DNA from: an uncultured Pelagibacteraceae bacterium
GTDB lineage: Bacteria; Pseudomonadota; Alphaproteobacteria; Pelagibacterales; Pelagibacteraceae
Assembly (NCBI GenBank): GCA_902538525.1
Contig: CACBFA010000004.1
Coordinates: forward strand, 1-50,252
Direction of reading: 5' to 3'
DNA: 50,252 nucleotides
Part shown: positions 1-50,252 of the stretch, piece by piece
How the letters are laid out: every line of letters starts with the position of its first letter
Numbering within the stretch: the stretch's first letter is position 1
Notes under the pieces: generated by a model
What the model was told of the DNA's origin: nothing
Database searches by the model: none
The model's input: only the letters and a program-made list of their open reading frames with translations
Made by a program: the position numbers and the translations under genes

Positions 1-1
1 T

Positions 2-733
2 AGTAAATTTAATGAACAGATAAAAATTATTAAAAAAGATGGTTGGAAATTTTTAAATCCGAACAAATTAAACAAATTTAAAAAAAATAAGATATACGGC
101 AAAAATATTATTTTAACTTTCGACGATGGTTTTTTTTCTAATTTTTTAATTGAAAAACAAATACTTTCAAAACATAAAATAAAAGCAGCATATTTTATTC
201 CTTATAATTTTATGATGATGAAAAATAGGAGAGATTGTGTTTCGTTTATAAGAAAAAGATTAAAAATAAAAAGTTTTAAATCAGATTTTAAAAATAAAAT
301 TAATATGAATTTAAACGATGTTTTAAGGCTAAATTCAAAAAAACATTCAATAGGTTTTCATACAAAAAATCATTTAGAGTTATCAAAAATTAAGTCAGAA
401 AAAACTCTTAAGAATGAAATTGCAGGAAAAATGAACAAAAAATTTGAGAAAATTATTCACAAAAATAAATTATTTTCATACCCATTTGGAAAAATTTCTG
501 ACATTAGTGAAAGTTCTTACAAAATAGCAAACAAAAAATATAAATTCATCTTTTTAGGTATACGCGGTGAAAACAAAGTATCAAATATAAAACAAAAATT
601 AATATTCAGGGATAATTTTATGACAATTTATAATAAAAAAATGTTGCTTTCTATACTTAATGGTTATTTTGACTTGTTTTACTTGTTTAAGAGAAACAAT
701 ATACTAAAAAGATATATTAAATATGTCGATTAA
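2..733 (+). CDS. Polysaccharide deacetylase family protein (5' end outside window)
   Basis: The open frame runs from the window edge, so the start codon is missing. An internal ATG at 212 is not the real start, because the catalytic motif lies before it. Numbering the visible fragment from base 2, TFDDG (residues 39-43) carries the catalytic base and metal aspartate of carbohydrate esterase family 4. HTKNH (120-124) supplies the two metal histidines and YPFG (160-163) matches the later family motif. It probably removes N-acetyl groups from a sugar of an extracellular or lipid-linked glycan. Its stop overlaps by four bases the stop of the convergent glycosyltransferase. The family is clear; the substrate is unknown. 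Confidence 0.82.
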   Translation, partial: SKFNEQIKIIKKDGWKFLNPNKLNKFKKNKIYGKNIILTFDDGFFSNFLIEKQILSKHKIKAAYFIPYNFMMMKNRRDCVSFIRKRLKIKSFKSDFKNKINMNLNDVLRLNSKKHSIGFHTKNHLELSKIKSEKTLKNEIAGKMNKKFEKIIHKNKLFSYPFGKISDISESSYKIANKKYKFIFLGIRGENKVSNIKQKLIFRDNFMTIYNKKMLLSILNGYFDLFYLFKRNNILKRYIKYVD

Positions 734-1761
734 ATAACATCTAAAAATTTTCTTTTATAATTACTCAATTGAAATTCTTTAGAATTTTTTAGGCAATTCT
801 TTTCAAAAAAACGATAGTTTTTTAATATAAAAAAAAATTTTTTTTCAATCTCTTTAACTGATGATTTATTATTAATTATTATTCCATCTTTATAATTTTT
901 TATAATTTCACCTATACCTCCCTGTGATATAGTAATTGTAGGAACTCCATATGCTTTAGCTTCTATGACTGTAAAAGGACAATTTTCAATTTTACTTGTA
1001 ACAAAAAGAACATTTATTTTTTTATATATTATTTCTTTTTTTGACCAACTATAAATTTTTAAATTCTTAAATTTTTTTTTATTTATTTTTAATGATCCAT
1101 TTCCAAAAATATAGAAATTAATTTTCCTTTTATTTATTTCTTTTGAAATTTTTAAGAATTTTTCTATTCCTTTTTCTTTTTCTAATCTTCCAATGAAACC
1201 AATGTTGAGTTTATTATAATTATTTTTATAAATTCTATTAGGTAATTTTATAAAGTTTTTTATAACTTTTTGATTACCAAGCCTTAATAAGGGAAAATAA
1301 TTATTCCACCAATTTTGAGTAAAATTTGAAACAAAAATATTTTTGTTTGAAAAAATTGAAAAGAAACTACTTATAAATCCAGCTGATAATTGAATAAGAT
1401 TTATATTATATATATGACTATGAAAAAAATGTAATATTTGTGTATTTTTGAATAAAAGTTTAATTAATATAAAATACAGAGAAAATATAGTTGTATTGCT
1501 TATAACAAAAATAAATTCGTCTTTATTTTGTTGTTTTTTAATTTTTATTAAAATCTTAATTGATCTAATAAATTCCATCAACACATTACAGTGATAAAAT
1601 TTATGAAACTTTTTATATTTTAATTTATTTATAATTTTCTTATTTTTATCTATTAAAATTGTATTAAATTTATTTTCGTTTAAAAAATTTATTAAATTTA
1701 TTTGAAAAGATTCTATACCCCCTGTAGCATTAGATAAAAAAATAAAATTTTTCTGTGACAC
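730..1761 (-). CDS. GT4-family glycosyltransferase (GT-B fold)
   Basis: A 343-residue protein with the two-domain layout of family 4 retaining glycosyltransferases. The N-terminal NATGGIESF (11-19) resembles the acceptor-side glycine loop. GRLEKEKG (191-198) is the usual start of the donor-binding domain, and E259 with E267 (ENCPFTVIEAKAYGVP) forms the E-x7-E nucleotide-sugar motif. It should transfer a sugar from a nucleotide-sugar to a growing glycan on the cytoplasmic side of the membrane. It is convergent with the deacetylase gene and lies downstream of the membrane-protein gene on the same strand, with 73 bases between them. Donor and acceptor cannot be read from the sequence. Confidence 0.85.
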   Translation of the reverse strand: MSQKNFIFLSNATGGIESFQINLINFLNENKFNTILIDKNKKIINKLKYKKFHKFYHCNVLMEFIRSIKILIKIKKQQNKDEFIFVISNTTIFSLYFILIKLLFKNTQILHFFHSHIYNINLIQLSAGFISSFFSIFSNKNIFVSNFTQNWWNNYFPLLRLGNQKVIKNFIKLPNRIYKNNYNKLNIGFIGRLEKEKGIEKFLKISKEINKRKINFYIFGNGSLKINKKKFKNLKIYSWSKKEIIYKKINVLFVTSKIENCPFTVIEAKAYGVPTITISQGGIGEIIKNYKDGIIINNKSSVKEIEKKFFFILKNYRFFEKNCLKNSKEFQLSNYKRKFLDVI

Positions 1762-1834
1762 AATTAATTAATAAAGTTTATGTATTTATTTAATTATGTA
1801 AATTATTAGAGCATGAAAATCAAAAAATTTTTAG

Positions 1835-3559
1835 TTATTTTATAAAAAAATAAATTTTATAGCCTTTAAAATTATTTATGCTGATTTCATCTAATGTAAA
1901 ATCTGTTCCATTATAATAGTGAGTACACGGGCTTTTGCTATAATAACATTCACCTTTTTTTGATTTATAAAAAAATACTTCATTATTCTTTAAAATTTCA
2001 AGGTTATCCTTTTTTTTGAATGAATTTCCACTGTTGTATATATTTGGCCAAACACTTTTATTTTTATCAATACCTTCATATATTCGAACAAAATTCTTTA
2101 TTGTTACCAAAAAAATTACAAAAAATATTAAGTATTTCATTACATCTACAAATTTTTTTCTATTAGAAAAAAATTTGAAATTTACGCAATAAAATGAAAT
2201 TAATAGACCAGTTGTTGAAATTAAATATCCATAGCCATATCTAAAAACTGGAAATTTTAAAAACCAAATAATGCATCCTATAAAACTTATAAAAAAACAT
2301 AAATAAAAATTTTTATGAGTATTTGTTTCATTAGATTCTCTATCTTTATTTTTAGTATATTTATTTACCCTTATTTCATAAGTTTTTAAAATTATAATTA
2401 AAGCAAAAATAAAAATTGAAAATGGTAATAGTTTTTTAGTAATTGTTTTTCCTTCAGATGAAAGCCAAGTTTTGATCCAAGTATAATTATTTAAATATTC
2501 TGTATAATTTTTTTTGTTCTCAACTTGATTTACCCATCCCTTAGTCCATGCTTCATTTTCGACTCTAGCATTATAAGCATTACTCCCTCTATTACTATTA
2601 GCGTCATACCAATAAAGATTTTTAAAACACGTTTGTTCTAAAGGAAAAACTAAACAACCTGAAATAAGAAGATTTTTTCCCAAAAAAAATAAAATAAAAA
2701 TAAAACTAAAAATACTTAATTTGTTAATTAAATATTCAATCTTAAAATTTTTGATTATATAGAAAAAGGGAATAAAAAATGCTAGCAATAGAGTGATTTT
2801 ATTTAGAAAAATAAAAGTAGAAGCAATTATGGTTTTTTTTATTTTCAATAAACCGTTGTTACCTTTTAAACTTTCAATAATAATATAGAAAAAAAGAAGA
2901 TTCGCTGGTGCATCATTACCAAAATCGCTATATCTATTAACTCTAAATAAAATGAAAATAATTATTATGAAAATAAAAATTTTTAACATATTAGAATTTT
3001 TTTTTCTAATCAGTTCTATTAAACAGTAACCAAGAAAATTACAGAATATTATTCCTACAGGGATTGTGATCCCTTTATCTCCAAATATAAAATTATTATA
3101 AATTGCAGATAAATATTGCATTATAGATATGTGGCCAAATCTAAAATGAATATTATTAATACCAATTATAATCTTATTTTCATTTAATATACTTATGAAT
3201 GGCAGATGATATAAGCCTGCATCTGGTCTGTATGTTCCGTCATAAGACATGGTTAATGTAAGTAAAATAGAGACAGGTATCGAAAATAACAAAAATAATT
3301 TTATAAATCGTTTGTTAAAAAAAAACAAAAATAAAATAATAGGTAATAAAAATATTATTGTGTTAAATATTTTATCAAGGCTTGTAAAAAAGTTAAAAAA
3401 TAAACCAATAAAACTTAATGCAAATGCTCCGAATATACCTAACTCAAATATATTGTAATTATTTGAGATTTTATTATTGATAAATATAAGAAAAAATAAA
3501 TATCCACAAATATAAATGTGAATTGATGACAAATAACTATAAACTAAAATTTCGAGCAT
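1835..3559 (-). CDS. Polytopic membrane protein, possible GT-C-like glycosyltransferase
   Basis: A 574-residue protein with about ten or more hydrophobic segments and a soluble C-terminal tail. It shares ordered blocks with the island protein at 6129-7763: an Asp-containing D-x-x-L-Y-H-L block (here D113 to P120), FRFG (139-142), FGN followed by an NLLFF block (about 213-224), GCLVFP with a nearby TC (301-311), WIKTW and a late P-x-x-RY. Y117 and R140 are 23 residues apart, as in the paralogue. It resembles the uncharacterised family I remember as LIC_10190-type membrane proteins (uncertain). An acidic residue in the first outer loop and many membrane spans fit a GT-C enzyme that uses polyprenyl-phosphate sugars, which is inference. 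Flippase or polymerase remain possible. It is divergent from the FkbM gene. Confidence 0.6.
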   Translation of the reverse strand: MLEILVYSYLSSIHIYICGYLFFLIFINNKISNNYNIFELGIFGAFALSFIGLFFNFFTSLDKIFNTIIFLLPIILFLFFFNKRFIKLFLLFSIPVSILLTLTMSYDGTYRPDAGLYHLPFISILNENKIIIGINNIHFRFGHISIMQYLSAIYNNFIFGDKGITIPVGIIFCNFLGYCLIELIRKKNSNMLKIFIFIIIIFILFRVNRYSDFGNDAPANLLFFYIIIESLKGNNGLLKIKKTIIASTFIFLNKITLLLAFFIPFFYIIKNFKIEYLINKLSIFSFIFILFFLGKNLLISGCLVFPLEQTCFKNLYWYDANSNRGSNAYNARVENEAWTKGWVNQVENKKNYTEYLNNYTWIKTWLSSEGKTITKKLLPFSIFIFALIIILKTYEIRVNKYTKNKDRESNETNTHKNFYLCFFISFIGCIIWFLKFPVFRYGYGYLISTTGLLISFYCVNFKFFSNRKKFVDVMKYLIFFVIFLVTIKNFVRIYEGIDKNKSVWPNIYNSGNSFKKKDNLEILKNNEVFFYKSKKGECYYSKSPCTHYYNGTDFTLDEISINNFKGYKIYFFIK

Positions 3560-3591
3560 TAAATTATAAATAAATTTACTATATTTTTTAT

Positions 3592-4422
3592 ATGTTTTTT
3601 AAGAGTTTTGAAGCAGTTAAATTTAAAATAATAAGATTTATTGAGAGAAATTATAAATTAAATCTATTCATATATAATAACATTAATTTACTAAAATTCC
3701 TCCTACCCCACGAGAAAGATTATTATGGAATGTTATTGTTATGCAAACAAAAGAATAGTGGTGTAATCTTAGATATAGGAGCAAGTCTAGGTATATCCTC
3801 AATGGGATTTAGAAAGCTAGGTTTTAAAAATAAAATATATGCTTTTGAACCTAATTATTATTTATTCATTAATTATTTAAAAAAAAATTTTAAAAAAGAT
3901 AAAAAAATCTCACTTAAAAATATTGCACTCAGTAATGAAAATGGTTCAAGGATTATGTATTTCCCTTTTTATAATTCAAAATGTATTCACTACTTTAGCA
4001 GTTTTGATAAAAAATATCTTATTAATAGCATTAAAATTACATTTCCAAAATTATTAAAAAATTTAGTAATAAAAAAAAAGAAGATTAAATGTGTAAAATA
4101 TGATGATTTAAATTTACAAATTAAACCATATTTTATTAAAATTGATACTGAAGGGTATGATCATTTAGTCTTGGAGGGATTAAAAAAAACAATCAAAAAA
4201 TATAAACCGATATTTTTAATAGAATATAACCAAGAATATTATAATAATGTAAAAAAAATCTTAAATAATTATGCACCTTATATTTACGATATTAAGAAAA
4301 ATAAAATGATAAAGTTAGGAAAAAAAATAAATAATAAAAGAATTTCAAGAACCACTAAACTAAATTATTTATCAATAAGAAATATATATTTTATTCACAA
4401 AGATAAAGAAAATAAATTATGA
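3592..4422 (+). CDS. FkbM family methyltransferase
   Basis: A 276-residue SAM-dependent methyltransferase. VILDIGASLGISS (58-70) is the SAM-binding motif I and IKIDTEGYD (182-190) is the signature of the FkbM family. Members O-methylate sugars or related hydroxyl groups and are common in capsule and O-antigen clusters, so it probably decorates the glycan made by this island. The stop overlaps the start of the next glycosyltransferase by four bases (ATGA), showing translational coupling. It is divergent from the membrane-protein gene, with only 32 bases between the two starts. The methylated sugar is unknown. Confidence 0.82.
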   Translation: MFFKSFEAVKFKIIRFIERNYKLNLFIYNNINLLKFLLPHEKDYYGMLLLCKQKNSGVILDIGASLGISSMGFRKLGFKNKIYAFEPNYYLFINYLKKNFKKDKKISLKNIALSNENGSRIMYFPFYNSKCIHYFSSFDKKYLINSIKITFPKLLKNLVIKKKKIKCVKYDDLNLQIKPYFIKIDTEGYDHLVLEGLKKTIKKYKPIFLIEYNQEYYNNVKKILNNYAPYIYDIKKNKMIKLGKKINNKRISRTTKLNYLSIRNIYFIHKDKENKL

Positions 4423-5126
4423 TTGTTTCAGTTATAATACCTGTTTTTAATGAAGAGAAATATATTAAAGAGATTTTAACTAGAGTTAACAATGTAAAAA
4501 ATATTGAAAAAGAAATCATAGTTGTAAATGATTTTTCAACTGATAATACAAAAGAGATTTTAGAAAATGATTGCAAAAGTCTATACTCAAAACTAGTTAA
4601 TAACGATAAGAATATGGGCAAGGGTTTTTCTTGCAGAATAGGAATAAAAAATTCTACAGGGGATATTATATTAATTCAGGATGCAGACCTTGAATATAAT
4701 CCTGAAAATTTTAATAAACTTATCGAGCCGATTATTAACGGCAATGAAAAAGTTGTTTATGGATCTAGGGTTTTACCAGGAGGAAAAAGAACTAGACCAA
4801 AAACAATTGATTTTAAAGTAAGATATTTTGCAAATTTGTTTTTAACATTTTTGTCAAATATATTAAATAAACAAAATTTAACTGATTGCCATACGTGTTA
4901 TAAAGTTTTTAGATCTGATATCTTGAAAGAAATTGAATTATATGAAAACGGATTTTGTTTTTGTCCAGAAGTTACTGCAAAAGTATCCCGTCAAGGAGTT
5001 AAGATTAAAGAGGTAGCTATTGATTACTTTGGAAGGACACATTCTGAAGGTAAAAAAATAGTTTATTTTGATGGATTGAGAGCAATATATTCGATATTAA
5101 AGTACAATTTAATGAAAAATAGTTAA
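4419..5126 (+). CDS. GT2 glycosyltransferase, DPM1-like
   Basis: A 235-residue GT-A fold enzyme. SVIIPVFNEE (4-13) is the nucleotide-binding start, VVNDFSTDNT (35-44) follows, and the QDADLEYNP block carries the DxD metal motif at D88-D90. There are no C-terminal membrane helices, so it resembles the soluble catalytic domain of dolichol/polyprenyl-phosphate mannose synthases. It probably loads one sugar on undecaprenyl phosphate. The island protein at 8516-9217 is a paralogue: both have QDADLEY and a C-terminal GRT-x-SEGKKI block. It follows and overlaps the FkbM gene, and each DPM1-like gene lies near one of the large membrane proteins. The actual donor is not readable. Confidence 0.82.
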   Translation: MIVSVIIPVFNEEKYIKEILTRVNNVKNIEKEIIVVNDFSTDNTKEILENDCKSLYSKLVNNDKNMGKGFSCRIGIKNSTGDIILIQDADLEYNPENFNKLIEPIINGNEKVVYGSRVLPGGKRTRPKTIDFKVRYFANLFLTFLSNILNKQNLTDCHTCYKVFRSDILKEIELYENGFCFCPEVTAKVSRQGVKIKEVAIDYFGRTHSEGKKIVYFDGLRAIYSILKYNLMKNS

Positions 5127-5142
5127 TATTATTTTTATTTAC

Positions 5143-5148
5143 TATAAT
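5143..5148 (+). promoter_or_regulatory. Possible -10 box ahead of fcl
   Basis: A perfect TATAAT lies 19 bases before the fcl start in the 40-base gap after the upstream glycosyltransferase. No convincing -35 box is seen 16-18 bases upstream. In such AT-rich DNA the hexamer may be chance. Confidence 0.25.
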
Positions 5149-5166
5149 TTTTTTTAATTTACGCTT

Positions 5167-6111
5167 ATGAGAAAATCAAAACACTTCATAAATAAAAACG
5201 ATAAGGTTTTTTTAGCAGGCCACAAAGGTTTAGTTGGAAGTTCTGTGCTAAAAAAACTTCATATTAAAGGCTATAAAAACATTATAACAAGTTCTAAAAA
5301 AAAATTAAACTTATTAAACCAATCAAAAGTTTTTAATTTTATAAAAAAAAATAGGCCAAAAGCTATAATTATTTGTGCTGCTAGAGTTGGTGGTGTAAAT
5401 GCAAATAAAAATAAAAAAGCTGATTTTATTTATGAAAATTTAACAATTCAAAATAATATATTACATGCTGCTTTTAAAAATAAAGTAGAGAGGTTAGTTT
5501 TCTTGGGTTCAAGCTGTATTTATCCCGCAAAATCTAAACAACCAATTAAAGAAAATTATTTATTAACTGGTCCGCTTGAAGACACAAATGATGCGTACGC
5601 AATAGCTAAAATTGCTGGAATTAAATATTGTCAGTCCTTGAATGAACAATACGGAAAAAATTATATTTGTCTTATGCCAACAAATATTTTCGGAAAAAAT
5701 GATAATTATAATTTACAAAGTTCACATTTTATTCCTGCTTTAATAAGAAAGATTAGCACAGCTATTAAAAGGAAACAAAATTACATTGAGGTTTGGGGAA
5801 CTGGAACACCAAGAAGAGAAATTATGCATGTAGATGATTTAGCAGATGCAATAATTTATTTTTTAAACAAAAAAACAAAAGAAAGTTTAATCAATATTGG
5901 TTCAGGTTTTGAGAAGACTATAAATCAATATGCAAATTTATTAATTAAAATTTCAGGTAAAAAAATTAAAATTAAGAATGTTAAAAAAGATTTAAATGGA
6001 GTTAAAAGAAAACTTTTAGATGTTAGTTTGGCAAATAAATACGGTTGGAAATCAAAAAATAATATTATGTCAAAATTAAAAGAGACTTATCTACATTACA
6101 ATAAATTATAA
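5167..6111 (+). CDS. fcl: GDP-L-fucose synthase
   Basis: A 314-residue extended short-chain dehydrogenase. The GHKGLVG loop (18-24) binds NADPH, GSSCIYP (114-120) contains the catalytic serine, and YAIAK (144-148) contains the catalytic tyrosine and lysine. AARVGG is also typical of Fcl/WcaG. It epimerises and reduces GDP-4-keto-6-deoxymannose to GDP-L-fucose. The first half of the route, Gmd, is encoded at the other end of the island (9214-10242) on the opposite strand, so the pathway is complete from GDP-mannose. A 40-base gap with a possible -10 box precedes it. Confidence 0.9.
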   Translation: MRKSKHFINKNDKVFLAGHKGLVGSSVLKKLHIKGYKNIITSSKKKLNLLNQSKVFNFIKKNRPKAIIICAARVGGVNANKNKKADFIYENLTIQNNILHAAFKNKVERLVFLGSSCIYPAKSKQPIKENYLLTGPLEDTNDAYAIAKIAGIKYCQSLNEQYGKNYICLMPTNIFGKNDNYNLQSSHFIPALIRKISTAIKRKQNYIEVWGTGTPRREIMHVDDLADAIIYFLNKKTKESLINIGSGFEKTINQYANLLIKISGKKIKIKNVKKDLNGVKRKLLDVSLANKYGWKSKNNIMSKLKETYLHYNKL

Positions 6112-6128
6112 ATTCATATTAAGATAAA

Positions 6129-7763
6129 ATGGTTTACTTAACCCTGATTAATTTTACAATTATAATTTCAATATTTGGATATTCTTATTTAATTAAAAGA
6201 ATTTTATATAGAAATGACGACAACTATTTAAAAAATATAGACCTTTTTTTCGGACTTTTTTTTTTATTATTAATTTCCCTCATTATAAATTTCTTTTTTC
6301 CTTTAAATCAACTATCTAAATTTGTAATTTTTTTTGGGATTTTGCTTTTCATTATTTGCATATTTAAGAAGAAATCAGAAATATCACTAATAAAATATTT
6401 CTTTACTATATTTATATTCTCTACCATTGCATATTATGGAACAGATAATATTGACTCCCCGTTGTATCATCTGCAGGTAATAAAATGGCTAACAGAGCAT
6501 AAAATAACCTTTGGTCTTGCAAATCTTGGTTTTAGGCTTGGAGTTAATTACCCTTGGTTTTCAATAATAGGAGTTTTAAACATTGATTATAATTTTTTCT
6601 CAAATAAATATTATTTAAGTTTAATAATATTTTCATTTATTCTTTACGAAATTTTAAATCAAAAAAAAATTAATAAAGCCTTAATTTTTTTATCTTTATG
6701 TTTTAGTTACATATTTTTATTTAGTTTGATCCACCCTTTTAAGCATGGTGTAATTTTGAACCACTTTGGCAATCCTGAAAAAGATATATTCAACATGCTT
6801 TTATTTATAATTAATATTTATATTTTTTTAAACATAAATGAAAATCAAAATGAAAATGAAAAACAAAATTTTATTGCAATATTTTTTGTTACTTTAACCT
6901 TACTATTTATGCAAATGCCCATTTATATAAGTGTATTTCCAATTATATTATTTACATTATTTAAGCATTTCAAAATTAAGGACCATAAATATTTATTAAT
7001 TTTGATATTTACCATCTCAACTATTTGGATTTTAAGAAGTGTAATTATAAATGGTTGCTTAGTTTATCCTGCATCTTTTACATGCCTTAACACCAAATGG
7101 ACAGTAGATTTATCGCAAATAAGTCTAATGATTGAAGAAGTAAAGAAAATTTCAAGAAGTTTGCCAAGTTTAGAATTGATCAATAATACTTACGTAACTT
7201 TAGATACTTATCTTTGGCTTAAACCTTGGTTTAAAAATTACTTTCTAACCATGGCATTACATCAAATTAATTTGGTTTTAATATTGTCTTCCTTATTAAT
7301 AATAATTTTTCTTTTTGTGAGAAAAAAAATTAAATTTAAAAATTACGATTTTTATATAATAATATCAGTTTTGCTGGTGAATATTGTTTGCACCCTTCAA
7401 ATGCCTGAAATACGTTATTATTGGGGCCCCCATATTTCCTTGTCGTGTTTTTTTGTTTCATTACTAATGTATTCAAATAAAAATAAAATAATTCAAAATA
7501 AAAATATATACAAATATTTTTCAATAACAATTCTTGGATTATTTTTAATTTTTAAAGTAGTCCCATTTATAAAGCTCGAAAACTTTTTAAATCTTCCTGG
7601 ACGAAATTTTACTGTAAATAAAATTAAATTAGGTAATTTTGATGGATACAATGTTTATACCACAGATTGGTACTGTGCCGATATAAGCGAAATTTGTGTT
7701 AATTCCCCAAAAAAAAATTACTCATTTGACAATAAATATAATTATTTAATTATAAATAAATAG
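6129..7763 (+). CDS. Polytopic membrane protein, paralogue of the 1835-3559 product
   Basis: A 544-residue protein with many hydrophobic helices and a short C-terminal soluble tail. Blocks shared with the other island membrane protein occur in the same order: D109-x-x-L-Y-H-L, GFRLG (134-138), FGN with an NMLLF block (about 213-226), NGCLVYP with TC (308-319), WLKPW and P-E-I-RY near the C-terminus. Overall identity by eye is low, so the two diverged long ago or were acquired separately. It is followed within a few bases by two GT2 genes, the second DPM1-like. I infer a membrane glycosyltransferase acting on lipid-linked sugars; a transporter or polymerase cannot be excluded. Confidence 0.6.
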   Translation: MVYLTLINFTIIISIFGYSYLIKRILYRNDDNYLKNIDLFFGLFFLLLISLIINFFFPLNQLSKFVIFFGILLFIICIFKKKSEISLIKYFFTIFIFSTIAYYGTDNIDSPLYHLQVIKWLTEHKITFGLANLGFRLGVNYPWFSIIGVLNIDYNFFSNKYYLSLIIFSFILYEILNQKKINKALIFLSLCFSYIFLFSLIHPFKHGVILNHFGNPEKDIFNMLLFIINIYIFLNINENQNENEKQNFIAIFFVTLTLLFMQMPIYISVFPIILFTLFKHFKIKDHKYLLILIFTISTIWILRSVIINGCLVYPASFTCLNTKWTVDLSQISLMIEEVKKISRSLPSLELINNTYVTLDTYLWLKPWFKNYFLTMALHQINLVLILSSLLIIIFLFVRKKIKFKNYDFYIIISVLLVNIVCTLQMPEIRYYWGPHISLSCFFVSLLMYSNKNKIIQNKNIYKYFSITILGLFLIFKVVPFIKLENFLNLPGRNFTVNKIKLGNFDGYNVYTTDWYCADISEICVNSPKKNYSFDNKYNYLIINK

Positions 7764-7766
7764 AAT

Positions 7767-8519
7767 ATGAAAATTTCAATTATTACCGCCACATATAACA
7801 GTGAGGGCTTTATAATGTCAAATTTAAACTCTGTTAACTCTCAAACATATAAAAATTATGAGCATATAATAATTGACAATGAGTCTAAAGATAAAACTCT
7901 AGACATTATAAGAAATAATGGAAAAGGTGTAAAAATTATATCAGAAAAAGATGAAGGTATTTATGATGCTTTTAATAAAGGCATAGAATTAGCTACAGGT
8001 GATATAATTTCAATATTAAATTCAGATGATTACTATTCCGATAATAAAATTTTAGAAAATATTGTTGATATTTTTAAAAAAAAAAATGTAGGTATTGTTT
8101 ATGGAAACATAAATTATGTTAAAAGATATGGAGAAAAAAAAATATTAAGGTATTGGAAGTCAAATAAATATAAAACCAATGATTTTAAAATAGGTTGGTC
8201 TCCGCCCCATCCAGCTTTTTTTGTTAAAAAAAGTTTATATGATCAATATGGAAAGTATAAATCAATATACGGCAACTCATCAGATTTTGAACTTATGTAC
8301 AGATTTTTAGAAAAAAATAGATTAAGTAATGATTATATAGATAAAACACTCGTAACAATGAGGTTAGGAGGAAAATCTAACAAAAATTTGTCAGAAATTA
8401 TAAGACAAAATTTAATAATATTAGACATTCTTGATATCAAAAAAAACATTTACTTGATAACAAAATTTTTTGTTAATAAATTTATAAATCGAATAAAACA
8501 ATTAATCATTTTAAAATGA
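7767..8519 (+). CDS. GT2 glycosyltransferase (WcaA-like)
   Basis: A 250-residue GT-A glycosyltransferase. ISIITATYNSE (3-13) is the start of the nucleotide-binding fold, IIIDNESKDKT (34-44) follows, and NSDD (85-88) is the metal-binding motif. The ATATYNSE/EKDEGIYDAFNKG pattern is typical of family 2 enzymes of colanic-acid and O-antigen clusters. It should add one sugar to a lipid-linked intermediate at the inner face of the membrane. It starts three bases after the membrane-protein gene and its stop overlaps the next GT2 start (ATGA), so the three genes form one operon. Specificity is unknown. Confidence 0.85.
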   Translation: MKISIITATYNSEGFIMSNLNSVNSQTYKNYEHIIIDNESKDKTLDIIRNNGKGVKIISEKDEGIYDAFNKGIELATGDIISILNSDDYYSDNKILENIVDIFKKKNVGIVYGNINYVKRYGEKKILRYWKSNKYKTNDFKIGWSPPHPAFFVKKSLYDQYGKYKSIYGNSSDFELMYRFLEKNRLSNDYIDKTLVTMRLGGKSNKNLSEIIRQNLIILDILDIKKNIYLITKFFVNKFINRIKQLIILK

Positions 8520-9217
8520 GCAATTTCAAAATATCAGTTATTATTCCATGTTTTAATGAAGAGGAAACTATTGAAAAATTAGTTACTCAAGTTTTAATTC
8601 AAGATAGTTTAATTCATGAAATTATAATTGTTGATGATAAATCAACAGATAATTCAAGAGAATTAATAAAAAATATTGCAAACTCAAACCCCAAAATAAA
8701 ATATTTTTTTAAAGATGAAAATGAAGGAAAGGGGTCTGCTCTTATAAAAGGTTTTGCGGAATCAACTGGAGAAATAGTTTTAATACAAGATGCAGATTTA
8801 GAATATGATCCTCAAGAATATAAAAAGTTATTAAAACCATTTATTTCAACTAATGCAGATGTTGTATATGGGTCACGTTTCCTTGGCGGTGATATGATTA
8901 GATTACATTTTTTTTGGCATTATTTAGCAAATAAATTACTCACATTTATTTGTAACATTTTTACCAACTTAAATATGAGTGATATGGAAACTGGTTATAA
9001 AGTCATAAAGAAAAAACATTTACAATCAATAAAATTAAAAGAAAAATCTTTTGGTATAGAACCTGAACTGACTATAAAACTATCAAAACAAAAATTAATA
9101 TTTTATGAAGTTCCGATAAGTTACAGAGGAAGAACATATTCTGAGGGAAAAAAAATAGGATTAAAGGATGCTTTTATAGCTCTATATTGTATATTCAAAT
9201 ATAGATTTTTTGATTAA
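8516..9217 (+). CDS. GT2 glycosyltransferase, DPM1-like (paralogue of 4419-5126)
   Basis: A 233-residue GT-A enzyme. SVIIPCFNEEE (7-17), VDDKSTDNS (39-47) and the metal motif D92-A-D94 inside QDADLEYDP place it with polyprenyl-phosphate sugar synthases lacking membrane helices. It shares QDADLEY, VYGSR and GRT-x-SEGKKI with the product of 4419-5126. It probably makes an undecaprenyl-phosphate-linked sugar as donor for a membrane transferase; the nearest candidate is encoded at 6129-7763. It is last in its operon and its stop overlaps the stop of the convergent gmd gene by four bases. Confidence 0.82.
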   Translation: MSNFKISVIIPCFNEEETIEKLVTQVLIQDSLIHEIIIVDDKSTDNSRELIKNIANSNPKIKYFFKDENEGKGSALIKGFAESTGEIVLIQDADLEYDPQEYKKLLKPFISTNADVVYGSRFLGGDMIRLHFFWHYLANKLLTFICNIFTNLNMSDMETGYKVIKKKHLQSIKLKEKSFGIEPELTIKLSKQKLIFYEVPISYRGRTYSEGKKIGLKDAFIALYCIFKYRFFD

Positions 9218-10242
9218 GAATTATTACTGTAATATTTTAATTCTTCATCAATCATTATTTTTACAAGTTTTTTTAAATCTGTTCTGGGATGCCAATCTAA
9301 TTCTTTTTTTGCCAGTGAGGAATTACCTTTTAAAATATTTACTTCCGAGGGTCTAAATAATTTGGGATTTATTTTTACAATAACTCTTTTATTTTTAAGG
9401 TTTACAAGTTTTTCATTTATACCTTTGCCTACCCACTTAGTTTTAATACCTAGATAATTAGTAACAAGGTTAATAAAATATTTAATACTATACGTTTTTC
9501 CTGTTGATATTACATAATCCTTAGCTTTTTTTTGTTGAAGCATCTTCCACATCGCACTTACATATTCTTTTGCAAATCCCCAATCTCTTTTTGCATAAAT
9601 ATTACCTAGTTCTAAACAACTTAAATCATTATTAATTATTTTGCAAAAACCCAAAGTAATTTTTCTCGTAACAAATTCCTCACCCCTTAAAGGTGACTCG
9701 TGATTAAATAGAATACCAGAAACTGCAAAAATACCATATGATTTTCTATAATTATCAGTAACATGATGTCCAAAAACTTTTGAAATAGCATATGGACTTT
9801 GCGGATTCAAAATTGTTTTCTCATTTTGTTTTTTTTCAGCAATTTTTCCAAACATCTCTGAAGACGAAGCTTGATAAAATTTTATTTTTTTATTTATATT
9901 TTTTATTGTTTCTAGAATTCTTAAAACTCCTAATCCAGTTATATTTGATGTATTTAACGGACTTTTAAACGAAGTTGCTACAAAAGATTGTGCTGCAAGA
10001 TTATATACCTCATCAATTTTATATTTTCTAAAAATTCTTTCAATTTCATATAATTCACTTAATTCCATTTCTTCATATAAAATTTTGTTTAAAATTCCCA
10101 ATCTATTTAATCTCCAATTATTTCCTCTTGCAGATCTTCTATCAGTTCCAATTATTTTGTATTTTTTTTTAAGTAAGAATTCAGCAAGATAGGCACCGTC
10201 TTGACCTGATATTCCGGTTATTAAAGCTGTTTTTTTTGCCAT
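9214..10242 (-). CDS. gmd: GDP-mannose 4,6-dehydratase
   Basis: A 342-residue NADP-dependent SDR enzyme that makes GDP-4-keto-6-deoxymannose from GDP-mannose. TGISGQDGAYLAEFL contains the cofactor glycine loop (G10, G13, G16), ASSSEMFG (125-132) the catalytic serine and glutamate, and YAISK (151-155) the tyrosine-lysine pair. NHESPLRGEEFVTRK is a family signature. Length is close to the usual 340-370. With fcl in the same island it supplies GDP-L-fucose or a related 6-deoxyhexose. It is divergent from the 5S rRNA gene, with 101 bases between them, and has its own possible promoter there. Confidence 0.93.
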   Translation of the reverse strand: MAKKTALITGISGQDGAYLAEFLLKKKYKIIGTDRRSARGNNWRLNRLGILNKILYEEMELSELYEIERIFRKYKIDEVYNLAAQSFVATSFKSPLNTSNITGLGVLRILETIKNINKKIKFYQASSSEMFGKIAEKKQNEKTILNPQSPYAISKVFGHHVTDNYRKSYGIFAVSGILFNHESPLRGEEFVTRKITLGFCKIINNDLSCLELGNIYAKRDWGFAKEYVSAMWKMLQQKKAKDYVISTGKTYSIKYFINLVTNYLGIKTKWVGKGINEKLVNLKNKRVIVKINPKLFRPSEVNILKGNSSLAKKELDWHPRTDLKKLVKIMIDEELKYYSNNS

Positions 10243-10265
10243 AGATATGAGTTTATACCAAAAAA

Positions 10266-10293
10266 ATTATAATTATTAGTTTAATCTTGTCTT
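10266..10293 (-). promoter_or_regulatory. Possible promoter of gmd
   Basis: On the minus strand AAGACA (10293-10288) is followed after 16 bases by a perfect TATAAT (10271-10266). Transcription would start near 10259, giving a leader of about 17 bases before the gmd ATG at 10242. The -35 box matches only 4 of 6 and the region is AT-rich, so this is tentative. Confidence 0.35.
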
Positions 10294-10310
10294 TTATTAA
10301 CTTAGTTGTC

Positions 10311-10339
10311 TTTACATTTCTAATTATAATTTGTATAAA
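10311..10339 (+). promoter_or_regulatory. Promoter of the isolated 5S rRNA gene
   Basis: TTTACA (10311-10316, 5 of 6 to consensus) is followed after exactly 17 bases by TATAAA (10334-10339, 5 of 6). The expected start point, 6-7 bases after the -10 box, is 10345-10346, almost exactly the 5' end of the 5S stem. This suggests 5S is transcribed independently of the distant 16S-23S genes. Confidence 0.6.
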
Positions 10340-10343
10340 ACTC

Positions 10344-10461
10344 GGCCTGGTAATTATTGCGAAAGTGTAATACCCGATCCCATTCCGAACTCGGAAGTCA
10401 AGCCTTTCTGCGCCGATGGTACTTAGTCTTAAGACTTGGAAGAGTAGGACATTGCCAGGCT
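10344..10461 (+). rRNA. rrf: 5S ribosomal RNA, isolated from 16S and 23S
   Basis: A 118-base sequence with typical 5S features: the terminal helix pairs GCCTGG (10345-10350) with CCAGGC (10455-10460), and the inner part contains CCCGATCCCATTCCGAACTC, the conserved loop B/helix III segment. Further conserved blocks (GAAGTCAAGC, GCGCCGATGGTACT, GGAAGAGTAGG) follow. No tRNA or 23S lies upstream; instead the gmd gene of the glycan island diverges from it. The next coding region begins 8 bases after its end, with no terminator between. Confidence 0.95.
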
Positions 10462-10469
10462 ATTTCTCG

Positions 10470-11354
10470 ATGAAAAAAATAATCGTAGTAACAGGAGGTG
10501 CAGGATTTGTAGGGTCCCACTTAATTGAACTTTTTCTTAAAAGAACTAATAAAAATATTATAAGCATTGATAATTATTCAACGGGATCAAAGAAAAATCA
10601 TGTTCAGTCTAATAGAGTAAAATATTTAAACGGCCAAACGCATAAAATAAGTAATTTGCTAAAAAATTATAAAAAATTTATTGAAGCAGTCTTTCATTTT
10701 GGAGAGTTTTCAAGAATATATCAAAGCTTTTTAAAATTTGATGAGTGTTTTAAATCTAATTCGTTAGGTAGCAAGGAAGTATTCAATTTTTGTTTAAAAA
10801 ATAAAATAAAATTAATTTATTCAGCTACTTCAGCATCTTTAGGAAATTATGGTGATGATAAAAATTTATCTCCATACGCTTTTACAAAATCTAAAAACTT
10901 AGAACTTTTAGAAAATTTAAAAAAATGGTTTAACTTAAAGTATGAGATTATTTATTTTTACAATGTTTACGGAAATCGTCAAATTAGTGTTGGAGATATG
11001 GCAACAGTTATTGGCATATTTGAAAATCAGTATAAAAAAAACGAGCCATTAACAGTTGTAAAACCAGGTACACAAACAAGACGATTTACACATATAAGTG
11101 ACACAGTTGATATTTGTTACAAAGCATGGAAAAAAGGTGAATGCAAACACTACAGTATTTCACACAGGAAAGAATACTCCATAGTAGAGGTGGCAAAGTT
11201 GTTTAAAGCTAAAATCAAATTTTTACCACCCAGAGTAGGTGAAAGATATGCTTCTGCCTTGACTAACATGTCACAGAACAACAAAATTATTAGAAAATAT
11301 GGCAAAATAAGTTTGAAAGATTACATCTCATCGTTTATTAAGAGACAAAATTAA
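10470..11354 (+). CDS. NAD-dependent epimerase/dehydratase (UDP-glucose 4-epimerase-like)
   Basis: A 294-residue extended SDR protein. GGAGFVG (9-15) is the NAD glycine loop, D34 ends strand two as in NAD-using enzymes, S118/T120 lie in the catalytic serine position and YAFTK (136-140) is the catalytic pair. FYNVYGNRQ and RRFTHISD match the epimerase family. An in-frame upstream start at 10416 would lie inside 5S, so ATG 10470 is chosen; it puts the glycine loop at the usual place. There is no room for a leader, and the only AGG upstream belongs to the 5S terminal helix. The HFGE segment replaces the usual H-L-A-A. It probably makes a nucleotide-sugar precursor. rpmJ begins two bases after its stop. 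Confidence 0.8.
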
Positions 11355-11356
11355 TT

Positions 11357-11482
11357 ATGAAAATTGCAAGTTCATTAAAATCTCTTAAAAAAAGAGATCT
11401 AAACTCAAAGTTAGTTCGTAGAAGAGGAAGAGTTTATATTATTAATAAAAAGAATCCAAAATTTAAAGCTAGGCAAAAATAG
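11357..11482 (+). CDS. rpmJ: 50S ribosomal protein L36
   Basis: A 41-residue, strongly basic protein: [14 protein letters not shown] at the start, [17 protein letters not shown] in the middle and RQ near the end, as in the alphaproteobacterial form of L36. There are no cysteines, so the zinc-binding site of the C+ form is missing, which is usual for this branch. It sits in the large-subunit interior. The gene lies two bases after the epimerase stop and three bases before the next small gene, so it is probably co-transcribed with them. Confidence 0.92.
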
Positions 11483-11485
11483 TAA

Positions 11486-11596
11486 ATGGATAATGAAAAC
11501 CACAAAAACACTTGGAATAATTTTACGAAATTTGTTTTATGGGGCTCGGTCGCGGTGATTGTGATATTAATTTTAATGGCAATTTTTCTACTTTAA
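11486..11596 (+). CDS. aa3-type cytochrome c oxidase subunit IV-like protein
   Basis: A 36-residue protein with a polar N-terminus (MDNENHKNTWNNFTKF) and one membrane helix at about residues 17-36, ending directly in the helix. A short W-x-x-F-x-K-F stretch before a single span is the pattern of the small bacterial aa3 oxidase subunit IV family (COX4_pro_2), found in alphaproteobacteria. It would sit in the inner membrane beside the oxidase core; its exact role in that family is unclear. It begins three bases after rpmJ and ends one base before pntAA, which supports a real gene. The family call rests on a short pattern. Confidence 0.7.
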   Translation: MDNENHKNTWNNFTKFVLWGSVAVIVILILMAIFLL

Positions 11597-11597
11597 A

Positions 11598-12686
11598 ATG
11601 ATAATTGGTTCAATTTCAGAAAATTTAGAATATGAAAAGAGAGTGGCCATAACACCTGAAATTTTAAAAAAATATAAATCTCTAGGAATAGAAATATGTT
11701 TATGTAAAGATTACGCAACTCACATAGGTATAAATGATGATGATTTCATTTCGGAAGGGGCCAGTATATTAGATAGCAAAGAGGAAGTATTAAAAAAATC
11801 AAATTTAATTACACAACTAAATTTACCAAATGAAAAATATCTGAATAAATTGAAAAGTGACCAAATTTTAATTGGGGTATTGGATCCTTATAGAAATAAG
11901 AGCAAGCTAAAAGAGATGAAAGAAAAAAAAATAGATTGTTTTTCACTTGAATTGTTGCCAAGAATAACGAGAGCTCAGTCAATGGACATTCTCTCATCAC
12001 AAGCTAATTTAGCAGGATACAAAGCAGTAATTGATTCATTTGCTTTTTTTCAAAAAGCAATACCTATGATGATGACTGCGGCAGGTACAATTTCAGCAGC
12101 AAAAGTTTTGGTTGTTGGAGCTGGAGTTGCAGGTTTGCAGGCAATTGCAACTGCAAAAAGAATGGGAGCCATAGTTTTTGCTACAGATGTTAGGATTGCT
12201 TCAAAAGAACAGGTTGAAAGTCTAGGAGGTAAATTTTTAACTGTTGAGGGTTCAGAAAATTTAGAAACAGAAGGCGGTTATGCAAAAGAGACATCTGATG
12301 AATTTAAAAAAAAACAAGAGGATTTACTAAAAGAAACTTTAAAAAAAATTGATATTGTCATATGTACTGCATTAATACCAGGCAAAGAAGCACCACTAAT
12401 AATAAAAAAAGATATGATTGATGTAATGCCAAATGGTTCAATTATTTATGATTTAGCAGCTTCCCAAGGTGGAAATTCAGAATTAACAAAAGTTGATGAA
12501 GTGGTAGAAAATAATGGAGTTAAAATTATGGGAGAAAGAAATATTTTAAACAAACTTCCAGTTTCCTCTTCAAACCTTTATTCTAAAAATATATACAATT
12601 TTGTAGAAAATTTGTTCAATAAAGATAAGAAAACTTTTGAAATAAATTTAGAAGATGAAATAATCAGTAAAACAATTTTAAAGTAA
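11598..12686 (+). CDS. pntAA: NAD(P) transhydrogenase subunit alpha part 1
   Basis: A 362-residue cytoplasmic NAD(H)-binding domain (domain I) of proton-translocating transhydrogenase. EKRVAITPE near the start, the RAQSMDILSSQANLAGYKAV block and the VGAGVAGLQAIATAKRMGA glycine loop are family signatures shared with alanine dehydrogenase. The partner genes pntAB and pntB follow at once (one-base overlap, then a two-base gap), giving the three-gene split known from Rhodospirillales and other alphaproteobacteria. The complex uses the proton gradient to transfer hydride from NADH to NADP+, supplying NADPH for biosynthesis. The ATG is one base after the upstream stop. Confidence 0.95.
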   Translation: MIIGSISENLEYEKRVAITPEILKKYKSLGIEICLCKDYATHIGINDDDFISEGASILDSKEEVLKKSNLITQLNLPNEKYLNKLKSDQILIGVLDPYRNKSKLKEMKEKKIDCFSLELLPRITRAQSMDILSSQANLAGYKAVIDSFAFFQKAIPMMMTAAGTISAAKVLVVGAGVAGLQAIATAKRMGAIVFATDVRIASKEQVESLGGKFLTVEGSENLETEGGYAKETSDEFKKKQEDLLKETLKKIDIVICTALIPGKEAPLIIKKDMIDVMPNGSIIYDLAASQGGNSELTKVDEVVENNGVKIMGERNILNKLPVSSSNLYSKNIYNFVENLFNKDKKTFEINLEDEIISKTILK

Positions 12687-12988
12687 TGGAAATAGATCCT
12701 TTTATATTCAGACTAAGCATTTTTATACTATCAATTTTTGTAGGATATTATGTCGTATGGAGTGTAACACCTTCTTTGCACACACCTTTAATGTCGGTAA
12801 CAAATGCAATTTCATCAGTTATAATAGTAGGAGCAATAATTGCAGCACTTGCTGGATCTAAACAAAGTATATTTGAAATTTCAAATATTTTTGGATTTTT
12901 TGCGATAATTCTAGCAGCAGTAAATATTTTTGGTGGTTTTCTAGTTACTCAAAGAATGTTGCAAATGTACAAAAAGAAGAAAAAATAA
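12686..12988 (+). CDS. pntAB: NAD(P) transhydrogenase subunit alpha part 2
   Basis: A 100-residue membrane protein with three or four helices: about 8-25, 33-58 and 66-90. Conserved elements include VVWSVTPSLHTPLMSVTNAI and GGFLVTQRML, both typical of the small domain II fragment of split transhydrogenases. It forms part of the proton channel with PntB. The start overlaps the pntAA stop by one base (TAATG), so translation is coupled. Confidence 0.95.
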   Translation: MEIDPFIFRLSIFILSIFVGYYVVWSVTPSLHTPLMSVTNAISSVIIVGAIIAALAGSKQSIFEISNIFGFFAIILAAVNIFGGFLVTQRMLQMYKKKKK

Positions 12989-12990
12989 AA

Positions 12991-14385
12991 ATGTCAGCTA
13001 ATTTATCAGCATTATTTTATCTAATTTCAGGAATATTATTTATACTTGCATTAAGAGGCCTATCTTCCCCAGAAACATCTAGACAAGGAAATTACTTTGG
13101 TATTGCAGGAATGACTATTTCAATAATTGTTACTTTTCTCTCTGTAGGTAATTTTGGACCTGGCTTTATTTATGTTTTAATATTTCTTTTAATCGGAGGA
13201 TCGATAGGGGCAATAATAGCATTTAAGATACCAATGACAGCAATGCCAGAACTTGTGGCGGGTTTTCATAGCCTCGTCGGTCTTGCAGCGGTTTTTGTTG
13301 CAATATCCGCTTTTTTAAAACCGGATGCGTTTGGCTTGGGGATTGTCGGAAATATTAAGTTGGCTAGTTTAATCGAAATGTCTTTAGGGGCAGCAATTGG
13401 TGCTATTACTTTTTCGGGATCAATAATTGCATTTTTAAAATTAAGAGGAATCATGTCAGGTGCACCAATTACTTTTAAAGGCCAGCATTTTATTAATCTT
13501 CTTCTTGGTCTAGCAATAATATTTTTGATTTACTATTTATGTGTTAACCAACTATCAAATATTTTTTGGTCAATAGTTTTAATCTCTTTTATTGTTGGAG
13601 TATTATTAATAATCCCAATTGGTGGTGCAGATATGCCTGTCGTTATATCAATGCTTAATTCTTACTCAGGTTGGGCAGCAGCAGGGATCGGATTTACTCT
13701 AGAAAATACCGCTCTTATAATTACAGGTGCTTTAGTTGGATCATCAGGTGCAATTTTATCTTACATAATGTGCAAAGGTATGAACAGGTCTTTCTTTAAT
13801 GTTATATTAGGAGGATGGGGTGCTACAGATCAAAAAACAACTTCAGGAAGCAAAGAACAAAAACCAGTAAAAAGCGGAAATGCAGATGATGCAGCTTTTT
13901 TAATGAAAAATGCCTCCTCAGTAATAATTGTTCCAGGATATGGAATGGCAGTTGCTCAAGCTCAACACGCGTTAAGAGAAATGGTTGACGCTTTAAAAAA
14001 AAATGGAGTTAAAGTGTCTTATGCAATACATCCAGTTGCAGGTAGAATGCCAGGTCATATGAATGTTTTATTAGCAGAGGCCAATGTTCCATATGATGAG
14101 GTTTTTGAATTAGAAGAAATTAATAATGACTTCGCAAATTGCGATGTGGCATATGTCATTGGCGCAAATGATGTAACTAATCCTGTCGCGAAATCAGATC
14201 CAAAGAGCCCCATTTATGGCATGCCTGTTTTGGATGTTGAAAAAAGTAAATCTGTTTTGTTTGTTAAGCGTAGTTTATCCCCTGGATATGCTGGAATAGA
14301 TAATGACCTTTTCTACAGGGACAATACTCTGATGTTATTTGCAGATGCTAAAAAAATGACCGAGGAAATTGTTAAGAGTTTATAG
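12991..14385 (+). CDS. pntB: NAD(P) transhydrogenase subunit beta
   Basis: A 464-residue protein. The first 270 residues hold about eight or nine membrane helices of the proton channel, including the AMPELVAGFHSLVGLAAV block. The C-terminal domain III, from about residue 285, binds NADP(H), with VPGYGMAVAQAQHALREM and the HPVAGRMPGHMNVLLAEA block, and GANDVTNPVA near the end. Length matches E. coli PntB. It is the last gene of the transhydrogenase operon and converges with the methyltransferase gene, 15 bases apart; no strong hairpin is seen between them. Confidence 0.95.
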   Translation: MSANLSALFYLISGILFILALRGLSSPETSRQGNYFGIAGMTISIIVTFLSVGNFGPGFIYVLIFLLIGGSIGAIIAFKIPMTAMPELVAGFHSLVGLAAVFVAISAFLKPDAFGLGIVGNIKLASLIEMSLGAAIGAITFSGSIIAFLKLRGIMSGAPITFKGQHFINLLLGLAIIFLIYYLCVNQLSNIFWSIVLISFIVGVLLIIPIGGADMPVVISMLNSYSGWAAAGIGFTLENTALIITGALVGSSGAILSYIMCKGMNRSFFNVILGGWGATDQKTTSGSKEQKPVKSGNADDAAFLMKNASSVIIVPGYGMAVAQAQHALREMVDALKKNGVKVSYAIHPVAGRMPGHMNVLLAEANVPYDEVFELEEINNDFANCDVAYVIGANDVTNPVAKSDPKSPIYGMPVLDVEKSKSVLFVKRSLSPGYAGIDNDLFYRDNTLMLFADAKKMTEEIVKSL

Positions 14386-14400
14386 GCAAAGTTTTTAATG

Positions 14401-15081
14401 TTAAGTTATCACCTTTCCAATCACTATAAAATTAGATGTAAAACCTAAAAATTTAATCTCAACTATCTCGTAATCTATATTTTTGTCATTCAAAAAATTT
14501 TTTAAATTATTTTTATTTAAAAGGTTAAGATTCTCTTCTTTAGAAAAAAATTTGAGGCCAATTAATTTTAAGATTTGTCTATGTATATTTTTTGGAAGCC
14601 AATGTATAAAAGGAATTTTAGTGTGAAAGTCAATTGGATAATTTCTGTTTGGAGTTGTAATTATGAAGGTTTTTTTGGTTAATTTAATTATATTTTTTAT
14701 CATTTTCAATTGATTTTCGCTTGAACCAACATGCTCTATAACAGCACTTGAAATTACCAAATCAGATTTGAAAATTTTTACTTCATCTTCATTAAATTCA
14801 GATGATATAGATTTTGTCAAACTATTAGAAAAAAAACTTGAACTGATATTTTGATTGGAGATTGATTTAAAAATTTTAACATTTTTTAAGTTTTTTATAA
14901 TAATATTACTGCTTTCATTTCCATCATCTTCAGTAGTCCCAATATCTAATGCATCATATATTTCATCATTCTCTAATTTATTTTTTATAACTTTTAAAAT
15001 TTCAAATCTTTTTTTTTTTATTATTCTGTCGAAAAACAAGTTGTGACCAAACAAATATATGAGATTAGAATTTTTTTGCAT
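14401..15081 (-). CDS. Class I SAM-dependent methyltransferase domain protein
   Basis: A 226-residue protein. ALDIGTTEDD (43-52) is in the place of the SAM-binding motif I, and ISSAVIEHVGSSENQ is the acidic post-II/motif IV region of Methyltransf_11-type enzymes; TTPNRNYPIDFHTKIP follows as in many sugar or lipid methyltransferases. The glycine loop is reduced (G-T-T-E instead of G-x-G), so activity is not assured. The ATG lies only five bases after the encoded CCA of tRNA-fMet, leaving no room for a ribosome-binding site. It looks like an accessory gene beside a tRNA, possibly related to the surface glycan. The substrate is unknown. Confidence 0.65.
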   Translation of the reverse strand: MQKNSNLIYLFGHNLFFDRIIKKKRFEILKVIKNKLENDEIYDALDIGTTEDDGNESSNIIIKNLKNVKIFKSISNQNISSSFFSNSLTKSISSEFNEDEVKIFKSDLVISSAVIEHVGSSENQLKMIKNIIKLTKKTFIITTPNRNYPIDFHTKIPFIHWLPKNIHRQILKLIGLKFFSKEENLNLLNKNNLKNFLNDKNIDYEIVEIKFLGFTSNFIVIGKVIT

Positions 15082-15086
15082 TTAAT

Positions 15087-15163
15087 TGGTTGCGGGGGAC
15101 GGATTTGAACCGCCGACCTCAAGGTTATGAGCCTTGCGAGCTACCAGGCTGCTCCACCCCGCG
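15087..15163 (-). tRNA. tRNA-fMet (anticodon CAT), initiator
   Basis: A 77-base cloverleaf on the minus strand. It starts CGCGGGG and ends CCCCGCAACCA, so C1 faces A72 without pairing, the hallmark of bacterial initiator tRNA. The anticodon stem loop is CTCATAA with a G-rich lower stem partly weakened (GCAAG/CTTG), and CCA is encoded. It lies four bases after the rpsU stop and five bases before the methyltransferase ATG. Confidence 0.95.
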
Positions 15164-15167
15164 ATAT

Positions 15168-15362
15168 TTAAATCCTATTTTTGAGTTTATTAAGTTTCTT
15201 AACTCTTTTAATATTCTCTTGGAGTATTCTTTTTTTTTTTTCAGACGGTTTTTCATAGTTATTTTTAAGCTTAATAATCTTAAAAAATCCGTCTCTCTGG
15301 AGTTTTCTCTTTAAAACTCTCAGTGCTTGTTCAACATTATTGTCTTTAACTTCTATTTTAAT
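15168..15362 (-). CDS. rpsU: 30S ribosomal protein S21, probable ATT start
   Basis: A 64-65 residue basic protein; KIEVKDNNVEQALRVLKRKL and KNNYEKPSEKKKR match S21, which acts in mRNA binding at initiation. No ATG lies near the start. The family start (M-x-V-x-V-R-D-N-N-V) aligns with an ATT codon at 15362-15360. A strong Shine-Dalgarno GGAGGTG (15372-15366) sits five bases before that ATT. In-frame TTG (15374) and GTG (15368) overlap the Shine-Dalgarno itself and would add residues not seen in the family. I therefore choose ATT, a rare start known from infC. The next gene on the strand is tRNA-fMet, four bases on. Confidence 0.85.
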   Translation of the reverse strand: MKIEVKDNNVEQALRVLKRKLQRDGFFKIIKLKNNYEKPSEKKKRILQENIKRVKKLNKLKNRI

Positions 15363-15438
15363 AACCACCTCCAAAAAACTTGTTTAGTTAACATTTAATA
15401 TAATATTTGTCTATAATTTTGCTATGAAATTAATCTAA

Positions 15439-15999
15439 CTATTTTGATTTTTCACGCTCTTTTTTTTCTTTTTCTACTCTTTTTTGTGCTCTAGTTAAAG
15501 CGCCCAGTAATTCTTTCTGGGAAAATAATCCCATGGCAACAGGATCTTTTGCATTTAAATTATTAAAATTCCAATAACTTTTATTTCTAATTGAACTTAC
15601 TGAATTTTTTGTAATTCCAACTAATTTTGCAATCTGGGAATCTTTTAAAATAGGATGTTGTTTGATTAACCATAAAGCTGAATCTGGTTTGTCCTGCCTT
15701 TTTGATAGTGGGATATATTTTTTTATTTTTTTGTCTGTGTTTTTAATCTCCACTTCTTCATCTATTATATTTAAAGGTCTATTTTCATCTCTAGTTGATA
15801 ATTCAATTTCATCTTTTGTTAATTGTCCAGATATAATTGGATTGTATCCCACAATACCTTTTCCCACTTCCCCATCAGCTATACCTTGAATTTCGACTTC
15901 ATGAAGTTTGCAAAAATTTGCAATTTGTTTAAAAGTTAAAGAAGTATTTTCAACAAGCCAAACAGCAGTTGCCATTGGCATCAATGGAGCTTTTGACAT
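15439..15999 (-). CDS. DUF1013 / TrcR-type transcriptional regulator
   Basis: A 186-residue protein of an alphaproteobacteria-restricted family. MATAVWLVENTSLTFKQIA and FCKLHEVEIQGIADGEVGKGI at the N-terminus, and PDSALWLIKQHPILKDSQIAKL with VGITKNSVSSIRNKSYWN later, give two helix-turn-helix-like parts. The Caulobacter member (TrcR) is a cell-cycle transcription regulator; function here is inferred from family. It overlaps the rpmE stop by one base, so the two are translated together. The C-terminus is a lysine/glutamate-rich helix. Confidence 0.82.
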   Translation of the reverse strand: MSKAPLMPMATAVWLVENTSLTFKQIANFCKLHEVEIQGIADGEVGKGIVGYNPIISGQLTKDEIELSTRDENRPLNIIDEEVEIKNTDKKIKKYIPLSKRQDKPDSALWLIKQHPILKDSQIAKLVGITKNSVSSIRNKSYWNFNNLNAKDPVAMGLFSQKELLGALTRAQKRVEKEKKEREKSK

Positions 16000-16229
16000 T
16001 AACTTTTTTTCTCTACTTTAAAATTTTGGAATTTTTTATTAAATTTGCTTATTCTACCTTTATCTAATATCTTTTGTTTTCCACCGGTCCACGCAGAATG
16101 GGATTTTGGATCAATTTCAAGCTTTAGTGTTTCATTCTCTGATCCCCATGTTGATCTTGTTTCAAATTGACTACCATCAGTCATTTCAACTTTTATACTA
16201 TGATATTTTGGGTGAATATTTTTTTTCAT
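15999..16229 (-). CDS. rpmE: 50S ribosomal protein L31
   Basis: A 76-residue protein; [30 protein letters not shown] and [11 protein letters not shown] are L31 signatures. No cysteine is present, so it is the zinc-independent (C-) form. It sits on the central protuberance bridging to the small subunit. It is followed with one-base overlap by the DUF1013 regulator, and preceded by a 34-base gap after suhB. Confidence 0.93.
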
Positions 16230-16263
16230 TTGCGCCTTATAGCAAAAATCATTTTAAAAACAA

Positions 16264-17010
16264 TTAAAACTTGTTTAATTTTTCAAGCAATTTACCGTAT
16301 ATATTCGAGCTAGCTGCGCGAATATTAATTTCATTTTCGTTGAATTCATCAATATTATTGACTTTACCACCAGCTTCCTCAATGATTATCTTTCCCGCAG
16401 CAACATCCCATATATTAATTTTGTTATGAAAGTATCCATCTAATCTTCCACATCCAACATAAGCCAGATCTAGAGCTGCACAACCTGAATTTCTTAAATT
16501 AAGTCTTGGATAAATTAATTTGATTCCTTTGTTATTAGTTCCAAATAAGCACTCATCTATATTTGGTTTATTTGAAACTCTCATTCTATTATTATTAAAA
16601 AATGATCCATTATCTTTTTCAGCATAAAATATTTCATTCTTAATAGGATCAAATATTAAACCTACAATAATTTCATTATCTTTTTTTAGAGCTAGGGATA
16701 TAGCAAAATGAGGTATACCATGTAAAAAATTAGTTGTCCCATCAATTGGATCTATTATCCAAAATATATTTTTTTTATCACCTATAATCTTTCCACTTTC
16801 CTCTGTTATAAATGAATAGTTTTTTTTTGATTTTGATAATTCCTCAATAATTATTTTTTCAACTCTTTTATCAGTTTTAGTTACAAAATCTTTTGGTCCT
16901 TTTTTTGATACTTGTAAATTTTCCAATTCACCAAAATCACGTATGATAACTTTAGATGCTTTTTCACATGCTTTTATCATTAAGTTTAAATTTGATGAAA
17001 TTGAATTCAT
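16264..17010 (-). CDS. suhB: Inositol monophosphatase family protein (SuhB-like)
   Basis: A 248-residue metal-dependent phosphatase. TEESG (69-73) and DPIDGTTNF (87-95) carry the metal ligands E70, D87 and D90; NIWDVAAGKIIIEEAGG near the C-terminus holds the third acidic site. Family members hydrolyse myo-inositol-1-phosphate or other sugar phosphates, and SuhB also acts in rRNA transcription antitermination in E. coli. Which role applies here cannot be read. It begins directly after the efp stop on the minus strand, giving the alphaproteobacterial pair efp-suhB. Confidence 0.88.
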   Translation of the reverse strand: MNSISSNLNLMIKACEKASKVIIRDFGELENLQVSKKGPKDFVTKTDKRVEKIIIEELSKSKKNYSFITEESGKIIGDKKNIFWIIDPIDGTTNFLHGIPHFAISLALKKDNEIIVGLIFDPIKNEIFYAEKDNGSFFNNNRMRVSNKPNIDECLFGTNNKGIKLIYPRLNLRNSGCAALDLAYVGCGRLDGYFHNKINIWDVAAGKIIIEEAGGKVNNIDEFNENEINIRAASSNIYGKLLEKLNKF

Positions 17011-17571
17011 TTATATTTTTTTTATGTATTCTAATGTTCTTGTATCTATAATGACTGTATCACCGTTTTCAATAAATGGAGGAACTTGAATATTTATTCC
17101 ATTATTTAGCTTTGCAGGTTTGTAAGAAGATGATACTGTTTGTCCTTTTAAAGCAGCATCAGTTGTCTCTATTTTGCAAGTTATTTGGTTTGGCAAGTTT
17201 ATGTTTAAAGCAATATCATTATAAAAATTTATAGTAACAGTTAGGTTTTCAGTAAGCATTTTAACTTTATCACCAATTAAACTATTTTTTATATTAATCT
17301 GTTCAAATGTTTCAGGATTTATAAAATAACAATAATTCTCATCATTATATAAAAAATTATACTTGTATTCGTCAATAGAAGCTTTTTCTACAGTTTCATT
17401 TGACCTAAATCTTTCATTCAATTTAGTGTTTTTGTTAATACTTTTCATTTCTACCTGAGCAAAGGCTCCTCCTTTTCCAGGTTTTACATGATTTGTTTTT
17501 AGCACTTCCCACAAATCATCATTGTGTTCTAAAATCATTCCTACTCTAATTTCTGTAGCATTAATTTTCAT
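17011..17571 (-). CDS. efp: Elongation factor P
   Basis: A 186-residue protein with three beta-barrel domains. The modified lysine loop VKPGKGGAF is at 29-37, with K33 at the tip, and the C-terminal VPPFIENGDTVIIDTRTLEY is the family signature. EF-P relieves ribosome stalling at polyproline. Its start overlaps the thiE stop (ATGA). Confidence 0.95.
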   Translation of the reverse strand: MKINATEIRVGMILEHNDDLWEVLKTNHVKPGKGGAFAQVEMKSINKNTKLNERFRSNETVEKASIDEYKYNFLYNDENYCYFINPETFEQINIKNSLIGDKVKMLTENLTVTINFYNDIALNINLPNQITCKIETTDAALKGQTVSSSYKPAKLNNGINIQVPPFIENGDTVIIDTRTLEYIKKI

Positions 17572-18185
17572 TTTAATTTTAAAATTGCTTTATGCGGTTT
17601 ATCTTTTATGTTGTTCCAAATGTATCCTGAGATAGCCAAAAAATCCGCGTTGTTCAATAGCAGTTTTTTATAATTTTTCTCATTAATTCCACCAATGGCA
17701 ACTATTGGAATATTAAGAGATATTCTTATCTTATTTAGAGTTTTTATATCTGCTTTGATAGGTGTTTTTTTGGTATCAGACTTAAAAAAGGCACCTAAAC
17801 CGATATAGGTTGCATTTTTTAATTTTGCTACTTTTGCCAACCTAAAAGAATTATGACAAGTAATACCAATTATTTTATTTCCCAATAATTTTTTTGCTTT
17901 AAATATATCCATATCACTTTGACCAAGATGACATCCATCAGCATTCACTTTTAAAGTTAAATAAGGATCGTCATTTATCAATAACTTAACTTTATACTTT
18001 CTACATAATTTTAATATTTTTCTAGCAATAATAATTTTTTTATTAAATTTTTCTTTTTTTAGTCTTAATTGAAAAAAACTTACTTTTTTAGTTAAAAAAA
18101 TTTTTTTAAGATCATCATAAAAAATTTCACCTGTAATTTTGTTTGGTGATATTAGATATACAAACTTTTTATTTAGAATTTTCAA
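17568..18185 (-). CDS. thiE: Thiamine-phosphate synthase
   Basis: A 205-residue TIM-barrel enzyme. FFQLRLK (37-43), LLINDDPYLTLKVNADGCHLGQ (phosphate and metal site), GITCHN, YIGLGAFFKSDTK and VAIGGI are ThiE blocks. It joins HMP-pyrophosphate and the thiazole phosphate to give thiamine phosphate. The start is TTG, overlapping the aldolase stop by 17 bases; no ATG fits. The kinase that supplies its pyrimidine substrate, thiD, is at 37215. In the SAR11 literature thiC is missing and HMP is taken from seawater; no thiC is in this window. No TPP riboswitch can fit upstream. Confidence 0.87.
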   Translation of the reverse strand: MKILNKKFVYLISPNKITGEIFYDDLKKIFLTKKVSFFQLRLKKEKFNKKIIIARKILKLCRKYKVKLLINDDPYLTLKVNADGCHLGQSDMDIFKAKKLLGNKIIGITCHNSFRLAKVAKLKNATYIGLGAFFKSDTKKTPIKADIKTLNKIRISLNIPIVAIGGINEKNYKKLLLNNADFLAISGYIWNNIKDKPHKAILKLK

Positions 18186-19182
18186 GATTTTCTGTCCACT
18201 TTCCTAAAGCTGCCAATGTACACATTTTTGCTCTATGATTGAAGACTTCTTGAGTTCCTTTGATATTACTTATGTCCTTTGACCAAAACTTTAATGCACT
18301 TTGTTGAAGTGCTCTTCCATAAGAGTAAGTTATAATAAAACTACTATTATTGAGTTTGTTTACCTCATTTAGATTTGCCACTGCTTCAATCTCAGTTTGG
18401 CCTCCTGACAAGAAAGCAATTCCTGGCACTTCCGATGGAACATTATTTGTTAAGCACTCAATTGTAAGTTCAGCAACACGACTTTTAGAGATTTTTTCTT
18501 TGGAGTTTGTTCCACTTAAAATCATATTAGGTTTTAAAATAGTACCTTTTAAATCAACATTGTTTAAGTATAATTCTTCGTAGCATCTTTTAATTACCTC
18601 TGACGTTTTTTTATAACAAACTTCTGCTGAATGATCTCCATCCATTAAAATTTCTGGCTCAACAATAGGTACCATGCCAGATTCTTGAGCTAACGATGCA
18701 TATCTACCTAAAGCATGTGCATTAGATATAATCGATAATTTACTGGGTAAATTATCTGAGATTATGTATACCCCTCTCCACTTAGTAAATCTTGCACCAA
18801 GTTCATAATATTCCTTCAATCTTTCTCTTAATCCGTCTAATCCTTCAGTAATTTTTTCGTTTTTTGATCCCGCCAAATCTTTTGCACCTGTGTCAACTTT
18901 AATTCCTGGAACAGCACCATTATCTTTAATCAACTCTGGTATACTTTTTCCACCCGAACTTATTTGTTTTATCGTCTCATCGTATAAAATTACTCCACCA
19001 ATGCAGTCTTTCATTGAGGATGAGGAAAAAAGCGTCTCTCTAAATAATAACCTGTTATCTGGATTAGACTCAACATTTACTGATGAAAGTCTTTTTGTCA
19101 TTGTCACTGTGCTTTCATCGGCAGCTAGTATTCCCTTTCCATTGGATAAAATTTTTTTTGCTATATTATGTAAGTCAGACAT
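18169..19182 (-). CDS. fba: Fructose-bisphosphate aldolase, class I
   Basis: A 337-residue Schiff-base aldolase. LAADESTVTMTKRL (19-32), RFTKWRGVY (131-139), IVEPEIL (173-179) and LKGTILKPNM (211-220), with the Schiff-base lysine at K217, are class I signatures; FLSGGQTE follows. It cleaves or forms fructose-1,6-bisphosphate in the cytoplasm. It lies between pgk (upstream, no gap) and thiE in a carbon-metabolism operon. The metal-dependent class II enzyme is not in this window. Shape of the cluster (tkt-gap-pgk-fba) suggests sugar synthesis. Confidence 0.94.
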   Translation of the reverse strand: MSDLHNIAKKILSNGKGILAADESTVTMTKRLSSVNVESNPDNRLLFRETLFSSSSMKDCIGGVILYDETIKQISSGGKSIPELIKDNGAVPGIKVDTGAKDLAGSKNEKITEGLDGLRERLKEYYELGARFTKWRGVYIISDNLPSKLSIISNAHALGRYASLAQESGMVPIVEPEILMDGDHSAEVCYKKTSEVIKRCYEELYLNNVDLKGTILKPNMILSGTNSKEKISKSRVAELTIECLTNNVPSEVPGIAFLSGGQTEIEAVANLNEVNKLNNSSFIITYSYGRALQQSALKFWSKDISNIKGTQEVFNHRAKMCTLAALGKWTENLENSK

Positions 19183-20355
19183 CTAATTTAGAGCTTTTAT
19201 ACCAGGAAGAACTTTTCCTTCAATATATTCTAAAAATGCTCCCCCTGCGGTTGAAACAAAATTGAATTTACTGTTTATATTAAGTGAATTAACTACTGAA
19301 ACTGTGTCTCCTCCACCAACTACTGAAAAAATTTTGTCACCTCTGTTTGCTATATATTTCGCTACTTCTAAGCTTCCTGAGGAAAAATTACTATTTTCAA
19401 AATAACCCAAAGGACCATTCCATAATAAAGTTGAGGAATTATCAATTATTTTTTTTATTTCAACAAGGGTTTTTGATCCAACATCTAATATCATATCATC
19501 ATCCTCGATTTCTCTAAACTCTTTTTCAATAGATTTATCATTTAATTTTTTTCCAACTTTGACATCTTTAGGAAAATAGATATTACACTCATATTTTTCG
19601 GCGTAATTAAATATCTCTTGAATAATTCTGCCAATATTATTTTCATATATTGATTTGCCAATTTTTAAGCCCTGATATTTAAATATATTATTTGCCATAG
19701 CACCAACTATAATAATATTGTTAAATTTAGGTATTAAATTTTTTATTATATTGATCTTTGACGAAATTTTTGACCCACCAATTATACATGTCACAGGTTT
19801 TTTTATTTCAGTTGTAATTTTTTTAAGAGCATTTACCTCTGTATTAATTTGAATACCACTGTAGGAGGGTATATGATTTGTAATTTTTGTTACAGAAGCG
19901 TGATCTCTATGAGAGCATGAGAATGCGTCATTGACATAAATGTCACCTAAACTTGCTAATTTTTCTGAGAACTTGTCATCATTAGCTTCTTCCTCAGGAT
20001 AAAATCTAATATTTTCAAGCAATACAACTCCATCACTAGAATTCTTAAAAATATCTTTTTTGTTTAAATTAAAAATATTTTCTTTTAATAAAATAACATC
20101 TCTTTTTATCTTATCTTTTATACATAAGGAAACTGGCTTTAATGAAAGTTCTTTGACTATTTTTCCATGAGGTCTTCCTATATGAGATATTATTATAACT
20201 TTTGCTTTTTTTTTTACCAAAAAATTCAAAGTAGGTATAATTTTGTCAATACGGTTAGTATCTATAATTTTATCATTTTTTATTGGAACATTTAAATCGA
20301 GCCTTAGGATTACATTTTTATTTTCTATATTTTCTAATTTTTCAATAGATTTCAT
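19183..20355 (-). CDS. pgk: Phosphoglycerate kinase
   Basis: A 390-residue two-domain kinase. LRLDLNVPI (17-25), SHIGRP (57-62), ENIRFYPEEEAND and DVYVNDAFS-type segment (IYVNDAFSCSHR) mark the 3-phosphoglycerate side; NGPLGYFE and VVGGGDTVSVV mark the nucleotide side. Length is usual. It transfers phosphate between 1,3-bisphosphoglycerate and ADP. The start overlaps the gap stop by one base (TAATG) and its stop touches the aldolase start. Confidence 0.95.
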   Translation of the reverse strand: MKSIEKLENIENKNVILRLDLNVPIKNDKIIDTNRIDKIIPTLNFLVKKKAKVIIISHIGRPHGKIVKELSLKPVSLCIKDKIKRDVILLKENIFNLNKKDIFKNSSDGVVLLENIRFYPEEEANDDKFSEKLASLGDIYVNDAFSCSHRDHASVTKITNHIPSYSGIQINTEVNALKKITTEIKKPVTCIIGGSKISSKINIIKNLIPKFNNIIIVGAMANNIFKYQGLKIGKSIYENNIGRIIQEIFNYAEKYECNIYFPKDVKVGKKLNDKSIEKEFREIEDDDMILDVGSKTLVEIKKIIDNSSTLLWNGPLGYFENSNFSSGSLEVAKYIANRGDKIFSVVGGGDTVSVVNSLNINSKFNFVSTAGGAFLEYIEGKVLPGIKALN

Positions 20356-21362
20356 TATTTGATCTTGCTTACATACTTAGCAATATCACACATTCTGTTA
20401 GAGAAACCCCATTCGTTATCATACCAAGCTGAAATTTTACCCATTTTATTACCGACTACATTGGTAAGTGAGGAGTCTATGATTGCAGATGCACTATTGT
20501 GATTAAAATCAACTGAGACTAGCTTCTCATCTGTAACATTTAGAATATTTTTAAGTTTCGTTTTAGAAGCTGAAAATAAAGAGTTATTTAATTTTTTTAA
20601 GGTAATATTTTTTTTTACATTAAATATAAATTCTATTAATGAAACATTTGGTGTTGGCACTCTCATTGCTATCCCCTCTAGCTTACCTTTCAATGAGGGT
20701 ATAATCTCACCAATAGCTTTTGATGCACCAGTAGATGTTGGTACAATTGATTGACTTGCAGATCTCGCTCTTCTTGGATCTTTGTGAGAATTATCTAATA
20801 TTCTTTGATCACTTGTAAAAGCATGTATGGTGGTCATAAAACCATTAAGAATTATAAAATTTTTATTAATTACGTCTGCGACGGGAGCTAAGCAATTTGT
20901 TGTGCAAGAAGCTGCTGAAATAATTCTATCATTTTTGTTGATCTTCTTATGATTTACGCCAAAAACTATAGTTTTATCTGCCATCTTACATGGAGCTGAT
21001 ACTATAACTTTTTTGACACCATTTTTTAAATGCGGCAGAAGTTGATCTTTTGAATTAAACTTACCCGTGCACTCAAAAACATAATCTACACCATAATTTT
21101 TCCATTTTATATCATTAATCATAGAGTGTTGAGTGTAAGATATTTTTTCTTTATTTATTTTTATGTAATTTCCTCCAGATTTTACTAGAGAACTAAAATT
21201 ACCATGAATTGAATCATATTTTAATAAATTTGCACAAATTTCAGAGCTCGATCTATTATTAATATGTTTGATAATTATTTTACCTTTATAATTTTCATAA
21301 ATTGATCTCACAATCATTCTGCCAATTCTTCCCATACCGTTAATGCCAACTTTTATTGTCAT
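20355..21362 (-). CDS. gap: Glyceraldehyde-3-phosphate dehydrogenase, likely NADP-using
   Basis: A 335-residue GAPDH with the NGMGRIGR fold (8-15) and catalytic cysteine C153 in [10 protein letters not shown]. The residue that normally fixes NAD, an aspartate in the INDL motif, is asparagine here (I34-N35-N36-R37). The usual Leu-Pro before HKD-RRAR is N191-S192. In established work on GAPDH, loss of that aspartate and Pro-to-Ser at this site mark NADP(H)-using enzymes. So it probably works towards sugar synthesis with NADPH, perhaps with dual cofactor use. Overlaps with tkt (four bases) and pgk (one base) show an operon. Confidence 0.92.
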
Positions 21363-23314
21363 TTTTTTAAATAAAATTTAATTTTTTTACTAATTTTTTC
21401 ACTACTTAAACCAAAATGATCATAGATTTTTTTATAAGGAGCGCTTTTACCAAAGTCTTCTATTGAGAAAGACAAACCTTTTTCAATATATTTTTCCCAA
21501 GACATTTTTGATGCTGCCTCAATTGAAAAAGTGTTTTTGCTTTCTTTTAAGATTTTATCTTTATAGCTCTTGTTTTGTTTGTCAAAAATTTCTTGGCAAG
21601 GCATTGATATTACTTTTGAATAAATTTTTTGTTTGGCCAATTTATGACTAGTCTCAATTGCAAGATTAACCTCCGATCCTGAGGCTAAAATAGTTAAATT
21701 TATATTTTTTCCAGTCCTTATAACTTCGTAAGCTCCCATAGAACTTTGATTTTTTTTGCTAAAGCTCTTTCTTATGGGTTTTAAGTTTTGTCTAGTTAAA
21801 GCTAATATGCTAGGTGTTTTCTTGCTGTTTAAAGCAATATCCCAACATTCAATTGTTTCAGTTTGATCTGCTGGCCTTAAAACATTTAAGTTTGGAATAG
21901 ATCTTAAGGCAGCAAGTTGCTCTATTGGTTGATGCGTAGGTCCATCTTCTCCAAGCCCTATTGAGTCATGTGTCATTATATAAATTACCCTCTGTTTCAT
22001 TATAGCAGAAAGTCTTATTGAAGGTTTGCAATAGTCTGAAAATATTAAAAAAGTACCTCCATAAGGAATAAAATTACTATGAAGAGCTAATCCATTCATT
22101 ATTCCACTCATTGCGTGTTCCCTAACACCATAGTGAATGTAATTACCACCAAAGTTAATTGAATTAATAATTTTATGTAACTTAGTTTTTGTATTGTTTG
22201 ATCCCGCTAAATCAGCAGAGCCACCAATCAAAGTATTTCTCTCTTTTAATATAGCTGACAAAAACTCTTCTGAGGATTTTCTTGTAGCTATAGTCTTAAA
22301 ATTTTTTATTGCATCTTTTTTTTGTTTTATAATTGAACTCGAGAATTTATTTTTTATAATACTTTTAAATTTTTGTTTGCGTTTGCTAAAAGTTTTATTC
22401 CATATTTTTTCTTTTTTGACACCTCTTTCTCCAATTTTTCTCCAATCAGTTAAAATTCTTTGAGGTATTTTAAATGGTTTATAATCCCAATCTAATTTTT
22501 TTCTAACTAACTTAATTTCATCTATTCCAAGAGGACTTCCATGAGAAGAAGCCTTTCCACCTTTATTTGGAGATCCAAATCCTATTTTTGTTTTACACGA
22601 AATCACAGTCGGTTTTTTTGATGTTTGCGCTTTTTTTAACGCATTATAAATTTCTCTGTGATTATGCCCATTGATCAAAATATAATTCCATCCATAACTT
22701 TTAAATCTTTTCTCATAGTCATCTGAAACTGCTAAACTGGTTGGCCCATCAATTGAAATAGAATTATTATCAAAAAGCATAATGAGATTTTTAAGCTTAA
22801 GATGACCAGCTAAACTCATTGCTTCGTGACTAATTCCCTCCATTAAGCATCCATCACCAGCCAAAACATAAGTTTTGTGATTAATTAAATTTATACCCAA
22901 TTTTTTTTTCAATATTTCTTCAGCAATTGCAAATCCTACAGCGTTAGCTATTCCCTGTCCCAAGGGACCAGTTGTTGTTTCAATACCCGAGTTAGGTTTA
23001 TATTCTGGGTGTCCAGCACAAATCGAATTTAGTTGTCTAAAATTCTTTATGTCTTTAAGTGATACACTTTTATATCCAGTTAAGTACAAAAGCGAGTAAA
23101 GCAACATTGATCCATGTCCAGCTGATAAAATAAATCTATCTCTATTAAGCCAGTTTGGATTTTTTGGATTAAATTTTAGAAAATACTTAAATAAAATTGT
23201 TGCTACATCTGCCATTCCCATTGGCATACCTGGATGACCTGAATTAGCTTTCTGCACCGCATCCATTGATAAAAAACGAATAGCGCTTGATAAATATTTA
23301 TCCTTGTTTTTCAA
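21359..23314 (-). CDS. tkt: Transketolase
   Basis: A 651-residue thiamine-diphosphate enzyme. [13 protein letters not shown] (25-37) is the N-terminal signature, [13 protein letters not shown] the ThDP/metal motif, and [15 protein letters not shown] with [11 protein letters not shown] the pyrimidine-domain block with the catalytic glutamate. It moves two-carbon units between sugar phosphates in the non-oxidative pentose pathway. It is the first gene of the minus-strand carbon operon tkt-gap-pgk-fba-thiE-efp-suhB. It depends on thiamine, whose synthase is encoded four genes downstream. A 22-52 base gap separates it from a divergent gene. Confidence 0.96.
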
Positions 23315-23366
23315 AAAGTATCCTATCTAGACTTAGGTGATTCAATTTAATAATATAGATATATAT

Positions 23367-23690
23367 ATGAAAAACATTGATGAAAAAGAAAAAAAATTAA
23401 TAGAAACTTTACAAAAACTGAGGAAGATAAATATTCAAGATAATAAAGAAATAGATGAAGTTGCTGTTTTAAAAAATCAAAAAAATCAATTAGAAATTGA
23501 AAAAAAACAGATAACGACATCTCTCCAAAGCTTAGAAGAAGAAAACTTAAAACTTAGAAGTCAAATAAATGAATTAAAAAAAGATTACGAAACTTCAAAA
23601 AGAAAAGAAAATCAATTTAATGAAAAAATTGATGAATTAAGTCAAGAAACAGATAATTTACTGGAAGAAATAGATAAATGGCAAATGTAA
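23367..23690 (+). CDS. Small coiled-coil protein upstream of zapA
   Basis: A 107-residue, Lys/Glu-rich protein that is almost wholly predicted coiled coil (heptad-like leucines and isoleucines from about residue 15 to 100), without cysteine or membrane segment. I choose ATG 23367; an in-frame GTG at 23337 would add ten residues. It overlaps the zapA start by 13 bases. In other alphaproteobacteria a small coiled-coil gene (DUF4164 type) precedes zapA, so a link with cell division is likely but not shown. I do not recognise a specific motif. Confidence 0.7.
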   Translation: MKNIDEKEKKLIETLQKLRKINIQDNKEIDEVAVLKNQKNQLEIEKKQITTSLQSLEEENLKLRSQINELKKDYETSKRKENQFNEKIDELSQETDNLLEEIDKWQM

Positions 23691-24124
23691 ATATAAAATT
23701 TAATGGTAAAGAATATTTACTATCTTGTGAAGATGGTCAAGAGGAACATTTGGAAGAATTATCCTTGAGTTTAAATAAAAAATTTAATGATCTAAAATTT
23801 GATCTTGGAAATATTGGAGAAAATAAATTATTACTAATATCTTCTATAAAAGTCATGGATGAGTATTTTGAAACCAAAAAAAAAGTAGATGCGCAAAAAA
23901 AAGAACTTAAAGAATTAAAAGAAAAATTTAAAGAATTAAAATCTTTAGTTTATAAGTACAAAGATAACAAGGAAAACGAAATTAAAAATTTAAGCTCAAC
24001 ACAAGAAGAACTTGAGCATGATATTGAAAACTACAAAATAAGTTATGAAAATTTAATAGACAAAGTTACTTTAGAAATAGAAGACTTTGTCAAAAAAAAT
24101 ACCACAAATACTTCTGTTTCATAA
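23678..24124 (+). CDS. zapA: Cell division protein ZapA
   Basis: A 148-residue protein. The N-terminal NVNIKFNGKEYLLSCEDGQEEHL and the following LSLNKKFNDLK with LLISSIKVMDEYF match the ZapA head domain; the rest is a long coiled coil. ZapA crosslinks FtsZ filaments at midcell. It is longer than the usual 100-120 residues because of an extended C-terminal coil. In many proteobacteria 6S RNA lies between zapA and the cyclo-ligase gene; here only seven bases separate them, so 6S is not at this place. Confidence 0.82.
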   Translation: MANVNIKFNGKEYLLSCEDGQEEHLEELSLSLNKKFNDLKFDLGNIGENKLLLISSIKVMDEYFETKKKVDAQKKELKELKEKFKELKSLVYKYKDNKENEIKNLSSTQEELEHDIENYKISYENLIDKVTLEIEDFVKKNTTNTSVS

Positions 24125-24131
24125 AATATCA

Positions 24132-24671
24132 GTGTCAAAATTTAAACTAAGAAAAAAAATTATTAACTTAAGAAAAAAAAAATATTTTAAAATCAAAATA
24201 GGCAATAATATTATAGATAGTTTTCAAAATAAAATGAATCTATCAAAAAATAAAATTATTGGAGGTTATTTTCCAATAAATTTTGAATTTGATTGTTTGC
24301 AAATACTAAAAAAATTTTATTTTAATGGTTATAGTATTTCGTTGCCAATTATAAAAAGAAATCGTCAGATGGATTTTTATAAATGGAGTCCAAATGATCC
24401 TTTAACAATTAGCTCATTAGGAATTCCTCAGCCACTAAAATTGAAAAAAGTATACCCAGATATAATATTTGTACCAATAGTTGCCTTTGATAAATACAGG
24501 AACAGAATTGGCTATGGTGGTGGATTTTATGATAGATATTTAGAAAAAATTTCTCAAATTAAAAAATGTACAACAATTGGACTGGCTTTTTCACATCAAA
24601 AAGTTAATAAAATTAATGTTGAAAATTTTGATAGAAAATTAGATTTAATTTTGACAGAAAAATTAATGTAA
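24132..24671 (+). CDS. 5-formyltetrahydrofolate cyclo-ligase family protein
   Basis: A 179-residue protein. The basic LRKKIINLRKKKYF start, GGYFPINFEFD, LPIIKRNRQMDFYKW, FVPIVAFDKYRNRIGYGGGFYDRYL and the late LIL-T-E are the family motifs; GYGGGFYDR is the phosphate-binding signature. It converts 5-formyl-THF to methenyl-THF with ATP. I choose GTG 24132, eight bases after the zapA stop; a longer in-frame TTG start at 24087 would overlap zapA by 38 bases and add residues unlike the family. Gene names for it are fau, ygfA or MTHFS. Confidence 0.88.
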   Translation: MSKFKLRKKIINLRKKKYFKIKIGNNIIDSFQNKMNLSKNKIIGGYFPINFEFDCLQILKKFYFNGYSISLPIIKRNRQMDFYKWSPNDPLTISSLGIPQPLKLKKVYPDIIFVPIVAFDKYRNRIGYGGGFYDRYLEKISQIKKCTTIGLAFSHQKVNKINVENFDRKLDLILTEKLM

Positions 24672-24673
24672 AA

Positions 24674-25480
24674 ATGAAGATTTTATTTTTAGGTGATATA
24701 GTTGGAGACTCAGGCTTTAAATCAGTAAAAAAAAACTTGCCAAATATAGTCTCAAAAAAAGGTATAGATTTTGTTTGTGTTAACGGTGAAAATGCAGCTA
24801 GCGAAGGTGCAGGCCTAACCGAAAATATTGCAAATGAGCTTTTTAATGTAGGTGTAGATGTAATTACAACAGGCAATCATGTTTGGGATCAAAAAGAAAT
24901 TTATGAATATATAAAAACTGAAAAAAAATTATTAAGACCAATAAATATGAGTGGAAATTTACCTGGTAAAGGTTTTTCGATATTCAATTCAAAAAAAAAT
25001 CTGAAAGTCGGTGTACTAAATCTTATGGGCAACGTATTTATGAAAAAGTGTGATGATGTTTTTAAAATTGCAACTGAATTTATTGCAGAAAAAAAAAAAT
25101 CAAAAGATTATGATTTTTTAATAGTGGATTTTCATGGAGAAATAACAAGTGAAAAAATGGCTATAGGTAATCTATTTGATGGATATGCAACTTTAGTTGT
25201 AGGTACCCACACGCACGTGCCAACAAATGATGCAAGAGTTCTAAAAAATGGGACTAGCTATATTACTGATGCTGGAATGTGTGGTGACTATGACTCGGTC
25301 ATTGGTATGAATGCACAAAATTCAATTAACAGATTTCTAAAAAAAGAAGCTATAAAACATTTCCCTGCGAATGGAGAGGCAACTCTGAGTGGGGTAGTTG
25401 TAGATTGTGATGTAAGAAATGGACTTGCAAAAAATATAGAAAGCTTCATTTTTGGTGGAAGTTTAAAAAATATAAATTAA
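24674..25480 (+). CDS. YmdB family metallophosphoesterase
   Basis: A 268-residue protein of the TIGR00282 type. FLGDIVGDSG (4-13), NGENAASEGAGLT, TTGNHVWDQKEI and the late VVGTHTHVPTNDARVL block carry the metal-binding D, N and H residues. YmdB of Bacillus acts on 2',3'-cyclic nucleotides; the role in proteobacteria is less known. It begins two bases after the cyclo-ligase stop and ends two bases before yebC, an order kept in alphaproteobacteria. Confidence 0.85.
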   Translation: MKILFLGDIVGDSGFKSVKKNLPNIVSKKGIDFVCVNGENAASEGAGLTENIANELFNVGVDVITTGNHVWDQKEIYEYIKTEKKLLRPINMSGNLPGKGFSIFNSKKNLKVGVLNLMGNVFMKKCDDVFKIATEFIAEKKKSKDYDFLIVDFHGEITSEKMAIGNLFDGYATLVVGTHTHVPTNDARVLKNGTSYITDAGMCGDYDSVIGMNAQNSINRFLKKEAIKHFPANGEATLSGVVVDCDVRNGLAKNIESFIFGGSLKNIN

Positions 25481-25482
25481 TT

Positions 25483-26205
25483 ATGGCTGGACATTCACAT
25501 TGGGCGGGTATTAAACATAAAAAAGGCAAAGCCGACAAACAGAGATCAAAAATTTTTTCTAAACTCTCTAGAGAAATTACGGTAGCAGCAAAACTAGGAG
25601 ATAAGAACCCTGATATGAATTCGAGACTAAGATCAGCAATACAAGCAGCCAGATCAGCTAACATGCCAAAAGAAAATATTGAGAGAGCAATTGAAAAATC
25701 TTCTAACAATGATCAATCAAATTTTGAAAATATTAGGTATGAAGGTTTTGGACCGAGCAAATCTGCTGTAATAGTTGAAGCATTGACTGATAATAAAAAC
25801 AGAACCGCCTCTAATTTAAGAACAATATTTTCAAAAAATGAGGGTTCTTTAGGAACCCAGGGCTCTGCATCACACAATTTTCAAAGATTGGGTGTAATAA
25901 AAATAGACAAAAATGAAATTGAGCAAGATAAAATTTTTGAATTAGCAATCGAGTCGGGCGCAAATGATTGTATTTCTAGTAATGAATTTCATGAAGTACA
26001 TACAGATATTGATGAAATATATGAGGTAAAAAAAAAATTTGAAAAAGTTATTGTAAATTTTCTCTCAACTGAAATTGAATGGATACCCATAAATAAAGTA
26101 TCCCTTAAAGGCGAAGAAAATCAAAATATGGCAAAATTTTTAGAAACCCTTGAGGATGAGGATGATGTGCAAAATGTTTATACAAATGTTAACTTTGAAG
26201 GTTAA
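25483..26205 (+). CDS. yebC: YebC/PmpR family regulator
   Basis: A 240-residue protein. MAGHSHWAGIKHKKGKADKQR is the family start (usually MAGHSKW-N-I), followed by IFSKLSREI, NMPKENIERAI and YEGFGPSKSAVIVEALTDN. Family members are described as DNA-binding regulators and, more recently, as ribosome-associated factors for proline-rich stretches. The gene is directly followed by the RuvC-like gene with no gap, the canonical yebC-ruvC order. Confidence 0.93.
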   Translation: MAGHSHWAGIKHKKGKADKQRSKIFSKLSREITVAAKLGDKNPDMNSRLRSAIQAARSANMPKENIERAIEKSSNNDQSNFENIRYEGFGPSKSAVIVEALTDNKNRTASNLRTIFSKNEGSLGTQGSASHNFQRLGVIKIDKNEIEQDKIFELAIESGANDCISSNEFHEVHTDIDEIYEVKKKFEKVIVNFLSTEIEWIPINKVSLKGEENQNMAKFLETLEDEDDVQNVYTNVNFEG

Positions 26206-26703
26206 ATGATAATTGTTGGAATTGATCCAGGAATAGCAGGTGCAATTTGTTTTTTTTCTGACGGTAAAATTATTGATGTAATCGACATGCCTACAATGGC
26301 TGAAGGAAAAAAAAATAAAAAACAAGTTAATGGCAGGCAAATATATAATGAAATAATGATAATAAAAAATAAATTTATCAATGAAAATATAAGTGTAATA
26401 GTCGAACATGTTTCTGCTATGCCAGGACAAGGTGTGACAAGTATGTTTAATTTTGGACAATCATTTGGGGTTATTAAAGGCATATGTTCCGCAATGGAAC
26501 TTCCCATTTTTTATGTTAGACCAGCAAAATGGAAAAAACATTTTAATTTGATTAACTCTGCAAAAGATGCAAGTAGAACTAAAGTAATTGAAATGTTTCC
26601 TGATATTTCTAATAAGTTATCAAAAAAAAAAGACAATAATAAAGCAGATGCTATTTTAATTGCTCAATATTTTGAAAACATTAGGGAAAACAAGGATAAC
26701 TAG
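26206..26703 (+). CDS. RuvC-like Holliday junction resolvase (phage/MOC1-like form)
   Basis: A 165-residue RNase H-fold nuclease. IDPGIAG (6-12) gives D7, VIVEHVSAMPGQG (65-76) gives E67, and ADAILIAQYF (148-157) gives the C-terminal acidic site D149. The KWKKHF block, the KDASRTKVIEMFP block and the GVTSMFNFGQSFG block resemble phage-type and plant MOC1-type RuvC rather than classical RuvC. It should cut Holliday junctions. It sits at the usual place after yebC, but ruvA, ruvB and ybgC, normally next before tolQ, are missing; tolQ follows after 56 bases. Confidence 0.75.
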   Translation: MIIVGIDPGIAGAICFFSDGKIIDVIDMPTMAEGKKNKKQVNGRQIYNEIMIIKNKFINENISVIVEHVSAMPGQGVTSMFNFGQSFGVIKGICSAMELPIFYVRPAKWKKHFNLINSAKDASRTKVIEMFPDISNKLSKKKDNNKADAILIAQYFENIRENKDN

Positions 26704-26759
26704 TCCATTAGATTCTTTTAAAGTCAAATTAATGACATATTTTAATGAGAAACGATTGA

Positions 26760-27434
26760 ATGGAAGCAGATATTGCAACACAAAGCTTAGGTCTAGCAAG
26801 TAACACAGATTTTTCTTTAATTAGTTTATTTTTACGAGCGGATATAATTGTCAAGTCGGTAATTATAATATTAATTCTAAGTTCTATTTATTCATGGGCA
26901 ATAATATTTGAGAAAATAAGAATGTTTAGAAAGATCAATAAAAGTGCTGAGGAATTTGAGGAAAAATTTTGGAAATCGAAGTCTGCTGAAACATTTTATA
27001 ACAGTTTACCTTCAAATATTGAGGATCCTATGGCAAAATTGTTTAAAAGTTCTATGCAAACAGTCATGAAAACTAGATCTAAATCAAATTTATCTGAGAG
27101 ACTATCTAGCGTTTTAGAAGTTAATATTGAAAAACAAATGGTAACAGTTGAGAAATATAACAGTTTTTTAGCAACAGTTGGATCAACTGCTCCATTTATT
27201 GGATTATTTGGAACTGTGTGGGGTATTATGAATTCTTTTCAATCAATTGCGATTTCAAGAAATACCAGTCTCGCAATAGTTGCTCCAGGTATTGCTGAAG
27301 CCCTATTTGCTACAGCACTTGGTTTGTTAGCTGCTATACCAGCTGTAATTGCTTATAATAAATTTAACTCAGATTCAAAAAAATACTCTCAAAAATTAGA
27401 AAATTTTTCTAAACGGTTTTTATCAATTTTATAA
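26760..27434 (+). CDS. tolQ: Tol-Pal system protein TolQ
   Basis: A 224-residue inner-membrane protein of the TolQ/ExbB/MotA family with three helices: about 25-45, 135-160 and 170-195. ATVGSTAPFIGLFGTVWGIM and PGIAEALFATALGLLAAIPAV are its signatures. With TolR it forms the proton-driven motor that powers TolA during outer-membrane constriction. Position ahead of tolR-tolA-tolB-pal makes TolQ and not ExbB. The stop touches the tolR start. Confidence 0.95.
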   Translation: MEADIATQSLGLASNTDFSLISLFLRADIIVKSVIIILILSSIYSWAIIFEKIRMFRKINKSAEEFEEKFWKSKSAETFYNSLPSNIEDPMAKLFKSSMQTVMKTRSKSNLSERLSSVLEVNIEKQMVTVEKYNSFLATVGSTAPFIGLFGTVWGIMNSFQSIAISRNTSLAIVAPGIAEALFATALGLLAAIPAVIAYNKFNSDSKKYSQKLENFSKRFLSIL

Positions 27435-27851
27435 ATGGCCCTTAAGCTTAAAAGTTCAAGAAACGATCCAATGAGTGAGATTAATGTTACTCCATTTGTA
27501 GATGTAATGTTAGTCTTATTAATAATCTTTATGGTTACAGCCCCACTACTCACTGTTGGTGTTCAAGTTGACTTACCCGAAACCTCTGCAGATACACTTC
27601 CAGAAGAGAATGAGCCGTTAACCTTAACTATTAATTCCAAAGGAGAAATTTTTATTCAAGAAACCAAAGTAGAATTTAATAATTTAATTGTAAAAATATT
27701 AGCTGTTTCAAATAATAGAACTGATACAAGAATTTATGTTAGAGGAGATAAAGCAATAAATTACGGAAGAGTGCTCGAAATAATGGGTATGTTATCAGGA
27801 TCTGGTTTTACCAAGGTAGCCTTAATTTCAGAGCCCAACAAAGAGAGATAA
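27435..27851 (+). CDS. tolR: Tol-Pal system protein TolR
   Basis: A 138-residue protein with a short cytoplasmic start, one membrane helix (about 20-40) and a periplasmic domain. INVTPFVDVMLVLLIIFMVTAP carries the aspartate (D23) that takes protons in TolR/ExbD. It begins one base after the tolQ stop. Length and layout are typical. Confidence 0.95.
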   Translation: MALKLKSSRNDPMSEINVTPFVDVMLVLLIIFMVTAPLLTVGVQVDLPETSADTLPEENEPLTLTINSKGEIFIQETKVEFNNLIVKILAVSNNRTDTRIYVRGDKAINYGRVLEIMGMLSGSGFTKVALISEPNKER

Positions 27852-27856
27852 TTATT

Positions 27857-28825
27857 ATGTATCGAGGTTTAATTATCTCCTCTGGTTTTCATTTAGTAAT
27901 CGTGACCATTAGTATATTGGCCTTACCGTTTGTTGCAAAAAAACCTTTAGATATTCCACCTTTAATTTCTGTTGAATTAATCCAAATAGCAGAAAAAACA
28001 AATATACCTTATGCACCAAAGGCTTCAAAAATAATAGAAAAAGCAAAACAAAAAAATGAAAAACTTTTATCAGAGCAAGCACCTCCAAAAAAAATAAAAA
28101 AAGATATAAAAAAAGAGGTAAAAACTGATAAAAATAAAAATGAAATTTCTAAACTGACATCTAAAAAAACACCGACTAATGAATTAAAAAAAGATAAATT
28201 AAAAAAAGATAAATTAAATGCTGTTCCTTTGCCTGAGGAAGAAAAGCAAAAAATACAACCAAAAGAAGAAAAAATGCAAAAACCATCAAAAGATATAAAC
28301 GACGAAAATATAAAAAAAATAGTAGAGACTAAAAAACCACTATTGGAGGAAAAAAAAGTTAAACAAGTTTCTGAATTTGAGAAAAAAGAAAACCTAGATT
28401 TAAATGAAATTGCAGCATTGATAGATAAGAAGAAAGAAAATTTAGCAGAGACAAAGCAAGAGGCAGATAAAATTTCACAGTCCGATGATAATACAATGGA
28501 TTATTCAAAATTAACTTTAAGTGAAGAGGACGCTCTAAAGGCACAAATCTTTACTTGTTGGAGTGTTCCTATTGGCTTACCTTTCAGTGAAGATTTACTT
28601 GTAAGAGTAAAGCTTCAACTAAAACCAGATGGAACAATTGAAAAATTAGAAATGTTAGACCATGTAAAAATGAATACACCGGGCAAGGAAAACTTTAGAA
28701 CTTTAGCAGATAGCGTCAGAAGAGCTCTTCAATTATGCAACCCTTTGAAGGTACCGTCAAGTGGTTATGAAAGATGGAAAAATATGATTTTAAATTTTGA
28801 TGCTCGTGATATGCTCGGAGGATAA
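27857..28825 (+). CDS. tolA: Tol-Pal system protein TolA
   Basis: A 322-residue protein: short N-terminus, one membrane helix at about 7-27, a long Lys/Glu-rich helical stalk (about 45-200) and a C-terminal domain from about 215, with W-S-V-P-I-G-L-P and [17 protein letters not shown]. It links the TolQR motor to TolB/Pal at the outer membrane. The stalk contains a 15-base tandem duplication that repeats the peptide K-K-D-K-L near 28187-28216. The stop overlaps the tolB start by one base. Confidence 0.88.
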
Positions 28826-30171
28826 TGATTAAAATTTTAAAAATAATTTTTCTTATAGTGCTGTTCTCAACTAATAAAGCTTACTCCATGATTGAGATTG
28901 ATATAACCAGAGGTAATTTAGATCCTTTGCCAATCGCAGTTTCACCATTATTCCAAGATGACAAATCAAAAAAAAATTCTATTAATGAGATAAAAACTGA
29001 AAATGTTGGCTCAGAGATATCCTTAGTTGTAGAAAACAATCTAAAAACTTCAGGACTATTTAATCCACTCAGTAAGGAAGCATTTTTACAAAAGCCAGAT
29101 ATTGCTCATTTAAAACCAAGATTTGAGGATTGGGCATTGATTAAAGCTCAAGCTTTAATTACAGGCAAAGTAACAATTGAGGACAAAAAATTAAAAGTTG
29201 AATTTAGACTATGGGATATTTTAGCTGGAAGAGAAATGATGGCTTTAGCATTTACAACAGTTCCAAGTAATTGGAGGAGAGTTGGACATATAATTTCTGA
29301 TAAAGTTTACGAAAGATTAACCGGAGAAAAAGGATATTTTGATACTAGAATTATTTATGTATCTGAAGAAGGACCAAAGACTGCAAGAGTTAAAAAGTTA
29401 GCTATTATGGATCAAGATGGTTTTAACACAAAATATTTAACACTAGGAAATGAATTAGTTTTAACTCCTAGATTTAATCCGACAAGTCAAATGGTGACTT
29501 ACCTATCTTATTTTAAAAATTTACCAAGGGTATATTTATTAGATATTGAAACTGGCACCCAAGAAGTAGTTGGTGATTTTCCGGGAATGACATTTGCTCC
29601 ACGATTTTCACCAGATGGAAAAAAAATTATTATGAGTTTTGCAAAAGATGGAAACTCAGATATTTATACAATGGATTTGGAAAATAGAATTGTTGAAAGA
29701 ATAACTAATCATCCATCAATTGATACATCGCCTTCTTACTCACCTGATAATCGATTTATAACATTTAATTCTGATAGAAGTGGATTTCAACAAATCTATG
29801 TAATGAAATCTGATGGTTCAAATGTAAAAAGAATTTCATTTGGCAAAGGATTGTATGGCACACCTGTATGGTCTCCAAGAGGTGATTTAATTGCGTTTAC
29901 AAAACTACATAAAGGAAAATTTTATATCGGTGTTATGCGAACTGATGGATCTGGTGAAAGATTATTGACTGAAAATTACTATCAAGAAGCTCCTTCTTGG
30001 TCTCCAAATGGAAGAGTTTTAATTTTTTATAGAGAGACCAAATCTAACGATAAAGGTGAAGGATTTAGTGCCAAGTTATGGTCTATAGATCTTACAGGTT
30101 ATAATGAAAGGCAAGTTCAAACAGAGACGGATGCCTCTGACCCATCTTGGTCGTCTTTATTAAGTAATTAG
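28825..30171 (+). CDS. tolB: Tol-Pal system protein TolB
   Basis: A 448-residue periplasmic protein. A signal peptide (about 1-20, ending A-Y-S) is followed by the TolB N-terminal domain and a beta-propeller with repeats [24 protein letters not shown] and WSPNGRVL. It binds Pal and releases it on signal from TolA. It starts at the last base of tolA. Downstream is a 99-base gap before pal, so pal may also have its own promoter. Confidence 0.95.
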
Positions 30172-30260
30172 GGCTTTTTTATTAATTTTTAATATAAATT
30201 AAGTTGATTTTTATGCTTGAAACATCTAATTAGTTGTGAAAAAGTTCTAATAAATTATTA

Positions 30261-30270
30261 AGGAGCATTA
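30261..30270 (+). promoter_or_regulatory. Strong ribosome-binding site of pal
   Basis: AAGGAG ending at 30265, five bases before the ATG at 30271, is one of the few clear Shine-Dalgarno sequences in this window. It suits a very abundant lipoprotein. Confidence 0.7.
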
Positions 30271-30759
30271 ATGAATTTTAGCAAATCATTTAGAAATACT
30301 TTTCTAGTTATATTATTAAGTTTAATCGTATCGGCTTGTGCTACGAAAAAAACCACTACGACAGTTGAGGGTCAAATGCAAGGTGATGTCTACACAGGAA
30401 CTGATACTGTTAAATATTTAGCTGACGGTGTTCCGGACAGAGTATTTTTTGCGACAAACGAATCTATTTTAACAACTAAATCAAGAGACACATTAAGAAA
30501 ACAAGCAAATTGGTTAAGAGAAAATTCTAGCATCAATGTTGTGGTCGAAGGTCATGCCGACGAAAGAGGAACAAGAGAATATAACTTGGCTTTAGGCGAA
30601 AGAAGAGCAAATGCTGCCAAAGATTATCTGATTACTTATGGAATATCTGCTGATAGAATTTCAGTAATAAGTTACGGAAAAGAAAGACCAGTTGACTCAG
30701 GTTCAAATCCGCTTTCTTGGTCTAAGAATAGAAGATCTGTAACTGTAAAAGCTAATTAA
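30271..30759 (+). CDS. pal: Peptidoglycan-associated lipoprotein Pal
   Basis: A 162-residue lipoprotein. The signal peptide ends in the lipobox VSAC, with the lipidated cysteine at residue 23. The C-terminal OmpA-like domain (about 55-162) has VFFATNESIL, VVVEGHADERGTREYNLALGERRA and ISYGKERP, the peptidoglycan-binding motifs. It ties the outer membrane to the wall and works with TolB. A strong ribosome-binding site precedes it and a hairpin terminator follows. Confidence 0.96.
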   Translation: MNFSKSFRNTFLVILLSLIVSACATKKTTTTVEGQMQGDVYTGTDTVKYLADGVPDRVFFATNESILTTKSRDTLRKQANWLRENSSINVVVEGHADERGTREYNLALGERRANAAKDYLITYGISADRISVISYGKERPVDSGSNPLSWSKNRRSVTVKAN

Positions 30760-30776
30760 AGCTATTTTAAATATTT

Positions 30777-30820
30777 AAAGACCCTAAAATTATTATAAAT
30801 AATTTAAGGGTCTTTTTTTT
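30777..30820 (+). terminator. Rho-independent terminator after pal
   Basis: AAAGACCCTAAAATT (30777-30791) pairs with AATTTAAGGGTCTTT (30801-30815) with one mismatch, loop of nine bases, followed by a run of T to 30820. It lies 17 bases after the pal stop and separates pal from cpoB. It is the clearest terminator in the window. Confidence 0.85.
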
Positions 30821-30848
30821 GCCATCATTATAATTAAAGAATAATTTA

Positions 30849-31853
30849 ATGTTTAAAAAGTTTATTAATATTTTTATTTATATAATTTCTATTTTTTTTA
30901 TTACATTTAGTGCAGGTTCTGAGGAATTAAATATGAGAGAAATCTTAGAAATTATTCAAAAAGATCTTAGAACATTGGAAAGAGCAGTTTATTCAGAGTC
31001 ATTTCAGAAAAAAACTGGAGCAGAAACCTCTTTGTCAAATAAAGAAACAGAAGATGTCTTGACAAGACATTTGTTAAAATTATCTGAAATAGAAAAACAA
31101 TTTCAAAATTTGACTAACAAATTTGAGGAAATTAATTTTAAAGTAGACAAATTATCATCTAGACTGTCCAAAACACAAGCTGATAACCAATTAAGATTTC
31201 AAGATTTAGAAAACAATTCTAGCCTCACTCAAAAAAATGAAATTAATGAACAAAATTTATTAACAAATGAAAATTCAGAGACAAATCTAGCCAGCAAAAA
31301 AATTATGCCAGGTGCATCCCAACCACAAGATTTAGGTACAATATCATATAAGGACATGACTGACACAAGTGAGACACAAACAATACAGTCTGTCGAAACA
31401 ACCCAAACAATTTTGACAGAAAATTTTATAAACGAAGAAAAAATTTTACCTGACGCCTCTCCTTTAGAGCAATATGAGTTCGCAACTAGTTTTTTAAAGG
31501 TGGGAGATTATAATATGGCAGAAAGAGCATTCAGAGAATTTGTTGATACAAATCCGGAAAATGAATTATCTGGAAATGCACAGTATTGGTATGCCGAAAC
31601 TTTTAGAATCAGACAACTTTATACAGATGCTGCATCTGCTTATTTAGAAGGTTACCAAAAATATCCTAAGAGCGAAAAAGCACCTATTAACCTTTTGAAA
31701 CTTGGAGTGTCATTGGTTCAAATTGGAGAGAAAGATCAGGGTTGCTTAATGATTGCTGGCGTTAAAAAACAGTATCCCAATGCCACTCAATCAGTACTTC
31801 AAAAAGCTAAATATGAAGAGAAAAAGTTTGAGTGCAGCAAAGAAAACTCTTAA
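30849..31853 (+). CDS. cpoB: Cell division coordinator CpoB (YbgF)
   Basis: A 334-residue periplasmic protein: signal peptide about 1-23, a coiled-coil trimerisation part at about 75-125, a Ser/Thr/Asn/Gln-rich linker, and TPR repeats from about 205 (YEFATSFLKVGDYNMAERAF and QYWYAETFRIRQLYTDAA). CpoB binds TolA and couples the wall synthesis machine with outer-membrane constriction. It is the last gene of the tol-pal group. Its 3' end overlaps the tilS start by 41 bases. Confidence 0.88.
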   Translation: MFKKFINIFIYIISIFFITFSAGSEELNMREILEIIQKDLRTLERAVYSESFQKKTGAETSLSNKETEDVLTRHLLKLSEIEKQFQNLTNKFEEINFKVDKLSSRLSKTQADNQLRFQDLENNSSLTQKNEINEQNLLTNENSETNLASKKIMPGASQPQDLGTISYKDMTDTSETQTIQSVETTQTILTENFINEEKILPDASPLEQYEFATSFLKVGDYNMAERAFREFVDTNPENELSGNAQYWYAETFRIRQLYTDAASAYLEGYQKYPKSEKAPINLLKLGVSLVQIGEKDQGCLMIAGVKKQYPNATQSVLQKAKYEEKKFECSKENS

Positions 31854-32862
31854 TTTTTATTTAACAAAATTAAAGGATCCCCAAATACAAAAATTATATA
31901 AACTATTTTCAAAAAATCTTGCATCTTTAAATATTAGCAATAAGAAAATTATGATTGGGGTTTCTGGCGGAGCTGACAGTTTATCTGTTTTGTTTTTCTC
32001 GAAGTGTTATGCATTAAAGCAAAAGATTAAATTATATCCAGTAATAATAGATCATAAATTGAGAAAAGAATCTACAAATGAGGCCAAAGATTTAAAGCAT
32101 AAACTTAAAAAAAACTTTAAAATTGAATGTAAAATTCTATCAAAAAAAAATTCTAAAATTGACAAGAACATACAATCTTACGCAAGAGATTTAAGGTATG
32201 ATTTATTTATCAAAGAATGTGCTAAAAATAATATAAGCAATCTTTTATTAGGCCATCATAAAGATGATTTGATTGAAAATTTTTTTATAAGATTTCTTAG
32301 AGGTTCTGGTTTAAAAGGACTTGTATCTTTTGATAAAAATGTAAGTAATCTTAATGGTATAAATATTATTAGACCATTTTTGTCTATTCCAAAAAAAGAA
32401 CTAGATATTATTAATAGAAAAACTTTTGGTTTCTTTGTTGAAGATCCAACTAATAACAACGATAAATTTTTAAGAACTAGAATAAGAAAACTTATAAAAA
32501 ATTTAAATAAAGATGGTTTAAATTTTAATAAATTCTATTTAACTCTAAAAAATTTATCAAAAAGTGATCAAGTTATTGAATATTTTGTTGAGAAAAATGT
32601 TTTAGAAAATTCAAAATACTTTGATAAAGATAAAAAAATAATTCTAAGCCAATCTTTTTTCAATAATCCAGAGGAAATTATTTTGCGAAGCTTTACACAA
32701 GTGCTTCAAAAGATCAGCAAGAAAAAAAACTATCCACGAGGTAAAAAGGTGGTTGGACTTCTGGATTCTTTAAAATTTTCAGACAAAAAAGTAAAATTGA
32801 CACTTTCAGGATGTATTATTGAAAAAATTAGCGATTCAGTCATTATTTACCAAGAAAAATGA
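31813..32862 (+). CDS. tilS: tRNA(Ile)-lysidine synthetase
   Basis: A 349-residue N-type ATP pyrophosphatase. MIGVSGGADSLSVLF has the P-loop SGGxDS, followed by IDHKLRKES and LLGHHKDDLIENFFIRFLRGSGLKGL, the TilS signatures. It changes C34 of tRNA-Ile(CAT) to lysidine so that it reads AUA, which is common in this AT-rich genome. I choose ATG 31813, overlapping cpoB by 41 bases; a longer frame from 31753 would overlap by 101. No in-frame start lies between 31813 and the P-loop at a better place. Confidence 0.9.
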   Translation: MKRKSLSAAKKTLNFYLTKLKDPQIQKLYKLFSKNLASLNISNKKIMIGVSGGADSLSVLFFSKCYALKQKIKLYPVIIDHKLRKESTNEAKDLKHKLKKNFKIECKILSKKNSKIDKNIQSYARDLRYDLFIKECAKNNISNLLLGHHKDDLIENFFIRFLRGSGLKGLVSFDKNVSNLNGINIIRPFLSIPKKELDIINRKTFGFFVEDPTNNNDKFLRTRIRKLIKNLNKDGLNFNKFYLTLKNLSKSDQVIEYFVEKNVLENSKYFDKDKKIILSQSFFNNPEEIILRSFTQVLQKISKKKNYPRGKKVVGLLDSLKFSDKKVKLTLSGCIIEKISDSVIIYQEK

Positions 32863-32930
32863 TATTTTTTTTTATTAAATGATCAAAATGACACTTGTTA
32901 ATTTATTAATAATTCTTAATTTAGCATTCT

Positions 32931-34823
32931 ATGAATTTTAAAAACTTAGCAATGTGGGGAATTATCGTTGTTTTGACGATTGGTCTTTATAATATGTTTA
33001 AAAATCCACAAGGTTCAATTTCTCAAAAAAACAAAATTATTTTTTCTGAATTCTTGTCTGAGGTTGATAATGGAAGAGTGGTCAAAGTTGAAATACAAGG
33101 AAAGAACATAAAAGGTGTATTATCAAATGGAAATCAATTTACCACTTATGCTCCCGAGGATCCGAATTTAATTCAAAAGTTAAGTGAAAAAGGTGTAAGT
33201 ATATCTGCTAGTCCTTTAGAAGAAAAAATGCCTTCGTTATTAGGTATACTGCTTTCATGGTTTCCAATGCTTTTATTAATTGCAGTGTGGATCTTTTTTA
33301 TGAGACAAATGCAAGGAGGAAAAGGTGGAGCCATGGGATTCGGTAGATCAAAAGCCAAAATGATGAATGAGGTAAAAGGTAAAGTTACTTTTAATGATGT
33401 TGCAGGTGTTGAAGAAGCAAAAGAAGAAGTAGAAGAAGTTGTAGAATTTTTAAAAGATCCAAGAAAGTTTAGTCGACTAGGTGGCAAAATCCCAAGAGGT
33501 TGTTTATTAGTAGGTCCTCCAGGTACTGGTAAAACTTTGTTAGCTAGAGCAATCGCTGGAGAAGCGGGGGTTCCGTTCTTTACGATCTCTGGATCAGATT
33601 TTGTTGAAATGTTTGTTGGTGTTGGAGCTTCTAGAGTTAGAGACATGTTTGAACAAGGAAAGAAGCATTCACCATGTATCATATTTATTGATGAGATTGA
33701 CGCTGTAGGAAGAAGCAGAGGCGCAGGTCTTGGTGGTGGAAATGATGAGAGAGAACAAACTCTAAATCAGCTATTAGTTGAGATGGACGGGTTTGATACT
33801 AATGAAGGTGTAATTATTATTGCCGCAACTAATAGGCCAGATGTACTAGATCCAGCTTTACTAAGACCTGGACGATTTGATAGACAAGTAGTTGTATCTA
33901 ATCCAGATCTACTCGGTAGAGAAAAGATTTTAAAGGTGCACGCAAAAAAAATATCAATGGCACCAGATGTTAACCTAAGAACAGTTGCAAGAGGCACCCC
34001 TGGATTTTCTGGAGCAGATTTAGCAAACCTCGTCAACGAAGCTGCATTGTTAGCTGCAAGAAAAAATAAAAGAATTGTGACTTATCAAGAATTTGAAGAA
34101 GCAAAAGACAAAGTAATGATGGGATCAGAAAGAAGATCAATGGTAATGTCAGAGGAAGAAAAGAAATTAACTGCCTATCATGAAGCTGGACATGCAATAG
34201 TAACAATAAATGAAAAAGCCGCTTATCCTATTCACAAAGCAACAATTATACCTAGAGGAAGAGCTTTAGGTATGGTTATGCAACTACCTGAGAGAGACGA
34301 GGTTTCTCAAACTAGAGAACAACTTCATGCTCAAATGGCCATTGCCATGGGTGGTAGAGTTGCAGAGGAACTAATATTTGGTGATGATAAAGTAACAACA
34401 GGCGCATCTAGCGATATTGAACAGGCAACTAAAAGAGCAAGAGCTATGGTAATGAGAGCTGGATTAAGTAAGGAAATGGGTCCAGTAGCTTACGGAGAAA
34501 ATGAGGAAGAAGTGTTTTTGGGTAGATCAGTTGCAAGACAACAAAATATGTCAGAGGAAACTGCAAGAAAAGTCGATAGTGAGATAAGAAAATTTGTTGA
34601 TATGGGTTATGAAAGAGCGAGAAGGGTATTAACTGAAAAAATAGAGGACCTGCATAAATTAGCTAAAGCATTACTAACTTATGAAACTTTGACAGGTGCA
34701 GAAATTGAGGACTTAATAAATAAAAATATATATCCAAAAAATAAAGAAGATTTAAAAGTTGAAGATGATGATCAAAGCTCTGCACTAGGCTCTATGGGCC
34801 TTAAACCAAAGATAGTGCACTAA
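32931..34823 (+). CDS. ftsH: ATP-dependent zinc metalloprotease FtsH
   Basis: A 630-residue membrane protease. Two membrane helices (about 7-24 and 103-124) enclose a periplasmic domain. The AAA part has GPPGTGKT (195-202), [11 protein letters not shown] and the second region of homology ([19 protein letters not shown]); HEAGH with H417 binds zinc. It degrades misfolded membrane proteins and regulators such as RpoH, whose gene is at 41173-42063. The 68-base gap before it carries no clear Shine-Dalgarno. The tilS-ftsH order is typical. Confidence 0.97.
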
Positions 34824-34829
34824 GCATTA

Positions 34830-35879
34830 ATGAATAAATATTACACAAGAGCGTGTAATTTTTATTACGGAACAGTATCAAAAAAATATATTAAAAAAAA
34901 AAAAACCTTTCCTCTTAATGGCAATAAACTTATCTCTTTTGATAAAATAGAAATTATACATAGAAAAAAAATTAAAATTATTAATATCAAAGATATTAGC
35001 AAACTTCCAAATAAATTAAAAAATAAGGTTAACGGAGATTTAAAAAATATAAAAAAAAAGAAAACTTTTAAAAGATTGAATTTAACCAATACCCCTATTT
35101 TAATGGGTATAGTCAATTTGACCCCAGATAGTTTCTCAGATGGGGGTAAATATAATAAAAAAAATTTAGCTAAAAAACATGTTAACAACTTATTATCAAG
35201 TGGTGCAAAAATAATAGATATTGGTGGGGAGTCTACAAGACCAGGTGCACAGGATATTCATCCAAGCAAAGAATGGGATAGAATTAAATTTATTTTAAAT
35301 ATATTAAAAAATAAAAAAAGTTTTGTTTCATTAGATACTAGAAAAAGTTTCGTAATGGAGAAAGCATCAAAAATAAATATAGATCTTATAAATGATGTAT
35401 CTGGACTAAATTATGACCCAAATACTATTAAATTTTTAAAAAAAACAAAAAAACCTTTCGTCATTCATCATATGAAAGGAACGCCGAAGAACATGCAAAT
35501 CAAACCTTCTTATAAAAATGTGTTACTAGATATTTATGATTTTTTTGAAAAAAAATTAAAATATATAAGAAAAAAAGGAATCAAACACCATAATATTATA
35601 TTAGATCCAGGTATCGGTTTTGGAAAAAATTTGAAACATAATATTACTCTTTTAAAGAATATTTCTATTTTTCATTCGTTAGGTCTTCCTATAATGTTAG
35701 GATTATCAAGAAAAAGATTTATTAAGGAAATTGCTAAAGAAAATGATTCTAATGACAGAATTGGTGGAACAGTATCAGCTTGTATTCAATCTCATTTACA
35801 AGGAATTCAAATATTAAGAGTTCATGATGTAAATGAAATTAATCAAGCATTTAAAGTATTTAAAGTCTTACAAAGTTAA
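34830..35879 (+). CDS. folP: Dihydropteroate synthase
   Basis: A 349-residue protein. GIVNLTPDSFSDGGKY (about 91-106), GGESTRPGA and LDPGIGFGK are the DHPS signatures of the C-terminal TIM barrel. The first 85 or so residues are an extension; its YYTRACNFYYG and PLNGNKLISFDKIE pattern resembles the one in other alphaproteobacterial FolP, so it is not a wrong start. It joins p-aminobenzoate with dihydropterin pyrophosphate for folate synthesis. It begins seven bases after ftsH and ends two bases before glmM. Confidence 0.92.
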   Translation: MNKYYTRACNFYYGTVSKKYIKKKKTFPLNGNKLISFDKIEIIHRKKIKIINIKDISKLPNKLKNKVNGDLKNIKKKKTFKRLNLTNTPILMGIVNLTPDSFSDGGKYNKKNLAKKHVNNLLSSGAKIIDIGGESTRPGAQDIHPSKEWDRIKFILNILKNKKSFVSLDTRKSFVMEKASKINIDLINDVSGLNYDPNTIKFLKKTKKPFVIHHMKGTPKNMQIKPSYKNVLLDIYDFFEKKLKYIRKKGIKHHNIILDPGIGFGKNLKHNITLLKNISIFHSLGLPIMLGLSRKRFIKEIAKENDSNDRIGGTVSACIQSHLQGIQILRVHDVNEINQAFKVFKVLQS

Positions 35880-35881
35880 AT

Positions 35882-37213
35882 ATGATTAAAAAATATTTTG
35901 GAACAGATGGAATTAGAGGAAGAGTTAATGGGTCTAAAATAAATGGGGAAATGTTTTTTAAATTTGGCTTAGCAGCTGGAACGTATTTTAAAAATTTAAA
36001 AAAAAGCAAACAAACAGCAATTATTGCAAAAGATACAAGATTATCAGGATATACACTTGAACCAGCGTTAGTTTCTGGACTAGCATCAGCAGGAATGCAT
36101 ATTTATACTTTGGGACCACTACCCACAAATGGATTAGCAATGCTAACTAAAAAAATGAGAGCAAATATGGGGATTATGATTACTGCATCGCATAATCCAT
36201 ATCATGATAATGGATTAAAGCTATTCGGACCTGATGGGCTAAAACTTTCTGATAAAATTGAAAAAAAAATCGAAAAGCTAATTGACTCAAGCATTACAAA
36301 AAATCTTTCAAAACCAATTGAGTTAGGTAGAGTTAGAAGATTAGAGGACGCTAATGAAAGTTATATAAAAATACTAAAAAAAAATTTCCCCTCTTCATTT
36401 AGTTTAAAAGGTATTACAATTGCTTTAGATTGTGCTAATGGAGCTGGATATAAAGCTGGTCCAGATTTATTTAAATCACTAGGTGCCAAAGTATACAAAA
36501 CTGGCACCTCTCCAAATGGGCTAAATATTAATCTTAAATCTGGATCTACATATCCAAGTAAAATTTGTCAAATGACAAAAAAAAATAATGCCCATATAGG
36601 CATTTCGTTAGATGGAGACGCAGATAGAATAATTGTTTGTGATGAAAAAGGGAAAATTATTGATGGAGATAAAATTCTTGCAATGTTAGGCGAGAGATGG
36701 AAAAGAAAAAAGATTTTAAAAGGAGGTGTTATTGGTACTTTAATGTCAAATTATGGTTTAGAAAAGTTTTTTAAAAAAAATGGAATTAAATTTTTAAGAT
36801 CAGATGTGGGTGATAGATACGTAAAAGAAAAAATGAAAAAAAACAAATTTAATTTAGGTGGAGAACAATCAGGACATATAATTCTTGGAAAGTTTGCGAC
36901 CACAGGAGATGGATTACTGGTCGCCTTAGAAATCCTTTTTTCACTAAGAAAAGGAAGAAAAGCAAGTGAACTTTTTAATAAATTTAAACCTACCCCTCAA
37001 ATATTGGAGAATATAGAAGTTAAAGATAAATCAATTATTAATTCTACAAAATGCAAAAAAGCTATTAACGAAGCAAATAAAATAATAAAAAATAAAGGTA
37101 GAATATTAGTTAGAAAATCTGGTACTGAACCAAAAATAAGAATTATGAGTGAGTCAGAGGACTCAAGGTTAAATAAATTGTGTGTTAATATCATTAAAAA
37201 ATCTATTCAGTAA
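35882..37213 (+). CDS. glmM: Phosphoglucosamine mutase
   Basis: A 443-residue alpha-D-phosphohexomutase. FGTDGIRG (6-13), the phosphoserine loop MITASHNPYHDNG (about 99-111), the metal loop DGDADR and the late RKSGTEPKIRIM are complete. It makes glucosamine-1-phosphate for UDP-GlcNAc, needed for peptidoglycan and lipid A. Length is usual (about 445). The ftsH-folP-glmM order is kept in proteobacteria. Confidence 0.96.
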   Translation: MIKKYFGTDGIRGRVNGSKINGEMFFKFGLAAGTYFKNLKKSKQTAIIAKDTRLSGYTLEPALVSGLASAGMHIYTLGPLPTNGLAMLTKKMRANMGIMITASHNPYHDNGLKLFGPDGLKLSDKIEKKIEKLIDSSITKNLSKPIELGRVRRLEDANESYIKILKKNFPSSFSLKGITIALDCANGAGYKAGPDLFKSLGAKVYKTGTSPNGLNINLKSGSTYPSKICQMTKKNNAHIGISLDGDADRIIVCDEKGKIIDGDKILAMLGERWKRKKILKGGVIGTLMSNYGLEKFFKKNGIKFLRSDVGDRYVKEKMKKNKFNLGGEQSGHIILGKFATTGDGLLVALEILFSLRKGRKASELFNKFKPTPQILENIEVKDKSIINSTKCKKAINEANKIIKNKGRILVRKSGTEPKIRIMSESEDSRLNKLCVNIIKKSIQ

Positions 37214-37214
37214 A

Positions 37215-38027
37215 TTGAAAATAAAGTCAAAAATATTAATAATTGCAGGATCAGACTCTTCTGGAGGAGCAGGTATTCAAGCAGATATTAAATCAGTTAC
37301 CTCTCTTGGTTGTTACGCTATGACAGCAATAACAGCTGTTACCGCACAGAATACTACAGGTGTTAAGTCTATAATACCAATCCCTAGTAAAGAAATTTCT
37401 AATCAAATTGAATTTACGTCAAAAGATATTAAGCCAGATTCAGTTAAGATTGGAATGTTACATTCTACTCAAGTTATAAATTCAGTATTAAAATCAATAA
37501 AAAAATTAAAATTAAAAAAAATAATATTAGACCCTGTTATGGTAGCCAAAGGTGGAGCCAAGCTTATTGATAATAAAGCTATTTTGGTTTTGAAAAAAAA
37601 ACTAATAAAAAAAGTTGATTTAATAACACCAAATATTCCCGAGGCAGAAATACTAACAAAAATAAAAATTAAATCTATGATGGATATGAAAAATGCTTCC
37701 AAAATACTATTAGATTTAGGTGCTAAGAGTGTTTTAATTAAAGGTGGTCACTTAAGTTCTAATACTTTGAGTGATATTTTTGTAAATAAAAGAGAAACTG
37801 CAATATTTGTAAATAAAAAAATTAAAACAAAAAATACTCATGGAACAGGATGTACATTATCAAGTGCAATCGCAACATATTATGGATGTGGAAAAACTTT
37901 AAAGAAATCTTGTGAGTTAGCCATTAGATATGTAAACAATGCAATTAAGACAAGACCGAATTTTGGAAAAGGAAATGGACCAGTTAACCATTTAAATAGT
38001 TTTACAATAAAAAAGAAATTTAGATGA
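37215..38027 (+). CDS. thiD: Hydroxymethylpyrimidine / phosphomethylpyrimidine kinase
   Basis: A 270-residue ribokinase-fold enzyme. [17 protein letters not shown] near the start, [31 protein letters not shown] and [13 protein letters not shown] are the ThiD blocks. It phosphorylates HMP twice for ThiE. I choose TTG 37215, two bases after the glmM stop; a longer frame from 37182 would overlap glmM by 32 bases and add residues not seen in the family, and no ATG exists nearby. Its stop overlaps purA by four bases. In HMP-dependent SAR11 it would be the salvage entry. Confidence 0.9.
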
Positions 38028-39313
38028 ATAATGTAGTTGTTGTTGGATCTCAGTGGGGTGACGAAGGTAAAGGTAAAATAGTTGATTGGTTATCCAGCGA
38101 AGCAGATGTAGTTGTAAGATTCCAAGGAGGACATAATGCTGGTCATACTCTGGTGATAGATGGTGTTACTTATAAATTAAGATTATTACCATCTGGAATT
38201 GTAAGAAAAAATAAAATCTCAATTATAGGCAATGGGGTAGTTGTCGATCCTTGGGCGCTTTTAGATGAAATTGAAGAAGCTCAATCTAAAGGTGTAGAAA
38301 TTAGTGAAAATAATCTGATATTGTCAGAAGCTGCCACATTAATTTTACCATTTCACAGAGAGATGGATGAAATAAGGGAAGACGCTGCAGGTAAATCAAA
38401 AATTGGAACTACCAGAAGAGGAATTGGACCAGCTTATGAAGACAAAGTAGGAAGAAGATCAATCAGAGTAATGGATCTTGCATCAAAACAAAATCTTGAA
38501 AATCGATTATCATTAGTACTTGAGCATCACAATGCAATTCGAAAGGGATTGGGTAAGCCAATATATGAAAAAGATAAACTGGTTGAGGACTTATTAAAAA
38601 TAGCTCCAAATATTTTAAAATATTCAGCACCTGTTTGGAGAAAAATAGATCAATTTAAAGCAGAAAATAAAAAAATATTATTTGAAGGGGCTCAAGGAAT
38701 ATTACTTGATGTTGATCATGGAACATATCCATATGTAACTTCATCCAATACAGTTGCAGCTTCAGCCGCAACAGGATCAGGATGTGGACCGAACTCAATA
38801 AATTATGTATTAGGTATAACTAAGGCATATACAACAAGGGTAGGTGAAGGACCTTTTCCAACAGAATTAACTGATGATATTGGTAATCATTTAGGTGAAA
38901 GGGGACATGAATTTGGAACTGTAACTAGTAGAAAAAGAAGATGCGGCTGGTTTGATGGAGTTTTAGTAAGACAAACAATAAAGATTTCAGGTATTGATGG
39001 AATAGCATTAACAAAATTAGATGTATTAGATGAACTTGATGAAATAAGTCTATGTGTAGCTTATGAATTAAATGGAAATAAAATTGATTATTTTCCTGCT
39101 GCAGTAGAAGATCAATTAAATGTCAAACCAGTTTATAAAACATTCAAAGGTTGGAAATCCAAAACACAAGGTATAAAAAAATTCGATGATTTACCCAATA
39201 ATGCAAAAATTTATGTAAAAGCTATTGAAGAGTTTATTGAGACGAAAATATCCAGTATTTCAACAAGCCCAGAGAGAAAAGATACTATTCTTTTAATAGA
39301 TCCATTTAATTAA
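38024..39313 (+). CDS. purA: Adenylosuccinate synthetase
   Basis: A 429-residue GTP-dependent enzyme joining IMP and aspartate. [17 protein letters not shown] (7-23) is the GTP P-loop, [10 protein letters not shown] (33-42) follows, and [14 protein letters not shown] and [12 protein letters not shown] are the other signatures. Length is usual. The thiD stop overlaps its start (ATGA). Confidence 0.97.
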
Positions 39314-39361
39314 TATTAGAATTAATTTAATTAACTATAAAATCCATCATATACTAGTAAT

Positions 39362-41167
39362 ATGATCAATAAATATATTCACATATTTATTATTTTTTTT
39401 GTTATTTTAATCAATCCTAAGCACGTATTCGCTGTTGATTTATCATCAACTACACCTGCAGATAATGCAACACAGATTGCAGTGAATACCGGAATAGAAC
39501 TCGTGTGGCTAGCATCAGGGTCTGTATCTGCAAATAACGGAAATGTAATTTTAAAAAAAACATCAGATGACAGTACTGTTGAAACTTTTTCAACTAATGG
39601 AATGTTTTTAGCTATGAGTCTGTCTGCTCCAGCAACAGTTACAGCTACATTTTCTTTATCATCAAATTTAGATGAGGATACTGAATATTATATCCTAGTA
39701 GATAGTTCAGCATTTAATAATTTTGATGGTATTTCAAGTAAAACAGAATTAAATTTTAAAACAGTAGATAATAATAATCCCACTTTAACATCTACTTCGC
39801 CATCTGATGATACATCTAATGTTAGTGTATCATCAAATATAGTTCTTACATTTAATGAAGCTGTAGATGCCGAAAGTGGAAATATTGATATAATAAATAC
39901 ATCAACAGGCGAAGCGATAGAGATTGATGTAACAGGATCTTTATTATCTGGAAGTGGAACAACTGAAATTACTATTAATCCATCATCTGACTTAGAAAAT
40001 GACACATCCTATCACGTAAAAATAGACTCAACAGCATTTGATGATGCAGTTGGAAACTCTTACGCTGGTATTTCAAACACAACAACTTTAAATTTTACTA
40101 CTGCAAAAGGACAAATTTTTAACGATACTGTAAAAACTTTAGTAAAAAATCAAACAACAGCTTCAATTCAATCAATGACACAGTCATTAAATAGAGTAAA
40201 TAGTCGATTAAATTTTATAAGACCAATTCAAAATAGCAACACTTCAAAAAATAAAATAGCATTAAATTTTAACGACCCGTATGCAAACAAATTAGTTGAT
40301 GCTTTAACCGCCAACTTAATAAAATACGAAAAAAAACAGAGAAAATTTGCTTTTTGGAGTGAAGGCAATCTTTCTTTTGGTAGAATAAACAATAAAGGTA
40401 AAGACTTAGGTCAAGATCTTAGCACCAAAGGTTTTACAGTAGGATTTGATAAAAAAATTACAGATCTAAAAACTATAGGTTTAGCATTAAATCAATCTGA
40501 GCAAGAAACTCAAATTGGAAGTAATGATGCACATATGGATGCAACAGCAAAATCTTTATTAATCTATGGAAGCAACCAATTTTTTGAAAATCGATATTTC
40601 GAAGCTGCCATTGGATTTGGAGAAACAGAAATCGATATCAATAGAAAAGTATCTGGAGGAAATAATAAAGGCCTCAGAGATGGAAAACAATTATTTGGAA
40701 GCTTCACTTACTTGTACGAACCATTAGAACAAAAAGAAAATAAAAACTTAAATTACTATTCTAGGATAGATTTGGGTTATACGAAATTAGATGATTACAT
40801 TGAAAGTGGTGATGGTGATTCAATTAATTACAATGATCAAAATATAAAAAGTTCGTCATTATCTTTTGGATTTAATTTTTCAAATATATTAGAGATAGAT
40901 CAAGGATTTATTACACCTTTGATACAGTTTGAAATTGGTAAAAATAAAACAATAAATTCACTATCAGAAGCTTATTATGTAAATGATTCTTCAACTATTT
41001 ATGCTAATGCAATATCTGATCAAAATACATCACATGCAAAGCTAACCCTTGGAATAGGGGCTACGTTGGAAGATGGTTTAAATATAAGTTTCATGGTCGA
41101 TCATTATAGAAATGATAACGAAGCATTTAATACCAGTTTAACTGCAAATATTAGAAAAGAATTTTAA
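39362..41167 (+). CDS. Autotransporter-like outer membrane protein with two Ig-like domains
   Basis: A 601-residue exported protein. Signal peptide about 1-25 (ends V-F-A). Two Big_5/SbsA-like Ig domains follow at about 27-137 and 140-247: both have the pattern S-x-P-x-D-[NDT], a V-S/N strand, L-x-E-[DN]-T-x-Y and a final LNF(K/T)T. A linker of about 80 residues leads to a C-terminal beta-barrel (about 325-601) with alternating strands and a terminal phenylalanine, typical of autotransporter barrels. It would display the Ig domains at the cell surface. Ligand unknown. It converges with rpoH, five bases between the stops. Confidence 0.78.
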   Translation: MINKYIHIFIIFFVILINPKHVFAVDLSSTTPADNATQIAVNTGIELVWLASGSVSANNGNVILKKTSDDSTVETFSTNGMFLAMSLSAPATVTATFSLSSNLDEDTEYYILVDSSAFNNFDGISSKTELNFKTVDNNNPTLTSTSPSDDTSNVSVSSNIVLTFNEAVDAESGNIDIINTSTGEAIEIDVTGSLLSGSGTTEITINPSSDLENDTSYHVKIDSTAFDDAVGNSYAGISNTTTLNFTTAKGQIFNDTVKTLVKNQTTASIQSMTQSLNRVNSRLNFIRPIQNSNTSKNKIALNFNDPYANKLVDALTANLIKYEKKQRKFAFWSEGNLSFGRINNKGKDLGQDLSTKGFTVGFDKKITDLKTIGLALNQSEQETQIGSNDAHMDATAKSLLIYGSNQFFENRYFEAAIGFGETEIDINRKVSGGNNKGLRDGKQLFGSFTYLYEPLEQKENKNLNYYSRIDLGYTKLDDYIESGDGDSINYNDQNIKSSSLSFGFNFSNILEIDQGFITPLIQFEIGKNKTINSLSEAYYVNDSSTIYANAISDQNTSHAKLTLGIGATLEDGLNISFMVDHYRNDNEAFNTSLTANIRKEF

Positions 41168-41181
41168 TTAGCTTAATTAGC
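41164..41181. repeat. Nine-base tandem duplication over two convergent stops
   Basis: TTAATTAGC occurs twice in perfect tandem (41164-41172 and 41173-41181). The first copy contains the plus-strand stop TAA of the outer-membrane gene and the second contains the minus-strand stop of rpoH. Confidence 0.6.
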
Positions 41182-42063
41182 TGGTAGTAGATTTTTTGAT
41201 TTAGCAGAGTTCAGCATATGTTTTTGAAGTTTTTCAAAAGCTTTATTTTCAATTTGTCTTATTCTTTCTCTGCTTATTTTGAATTTTTTACTTAAGTCCT
41301 CTAAAGTTATAGGATCATCTGTCAATCTTCTAGAGTAAAGAATTTCTTTTTCTCTTTCATTTAAAATTTTAATAGAATCCTGAAGAAGATCTTTTCGTTG
41401 TTCCATTTCTTCATTTTGTGCAAATTTAAGTTCTTGATCCATATCATTGTCTACAACCCAATCTTGCCATTCATCACCATCTTCTCCAATAGGTGCATTT
41501 AAAGACTGTTCTTTTCCTGATAGCCTTCTATTCATAGATACTACCTCTTGTTCACTAACATCTAATCTGTTTGCTATATCTTTTACATGTTCATCACGTA
41601 AGTCACCCTCAGTTCTAGGTGCAATTTGATTTTTTAACTTCTTCAAGTTGAAAAAAAGCTTTTTTTGAGCTGTTGTAGTTCCAATTTTTACTAAGCTCCA
41701 TGATCTTAGAATGTATTCTTGAATAGAAGCTTTAATCCACCACATTGCATAAGTTGCAAGTCTAAAACCTTTTTCTGGTTCAAATTTTTTAACAGCTTGC
41801 ATTAAACCTACGTTACCTTCTGAAATCATTTCATTAAGAGGCAAACCATAGCCTTTGTAACCCATCGCTATTTTAGCAACTAATCTTAAATGACTTGTAA
41901 CAAGTTTTTCAGCTGATTTAACATTTCCTGTAGTTTTCCAATTTTTAGCAAGCATATATTCTTCTTCTGCATCTAGCATAGGAAACTTTTTTATCTGAGC
42001 TAGATATGCTGCTAAGCCACCTTCATTTGAAAGAGTTGGCAAATTGTATGTATTATTACTCAT
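41173..42063 (-). CDS. rpoH: RNA polymerase sigma factor RpoH
   Basis: A 296-residue heat-shock sigma factor. YLAQIKKFPMLDAEEE starts region 1.2, HLRLVAKIAMGYKGYGLPLNEMISEGNVGLMQAV is region 2, the ATYAMWWIKASIQEYILRSWSLVKIGTT block is region 2.4 with the RpoH-specific part, and the FKISRERIRQIENKAFEKL block is region 4.2. It directs transcription of chaperone and protease genes. FtsH, which degrades it in E. coli, is encoded 6 kb away. The gene is monocistronic here or followed by nothing on its strand. Confidence 0.95.
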   Translation of the reverse strand: MSNNTYNLPTLSNEGGLAAYLAQIKKFPMLDAEEEYMLAKNWKTTGNVKSAEKLVTSHLRLVAKIAMGYKGYGLPLNEMISEGNVGLMQAVKKFEPEKGFRLATYAMWWIKASIQEYILRSWSLVKIGTTTAQKKLFFNLKKLKNQIAPRTEGDLRDEHVKDIANRLDVSEQEVVSMNRRLSGKEQSLNAPIGEDGDEWQDWVVDNDMDQELKFAQNEEMEQRKDLLQDSIKILNEREKEILYSRRLTDDPITLEDLSKKFKISRERIRQIENKAFEKLQKHMLNSAKSKNLLPAN

Positions 42064-42106
42064 CGGAAGTATTTATGTAATAGAGAAATTTTTTTTTACA
42101 ATCGTT

Positions 42107-43087
42107 TTATTTACTCAATTTTCTTAGTTTTTTTAAGATATCATTTAATTCGATTGGGATATTTGATGAAAATTCTAATCTTTCTCCTATCCTTGGATGG
42201 TCAAAACCTAACTGTTTTGCATGCAAAAATTGTCTATCTAGATTTAAAATTTTATTATTAAGATCTTCATTAATGTTTTTAAATTTTTTAAATTTCTTTT
42301 TATATTTTTTATCTCCAAGAATATTATTACCTTTGTATGACATATGAACTCTTATTTGATGAGTTCTCCCAGTTTCTAATTTACATTGTATAAAACTAAA
42401 AGTTGGAACTTTATCATTCTCGAAAACTTCTAATGTTTCATAATGTGTAATTGCCTTTTTACCTTTGCTAGATGAGACCTCCATCATCTGTCTGTTTTTA
42501 GAACTTCTGGTTATGAACGTTTCAATAGTTCCTTTTTGAGGTCTTAATTTTCCCCATATTAAAGTTTGATAGACTCTAGTTATAGAATGTCTAGAGAATT
42601 GAAGTGATAATTTTTCGTGAGTTGAATTATTTTTTGCAATTACAATTAATCCTGATGTATCTTTATCAATTCTATGAACTATACCAGGTCTAAGTTCATC
42701 CCCAATATCAGATAAATTTTTGCTATCATAATTCATTAATGCGTTAACTATTGTATTATCGTAATTACCAGCACCAGGATGCATTGAAATTCCAGAAGGT
42801 TTGTCAATTACAATTAAGTCTTCATCTTCATAAATTATGTTTAATTTAAAATTATAAGGTTTTAAGCTTTGTTTCTTAGGTTCAACAATTTCAAGATCAA
42901 TTTTGTCATTTAATTTTGTCTTAACTGAAGGGTCTTTTATAATTTTCTCGTTAATTTTTAATTTACTATCTAGAATTAAATTTTTTACTCTAGTTCTGCT
43001 TAACCTCTTATCATGATTTGCTAATATTGTGTCTACTCTCCTGTTATTATCATCTTCTTTAACAATAAAATTGATGAAATTTTTCAT
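42107..43087 (-). CDS. rluD: 23S rRNA pseudouridine synthase RluD-like
   Basis: A 326-residue protein with an N-terminal S4 RNA-binding domain (about 15-60; TRVKNLILDSKLKINEKII) and the RluA-family catalytic domain. GIVHRIDKDTSGLIVIAKN contains the catalytic aspartate, with DKPSGISMHPGAGNYDNTIVNAL and GRTHQIRVHM as further motifs. RluD makes pseudouridines in helix 69 of 23S rRNA; RluC-type activity is less likely from the sequence length. It precedes rpoH on the strand, a frequent alphaproteobacterial pair. Confidence 0.88.
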   Translation of the reverse strand: MKNFINFIVKEDDNNRRVDTILANHDKRLSRTRVKNLILDSKLKINEKIIKDPSVKTKLNDKIDLEIVEPKKQSLKPYNFKLNIIYEDEDLIVIDKPSGISMHPGAGNYDNTIVNALMNYDSKNLSDIGDELRPGIVHRIDKDTSGLIVIAKNNSTHEKLSLQFSRHSITRVYQTLIWGKLRPQKGTIETFITRSSKNRQMMEVSSSKGKKAITHYETLEVFENDKVPTFSFIQCKLETGRTHQIRVHMSYKGNNILGDKKYKKKFKKFKNINEDLNNKILNLDRQFLHAKQLGFDHPRIGERLEFSSNIPIELNDILKKLRKLSK

Positions 43088-43110
43088 AAATTATTATATT
43101 AAATTATTAT

Positions 43111-43187
43111 GCGTTCGTAGCTCAACTGGATAGAGCGCCAGATTTCGGCTCTGGAGGTTCAGGGTTCGACTCCTTGCGGGCGCACCA
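43111..43187 (+). tRNA. tRNA-Arg (anticodon TCG)
   Basis: A 77-base cloverleaf. The acceptor strand GCGTTCG pairs with CGGGCGC with two G-T pairs. The anticodon stem is CCAGA/TCTGG with loop TTTCGGC, so the anticodon is TCG for CGA codons. GGTTCGACTCC forms the T loop, and CCA is encoded at 43185-43187. It abuts the minus-strand permease stop codon without any space. Confidence 0.93.
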
Positions 43188-43979
43188 CTACTCACCCATA
43201 TTAATAAGCGTTCCTTTTTTTTTTGCGACATTGAAAGAATAATAGAATAATGCAATTGATAATACAAAGTAAACCCCATTCCAAATGAATGCATAATAGA
43301 TATTTTGAATGTCTACAGTTTGATTAATCAAAATATTTCTTGCTTCTTCGAAAATATATACCAATGGTAATAAGTAAGCTATTTTTTGAAACAATTCTGG
43401 CAATATTTCTATTGGATAATATATACATCCAAAGGGTGCTAATAGGAACATTGTGGACCATGCTATATTTTCAAAAGAGGGTCCGTATCTCAATAGACCA
43501 GCTGACACAAGGATGCCGAGTGTTATTCCAAATAAATAAAGGCTCAAAAATAAAAAGAATAAAAATATTCCTAAATCTAAAATAGAAATACCAAACAACG
43601 GAGAGGTTAAAAGTACTGCTGGTATTAAACCTATAAGAGCTCTTATTAAAGCTGTAGCAACAAGTGAGGTTAATATTTCACCAATTTTCATTGGTGCAAT
43701 AAATAAATTTGTAAAGTTCCTACTCCAAATTTCTTCAAGAAAGAGCATATTGAATCCAATACTGGTTCTGAAAAGAAAATCATAAAGGATTGCGCATGTT
43801 AATATAACTCCTACCGCATTATTATAATATGTTGTATGTGTAGCAAAAAAATTTGAAATAAATCCCCACAAAGTAATTTGAATAGTTGGCCAATAAACAA
43901 GATCTAAAACTCTTGGGAAAGATCTTGTAATTAAATAAAAATGTCTTAAAAAAAGACCATACATTCTAGTTAAGCTCAT
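43188..43979 (-). CDS. ABC-2 type transporter permease
   Basis: A 263-residue membrane protein with about six helices and no signal peptide. RVLDLVYWPTIQITLWGF near the start and YPIEILPELFQKIAYLLPLVYIFEEAR near the end are the ABC-2 (NodJ/YadH-like) pattern. With the ATPase from the overlapping upstream gene (14 bases) it forms an exporter; the substrate could be a polysaccharide, lipid or drug and is not readable. Its stop codon lies directly against the 3' end of tRNA-Arg on the other strand. Confidence 0.82.
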   Translation of the reverse strand: MSLTRMYGLFLRHFYLITRSFPRVLDLVYWPTIQITLWGFISNFFATHTTYYNNAVGVILTCAILYDFLFRTSIGFNMLFLEEIWSRNFTNLFIAPMKIGEILTSLVATALIRALIGLIPAVLLTSPLFGISILDLGIFLFFLFLSLYLFGITLGILVSAGLLRYGPSFENIAWSTMFLLAPFGCIYYPIEILPELFQKIAYLLPLVYIFEEARNILINQTVDIQNIYYAFIWNGVYFVLSIALFYYSFNVAKKKGTLINMGE

Positions 43980-44703
43980 TTTTACTCCTTGATAATTTTA
44001 AAAAAACTTCTTCGAGGTTTTTTCTGCCGTGTTTATTGATTAATTCTTCAGGATTTCCTTCATCAATAATAATTCCATCCTTCATCATTAGAATTGACTT
44101 ACAAAGCCTAGTGACTTCATTCATATTATGAGATGCAAGAAGTATAGAAATTTTTTTTTCTTTTTTATAATTTTCCAAAAAAGATCTAACAAAATCACCT
44201 ACTTCCGGATCTAATGATGCTGTTGGCTCATCCAATAGTAATACCTTCGGTTCATTAATTAATGCTTTTGCCAAACTTACTCTATTTTTTTGTCCAGATG
44301 ATAATTCCCCTGTAATACTATTAAGCAATCCTTCTAATCTCAATTTTTCTGATAAAAATTCAATTCTTTCATTAATATTATTTATTTTGTATAATTTTCC
44401 ATAAACAGTCAGATTTTGTTTGACTGTAAGTTTTTTTGGTAATTCAATATATGGAGATATAAAATTAATCTGTTCCAAGATTTCGATTCTATTCCCTTCC
44501 AATTTTTGACCATTTATAAAAATTTCTCCACTAGTTGGTTTTAAAAGTCCTAACAACATGCCAATAGTTGTAGTTTTGCCTGAGCCATTTGGACCTAATA
44601 GGCCTAAAATTTCGTCTTCTTTTATGTTAAAGCTTATACCTTTGACAGCCTCATTATTTCCGTAATTTTTTTTTATATTTTTAACTTCCACTAAATTTTT
44701 CAT
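43966..44703 (-). CDS. ABC transporter ATP-binding protein
   Basis: A 245-residue ATPase. Walker A GPNGSGKTT (38-46), the Q-loop region INFISPYIELP, signature ELSSGQKNR, Walker B VLLLDEPTASLDP and the H-loop LLASHN are intact. It energises the ABC-2 permease encoded by the next gene, with which it overlaps. It overlaps tsaC by four bases, so the three genes form an operon. The family is that of NodI/YadG-like exporters. Confidence 0.9.
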   Translation of the reverse strand: MKNLVEVKNIKKNYGNNEAVKGISFNIKEDEILGLLGPNGSGKTTTIGMLLGLLKPTSGEIFINGQKLEGNRIEILEQINFISPYIELPKKLTVKQNLTVYGKLYKINNINERIEFLSEKLRLEGLLNSITGELSSGQKNRVSLAKALINEPKVLLLDEPTASLDPEVGDFVRSFLENYKKEKKISILLASHNMNEVTRLCKSILMMKDGIIIDEGNPEELINKHGRKNLEEVFLKLSRSKNELN

Positions 44704-45635
44704 TTTTTTGATGCTCTAAAAAGTCTATCGTTAATCACCAACCCAAAGTTTTGGTTTGGTATTTTTTGTACAGCTATTTTTTTGTAACCTAACTTCTTAA
44801 TTTTTCTTAATGTTTTATATAAATTTTTAACACTCTCCATTAGATTATTTGACTTACTTAAGTAAAAATAATTCTTATTATTTTCTTTTTTCTTCTTAAT
44901 TAGGATAAAAGCCTCGTCTTTTTTTATTTTATCTGCGTTTAATCTAATGGGTATACCTGGTGAGTAATGAATTCTTCCTCTTCCTGGAGAATCTATAGTA
45001 CTTTTAGCATACAATGTAGTTTTTAAATTTGTTTTTAATTTTTTATTTAATATGGATATATCTAAACCACCCAATCTTAAAATTTGAGGTTTTTTTACTA
45101 AACTTATTATCGTTGATTCAACCCCAACTTTTGATCTTCCACCTTCTAGAATAAATTTAATTTTTTCTCCAAATTCATCATGAACATCATCTTTTGTCAC
45201 TGGACTTATCCCTTCAGAGATATTTGCGCTTGGTGCTGCTAATGGATATTTTAAAGATTTTAATAATTTTCTAGCGATTCGATGATTTGGAAATCTTACA
45301 CCTAACGTTTTTTTGTTATTAGTAACATTTTTTGAAATTTTGCTTTCATTTTTTAGTTTTAATATAAATGTAATTGGCCCAGGGCATAATGAATTATAAA
45401 GTTTATAAAACAAGGCATTAGTCACACAATCTTTTTCCAAATCTTTAACATTATAATAATGAACTATTAAGGGATTATCAGCAGGCCTTCCTTTTAATTT
45501 AAATATTTTTTTGGTACTTTTATCAGAATAGGCATTTGCAGCTAGTCCATAGACAGTTTCCGTTGGTATTCCAATACATTCGTTATTATTTAAATATTTT
45601 ACTGCTTTTTTAATATTTGAATCATTAATTTTCAT
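44700..45635 (-). CDS. tsaC: L-threonylcarbamoyladenylate synthase, Sua5 type
   Basis: A 311-residue protein. The YrdC domain (about 1-200) has IPTETVYGLAANA, IFKLKGRPADNPLIVH, LKYPLAAPSANISEG and STIISL; an RGRIHYSPGIPIR linker and a C-terminal Sua5 domain follow. It makes threonylcarbamoyl-AMP for t6A37 of tRNAs that read ANN codons. The long Sua5 form is common in alphaproteobacteria. It is divergent from xseB with 20 bases between. Confidence 0.92.
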   Translation of the reverse strand: MKINDSNIKKAVKYLNNNECIGIPTETVYGLAANAYSDKSTKKIFKLKGRPADNPLIVHYYNVKDLEKDCVTNALFYKLYNSLCPGPITFILKLKNESKISKNVTNNKKTLGVRFPNHRIARKLLKSLKYPLAAPSANISEGISPVTKDDVHDEFGEKIKFILEGGRSKVGVESTIISLVKKPQILRLGGLDISILNKKLKTNLKTTLYAKSTIDSPGRGRIHYSPGIPIRLNADKIKKDEAFILIKKKKENNKNYFYLSKSNNLMESVKNLYKTLRKIKKLGYKKIAVQKIPNQNFGLVINDRLFRASKK

Positions 45636-45655
45636 ATAATATTACAAACTATTAT

Positions 45656-45910
45656 ATGAATGAAAAAATTTTGCCAGATGATATTGAATCAAAATCTTTG
45701 AGTGAATTAACAGATATAGCGGATCGTTTAATTCAAGAATTAGAAAATAAAAAAAATTTGGAAGAATCTATTGAAGATTATCAATATTTAATAAAGTTAA
45801 ATAATTTAATAGAGAAAAAATTTCAAAAGGACTCAAAAAATATATCTGAAAGTACCAAACTAAAAATCGAAGAATTAACCTCAAAAAAAAATGAAAAAAA
45901 AATTAGTTAA
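45656..45910 (+). CDS. xseB: Exodeoxyribonuclease VII small subunit
   Basis: An 84-residue, highly charged helical protein. LSELTDIADRLIQELENKKNLEESIEDYQYLIKL matches the XseB pattern (E-A-L-x-x-L-E-x-I-V-x-x-L-E-x-G-x-L-x-L-E-E-S-x-x-x-Y), though the usual glycine is replaced by lysine/asparagine. It works with XseA. The gene overlaps ispA by 20 bases, and xseB-ispA-dxs is the usual proteobacterial order, which supports the call for this short protein. Confidence 0.78.
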   Translation: MNEKILPDDIESKSLSELTDIADRLIQELENKKNLEESIEDYQYLIKLNNLIEKKFQKDSKNISESTKLKIEELTSKKNEKKIS

Positions 45911-46760
45911 AACTATTAATGAAGTAAATAAATTTTTAAAAAACTACTTAGCAAATCAAAAAAAAACAGATCTAATTACACCTATTAAGTATGGTTTATT
46001 TCCTGGAGGAAAAAAAATAAGATCTAAGCTTATTTTCGATGTTGGAAAAATTTTTAAAGTAGAAAAAAAAAATTTATTATATTTAAGTTCAGCTGTTGAA
46101 TGTATACACGCTTATTCACTAATACACGATGATTTACCTTGTATGGATGATGATGATATTAGAAGAGGTAAACTAACTACACATAAAAAGTTTGGAGAAT
46201 CAACTGCGGTTCTAGCTGGAAACTCCCTTTTGACATTAGCTTTTGAAATTTTATCTGATCCAAAGTTCAATATAAATAACAGTAAAAAAATAACTTTAAT
46301 AAATCTAATATCTCAATCATCAGGACATCAAGGAATAGCTGGAGGTCAATTTTTGGATTTAAATTATGAAAGAAAAAAAGTTTCTAAACAAAAAGTTATA
46401 GATATGGAGATTAAAAAGACTGGAAAATTATTTTCATTCAGCTGTTTATCTCCAGTTATTTTGACAAATAAAAAAGATCAAATAAAAAAATTCTCAATTA
46501 TTGGTGAAAAAATTGGTTTACTTTTTCAAATTGCAGATGATTTAATTGATTATAGCAGTACATCAAAAACTGCAGGAAAAAAAACAAATAAAGATTCAAA
46601 AAGGGGAAAAGCAACATTAATAAGTTTACTAGGATATAAAAATGCTATTAAATATGCTTCAAAACTAAAAAAAGAAATATTTAATAGTTTAGTTAGCTAT
46701 GGAAATAATGCTAGTGATTTAAAAGAGACAATTGAATTTATATTAAGTAGAAATAAATAA
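45891..46760 (+). CDS. ispA: Geranyl/farnesyl diphosphate synthase
   Basis: A 289-residue trans-prenyltransferase. The first aspartate-rich motif is in HDDLPCMDDDDIRRGKLTTH and the second in FQIADDLIDY, followed by the TAGKKTNKDSKRGKATLISLLG block, typical of IspA. It condenses IPP with DMAPP/GPP to farnesyl diphosphate. The ATG is inside xseB (20-base overlap) and dxs follows with no gap. Confidence 0.93.
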   Translation: MKKKLVKTINEVNKFLKNYLANQKKTDLITPIKYGLFPGGKKIRSKLIFDVGKIFKVEKKNLLYLSSAVECIHAYSLIHDDLPCMDDDDIRRGKLTTHKKFGESTAVLAGNSLLTLAFEILSDPKFNINNSKKITLINLISQSSGHQGIAGGQFLDLNYERKKVSKQKVIDMEIKKTGKLFSFSCLSPVILTNKKDQIKKFSIIGEKIGLLFQIADDLIDYSSTSKTAGKKTNKDSKRGKATLISLLGYKNAIKYASKLKKEIFNSLVSYGNNASDLKETIEFILSRNK

Positions 46761-48671
46761 ATGCAAAATTACAAATATTTAAATAATATTAATTTTCCTT
46801 CAGATATAAAAAAACTCAATAATGAAGAATTAAAAGTTCTATCAGAAGAAGTAAGAAGCGAAATGATTGATGCTGTTTCAAAAACAGGTGGTCATCTAGG
46901 TGCGGGATTAGGTGTTGTAGAATTAACAGTAGCACTTCATAATGTTTTTGACACACCTAAGGACAAATTGATATGGGATGTTGGTCATCAATCATACCCT
47001 CATAAAATTTTAACAGGAAGAAAAAATAAAATACGAACTTTACGACAAGGAAGTGGATTATCTGGTTTTACAAAGCGATCGGAAAGTGAATTTGACCCTT
47101 TTGGTGCAGCTCATAGTTCTACTTCTATTTCTGCTGGACTTGGTATTGCAACAGCAAATAAATTATCAAATAAATCAGATCAGGTTATAGCAGTTATTGG
47201 TGACGGTGCCATGAGTGCAGGAATGGCATATGAAGCTATGAATAACGCTGGAGACTCAAAAACAAAAATGATCGTAATTTTGAACGACAATGATATGTCA
47301 ATTGCAAAACCAGTTGGCGCAATGAAATCTTATCTTGCTAAAATTTTTTCAGGTAAGATTTATTTTAGTTTCAGAGAAACAGTTAAAATGATTATTTCAT
47401 CCTTCTCAAAAAGATTTAGCAAAAAGGCTGGAAAGGCTGAAGATTTTTTGAGATCGGCTGTCACAGGTGGTACATTATTTAATTCATTAGGTTTTTATTA
47501 TGTTGGTCCAATTGATGGTCATGATTTAGATGTACTATTGCCAATTTTAAAAAATGCAAAAGAAAGCAATCATAATGGTCCAATACTAATTCATATAAAA
47601 ACTCAAAAAGGGAAAGGATATAGTTTTGCTGAAAAATCTGATGATAAGTATCATGGAGTTACAAAATTTGATGTTCAAACTGGAGTTCAACAAAAATCAA
47701 CAACTAAGGCTCCTGCTTTTACGAAGGTATTTGCAAATACATTAATAGAGCATGCAAAGAAAGATAGTAAAATTGTAGGTATAACTGCTGCTATGCCATC
47801 TGGGACAGGAATGGACGCATTTAGTAAAGTTTTCCCGGACAGAACTTTTGATGTTGGAATTGCTGAACAACATGCTGTTACTTTTGCTGCAGGTTTAGCA
47901 ACAGAGGGTTATAAGCCTTATGCAGCAATTTATTCAACATTTTTACAAAGAGCTTATGATCAGGTAGTTCATGACGTTGCAATTCAAAGTTTACCAGTAA
48001 GATTTGCAATTGATAGAGCTGGTTTAGTTGGTGCTGATGGCGCTACTCATGCAGGTGCTTTTGATGTTACATATTTATCAACTTTACCTAATTTTATTGT
48101 TATGGCAGCAAGTGATGAAGCAGAATTAGTTAGAATGGTCAATACTTCAGTAGATATTAATAATCAACCATGTGCATTTAGATATCCAAGGGGAAATGGA
48201 ATAGGTTTGGAATTACCAGATATCAATGAAAAAATAGATATTGGAAAAGGTAGAGTTATAAGAGAAGGCAAGAAAGTTGCCTTAGTAAGTTTTGGTAACA
48301 GATTAAAAGAATGTCTATTGGCTGAAGAAGGTTTAAAAAAAATGGGAATTAATCCAACAATTATAGATGCTAGATTTGCTAAACCTCTTGATGAAAATCT
48401 TATGTGGCAAGTTGCGACAAATCATGAAGTACTAATTACGTTGGAAGAAGGCTCTATAGGAGGTTTTGGATCTCATGTAAATCATTTCTTAAATGAAAAG
48501 AGTTTATTAGATAATAATATAAAATTTAGATCAATGATTTTGCCTGATAAATTTTTAGACCAAGATAAACCAGACGAAATGTATAAAGAAGCAGGTCTAG
48601 ATGCTAAATCTATTGAAACAAAGGTTTTAGAAACATTAAATTCTAAAGTTTTAATTAAAAAAATTAATTAA
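46761..48671 (+). CDS. dxs: 1-deoxy-D-xylulose-5-phosphate synthase
   Basis: A 636-residue thiamine-diphosphate enzyme. [53 protein letters not shown] (ThDP motif) and [17 protein letters not shown] (catalytic glutamate) are all present. It joins pyruvate and glyceraldehyde-3-phosphate at the entry to the MEP pathway. With ispA it feeds quinone and undecaprenyl-phosphate synthesis, the carrier used by the glycan island. The stop overlaps the convergent aroC stop by four bases. Confidence 0.96.
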
Positions 48672-49753
48672 TCGCCACATTGAGCTTTATTCATTAAGTA
48701 GTGATCAAGAATTACACAATGCATCATTGCTTCGCCTATAGGCACTGCTCTAATACCTACACATGGATCATGTCTCCCTGTGACTGAAATTGAAGTATTT
48801 TTTCCAAATTTGTTAATTGTTTTTCTTTGAGAAAGAATTGATGAAGTAGGTTTTACTGCAAAAGAAACTATTATTTCTTGACCACTAGAAATACCTCCAA
48901 GAATTCCTCCAGCATTATTCGATTTAAATTTTGTTTTCTTTCCAGTTTGGGACATTTCATCAGAATTTTGTTCACCAGAAAGTTGAGCAGAGTTCATTCC
49001 TGATCCTATATTTACCCCTTTTACTGCATTAATACTCATCATTGCTGATGCTAAATCCATATCTAATTTTGAATAAATTGGAGCTCCTAATCCGACAGGA
49101 ACACCTCTTGCTCTTACTTCAATAATAGCCCCACATGATGAGCCAGCTTTTCTTATCCCAAGTAAATATTTTTCCCATAATTTTAAAACTGTTTTATCAG
49201 GACAAAATAAAGGGTTTTTTTTGATGAAACTGTCATTCCATTTTTCTGTGTCACATCCTAGTATTCCTAATTGTGTTACGGCTCCAATTACACTGTACTT
49301 TTTCCCAATAATATTTTGCAAAACTTGTTTTGCTATTGCCCCTGCTGCCACTCTTGAAGCAGTCTCTCTCGCTGACTGTCTGCCTCCACCTCTATAATCT
49401 CTAATTCCATACTTTTTAAAATATGTATAATCAGCATGACCAGGTCTAAATTTATCTTTAATATTTTTATAATCCCTAGAACGCATATCTTTATTGATGA
49501 TAATCATTGAGATAGGTGTACCAGTTGTTTTGCCCTCAAATGTTCCTGATAAAATTTCTACTTTATCATCCTCTTTTCTTTGGGTTGTGAATTTAGACTG
49601 ACCAGGCTTTCTTTTATTTAATTCTAACTGAATGTCTCTGATATTAAGCTTAATATTCGGAGGACAACCATCTACAACACATCCTATGGATGGACCATGA
49701 GACTCACCCCATGTAGTAAATCGAAAAAATTTTCCAAATGTATTAAAAGACAT
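48668..49753 (-). CDS. aroC: Chorismate synthase
   Basis: A 361-residue enzyme. [19 protein letters not shown] (14-32), [29 protein letters not shown] and [18 protein letters not shown] are the three AroC signatures with the flavin-site residues. It makes chorismate from EPSP with reduced FMN. It converges with dxs and is divergent from pdxH with 32 bases between. Confidence 0.97.
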
Positions 49754-49785
49754 TATATTATTATATAAATTATTTTGGTTAAATT

Positions 49786-50252
49786 ATGAACGAAAAAAAT
49801 TCTTTAGGGTTAGATAAATGCTTTCTAGATCTCGATAATCCAATACTATTATTCACTGAATGGTACAACGAGGCAAAGAAAACAGAAATAAATGATCCAA
49901 ATGCATTAGCTCTAGGCACTATTGACGAAAAAGGTTATCCGAATGTAAGAATGGTATTGCTCAAAGATTATGGAGAGGATGGATTTGTTTTTTACACTAA
50001 TTTTAATAGTAATAAGGGAAACTCTATAAAGCAGAATCCAAACATTTCGATGTGCTTTCATTGGAAAAGTTTACTCAGACAAATTCGAATAGTTGGTACT
50101 GCTGAAAAAGTTTCTGATGAAGAAGCTGATAATTATTATAAATCCAGAAGTTACGGAAGTAGAATTGGCGCATGGGCATCAAATCAGAGTTCAATTTTAA
50201 AAGATAGAGAAGAGCTAAACCAATCTATAAAAAAATTTAAAGATCTCTATAA
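49786..50252 (+). CDS. pdxH: Pyridoxamine 5'-phosphate oxidase (3' end outside window)
   Basis: The first 155 residues of a protein usually 200-215 long. LFTEWYNEAKKTEINDPNALALGTID, the RMVLLKDYGEDGFVFYTN block and CFHWKSLLRQIRI-type FMN and substrate residues are present, followed by SRSYGSRIGAWASNQS. It oxidises pyridoxamine/pyridoxine phosphate to PLP. The ATG is 32 bases from aroC and divergent from it. No disruption is seen before the window edge. Confidence 0.93.
   Translation, partial: MNEKNSLGLDKCFLDLDNPILLFTEWYNEAKKTEINDPNALALGTIDEKGYPNVRMVLLKDYGEDGFVFYTNFNSNKGNSIKQNPNISMCFHWKSLLRQIRIVGTAEKVSDEEADNYYKSRSYGSRIGAWASNQSSILKDREELNQSIKKFKDLY

Follow-up and report, generated by a model that had tools for sequence, protein, structure and literature searches.

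Genes at the Locus

The window, a stretch of 50,252 nucleotides from an uncultured bacterium of the Pelagibacteraceae (contig CACBFA010000004.1), contains two genes encoding membrane proteins, referred to here as A and B, which lie on opposite strands and at the positions given to them in an earlier sequence-only reading (Table 1). As that reading had also claimed, each is found near one DPM1-like GT2 gene; GT2a is located 860 bp past A and GT2b 753 bp past B, and about 1 kb separates the end of GT2a from the start of B. The best match of both GT2 proteins among solved structures was dolichol monophosphate mannose synthase (5mlz; E 4.6e-22 for GT2a, and E 1.6e-25 over residues 3-220 for GT2b), followed in the case of GT2b by ArnC. 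GT2b also matched sll0501 (GtrB). Genes of the family to which A and B belong are situated within variable islands together with nucleotide-sugar and glycosyltransferase genes.

Table 1. Positions in the window of the genes and conserved motifs considered here.
Feature	Position	Strand	Description or basis
Protein A	1835..3559	minus	574 aa, NF047510 family class A, GT-C-like membrane protein
A P437-x-x-R440-Y	2237..2251	minus	P and R in 51/51 members
A G301-C302...P306...C311, outer-loop cysteine pair	2627..2659	minus	C302 and C311 in 51/51 members
A D113-x-x-x-Y117-H118-L, predicted catalytic-Asp loop	3203..3223	minus	Conservation in alignments
FkbM-type methyltransferase, island gene between A and GT2a	3592..4422	plus	PF05050, E 4.4e-13
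GT2a, DPM1-like GT2, 235 aa, probable polyprenyl-phosphate sugar synthase	4419..5126	plus	PF00535, E 1.3e-34
Fcl-like (GDP-fucose synthase-like) SDR	5167..6111	plus	NF047922, 381 bits, under cut-off 500
Protein B	6129..7763	plus	544 aa, NF047510 family class B, GT-C-like membrane protein
B D109-x-x-x-Y113-H114-L, predicted catalytic-Asp loop	6453..6473	plus	Conservation in alignments
B G309-C310...P314...C319, outer-loop cysteine pair	7053..7085	plus	Family alignment
B P426-x-x-R429-Y	7404..7418	plus	Family alignment
WcaE-like GT2 between B and GT2b	7767..8519	plus	wcaE model, 58.4 bits, far under cut-off 369
GT2b, DPM1-like GT2, 233 aa, probable polyprenyl-phosphate sugar synthase	8516..9217	plus	PF00535, E 3.4e-39
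Gmd-like GDP-mannose 4,6-dehydratase	9214..10242	minus	TIGR01472, 395 bits, under cut-off 415

Homology and Family Membership

BLASTP aligned A with B at 27% identity over 338 residues (50.8 bits); at E 7e-11 this likeness is beyond chance, and by the comparison of their sequences A and B are homologous. Most of the shared blocks proposed earlier were recovered, these being DAGLYHL (A 113-119) and DSPLYHL (B 109-115), FRFG in A and FRLG in B with the same spacing of 23 residues (Y117-R140 and Y113-R136), GCLVFP and GCLVYP each followed by TC, WIKTW and WLKPW, and the late PVFRY and PEIRY. The proposed FGN block was an exception: the letters occur in both proteins, but their positions differ by three residues in the alignment, and they do not form a single alignable block. 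Instead, FGN-D216 of A aligns over GNPEK-D219 of B (51- and 32-member alignments), and the residue conserved at this site is the Asp, present in 51 of 51 members and nearly invariant in a 65-member alignment. D113 and Y117 (A numbering) are invariant in two alignments (51/51 and 65/65 members).

The two proteins had been thought to define an undescribed family. This was incorrect, since both exceed the curated whole-protein cut-off of NCBIfam NF047510 (100 bits), scoring 134.3 (A) and 131.8 (B) bits with nearly the whole profile covered. The name of the entry, LIC_10190 family membrane protein, conveys no function. The family and its name are thus already known; the fold, the partner gene and the class structure are added here. 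Its SAR11 members fall into classes A, B and C, except for a single gene (L143, cluster 449) that belongs to none of them. Of 76 genomes sampled from one SAR11 genus, 48 carried the family, and the 62 family loci in a named genome collection carried Pelagibacteraceae or Pelagibacterales labels, and 'Rickettsiales' once. A scan of viral contigs found no relative.

Searches with other profiles returned little. A Pfam scan of A and B (E 0.1) gave no match to a GT-C family, including PMT and PMT_2, and none to Wzy_C. Among 32 family members compared with Pfam at E 1, none matched PMT or PMT_2, one matched DUF6056 (E 9.9e-8) and three 7TMR-DISM_7TM (best E 5e-4). Sequence searches of solved structures with A, B and a 65-member profile produced no match. 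The GT66 oligosaccharyltransferases (PglB/STT3) carry a WWDYG-type signature, and a pattern scan of A did not find such a motif. The literature searched yielded no mention of LIC_10190, NF047510, DUF1420 or DUF6056.

Predicted Fold

The predicted models of A and B (pLDDT 92.6 and 87.5, respectively) contain approximately 14 membrane helices, and not the ten or so spans estimated previously; four of them, by our own reading of the A model, precede or lead into the loop bearing the invariant Asp. Judged by charge pattern, this residue lies in an outer loop, the first one of the core. Conserved polar residues occupy loops, or the margins of loops, on a single side, which by the same pattern would be the outer face.

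The description of both proteins as GT-C-like was borne out by these models, in that GT-C proteins head both VIA lists. With A, rows 1-33 were GT-C (Z 11.6 to 4.1) and unrelated folds began at Z 3.9, while with B, rows 1-39 were GT-C (Z 12.0 to 4.5) and unrelated folds began at Z 3.2; all of these values are below 13, the VIA guide value for helical proteins, under which a Z can be ordinary. Entries for OST, the translocon and GPI-transamidase appear in the lists, where the matched chain is presumably STT3 or PIG-U. ArnT (GT83) was the best or joint best match (Z 11.6 and 12.0), and Pmt4 was also among the best. The structural comparison suggested in the sequence-only reading placed no Wzx flippase, Wzy/WaaL polymerase or SEDS fold among the best 50 VIA rows of A or of B. 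Foldseek E-values were weak (best 0.30 for A and 0.035 for B), with WzxE in weak rows only of both lists, and a BFVD fold search found nothing at E 0.001.

Profile comparisons were made with hhalign. The family profile matched a pooled alignment of 20 SAR11 PMT_2 proteins (19 above the PMT_2 cut-off and one below) at 93-95%; the matched region spans 68-107 columns and leaves out D113. Pooling was needed to reach this value, for PMT_2 proteins taken singly or in small groups stayed at or below 21%. The controls (Wzy_C, WecA-like, PntA2 and PntB) did not exceed 1.1%, and a weaker Wzy_C cluster did not exceed 4.8%.

A GT-C superfamily (GT-CA) membrane core is well supported for A and B by these models. 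The core seems to be ArnT/PMT-like with three extra N-terminal helices. Ungapped extrapolation from the first aligned residues would place D113 of A at ArnT position 55 or 56 and D109 of B at position 54, and hence the invariant Asp near ArnT D55; D55/E56 are given as the ArnT active site (PMC7801869).

Linkage to DPM1-Like GT2 Genes

The neighborhood of the family was counted over 111 genes, obtained by removing 12 identical or contained copies from 123 family ORFs, with the decayed copy in genome G026 and cut copies at loci L142 and L103 (262 aa) set aside; all loci were located through the family itself. A GT2 gene was present within 4 kb of 93 of the 111 and within 150 bp of 63. The conserved DPM1-like neighborhood that had been expected held for class A (57/74 within 150 bp) and not for class C (4/26) or class B (2/10). 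Adjacency to a GT2 was observed with 63 of 113 family genes compared to 165 of 1,597 other genes, and the adjacent pair shared a strand in only 14 of 63 cases. Genes of the FkbM cluster had a GT2 within 150 bp more often than did family genes (14/18). Of the 111, 35 had a gene of a cluster labeled WecA-like within 4 kb and 38 a gene of a cluster labeled Wzy_C, each label being taken from one representative.

At the level of whole genomes of one genus, the DPM1-like GT2 was detected in 44 of 48 with the family and 7 of 28 without it (Fisher p 3e-9; as the genomes and loci are related, p-values here overstate independence), and was not found at 130 bits in the remaining 4 of the 48. The 130-bit threshold was set after the scores had been seen, with 106 and 140 bits giving like results, and the profile (A5) was built from family-adjacent GT2s, nearly all of class A, such that it can favor genomes with the family. 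G026, with its decayed copy, was scored as lacking the family and G082, with a cut copy, as having it. A control island glycosyltransferase (WcaE-like) co-occurred more weakly (30/48 versus 7/28, Fisher p 0.002). When one GT2 sequence served as the query (E 1e-25), matches were obtained in 2 of 26 class-C genomes, 22 of 23 class-A/B genomes and 8 of 98 genomes without the family. That the GT2 is missing from class-C genomes was nevertheless rejected, as with the profile at 130 bits 23 of the 26 proved to have one, albeit of a more distant kind.

The family and GT2 classes diverge together (Mantel r 0.70, 77 pairs, 0/2,000 permutations, one GT2, L188, having been dropped as too short), which mostly reflects the split between classes A and C. 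Close co-divergence inside a class was not upheld: the class-A correlation (r 0.35, 0/2,000 permutations) fell to 0.18 (171/2,000) upon thinning to 39 pairs. The value for class C was r 0.29 (14/2,000 permutations).

A family member lay near a GtrB/ArnC-like GT2 in two genomes that both belong to the same distant family. A phylum sample contained three distant genomes that passed the cut-off, and two of them had no GT2 nearby, namely G156 (none in 19.5 kb) and G168 (none in the 12 kb seen at its contig edge, where the family ORF itself was absent from the ORF calls). Weak matches under the cut-off in G399 and G524 likewise gave no family ORF in the ORF calls.

Proposed Function and Alternatives

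The homology of A and B, the GT-C fold of their models, the conserved Asp, the outer-face residues, the linkage to GT2 genes in class A and the co-occurrence across genomes were all obtained by computation; catalysis, donor, flippase and acceptor are what we infer. A and B are probably GT-C glycosyltransferases that use a polyprenyl-phosphate sugar made by the GT2, whatever the acceptor may be. The donor, a polyprenyl-phosphate monosaccharide, would be produced at the cytoplasmic face by a DPM1-like GT2 and turned over by some flippase, for which a membrane protein of ~200 aa next to the GT2 at loci L193 and L197 is an initial candidate. The GT-C protein would then take up the lipid-linked sugar from the membrane. 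Its invariant Asp (A D113, B D109), placed in the core's first outer loop, would activate an acceptor hydroxyl. Transfer would occur in the periplasm, most likely onto a surface polysaccharide. Two paralogs and two GT2s in one island may correspond to two different sugars, or to two positions.

The same mechanism may act on a different acceptor, proteins or lipid A, in the manner of PMT or ArnT, and the general proposal overlaps with this alternative. ArnT and Pmt4 rank among the best structural matches, as noted above, but the location of the genes in islands of nucleotide-sugar and glycosyltransferase genes speaks against it, as does the occurrence of a separate PMT_2 protein in the order (86 of 147 genomes), although the incomplete genome from which the window comes yielded none; we regard a protein or lipid A acceptor as rather unlikely. 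It is quite improbable that the proteins are instead GT-C-fold O-antigen polymerases or ligases acting on polyprenyl-diphosphate oligosaccharides, like for example CAZy GT122-124, whose long loop lies toward the N-terminus. The islands are of the O-antigen type, with WecA-like and Wzy_C genes near a share of the family genes, class C is often without a linked GT2, and GT-C3 polymerases are described as having a long loop in their N-terminal part (PMC10920833). Against this, a Wzy_C protein, where present, already supplies the ligase or polymerase, the hhalign values to both Wzy_C clusters are low, the DPM1-like GT2 co-occurs even when unlinked, and GtrB/ArnC-like genes accompany two distant members. 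A flippase or transporter is scarcely credible. In favor of one are the transporters and WzxE among the weak Foldseek matches of A (ranks 2-8) and the transporter 8a6l_B, at Z 2.6 in the VIA list of A; against it, those Foldseek matches have query TM-scores near 0.1 and are absent from the best 50 VIA rows, GT-C rows lead the VIA lists of A and B without a break, and the outer loops are crowded with conserved polar residues.

Glycosyltransferase activity with a GT2-made donor has precedents with which A and B may be compared. The ArnT/ArnC system has in common with them an Asp in the core's first outer loop and a partner GT2. Compared to ArnT, A and B share 6-8% identity with it and have apparent extra N-terminal helices, the DxxxYH motif, conserved Cys pairs and a short C-terminal domain. 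The DUF1420 proteins (PF07220) of the same islands give an hhalign probability of 64-87%, and the one member inspected has a D-x-x-x-Y-H motif; DUF1420 is a separate Pfam family with no match from A or B. In three-component Gtr O-antigen glucosylation (GtrA/GtrB/Gtr), as presented in PMC11127046, a GT2 of the DPM1/GtrB kind serves a GT-C protein in modifying a surface glycan, as proposed here, and in the GT136 system of the same source a phosphoribose synthase takes the place of the GT2. Unlike in Gtr, the GT2 is sometimes unlinked and the genus sample yielded no GtrA; the 3 genomes out of 147 in which GtrA (PF04138) was detected belong to another family, and neither the genus of the window nor the window's own genome (79% complete) showed it. 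Also unlike Gtr and GT136, two paralogs per island occur in some genomes with NF047510.

Significance for SAR11

The analysis thereby supplies a fold, together with a partner enzyme and a probable active site, for a family that had a name and no function. We propose, tentatively, that NF047510 may be a functionally unassigned family of GT-C glycosyltransferases, a candidate new CAZy family, whose SAR11 classes A, B and C would form, with class-matched DPM1-like GT2s and no GtrA, exchangeable two-gene cassettes decorating a surface glycan, and might thereby alter recognition by phages. The literature searched contained nothing on SAR11 together with polyprenyl- or dolichol-phosphate. Selection for escape from phages and predators is believed to drive variation in the surface islands of SAR11 (PMC4053759), and a cassette for adding sugars in the periplasm would therefore be a testable source of surface variation.

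A named family of membrane proteins

A polysaccharide island at an end of the window, which is contig C4 of a SAR11-like genome, encodes proteins A and B; the two are homologous (50.8 bits, E 7e-11). The sequence-only reading held that they may define an undescribed family; both, however, exceed the curated cut-off of 100 bits for NF047510 (A, 134.3; B, 131.8), titled 'LIC_10190 family membrane protein', and thus the family is already named, though the name carries no function. Neither protein matched Pfam at E 0.1, and no paper naming the family was found in a literature search. The earlier observation of two related membrane proteins is sound, and the blocks it listed are genuine and spaced as stated, apart from two corrections. 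The letters FGN occur in both proteins but are offset by three residues and so do not align, the conserved residue of this region being the following Asp (A D216, B D219), and the models have about 14 helices instead of about ten spans.

Identical in all 51 members, which include those of class C (classes A, B and C being SAR11 subgroups, with proteins A and B in classes A and B, respectively), are D113, Y117, G133, D216, C302, C311, W361, P437 and R440 (A numbering). With the 65-protein alignment, in which A and B are joined by 63 proteins of named-collection loci, picked up with class-A patterns, H118, P306, K488, C538 and C545 were additionally invariant, and G133 and D216 only nearly so; C538 and C545 were retained in 45 and 41 of the 51 members, respectively. 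B is divergent, lacking the K254 found in the other 50.

Coordinates of the features discussed (L, loci; G, genomes; unprefixed positions, the window)
Feature	Position	Strand	Remarks
Protein A	1835-3559	minus	intact ORF, 574 aa
GT2a, DPM1-like	4419-5126	plus	
Protein B	6129-7763	plus	intact ORF, 544 aa
GT2b, DPM1-like	8516-9217	plus	
Genes read as pntA/pntB transhydrogenase	11598-14385		
DUF1420 proteins of these islands (cluster 26)	L039:5880-7676; L137:11678-13474		
Cluster 31 (and relatives)	L034:10646-11827; L140:16340-17521		~393-aa membrane protein
Decayed family copy	G026:C1:1006817-1007620		12 in-frame stops
Membrane protein beside GtrB-like GT2	L193:6870-7466; L197:5612-6226		~200 aa; two genomes of one distant family

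Predicted fold and topology

AlphaFold models computed on family alignments are confident for both A (pLDDT 92.6, pTM 0.94) and B (pLDDT 87.5, pTM 0.90). Foldseek on its own gave weak matches. In a structural second look (VIA), GT-C proteins filled rows 1-33 (A) and 1-39 (B) of the best 50 listed per model; ALG12, ArnT, Pmt4, ALG3, ALG9, STT3/AglB/PglB, AftA/AftB, Emb and DPY19 were common to both, with PimE for A and ALG6 for B. Some chains matched in OST, translocon and GPI-transamidase entries are presumably STT3 or PIG-U. ArnT aligned with A at Z 11.6 (375 residues, rmsd 5.9; 5ezm) and with B at Z 12.0 (359 residues, rmsd 5.5; 5f15), and the first unrelated folds followed at Z 3.9 and 3.2, respectively. 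As the Z values lie below 13, the VIA guide value for helical proteins, the case for GT-C leans on the unbroken series of GT-C rows in both models. The GT-C reading of A and B, proposed earlier, is well supported by these predicted structures; the enzyme role is putative.

The alignments of A began at residue 82-89 in the ArnT, ALG and Pmt4 rows, which suggests three extra N-terminal helices in the model, and mostly earlier (21-33) in the Emb, AftA, PglB and DPY19 rows. Ungapped extension from the first aligned pair placed A D113 at residue 55 or 56 of ArnT and, in B, D109 at residue 54; D55/E56 of ArnT are described as its active site (PMC7801869). In loops assigned from the model helices, the content of K+R was higher on one side (net, per residue, 0.046 to 0.257) than on the other (-0.047 to 0.151). 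Exceptions were two short outer loops by the conserved K254 and R440 (0.107 and 0.151) and, at 0.061, the C-terminal domain, whose values overlap those of the weaker inner loops. In or bordering outer loops are D113, Y117, H118, R140, D216, K254, both Cys pairs, W361, W365 and R440. Outer-face conservation has been reported for GT-C families using diphospholipids, and four of five GT-CA families are described as having lipid-P-monosaccharide donors (PMC10920833).

The family profile matched 20 pooled SAR11 PMT_2 proteins with 93-95% probability over 68-107 columns, D113 lying outside them; with single PMT_2 proteins or small sets of them the probability did not exceed 21%, PMT_2-matching clusters 27, 28 and 31 gave 0.8-15%, and Wzy_C, WecA-like, PntA2 and PntB clusters at most 1.1%. 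For DUF1420 proteins the probability was 64-87%, and DUF1420 and NF047510 may constitute one superfamily. A D-x-x-x-Y-H motif is present in the DUF1420 member inspected. The cluster 31 protein, whose inspected member has a GSDED motif, matched the pooled SAR11 PMT_2 proteins at 94% (hhalign) and is probably another GT-C enzyme; 8 family genes have it within 150 bp, and in the gene orders examined it stands upstream of class-B members.

Association with DPM1-like GT2 genes

Among solved structures, both window GT2s best matched dolichol monophosphate mannose synthase (5mlz), with further hits to ArnC and sll0501 (GtrB). Their cluster lies within 4 kb of 93 of the 111 distinct family genes and within 150 bp of 63, compared with 165/1,597 for other genes of the same loci; FkbM genes (14/18) exceeded the family's rate at 150 bp. 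Proximity at 150 bp was common in class A (57/74) but not in classes C (4/26) and B (2/10); within 4 kb, the values were 70/74, 14/26 and 8/10, respectively. Since only 14 of the 63 adjacent GT2s share the strand of the family gene, the two are mostly not in an operon.

Next to the class-C members in four loci (L065, L060, L051, L078) is an FkbM methyltransferase of cluster 17, a cluster present within 150 bp of 14/111 family genes (all classes together), and these members also lie near a WecA-like gene (cluster 12); no GT2 was found in 20 kb at L065 and L060, and the same genomes have one elsewhere. Across the loci, the clusters of the pntA/pntB genes occurred 71, 69 and 69 times and frequently flanked the island on one side, which makes them a likely conserved boundary.

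With a GT2 profile (130-bit threshold) applied to 147 genomes of the order, GT2 was found in 45/49 genomes with the family (class A/B, 22/23; class C, 23/26) vs 8/98 without. Within the window's genus, the values were 44/48 vs 7/28 (p 3e-9), and for the WcaE-like GT2 of the same island 30/48 vs 7/28 (p 0.002), the latter test employing one sequence rather than a profile. G026, one of the 7 GT2-positive genus genomes counted as without the family, has a decayed family copy and keeps its GT2. Family and GT2 distances correlated (r 0.70, 77 pairs) largely through the between-class split; within classes, r was 0.35 (57 class-A pairs) and 0.29 (20 class-C pairs), and only 0.18 with class-A pairs thinned to 39.

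Elsewhere in the phylum sample the family is rare (6/398 genomes at E 1e-10, the window's genome counted; 4 above cut-off). In G209, the member and a GT2 on the same strand share 4 bp, and the match of this GT2 to GtrB covers residues 7-271. G543 has, in order, a member, an SDR-like gene (so labeled from its sequence), a GT2 and a ~200-aa membrane protein, the last two matching G209 counterparts. Both genomes belong to one taxonomic family (member in 2/16 genomes) and are therefore treated as one independent case. No GT2 was seen in the DNA examined at the family loci of G156 and G168. The ~200-aa protein, whose L193 copy matched no Pfam family above cut-off, is possibly a flippase.

Proposed function

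No GtrA was found in the genomes scanned of the window's genus, and the 3/147 genomes of the order with GtrA are all of another family; unlike a Gtr system, which has GtrA, the present family is therefore not classed as one. By analogy with the ArnC/ArnT and GtrB/Gtr paradigms (described in PMC11127046), which share the proposed GT2-fed arrangement, the best reading is that the family protein would function as a periplasmic glycosyltransferase supplied by the DPM1-like GT2. Given the Gmd/Fcl-like neighbors and the likeness to mannose synthase, our guess is that the donor sugar would derive from GDP-mannose.
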